Source: an uncultured Anaerotruncus sp. | GTDB lineage: Bacteria; Bacillota_A; Clostridia; Oscillospirales; CAG-272 | Direction of reading: 5' to 3' | Length of the DNA: 12,305 bases | Assembly: GCA_958414155.1 (NCBI GenBank) | Contig: CATYWI010000006.1 | Span: 1 to 12,305, forward strand | In this document: positions 1-12,305 of the stretch, piece after piece | Numbering within the stretch: position 1 is the first letter of the stretch | Layout: the number at the start of each line of letters is the position of its first letter | Made by a program: the position numbers and the translations under genes | The notes under the pieces: generated by a model | What the model saw: the letters and a program-made list of their open reading frames with translations, nothing else | Database searches by the model: none | What the model was told of the DNA's origin: nothing

Positions 1-3000
1 TCCACCTTCACAGAGACAACGGCGTACTGATTCTGCGTGGTGCGGCTGACGATCTCGAAGCCCGTTCCACGGAACTCGAAGCTCATCACATCTGCGGTCT
101 CCTTGACCACCAGCGCACTAAGCGAACCGTTAGAGCTGTCGCCGCCGCCGAGACCAAGCTGCTGGTTCAGATAGTTGATGACCTCCTGCTGATAGGCGTT
201 TAGGTCAGAGGTGTTCAACACCAGCGTATATTCAGTCACCTTATCCTTCTGATAGTTGGGATCGGAGCCGTAGGGGCTGTTTTGATCTGCGCTCTGCTTG
301 TTACCCTCAGAATCATCGGTCTTATAGTGAGCCCAGCCGTTCTTATCCGTATTGATGTAGGTGATACCGGGGAAATCATCCTCGTAGTACACCACATTGG
401 CGGGAACGACCTTGACAGTCTCCTCCATCACAACGCCGGTTTTGGTGGTAACAGCGGAAGCGCCGTCCTCCAGCACCTGCACCCGGATTTTTACGGAATC
501 CTCGCCGTTCATGAAGCTGTTCATGGTGTACTTCAAGGACGTGGGATTTTCATCCGCGCCATAGGCAAACGTGCCGTAATTCTCGATCGCACTTCCATTG
601 GTGATACCAAGTGTGCTGGCAGTGGTGGGATGCTTATTCTCAGCAAGGCTGAGCGTATCGTTGACCATCAGGCCAAAGTCTGCACCATTCAGCTCCACAG
701 GCAGGCTGTAATCCAGAACATAGATGTTGTCTGCGACATCATAGCTGTAAATGGTAACGGCCACGGGGCCATAGTTGCCCACCTTATAGTAATAGGTATC
801 GGAGCCGGTCTTGGTGCCGGTGTAAGTGATGCCGTTAGCAGTGACTTCAGCGTTCTCGTTGACAGCAGTGCTGTCGGTCTTGCCGTTGGGGCCGCAGAGC
901 CGGATATCCGTGCCGGGATTGGTGACGCCCGCCTTGGTAACGGCCTCAATCAGTTCAGCTTTGGTGGCAGTCACGCCCTTGCCCATCCACTCGTAATAAT
1001 GGATTCCCATATATGCAAACTGCTGCTTCTGCACTGTGCAGGTTGCGATACCGTTCAGCGTCTTATGAGAAGCATTATCGCCTTTGGAAATGGCTGAAGT
1101 ATAAACCGTGTTGGTGAACTTATCGTTAGACCAGCTTCCGGAGGGCACCGTGTAATTAAGACCGGAGATAGAAATCGACTCGCCAATCTCCAAGCCGCCT
1201 TTCAGCAGAGCCTTTAAGACATCCTCGGTAAGTTCACCGACGGCGCAGGAAAACTTCGTCGCACCATCTGCACCGATAACGCTGGCATAAAGGTCGGTGA
1301 TCGCGGTCGCAGGGTTCAGGCTGATTGCATCTTTGCTGAGGGAAACGCCGATGGCGTTATCTTTGAATTCCAGTTCTTCAATTTTGGCATCGCCGTTGTT
1401 TGTGAGTTTGAATTGATAGTTGACGGGTTGATTCGCGTCCACAAAGCCGTAGTTGCCCACGTTTACGCCGTTCTGATAGGCAACCTTTTCGGTCAGCATG
1501 GAGGGGTCAACAATCTTGATGTTGGTCTCGATGCCGAAGTTGGCAGCCGTACCGTGACGCTCCACGTAATAGAAGTCGAAGTCGTAGACCTGACCGTCCT
1601 TCAGACCGCAGAGAGATTTGACATCATTGAGCTTGATGCCGCACTTGGAGATGGCGTGACCGCCGCCCATGTCCAGTACGCGGACGCCGTTGATGTACAG
1701 ATACACGTCATCATCACCCGTGAAGTTGAAATACAGATTATCATCCTCATAGAAGATAAACTGTGCGTGTCCCTCCAGGGTCATATTGTAGTTGGTGTTG
1801 TTATAATAGTGCGTAATATCGCCCTGGTTCGGTGCAACAACTTCAAGATATTTGTTACCGTTATTTCCGAAGTACTTTTCATTGATTGGATCAAATCGAT
1901 TCTCCGCCTGCAGGTTACCACGGACATAGGTCGTGCCTTCTCTGGTAGTGACATGATCCGTCTGGCTATTGTAGATCACGCCGTTCGCAGTGTCATAAAC
2001 GCTGCCGTCGTAGGCGGAGTTATAAACATAATAATTACCCTTCTTGACAAGGTTGATCTGGTGATACTCCGTCACAGTCTGACCATACCCAGGGTTATCG
2101 CTGTACAGATTTTGCAGCAGGAAGTAGGCGGCATCATAATAGGTGCGGCAATCCTTTGCCTCGGCAAGCGCCTTGCTTTTGGTATCCGCCATGCTGCCCA
2201 GCCCGCCATTGATACACCGACGGAACACCTCTGCCAGATCACGGGTCGCGCTGCCGGTGTTGCCGACATAGTCGTTATTGTTGTCAAACAGCTTGGTTCC
2301 CATGACATACCACATGTTATAGGAGCCATCGTTGTTCTGCCACTTTTCCGGCAGCGTCTTTTGCATGTACTGCGCAATATACCCAACCGTTGCCTCCGTA
2401 TAAACCGGCTTTCCGTCAGCACCGAGCATAGGCTCAACAAGGTTTGTGCGAACGTAGCACCCATAAAGCGTCTGCACCGCGCCGCTGTTCAGGGGGGACT
2501 GTGAGGGAACCAGAGTTTCCGGTGTATCGCCCCAATTTCCGTTCAGCGTCACCTGTGTTCCGGCAATATCCATTCCCTGAAAATGGGAGGCAGAAGAGGT
2601 GTCCAGCAAGGAATACCCCTTAGTGTTACCGTGGTGATAGGTACCGGAACCGCTTAAAGTCTCAACGGTAATGCTATTACTGCTGTAAGAAATCTTATAA
2701 TTGCTCTTGTTTGCATCAGTAATATAACTGATAGCATTATAGGCATAGCTATTATCAGCGCTGTCCCCGACCCATGCCCAAACGGAAAAAGCAGCATTAT
2801 TTGCAGCGGTCATGTCTTTGACTTCGCCACTTTTATATACCTTCGTAATGTATCCGTTGTTATCACAATAGAGACAATGCCAGAACTTCGGGCTGCTGGA
2901 CGGAACCATTCCCGCTGTATAGACGCGAAGCCCGGTATAGTTTCTGAACCAACTGTCACTGACATTCAATCCATAAATGCTGTATGTAGACGATGTTGTA

Positions 3001-3197
3001 ATCGTTCCTGTCTGCCCCAGGTCATTCCACTCAAACAGCATACCGTCCGCCGCGTAGTCGCGGATGGTAATGGGCAGGGAAACATATTCATCTCCCGGCC
3101 CCTTTGTGTTTTCCGCATACGCAGTGACGCCTAATGCCGGCAACATGGATACGACCATGACCGCCATCAAAAGCGCCGCCAAAATTCTTTTTTTCAT
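1..3197 (-). CDS. Giant secreted surface protein with fibro-slime (PA14-like) domain, 3' end outside window
   Basis: The frame is open from ATG 3197 to the window edge (1065 full codons), with no stop seen where I translated it at both ends and in the middle. The N-terminus is a classic signal peptide: MKKR, a hydrophobic core, then a probable cut after AYA at about residue 29. Residues about 475-560 match the fibro-slime domain: GDDDVYLYINGVR at 494-506, LDMGGGH at 508-514, then a VERHGTAANFGIETN-like end. Residues about 585-690 resemble a DUF11-like repeat, and the last visible part has GTGFEIVSRT, typical of jelly-roll binding domains in such proteins. No anchor (LPXTG, S-layer repeat) is visible because the C-terminus is missing. 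A GGAGG lies 10 nt before the ATG, and the ATG overlaps the stop of the upstream PqqD-like gene, so the two are probably translationally coupled. Role inferred: cell-surface adhesion or carbohydrate binding; the ligand is unknown. Confidence 0.88.
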   Translation of the reverse strand, partial: MKKRILAALLMAVMVVSMLPALGVTAYAENTKGPGDEYVSLPITIRDYAADGMLFEWNDLGQTGTITTSSTYSIYGLNVSDSWFRNYTGLRVYTAGMVPSSSPKFWHCLYCDNNGYITKVYKSGEVKDMTAANNAAFSVWAWVGDSADNSYAYNAISYITDANKSNYKISYSSNSITVETLSGSGTYHHGNTKGYSLLDTSSASHFQGMDIAGTQVTLNGNWGDTPETLVPSQSPLNSGAVQTLYGCYVRTNLVEPMLGADGKPVYTEATVGYIAQYMQKTLPEKWQNNDGSYNMWYVMGTKLFDNNNDYVGNTGSATRDLAEVFRRCINGGLGSMADTKSKALAEAKDCRTYYDAAYFLLQNLYSDNPGYGQTVTEYHQINLVKKGNYYVYNSAYDGSVYDTANGVIYNSQTDHVTTREGTTYVRGNLQAENRFDPINEKYFGNNGNKYLEVVAPNQGDITHYYNNTNYNMTLEGHAQFIFYEDDNLYFNFTGDDDVYLYINGVRVLDMGGGHAISKCGIKLNDVKSLCGLKDGQVYDFDFYYVERHGTAANFGIETNIKIVDPSMLTEKVAYQNGVNVGNYGFVDANQPVNYQFKLTNNGDAKIEELEFKDNAIGVSLSKDAISLNPATAITDLYASVIGADGATKFSCAVGELTEDVLKALLKGGLEIGESISISGLNYTVPSGSWSNDKFTNTVYTSAISKGDNASHKTLNGIATCTVQKQQFAYMGIHYYEWMGKGVTATKAELIEAVTKAGVTNPGTDIRLCGPNGKTDSTAVNENAEVTANGITYTGTKTGSDTYYYKVGNYGPVAVTIYSYDVADNIYVLDYSLPVELNGADFGLMVNDTLSLAENKHPTTASTLGITNGSAIENYGTFAYGADENPTSLKYTMNSFMNGEDSVKIRVQVLEDGASAVTTKTGVVMEETVKVVPANVVYYEDDFPGITYINTDKNGWAHYKTDDSEGNKQSADQNSPYGSDPNYQKDKVTEYTLVLNTSDLNAYQQEVINYLNQQLGLGGGDSSNGSLSALVVKETADVMSFEFRGTGFEIVSRTTQNQYAVVSVKV

Positions 3198-3622
3198 TGT
3201 GTATTTTCCTCCACTGTGGCAAGATATTGATGAGCGTCCAGCTCTGAAAGAAAGTCCTCGATATCCTTGACAGCTTCCTCTCTGCTCACATCGTATTCAG
3301 CAAGCAATGCTGTCAGCAGGTCTCCAAAAGTCTGCCCCTTTTCGAGTCTGTCCCACAGGAACATCCCAACCGGGCTGAGAATCGCCATCTGATTTTCGTT
3401 AATTGTGTCTCGGCTGATGGGAATGACTAAGCCTTCGCCGCAAAGTTCGCGGACACAATATCCCTCTTTGATGCGATACCGCTCACGCACTTTTTTCATC
3501 GCATCACTTTGCATATAGGCAGCCAATTCCTGATCGCTCAGATTCTCAGCTCCGTTGATTTCACCGTACGAAGGCATGAGAACATGTGTTTCCGATGCAA
3601 CATATGATTTTTTCTTACCCAA
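3194..3622 (-). CDS. PqqD/RRE-like small protein coupled to the surface protein
   Basis: This encodes 142 residues if it starts at TTG 3622, which has a purine-rich site (GGAAGGTGGAGAG) about 8 nt upstream. The frame also extends to an ATG at 3775, but that start would sit on the predicted -10 box and add an unlikely Phe/Leu-rich leader. Residues about 50-135 show the PqqD winged-helix pattern: IKEGYCVREL, an LVIPIS strand, then SPVGMFLWDRLEKG and the helix pair TFGDLLTALLAEYDV and AVKDIEDFLSEL. In PqqD and RiPP recognition elements this fold binds a leader peptide and presents it to a modifying enzyme; no radical SAM enzyme is visible here. The first 45 residues are a family-specific extension I do not recognise. 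The TGA stop overlaps the ATG of the surface-protein gene by 4 nt (ATGA), so the two probably act together. Confidence 0.75.
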   Translation of the reverse strand: MGKKKSYVASETHVLMPSYGEINGAENLSDQELAAYMQSDAMKKVRERYRIKEGYCVRELCGEGLVIPISRDTINENQMAILSPVGMFLWDRLEKGQTFGDLLTALLAEYDVSREEAVKDIEDFLSELDAHQYLATVEENTQ

Positions 3623-3765
3623 CCAATCTCTCCACCTTCCTTTAAAATAAAAACGCAAACATAAATTCAATAAGAATCGTACAAGCTGTAAAAAAATAAG
3701 TTCAATTTTTTTCTTTTCGCAAAGTTCCGACCAAGCTATGACCTGCGAGTTCGTATACAGCATAC

Positions 3766-3794
3766 ATTTTACCATGGCGGAGGCTTTTTTGCAA
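3766..3794 (-). promoter_or_regulatory. Candidate extended -10 promoter of the PqqD-like/surface-protein operon
   Basis: On the minus strand TTGCAA (3794-3789) is followed after exactly 17 nt by TAAAAT (3771-3766), preceded by TGG, which makes an extended -10. Transcription would start near 3758 and leave a leader of about 135 nt before the TTG start at 3622. This is by-eye consensus matching; no start site is known. Confidence 0.45.
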
Positions 3795-3951
3795 GAGATT
3801 CAAGCAAATTTGCGTAATTTTTTTACACTCAATTCATTTTGGTTCGCAGACTTATTCACCAAATATACTATATCTACTTGCCTTGACAAGCCTCTGCACA
3901 GTCAAAAGCGCAGTCCATGGCCAACACAATCGAAAAACAGTAGGTTTAACA
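3795..3951. other. AT-rich non-coding stretch between surface operon and integrase relic
   Basis: Together with the operon leader this makes a stretch of about 330 bases (3623-3951) without a convincing gene. It is T/A-rich, with no reading frame that has both a ribosome site and recognisable sequence. Near 3876-3905 there are short repeated CTTGAC/GTCAA motifs, too short to call an attachment core. Confidence 0.4.
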
Positions 3952-4095
3952 ATGGCAAAAGATGAAAATATTTTCAGACGTAAGGACGGACGCCGGGAAG
4001 CACGCTTTGTGAAGGGCTATCAGCCTTCCGGAAAAATCAAATACGGCTTCTGTTATGGCAAAAGCTATAATGCAAAAAACTCCGAGCATCCTTAG
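3952..4095 (+). pseudogene. Truncated N-terminus of a tyrosine recombinase/integrase
   Basis: The 47-codon frame begins MAKDENIFRRKDGRREARF and continues KGYQPSGKIKYGFCYGKSY. This is the arm-type DNA-binding N-terminal module of Firmicutes tyrosine integrases (pattern: xxIFxRKDGRWEARYxKGYxxxGKIKYGFCYGKTY). The similarity stops after about residue 42, where the frame runs into a terminator hairpin and a TAG stop. The core-binding and catalytic domains (R...H-x-x-R...Y) are absent. It is therefore a relic of an earlier element, or a short piece kept with its terminator. The ribosome site is weak (AGTAGG). The integrase family assignment is from memory of the motif. Confidence 0.6.
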
Positions 4096-4111
4096 GATGT
4101 TCGGAGTTTTT
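4074..4111. terminator. Strong bidirectional intrinsic terminator
   Basis: Arms 4079-4091 and 4095-4107 pair over 13 bp (one G-U) around a TTA loop. The flanking A run (4074-4078) and T run (4108-4111) extend the stem and supply U-tracts in both directions. It closes the integrase relic on the plus strand and would stop minus-strand transcripts coming from the DUF6061-like and recombinase side before they reach the surface operon. Confidence 0.85.
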
Positions 4112-4140
4112 ACGTTTATTGAATTATGCGGCTATGCTGC

Positions 4141-4389
4141 TCAGTCCTCAAGACTGCTATGGTCACGAGAACCTTTGCAATATTCCTCAATGCCGCCGTT
4201 CAATATAAGATCAACATATTCCAGAGGCTTGTTGTAGATGAGCCGGTCCGACTCGGCGCGGTCAAAGCAGTCGTCTGCTACTTCATTCTCCAGGGCAATT
4301 CAATCGATAGAAATCAAACAGCCGTCTGCGAATAGCAGCTCCGCACAGGCTGTGTCAGTGTTGAACTCACAGGAAATAAGTTTGCTCAT
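4141..4389 (-). pseudogene. DUF6061-like small protein gene interrupted by an in-frame TGA
   Basis: The gene starts at ATG 4389 with GGAAG 8 nt upstream and reads MSKLISCEFNTDTACAELLF, then ADGCLISID, then TGA (4302-4300). The same frame continues with family-like sequence: ALENEVADD, RAESDRLIYNKPLEYVDLI, LNGGIEEY, ending at TGA 4143-4141. The whole (83 codons) matches the length and motif order I recall for DUF6061, a small uncharacterised protein common in clostridial mobile elements. A single base change at the TGA would explain the break. No SECIS-like structure was found, so selenocysteine is unlikely. The family name is from memory; the split frame is seen directly. Confidence 0.6.
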
Positions 4390-4506
4390 AGCGAAAACTT
4401 CCATAATATTATATTGATAAGTCAAAGAAACACCGTCCGTTTCCGTTAGAAACAGATGGTTACTTGCAGCTTCGAGGCTGCACCGCACACCTAAATCCAT
4501 CGGCTA

Positions 4507-4611
4507 TCAGTAGTAAGCTTGAAATAGTTCCTTTTCACTGTCAAGCCAACCGTTACCTCGGCTTTCAGTGGATTCTTCACAAAAATATGTCGCAGTTGTT
4601 TTTTTACACAT
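4507..4611 (-). pseudogene. 34-codon fragment of an unidentified gene beside the recombinase stop
   Basis: From ATG 4611, overlapping the last recombinase codons in another frame, an open frame reads MCKKTTATYFCEESTESRGN, then GWLDSEKELFQAYY, and stops at 4509-4507. No ribosome site precedes it. The composition looks like a real protein C-terminus rather than random sequence, so it may be the tail of a gene cut by integration of the element. I do not recognise the family. Confidence 0.25.
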
Positions 4612-6259
4612 AGATTATTGTGAATAAATTGTATAGTAAAAAAACAAATCCGAACCAATTTCGATTAATGAAATAGTTCGGATTTGTTTCGTTTGGTGAA
4701 CCATTACATAAACTATCCGAACTATCGGCGGGGGGTGGGGATTCGGATGTTTCGGAAGTGTCGGCTGTTTCGGCGGTTTGGATAGCGTCCGAGTATGTGA
4801 CTTCGGTGCCTGTGACGCCCGAGACATTATAATAGATGATTATTTTATCATCCCAGACGTAAACGGCGTTGACAAGTGTATTTATCAATTTACGGCGGTA
4901 CTCCGGATCATCGATGTTGCCCACGGCGAAGCTGCGGAGAAACAGCTCCACGTCGGCGGCGGTCAGCTGCATCTCGCGGCGGAGTTTTAGCTCCGATATT
5001 TCGGTGTCAACATCGTCAAGTCTTTTTTCGAGGGCATCCACCTTGGCATTTATGCGGTCGATCAGGCGCTGTGACGCCGCCTTGATGATCGCATCGGCGG
5101 CATCGTCAATCTCTTTATTTATTGCCCTGCGCTCGCGCTCAAGCTCTTTGAGGCGGCTCGCGCCGAGGTCATCGGCGGAGGCGGCTTCGACACGCTTTGC
5201 GATGTGGGCGATATTATTTTTGTCAAGGATATAGATCGCCGTTTGCTCGCAGACGAATTTTTCAAGCCAGTCTTTGCGCTCGCTTTTCTTTTTGCAGGTG
5301 CGGCGCTTCTTTTTGTTTATGCACGAGTAATAGTAATATGTGCCGCCTTTGCCGTTGCCGCTGTCGCCGATCATTGCCGCACCGCAATGTCCGCAAAACA
5401 GCTTACCGGTCAGGGCGAAATACGTACCTTCGGTCTTTTTGCCGTACTGACGTTTATTCTTTTTTAAGAGATCCTGCACCTTGTCATAGAGTTCCTCGGT
5501 GACGATAGCGGGGCTTTCACGCTTTACGCCGCAATAGTCGTTTTCGCCCTTAAAGGTCGGGTTCGACAGTATACCCGAAACGAATGATACGGAAATATCA
5601 TTTCCCTTCCGGGTACGGTAGCCGCGGGCGGTAAGCTCGCGGGCGATCACGCTCTTTGTTTTGCCGTCTGCGTACATCTCAAATGCAAGTCTGACGGCGG
5701 GGGCTTTTTCCTCATCGACCGTAAGGCGGTGGTCGATGACCTTATAGGCATACGGCGGATTGCCGCCGGTGGAGAGTCCCGCCATGGCTTTTTGCTTCAT
5801 GCCCTCGGTGACGATGCGGGAGAGCTTGCGGGAGTAGCTTTCCGCCATCGCCTCGTATATGCTCTCAAGGATAATGCCCTCGTCGCCGGTGCCGACGCTC
5901 TCCTCGGTGGAGAGGACGCGCACGCCTGAGCGCTCAAGCCGCTTTTTATAGATCGCGGAGTCATAGCGGTTACGGGCGAAACGGTCGAAGCGGTAGACGA
6001 TGACAAAAGCAAACTGCCGCTTTTTTGCATCGGCAATCATACGCTGAAACTCCGGGCGGTTGTCATTGGTGCCGGTCATAGCGCGGTCGATGTACTCGCC
6101 GACCACGCGAAAGCCCTTTTGCTCGCAATACGCCTTATCCGCACGGAGCTGAAAATCTATGCTGTTTTCGGTTTGCCGCTCGGACGAAAAGCGAGCATAT
6201 ATCACGGCGTTCAGCCGGTTTTCCTCCGGGACGGTGACGGTTCTTGACGCAAGGCTCAT
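4604..6259 (-). CDS. Large serine recombinase (integrase of the element)
   Basis: This 551-residue protein catalyses site-specific DNA integration/excision through a 5'-phosphoserine link. The resolvase domain (about 17-150) has YARFSSERQ with probable catalytic Ser25 and Arg23, plus YRFDRFARN with Arg93 and Arg96. A recombinase domain follows (about 165-270), then a zinc ribbon starting FCGHCG at about 290 with a later C-x6-C pair. A long charged coiled coil (about 370-440) serves synapsis control in this family. The start at ATG 6259 has AAAGGA 8 nt upstream and lies 24 nt after the exonuclease stop, so it is the last gene of the lysogeny operon. The last 40 residues are odd: Ser/Thr/Pro-rich, then aromatic, and they span an intrinsic terminator (4638-4689). 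Confidence 0.93.
   Translation of the reverse strand: MSLASRTVTVPEENRLNAVIYARFSSERQTENSIDFQLRADKAYCEQKGFRVVGEYIDRAMTGTNDNRPEFQRMIADAKKRQFAFVIVYRFDRFARNRYDSAIYKKRLERSGVRVLSTEESVGTGDEGIILESIYEAMAESYSRKLSRIVTEGMKQKAMAGLSTGGNPPYAYKVIDHRLTVDEEKAPAVRLAFEMYADGKTKSVIARELTARGYRTRKGNDISVSFVSGILSNPTFKGENDYCGVKRESPAIVTEELYDKVQDLLKKNKRQYGKKTEGTYFALTGKLFCGHCGAAMIGDSGNGKGGTYYYYSCINKKKRRTCKKKSERKDWLEKFVCEQTAIYILDKNNIAHIAKRVEAASADDLGASRLKELERERRAINKEIDDAADAIIKAASQRLIDRINAKVDALEKRLDDVDTEISELKLRREMQLTAADVELFLRSFAVGNIDDPEYRRKLINTLVNAVYVWDDKIIIYYNVSGVTGTEVTYSDAIQTAETADTSETSESPPPADSSDSLCNGSPNETNPNYFINRNWFGFVFLLYNLFTIIYV
4638..4689 (-). terminator. Intrinsic terminator embedded in the 3' end of the recombinase frame
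   Basis: On the minus strand the arm 4689-4676 pairs perfectly with 4655-4642 (14 bp). A second 5-bp stem (4674-4670 with 4662-4658) sits inside, and a run of seven T (4644-4638) follows. It has every mark of a Rho-independent terminator, yet the recombinase stop codon lies about 32 nt further downstream. Confidence 0.75.
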
Positions 6260-6283
6260 TTCGGGATCCTTTCGGGGTTATCC

Positions 6284-7264
6284 TCAGATATTTATCATGT
6301 CGCGGAAAACGCTCTCGGGAATTATGTCAATGTCATACCCCTTGAGTTTATATGCTTCCGCCTTTTTTTGTTTACTGCTTTTGCCGCCTTTTATCGCTTT
6401 GCAATAATCGTTATTACCAAGGATCAGCAGATTCGTTTCTTGGGTAACGCCCGAACCGCATTTTCCGCCAAAGTCAACAACGATTTGCGCTGCTTCAGCG
6501 CGCGTCATGCCCTCAAGTGTTCCGGTAAAAGCACAAACTTTCCCAAAAAGCGGGTGGGTTTCATCAAATTCGGTTTTATCTGATTTCAAGTCTTCGAGGT
6601 GGTCGCCGGCATATTTATAAACGAAAGCGCTTACCAAGCCATCCTCGCTGCCGTATTTAGTCAACGCCATAACGCGCATGGCATTGTAGCAATCGAAAAG
6701 GGTAAGGCAATCCGCAAGTGCTCGGTGCTCATCGCCGGCAGTTACGCCAAGCGGCGCAAGAAGATCGCCGAGGCGGTGATGGCGCTGCTCCGGAAGAAGC
6801 TTACGGGCGATGCGGAGCGTATCTATAAACGAGTTGGAAAAATGGTTACTGCCGTAGTTTTCGGCTGCATCATATAAAAAGTTAACGTCAAAGTGGGCAT
6901 TGTGGGCAATTACAAGGTCATCGCCGATAAAGTCCATGATGCCGGGCAATGCCCCGCCGACAGACGGCGCGTCTGCCACCATGTCATTTGTAATACCCGT
7001 AAGCTCGGTAATAAAATCGGGGATAGGGTTCTCGGGCTTTACGAACGTCTGATATCGGTCGGTTATTTCGTTGCCCCTCACACGCAGCGCGGCAAACTCG
7101 ATGATATCGTCATATCGCGGGTCAAGCCCGGTCGTCTCAAGGTCAAGCATTATGTAATTTTCGGGCAGTGCTATGATGCTGTTGCCCTTATATTCGCGGG
7201 TGCGCTTTGGCTCCTCCGGAGCAATCATCACTTTCCCGGTGGATAAATTAATACTGATAGCCAT
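6284..7264 (-). CDS. DEDDh 3'-5' exonuclease with C-terminal BRCT domain (Pol III epsilon-like)
   Basis: The 326-residue protein has the three exonuclease motifs: DLETTG (D41, E43), HNAHFDVNFL (D126) and EHRALADC (H180, D185), which bind two metal ions for 3'-5' hydrolysis. Residues about 240-322 form a BRCT domain (FGKVCAFTGTLEG at its start, GVTQETNLLILG, then the KKAEAYKLKGYDIDII end). The start is placed at ATG 7264 because GGGAGGAA lies about 9 nt upstream; an ATG at 7270 would be too close to that site. It sits between ImmA and the recombinase in one operon. Known relatives are proofreading subunits and stand-alone repair exonucleases; its job in this element is not known, and DNA processing during integration or replication is an inference. 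Confidence 0.88.
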   Translation of the reverse strand: MAISINLSTGKVMIAPEEPKRTREYKGNSIIALPENYIMLDLETTGLDPRYDDIIEFAALRVRGNEITDRYQTFVKPENPIPDFITELTGITNDMVADAPSVGGALPGIMDFIGDDLVIAHNAHFDVNFLYDAAENYGSNHFSNSFIDTLRIARKLLPEQRHHRLGDLLAPLGVTAGDEHRALADCLTLFDCYNAMRVMALTKYGSEDGLVSAFVYKYAGDHLEDLKSDKTEFDETHPLFGKVCAFTGTLEGMTRAEAAQIVVDFGGKCGSGVTQETNLLILGNNDYCKAIKGGKSSKQKKAEAYKLKGYDIDIIPESVFRDMINI

Positions 7265-7291
7265 AATCATTTCCTCCCGTTTATACCGGGC

Positions 7292-7870
7292 TTATGCCCG
7301 GATTGATTTTACAAAGCCCTCGAAATTTTCATATACCTCTCTTTCGAGGGGATTGGTCAAGAATTTGCCGCGGCGGTAAAGCACGTCCATACGCTCGGCG
7401 CGTATCTTGGCAACGGTGTGCGACACGCGGCAGACGCGCGCTATATCGTCGGCGGTGCGGATATCCAGTCCCCACAGCACGCACGCCGGACACAGCAGGC
7501 GAGCGGCGAACATATCCGCCTCGCGTTCGATCGCCGGACGCACATCAAAGGTGCGCGTGCGTGTGTGGTATCCCTTTTTCAGGTCATGTCCCAAAAAGAT
7601 ATGACCTATCTCATGTGCTACGGTAAAACGGCTGCGCTCGATGGTGTTTTCGTCATCGTATATCACATACCAGTTTTCGCCGTCATAATACGATATACCG
7701 CTTTCGGACGGCTGGAGCTCTCCGACAGCGCTGTTTTTTATGACTTTTATCCCCGCGGCGCGCGAAATGGCGCTGACGCTGACGGGCAAACGATCGACAT
7801 GATAGTCACGCAGGCAAAGCCATGCGGCATCACGGACGTTTCGGTATATACCATATATCAATATTATCAC
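7292..7870 (-). CDS. ImmA/IrrE-type zinc metallopeptidase
   Basis: The protein (192 residues from GTG 7870, or 189 from TTG 7861) has the HExxH zinc site in VAHEIGHIFLGH (H86, E87, H90) and the third ligand in EREADMFAARLL (E117). ImmA proteases cleave the partner phage or ICE repressor and so induce the element; the repressor gene lies just upstream, as expected for an ImmR/ImmA pair. The start is uncertain: no ATG fits, and the only perfect GGAGGT is 17 nt before GTG 7870 and lies inside a 10-bp hairpin, which suggests restrained translation. The C-terminus is Arg-rich and may be partner-specific. It is the second gene of the lysogeny operon. Confidence 0.88.
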   Translation of the reverse strand: MIILIYGIYRNVRDAAWLCLRDYHVDRLPVSVSAISRAAGIKVIKNSAVGELQPSESGISYYDGENWYVIYDDENTIERSRFTVAHEIGHIFLGHDLKKGYHTRTRTFDVRPAIEREADMFAARLLCPACVLWGLDIRTADDIARVCRVSHTVAKIRAERMDVLYRRGKFLTNPLEREVYENFEGFVKSIRA

Positions 7871-7897
7871 CCCGGAGGTAGTTTCCCACCTCCGAGG
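7870..7897 (-). promoter_or_regulatory. Hairpin over the Shine-Dalgarno region of the ImmA gene
   Basis: Between the repressor stop and the ImmA start, arms 7897-7888 and 7879-7870 pair over 10 bp (one G-U on the minus-strand RNA) around an 8-nt loop. The arm at 7893-7888 is GGAGGT, so a folded hairpin hides it. On the plus strand it is followed by ATTTTTATTT and could instead stop antisense transcription. Confidence 0.45.
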
Positions 7898-7906
7898 GAT
7901 TTTTAT

Positions 7907-8350
7907 TTACAACTGATCGTCATCTGTTTCCGGCGCATTTTTGATTTTTTGGAAGCGCTCGCGGCTTATCTCTACGATCTCATCGGGGTGATCGTTGGTG
8001 CTTTTTGCCGCGCGGTACAAGCGCACGGTATCCGGATCGTCCGATATACCCAAAAGTCTATCAACAGCCGGCTGCATATCGGGCTTTTTGCGATAGGCAA
8101 TAATCAGGGCTTTTTCGTGAGCCGAGAGGGTGTGATCCACGTCCGCGGATACATCATGCTCTTGCAGCTCATTAATGGATATCCCCAAGCCTTGACATAT
8201 TTTTATAACGTTATCAATGGCGGCACCGCCAAGTGAGCCATTGAGGATAGTCAGCAAAGTGCTGTATGGCATGCCGATATACTGAGCAAAGCTTTTTATA
8301 TTATAGCCTTTGCTTGATATCATATTTTTTATAAACTGTTCCCTGTTCAT
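7907..8350 (-). CDS. XRE-family repressor (CI/ImmR-like)
   Basis: This 147-residue protein has an N-terminal helix-turn-helix (about 5-62): SFAQYIGMPYSTLLTILNG is the helix-turn-recognition helix, followed by IDNVIKICQGLGISINEL. The middle (LSAHEKALIIAYRKKPDMQP) is typical of clostridial phage XRE repressors, and the tail is acidic and charged. The start at ATG 8350 has GGAGG 8 nt upstream. It is the first gene of the leftward lysogeny operon and faces the Cro-like gene across a promoter/operator region, so it very likely represses the rightward promoter and regulates itself. The ImmA protease downstream is the probable inactivator. Confidence 0.88.
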   Translation of the reverse strand: MNREQFIKNMISSKGYNIKSFAQYIGMPYSTLLTILNGSLGGAAIDNVIKICQGLGISINELQEHDVSADVDHTLSAHEKALIIAYRKKPDMQPAVDRLLGISDDPDTVRLYRAAKSTNDHPDEIVEISRERFQKIKNAPETDDDQL

Positions 8351-8377
8351 TGTGCGCCTCCGCGGTTTACTACCATT

Positions 8378-8405
8378 ATTATATCACACAAACACGAAAA
8401 ATCAA
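8378..8405 (-). promoter_or_regulatory. Promoter of the repressor/lysogeny operon
   Basis: On the minus strand TTGATT (8405-8400) and TATAAT (8383-8378) are 16 nt apart, with TGA directly before the -10 (extended -10). The first operator-like site (8393-8406) covers the -35, which suggests autoregulation. Confidence 0.65.
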
Positions 8406-8501
8406 TACCCAAACACGAAATTTCGTTATAAAAAATCGAAAAAGCCCTTGACAAACACGAAATTCCGTGCTATTATATAGGCAGAAACGCGGAATTCCGT
8501 T
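8391..8501. promoter_or_regulatory. Phased operator array in the repressor/Cro switch region
   Basis: Copies of a CACGAAATT(T/C)CGTG-like palindrome lie at 8393-8406 (left half only), 8414-8427 (12-bp perfect core), 8456-8469 and 8488-8501, plus a degenerate CGAAA half at 8435-8448. Centres are at 8399.5, 8420.5, 8441.5, 8462.5 and 8494.5, so the first four are exactly 21 bp apart and the last is 32 bp on: about two and three helical turns. The sites cover the -35 of the leftward promoter, the spacer of the rightward promoter and its start region. Confidence 0.75.
8448..8476 (+). promoter_or_regulatory. Rightward early promoter
   Basis: TTGACA (8448-8453), a 17-nt spacer and TATTAT (8471-8476) form a near-consensus promoter driving the Cro-like gene and the early operon, with transcription starting near 8483. 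One operator site fills the spacer and another lies just past the start, the layout expected of a strong promoter shut by the repressor. Confidence 0.8.
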
Positions 8502-8522
8502 TTTTATTGAGAGGTGAGAACA

Positions 8523-8726
8523 TTGTATCCCGAACTTGAATTAACAATATTTATGAGTAAAAAATCGAAGAAAGAAATCGCCTCGGAGCTGGGAATGACA
8601 TACAACACCCTGTTACTTAAGCTCAGAGGTAAAAACGATTTCACACTCGACGAAGCCGTCAAACTTAAAGAGATTTTGAATACTCCCAAAAGTATTGAAG
8701 AGCTTTTCACATTTTCAGCAGCATGA
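8523..8726 (+). CDS. Small Cro-like HTH protein
   Basis: This protein of 67 residues is read from TTG 8523, which has AGAGGTG 6-8 nt upstream; a GTG at 8514 is in frame but overlaps that site and has none of its own. KSKKEIASELGMTYNTLLLK is a helix-turn-helix, followed by LRGKNDFTLDEAVKLKEIL, the usual shape of short Firmicutes phage Cro-like proteins beginning MYPELE. It is the first gene of the rightward operon, divergent from the repressor, and probably competes for the same operators. Confidence 0.8.
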   Translation: MYPELELTIFMSKKSKKEIASELGMTYNTLLLKLRGKNDFTLDEAVKLKEILNTPKSIEELFTFSAA

Positions 8727-8735
8727 GGTGGCAAA

Positions 8736-8975
8736 ATGAACGGACGTGAATTTGATTTCTTTATTGCCGCGCTGCCGTGGGTATTGGCTTTCTTCGGTGC
8801 CTTGTGCGCGGGCGAGCTTACATATCTTTTATGCCGGGTGGTAGGCGGATTTATTGCCGACACGCTGCGATACCGGCGGGCAGCGCGCGAATATGCGCGG
8901 ACGGTACGGAGCATTCCCACGGTGCGGCTCAAGTGGCGGCGGCGCGAGGACTACATACGCATACGGCGAAAATAA
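8736..8975 (+). CDS. Small membrane protein, early operon, unknown function
   Basis: This 79-residue protein starts at ATG 8736 with GAGGTGG about 5 nt upstream, 9 nt after the Cro-like stop. Residues about 8-30 (FIAALPWVLAFFGALCAGEL) form one membrane segment and the next stretch is also fairly apolar. The last 40 residues are very rich in Arg (RYRRAAREYARTVRS, KWRRRED, RIRRK), so the C-terminus is probably cytoplasmic and may bind nucleic acid or lipid. I recognise no family. Its place among early genes suggests a host-interaction role, but nothing in the sequence shows which. Confidence 0.65.
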   Translation: MNGREFDFFIAALPWVLAFFGALCAGELTYLLCRVVGGFIADTLRYRRAAREYARTVRSIPTVRLKWRRREDYIRIRRK

Positions 8976-8980
8976 AAACG

Positions 8981-9003
8981 CGGGAAGGGAGACTACATAA
9001 ATG
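8981..9003 (+). repeat. Translation-initiation leader, copy 1
   Basis: This 23-nt stretch, including the ATG at 9001, matches 20 of 23 positions with 10018-10040 ahead of the PcfK/AcrIIA9-like gene. It contains GGGAAGG followed by a shared GACTACA block. Confidence 0.6.
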
Positions 9004-9252
9004 CCATTTGTACAGGTCGCGGTAATGGCGCGGCGGGACCCGGACGGCACGCCCGGTCCGGCGATACCGCTATACATGGAGATGAGCGCGGAAGAGGCGG
9101 CACAAAATGAAAAATTTTACGACGATGCCGCGCGGCTGCTGGCAGAACGATACGCCGCCTTTCGCGCTCGCCGTATGGCGGAGATCGAAGAAGAAAAACG
9201 GCGTGAAGCCGAAAAAGCCGAAAGGCGAATATCAAGGGAGAAAACAAAATGA
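9001..9252 (+). CDS. Charged coiled-coil protein, early operon, unknown function
   Basis: This 83-residue protein starts at ATG 9001 after the duplicated leader (GGGAAGGGAG about 10 nt upstream). The N-terminal third has a short beta-like region (PFVQVAVMAR, then GTPGPAIPLYMEM), and residues about 28-80 are a long charged helix (EEAAQNEKFYDDAARLLAER, RRMAEIEEEKRREAEKAERR), a likely coiled coil. No known family is recognised. Its TGA overlaps the ATG of the Lar-like gene, so the two are translationally coupled. Confidence 0.65.
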   Translation: MPFVQVAVMARRDPDGTPGPAIPLYMEMSAEEAAQNEKFYDDAARLLAERYAAFRARRMAEIEEEKRREAEKAERRISREKTK

Positions 9253-9467
9253 TAAACAATGATGTACCGATCGGGCTTTGCCCGAGGTGCGGCGGCGCGG
9301 GAACGCCGGTGCGCAGGGTGCTTGGCGAGTTTGACTATTTTTACACCGTCGAGTGCGAGCGGTGCGGGGCGCGTACTTATAGCTTTTCAAGCGCATGCGA
9401 GGCTCTGCGGGAATGGAATGCCGGGAATTTGCGTCCCGGTTTCGGGCGAAAGGAGGATATGGCATGA
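9249..9467 (+). CDS. Lar-like restriction-alleviation zinc ribbon
   Basis: This 72-residue protein has LCPRCGG (C11, C14) and VECERCGART (C36, C39), followed by ACEALREWN. That is the order and spacing of Lar-family proteins (CPFCGG ... V.C..CGA ... EAI.AWN). Lar of the Rac prophage modifies type I restriction so that foreign DNA is spared; most clostridial members are assigned by domain only. It overlaps the genes before and after by ATGA junctions, which implies coordinated translation. Function is inferred from the family, and these short zinc ribbons may have other uses. Confidence 0.7.
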   Translation: MINNDVPIGLCPRCGGAGTPVRRVLGEFDYFYTVECERCGARTYSFSSACEALREWNAGNLRPGFGRKEDMA

Positions 9468-9772
9468 TAAGCGTCAACGATGTTACAGGCAAGCGGCACG
9501 GCGGACGCATCGGGAGCCGTGCGGAGCGTCTTAAGGGCTGTCAATACCCCGACATAATATGCGACAGCGACTGCTCAAACTGGGCGATATGCCGCGCGCT
9601 GCGCGCCGAACGCTCGGCGCTCGTGTCAAAATATCGCCTTGTACGTCAGCAATATGCGGAGCTTGCATCGCGCTTTGATGCTCGTACACCATGCGATTTT
9701 TGCCGCTACGACAGCATGCCGCCGGATGAGCGTCCGTGCCGGGACTGTCCCGCCGAAGCGAGAGGCGGCTGA
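9464..9772 (+). CDS. Cys-rich double zinc-knuckle protein, unknown function
   Basis: This 102-residue protein starts at ATG 9464, with AGGAGG 8 nt upstream and a 4-nt overlap with the Lar-like stop. Two Cys clusters, C26/C33/C37/C43 and C77/C80/C92/C95 (CDFC ... CRDC), flank a helical segment (about 44-70). Each cluster has four cysteines, as expected for two zinc sites. I do not recognise the family. It sits among Lar-like and other Cys-rich early genes, so a nucleic-acid or protein-binding role in the host take-over block is reasonable but unproven. Confidence 0.65.
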   Translation: MISVNDVTGKRHGGRIGSRAERLKGCQYPDIICDSDCSNWAICRALRAERSALVSKYRLVRQQYAELASRFDARTPCDFCRYDSMPPDERPCRDCPAEARGG

Positions 9773-9775
9773 CAT

Positions 9776-10012
9776 ATGCCGGATAAAAAAACAAGGGTAT
9801 TACCGCGCGCATACCTCTCACGGCTTTGCCCTTGCCGCGAATGCACCGAGAGGGCGGTCGGATGCCGATCCGGCTGTGCGCGATGGGCGGAGTGGTCCGC
9901 AGCCTGGGAAGCGAGTAACAATGCGATATTCCGCGGCCGCGAAGCCGGGCGCGATCCCGCCATGATAACCACGATACGATTTACAACCAAAAAGATACTA
10001 AAAAAGCATTGA
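9776..10012 (+). CDS. Small Cys-rich phage-type protein
   Basis: This 78-residue protein starts at ATG 9776, 3 nt after the previous stop, with GAGAGGCGG upstream. It has CPCREC (C18, C20, C23), then C30 and C34 in VGCRSGCARWAEW. Short proteins with C.C..Ct.R.VGCh..C..Y are common in Firmicutes phages and usually annotated as hypothetical. The C-terminal half is basic (TTKKILKKH). Metal binding is likely; the function is unknown. Confidence 0.6.
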   Translation: MPDKKTRVLPRAYLSRLCPCRECTERAVGCRSGCARWAEWSAAWEASNNAIFRGREAGRDPAMITTIRFTTKKILKKH

Positions 10013-10017
10013 TAAAA

Positions 10018-10040
10018 CGGGAAGGATGACTACACAAATG
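10018..10040 (+). repeat. Translation-initiation leader, copy 2
   Basis: It differs from 8981-9003 at only three of 23 positions. The alignment places the start of the downstream gene at ATG 10038 rather than at the in-frame ATG 10026, which lies within the leader. Confidence 0.6.
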
Positions 10041-10421
10041 GAAAATGAAATGATCGCAAAGGCTGTTGACAAAATCGACAGCGAGGCGGCAAAAGCCGCC
10101 GAGAAAAACAAGGCTCTTGCCCCGGCATACGATGCCATTGCATCGATGCTGCGCGACGCAGTGCGCGGGAACGCACGTGCGTGCGAATGTTGCCTTGACA
10201 CCGCAAAGACAGTCGAGGGAGCATACGGCGCAATGAGGAGCGCGGCTGAAAAGAAAAAAAGCGGAAATTGCGTTGTGATAGCACCGGATGAAGCCTTCGG
10301 TATCATCGCCAAATACTACGGCTTTGATGCCGCAGAAGCTGCCGAGAGCGCGAAAAACACAGAATCGCAAGCGATTGCGAATCCCGGCGGCGACGTTGAA
10401 TCGCTGTTTGACCTTTTGTAA
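10038..10421 (+). CDS. PcfK-like / AcrIIA9-family protein (candidate Cas9 inhibitor)
   Basis: This 127-residue protein has an N-terminal helix (AKAVDKIDSEAAKAAEKNK), then LAPAYDAIASMLRDAV. The family signature follows: KTVEGAYGAMRSAAEKKKSG at 57-76, NCVVIAPDEAFGIIAKYYGF at 77-96, and an acidic tail ending SLFDLL. This matches the pattern I recall for PcfK-like proteins, including the AcrIIA9 anti-CRISPR family (KTi..sl..m...AkKkk.Gn.avl...egf.iv.kYfgi). AcrIIA9 blocks Cas9; PcfK itself is of unknown function in conjugative plasmids. The start at ATG 10038 is chosen from the duplicated leader. A PcfJ-like gene follows at once, as in other PcfK-PcfJ pairs. Whether this member inhibits Cas9 is not shown by the sequence. 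Confidence 0.7.
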   Translation: MENEMIAKAVDKIDSEAAKAAEKNKALAPAYDAIASMLRDAVRGNARACECCLDTAKTVEGAYGAMRSAAEKKKSGNCVVIAPDEAFGIIAKYYGFDAAEAAESAKNTESQAIANPGGDVESLFDLL

Positions 10422-10433
10422 TGGAGGCACGCC

Positions 10434-12305
10434 ATGATACCGATAAAAAAACTTGCGGGCACACCGCGCATACCTGCACCGGACGACGCCGAGGTATCGC
10501 GGCTGCTTGAGCAGTCATGCCGGTCGCGCATTTTTGCCGTCGGCGGCGAGCACACAGTAGGCAATAAAACATACGGCGAAATTACATATTACCATCTAAA
10601 TATCACGCTAAATATCACGCGTCAGAAAAAGACCGAAAGCAGAACGCTTGAACCCGTATTGCGGGTATTCCTCGCTCTTGACGGGGGTCACGCGACTGTG
10701 CGCGACGGCGAGGATCACGCGCGGAGCGGTGAGATCGGCAACATCATAGCGCGCAAATTTTATACAGGCGGGCAGATACTGCACACCGAATCAGCTTTTG
10801 CGGCGGGAATGAAATATCTCGGGTGCGGCGAGACCGATAATCCGACTGTATATATTGACATGCAGATCGAGCGCAAAAGAAATGCACACAATCAGGCGCT
10901 TGCACGCACAGAGATGTCTTTGATGCTTGAGGCTTTTGCAAAACTGCCGGAATACAGACTTACCGCATCGGACGAGACGTTTATACGCCGGAATGTGATA
11001 TCGGAGCGGTTTCTGTTTCGTTTCTCGAAGAAGGTTCTTGCCGACCCGATAACCGGTTTAAGGCAGCTCGAGGATTTTGTCTTTTGTGCGACCTGCGGCG
11101 CGATCGAGTGGACCGATCCCCGTGCCGGAGAATACAGGCACGGAGCGCGTGCTGTTTGCCCTGCGTGCAGTACGACCGCAACAGTGTACGACATCGGCAG
11201 ATCAAAAAACACGCTGTGGCGGCAGGGCGTTGTCGAAATTGCCGCCGCGATCGATGATCACACGCTCATGCTTTGCGATTTTATCGTGGCGGTGGATTAC
11301 AGTACGATATCACGCGACAATATGACTTTACCGCCGCTGGTAGCAACCCGCAGAACGCGGCGGCTGATAGATATAAGCTCCGGGATAATACGGCGGTATG
11401 AGCCGACAGCGCAATGCAAGGCAGGTTATTATCGGGTAGTACACTCTCCCAAGACGTCCGGGGCGGTAGATGAATGTACACGTGCGCCGGCTTACTCAAG
11501 TGGTCCTAAGCCGTGGAGAGGCATAAACGGTATATGGCTTATGCACGACGGCGGCGGGCTTGGGTTGGGAGATTTGCGGTATGCGGATCTTCGGGCGGTA
11601 TTATCGGGCGAAAAAGGCGCCGCGAACACCGTCAATATAGGATTCAGAAATCTTGCAGAAATCATATTGAATTATATTAACGCCCCGCGGGTCTATGAGA
11701 TGATGGCAAAATGCGGAGGTGCAAGGTATCTAAGCATGACACCGCGCGAATTATACGGGATCGGCATCAACACGGGCGGAAAAACGCCGCGCGAGGTTTT
11801 CGGGGTCGAAGCCAAGGTAGCACGGACGCTGCTTGATATCAATAATCCGCGATGGTATACAAAAATGCGCGAGGCGGTGCAGTCCGGCGTACCCGCCGAA
11901 TGTTTGTCTATGCTTGGGGTATGGTTTGAGCACTGCGATGACGGATACAAAAAAATAAAGCACATTGCGCTGCTCCCTGCCAAAGCAAAAGAATACGGGT
12001 ATGACATGGATAGCTACCGTGACTACATCGGACAGGCTATAAAGCTGGGGTACAATCTCGGCGACAAATACTACGAGTTCCCGCGCGACCTCGAAAAAGC
12101 GCACATGGACGCAACAGCCGCGATCGTGCTTAAAAACGACCGCGAGCTGCAAGTCAAGGTTGAAAAACGCCTCCCCGCCCTTGCGCCCTACGAATACAGC
12201 AACGGCAGGTTTGTTATCCGCCCGGCGCAAAGCATCGCGGAGCTTGCCCTCGAAGCCGACGCGCAGCGCAATTGCGTATATAAAAATTACAGCCGCCTTT
12301 ATGCC
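10434..12305 (+). CDS. PcfJ-like protein, 3' end outside window
   Basis: The frame is open for 624 codons from ATG 10434 to the window edge, with GGAGG 7 nt upstream and 12 nt after the PcfK-like stop. A four-cysteine zinc site is visible: FVFCATCG (C218, C221) and VCPACST (C242, C245). Near the end, FVIRPAQSIAELALEADAQR and NCVYKNYSRLYA (about residues 590-624) form the start of the PcfJ domain (l..EA..q.NCV..Y). PcfJ is named from the enterococcal plasmid pCF10; its biochemical role is unknown. In phages and ICEs of Firmicutes it recurs beside PcfK, as here. A 12-bp perfect tandem repeat (10596-10619) encodes LNIT twice. Confidence 0.8.
   Translation, partial: MIPIKKLAGTPRIPAPDDAEVSRLLEQSCRSRIFAVGGEHTVGNKTYGEITYYHLNITLNITRQKKTESRTLEPVLRVFLALDGGHATVRDGEDHARSGEIGNIIARKFYTGGQILHTESAFAAGMKYLGCGETDNPTVYIDMQIERKRNAHNQALARTEMSLMLEAFAKLPEYRLTASDETFIRRNVISERFLFRFSKKVLADPITGLRQLEDFVFCATCGAIEWTDPRAGEYRHGARAVCPACSTTATVYDIGRSKNTLWRQGVVEIAAAIDDHTLMLCDFIVAVDYSTISRDNMTLPPLVATRRTRRLIDISSGIIRRYEPTAQCKAGYYRVVHSPKTSGAVDECTRAPAYSSGPKPWRGINGIWLMHDGGGLGLGDLRYADLRAVLSGEKGAANTVNIGFRNLAEIILNYINAPRVYEMMAKCGGARYLSMTPRELYGIGINTGGKTPREVFGVEAKVARTLLDINNPRWYTKMREAVQSGVPAECLSMLGVWFEHCDDGYKKIKHIALLPAKAKEYGYDMDSYRDYIGQAIKLGYNLGDKYYEFPRDLEKAHMDATAAIVLKNDRELQVKVEKRLPALAPYEYSNGRFVIRPAQSIAELALEADAQRNCVYKNYSRLYA

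Follow-up and report, generated by a model that had tools for sequence, protein, structure and literature searches.

AcrIIA9 is listed in two review tables as a 141-aa inhibitor of SpyCas9 recovered from a human gut metagenomic library (PMC10328345, PMC6538845), the field for its mechanism being empty in one of these tables and filled with a dash in the other. The protein is reported to carry the Pfam PcfK domain, 351 homologs of it were counted in RefSeq, and ArdA was described near such homologs (PMC6739104); anti-restriction genes near AcrIIA9 were also described elsewhere (PMC7648647). PcfK and PcfJ are named in PMC6739104 and PMC10782964. When open-licence papers were searched by title or abstract, with the subscription literature outside the scope, none was found on the function of PcfK or PcfJ or on a link between PcfK and the sliding clamp. 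For the bacterial clamp itself, the binding motif QL[S/D]LF, more generally QxxLF, is described as the last five residues of PolC (PMC12309361), and a clamp-binding motif near the C-terminus is described for IS transposases (PMC4549789).

The window, that is, the whole stretch of 12,305 nt that was analysed, comes from an uncultured Anaerotruncus sp. and appears to cover one end of an element of the prophage type (Table 1). The original prediction placed a 127-aa gene in a phage-type early operon, and this was confirmed by a divergent HTH gene, an M78 peptidase gene and a serine recombinase gene on the minus strand, together with small plus-strand genes from position 8514. It also described a Lar-like neighbour, a label that holds at the Pfam cut-off for PF14354 and fails with TIGR03655, for which 9249-9467 scored 33.7 bits, under the NCBIfam cut-off of 39.6. 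Two small cysteine-containing plus-strand genes without a named family (9464-9772 and 9776-10012) lie between the Lar-like gene and pcfK, the second with a match to phrog_30258 (2e-4). At the other side of the recombinase, a PqqD-like gene (3194-3775, minus strand; PF05402, 49 bits) adjoins the gene of a large fibro-slime-domain protein (3-3197, minus strand), and both are perhaps host DNA.

Table 1. Features of the window and the evidence for each
Feature	Position	Strand	Evidence
Large serine recombinase (integrase-type)	4604..6259	-	PF00239, PF07508, PF13408
DnaQ-like exonuclease fused to BRCT domain, in lysogeny-side gene block	6284-7270	-	Profile search
M78 (ImmA/IrrE-type) peptidase	7292..7870	-	PF06114, 3e-14
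HTH repressor-like gene, divergent from the plus-strand operon	7907..8350	-	PF13443/PF01381, phrog_8
Small Cro-like regulator, first gene of the plus-strand operon	8514..8726	+	phrog_4583, 8.6e-4
Lar-like zinc-ribbon gene	9249..9467	+	PF14354, 30.0 bits (cut-off 28.6); phrog_599, 8e-7
PcfK-like gene, 127 aa	10038..10421	+	ORF, homologs, profile-profile match to PF14058-type proteins
Helical core, residues 1-99, PcfK-homologous part	10038..10334	+	AlphaFold model; hhalign over residues 3-97
Variable low-confidence linker, residues 100-119	10335..10394	+	Block pLDDT 60, then 39; variable in homolog alignment
C-terminal motif VESLFDLL, residues 120-127	10395..10418	+	Clade conservation; positions 3-5 of clamp-binding motif QL[SD]LF
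12-nt gap with GGAGG ribosome-binding site before pcfJ	10422..10433	+	Sequence
PcfJ-like gene, 624 aa seen, cut by window end	10434..12305	+	PF14284, 42 bits (cut-off 25)

Both the reading frame and the core KTVEG...AEKKKSGNCVVI...EAFGIIAKYYGF were present exactly as first described. The frame opens at an ATG at 10026, four residues ahead of the start at 10038. A GGAAGG stretch lies upstream of the latter, and the six homologs of the first round start at the same residue or at most one alignment column away. These six were found with the window protein as a single query (E <= 7e-20), and a seven-row profile recovered 49 homologs including the first six, 48 of them at E <= 1e-7, thus indicating that the gene is real and ruling out a chance ORF. 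Alignment A2 was made without the fragments P0029 and P0030, and alignment A3 without P0025. In the AlphaFold model, block pLDDT values of the core were 77-88, with 61 at residues 71-80.

The PcfK-like assignment was upheld by profile homology and by the PcfJ neighbour described below, although a direct match of the window protein to PF14058 over the Pfam cut-off was absent. Among 48 aligned rows, four matched PF14058 (best E 1.5e-4), and two more distant relatives, L005 and L009, scored 36 and 42 bits against a cut-off of 27. The window clade aligned with PF14058-type proteins in hhalign at 99.0% and E 3.1e-18 with these two bridges in the target; when both were removed, the seven closest sequences aligned with 14 rows over 87 columns at 96.6% and E 5.2e-10. 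Furthermore, when 27 PF14058 proteins were stripped of their tails and built into a profile, this matched the window protein (E 2.7e-5 for 1000 sequences). On these sequence comparisons we accepted it as a remote member of the PcfK superfamily that lies under Pfam's own threshold. With the PF14058 family it shares a helical core, homologous over some 90 residues, followed by a variable linker and a short conserved C-terminal motif, and its gene lies directly before pcfJ; unlike PF14058 members, it escapes Pfam detection and its clamp-type motif has no Q. In a sample of 398 genomes from one phylum, just 3 gave a PF14058 match over the cut-off. The PcfK-like genes of L010-L012 (220-223 aa) have an extra N-terminal part before the core, with cysteine pairs resembling a zinc ribbon, which the window protein does not have.

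The most informative neighbour, absent from the original prediction, was PcfJ. Translated 10434-12305 aligned with 34 PcfJ proteins in hhalign at E 6.7e-20, and the gene lies 12 nt 3' of the pcfK-like gene behind its own GGAGG. Compared with the PF14284 family, the window copy has about 170 residues ahead of the aligned part, and its C-terminus lies beyond the window. Searching with the window clade gave 12 loci, and in each of them a PcfJ-type gene directly followed the PcfK-like gene, as called by Pfam for L001, L002, L005 and L009, by alignment for L006, L008, L010 and L012, and by eye from the gene sequences for L003, L004, L007 and L011. In a sample of annotated records (8 taken out of 33 matches), all five RefSeq-style records (L013-L017) had a 'PcfJ domain-containing protein' next after a 'Cas9 inhibitor AcrIIA9 family protein', and in L018-L020, where both genes were labelled hypothetical, PcfJ was recognised by sequence. 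The PcfK and PcfJ of L019 (MW057932.1, Campylobacter phage CJLB-5) are very similar to their counterparts in Streptococcus phage SM1, so its host label may be wrong.

The pairing was also seen from the side of PcfJ. An ORF lay directly upstream in 71 of 73 PcfJ loci on viral contigs (sets of 40 and 33; none at L051 and L054), and 60 of these 71 matched the PcfK profile (27/38 and 33/33). The other 11 gave no match, and the ORF upstream at L046 looks spurious. The distance between the two genes was -4 to 15 nt in 59 of the 60 pairs and -104 in the remaining one; 31 pairs stood at -4, overlapping in the way that coupled genes typically do. PcfK and PcfJ co-occur on phages and plasmids, and replication genes lie near several of the relatives. 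The window pair is a divergent, previously unannotated PcfK-PcfJ pair in a phage-type operon. In the PcfJ of L067, residues 341-447 have a weakly GNAT-like predicted fold, within which Q416 is invariant and R418 and N422 are nearly so; these residues presumably lie close to the acyl-CoA-binding site of GNAT proteins.

The tails of L013-L020 read, at or near their ends, QMSIF, QISLF, QLTLF, QMNLF, QLSLL, QLDLF, QLDLF and QMSIF, and most PF14058 proteins seen carry such a canonical DnaN-type tail, sharing both the consensus and the extreme C-terminal position of the clamp motifs of PolC and IS transposases. The pattern Q..[LI][LF] was found within the last 15 residues of 117 of the best 120 of 252 proteins from the PF14058 search, the exceptions being P0126, P0127 and P0142 (QMSLY); this set favours the motif because its query, A4, contained tails and because only the best 120 were taken. 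The PcfJ-based sets and a DNA-pattern scan for the core were free of this bias. The pattern was present in 32 of 33 genes upstream of PcfJ in set A6 and in 18 of 26 loci from the scan, but in none of the 38 upstream genes of set A5, including 27 confirmed by profile; these sets overlap and hold duplicates, the 38, 33 and 26 loci representing 34, 32 and 23 distinct proteins. It was found in 11 of 16 other proteins, eight of which formed the discovery set, and in none of P0001-P0049 (0/49). As a control, 19 of 1070 other ORFs of the same loci carried the pattern and four a stricter canonical form; these ORFs were picked mechanically and some may not be genes. The tail patterns were written after the first tails had been seen, whereas P0050-P0169, L027-L099 and L100-L125 were gathered later.

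Over all 283 proteins, again with the best 120 of 252 from the PF14058 search, 125 of 222 distinct tails carried the motif. Clustering at 50% identity gave 47 clusters, 14 of them mostly motif-positive, and 13 of the 47 representatives were positive, compared to a mean of 0.33 and a maximum of 3 in 2000 shuffles. In alignment A10 (14 rows), the motif Q occupied one of 12 invariant columns. Set A5 (L027-L066) had a second tail type in place of the clamp motif, acidic and hydrophobic, as in LSLDDLLDF, KIIDILDFM and FDISLDDLL.

The window clade takes an intermediate place between these two tail types. The window tail differs from the PolC and IS transposase motifs, since VESLF has no Q to fit Qxx[LI][LF]. 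All 29 members of the window clade had xx[SD][LI]FDL[LI], with T (13), V (12), I (2) or A (2) but never Q at the first position, and F124, D125 and L126 were invariant in a 28-row alignment. In PMC12309361, positions 1, 4 and 5 of the motif are described as the most important in E. coli; a replacement at position 1, from QADMF to AADMF, was tolerated although binding became about five times weaker, and in DnaE3 polymerases often just xxxLF is retained. Taken together, the mixed tails of the family and these position effects suggest that canonical PF14058 proteins are likely to bind the clamp and leave binding by the window protein uncertain.

The uniform absence of Q in the clade would suit a different explanation, in which SLFDLL here and LSLDDLLDF in the A5-type proteins bind another partner, most simply PcfJ, and the clamp motif arose in other branches only. 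An acidic-hydrophobic pattern, written after the tails had been seen, fits 41 of 56 other tails from P0031-P0049 and set A5, as this explanation would have it. However, L002-L004 carry QIDLF or QISLF, and in a tree of 54 cores, from which the last 14 residues were removed, the window protein fell in a supported 10-row set that contains L002 (QIDLF). The Q label needs five changes on this tree, which was built without P0029 and U_L046 and with P0126 swapped for another member of its cluster. Moreover, the window tail occurs with a Q in L112 and L122, as GQLSLFDLL followed by two or three last residues. We regard this explanation as unlikely, at about one chance in four.

The reading we favour, with a probability of roughly 0.55, is that the window gene encodes a divergent member of the PcfK superfamily made together with PcfJ in a prophage-type operon, and that PcfK is a clamp-docking adaptor which brings PcfJ to the DNA of the replicating element. 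PcfK would be small and helical, with a flexible tail by which it attaches to the host clamp; once attached, it would bring PcfJ, whose C-terminal domain is predicted to fold in a weakly GNAT-like way, to the replicating DNA. The tail of the window protein, VESLFDLL, is the related form without the Q; it would bind the clamp weakly, or it may now serve a different partner.

Some phage proteins are known to block the clamp. PcfK might likewise be a host-takeover factor: by sitting on the clamp, it would slow replication of the host or the exchange of polymerases during replication of the element, and PcfJ would act as its modifier or antagonist. Canonical clamp-binding tails on small proteins of mobile elements would suit such a competitor, as would the early position in some phage operons, but PcfK also occurs on plasmids that coexist with their host and the key Q is missing in the window clade, so that we consider this improbable.

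The original prediction had named the gene a candidate anti-CRISPR that, with its Lar-like neighbour, makes up a small block for counter-defence; its product would then be an AcrIIA9-like inhibitor acting by binding to Cas9. The PcfK domain of AcrIIA9 (PMC6739104) places it, by that published assignment, in the superfamily of the window protein, and its activity on SpyCas9 in the review tables, the Lar-like gene ending 0.6 kb upstream and the anti-restriction genes reported near AcrIIA9 homologs all agree with this idea. However, the window protein has no direct PF14058 match, and inhibition of Cas9 explains neither the conserved PcfJ partner nor the clamp-type tail. Cas9 was found in none of eight genomes carrying window-type relatives, a weak negative since, across the phylum, the same search passed its cut-off in just 5 of 149 genomes and absence from eight was to be expected anyway. 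No solved AcrIIA9 structure turned up by sequence or by fold search. We found nothing in support of the anti-CRISPR role, the name resting on that of the family. Anti-CRISPR activity of the window gene is possible, if unsupported; as its main task, Cas9 inhibition is not likely, and we give the AcrIIA9-kind reading a low probability.

Extending the clamp-docking adaptor to the family, we suggest tentatively, and at somewhat less than even odds, that 'AcrIIA9 family' proteins are in general clamp adaptors of phages and plasmids. With a C-terminal QL[SD]LF-type tail, PcfK would hold on to the host clamp and deliver PcfJ, as an enzyme with a GNAT-like domain, to replicating DNA of the element, Cas9 inhibition would be a special case or by-product, and the tail of the window clade would be decaying or retargeted.

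That much of the PcfK family carries a clamp-type tail is an interesting and testable result. The RefSeq name of several PF14058 proteins is 'Cas9 inhibitor AcrIIA9 family', a label that traces to one metagenomic protein. On the strength of homology, hundreds of proteins are counted as anti-CRISPRs, and for many family members, the window protein included, the label may be wrong. The putative clamp-binding tail would offer a direct and cheap biochemical handle on the role of the PcfK family.
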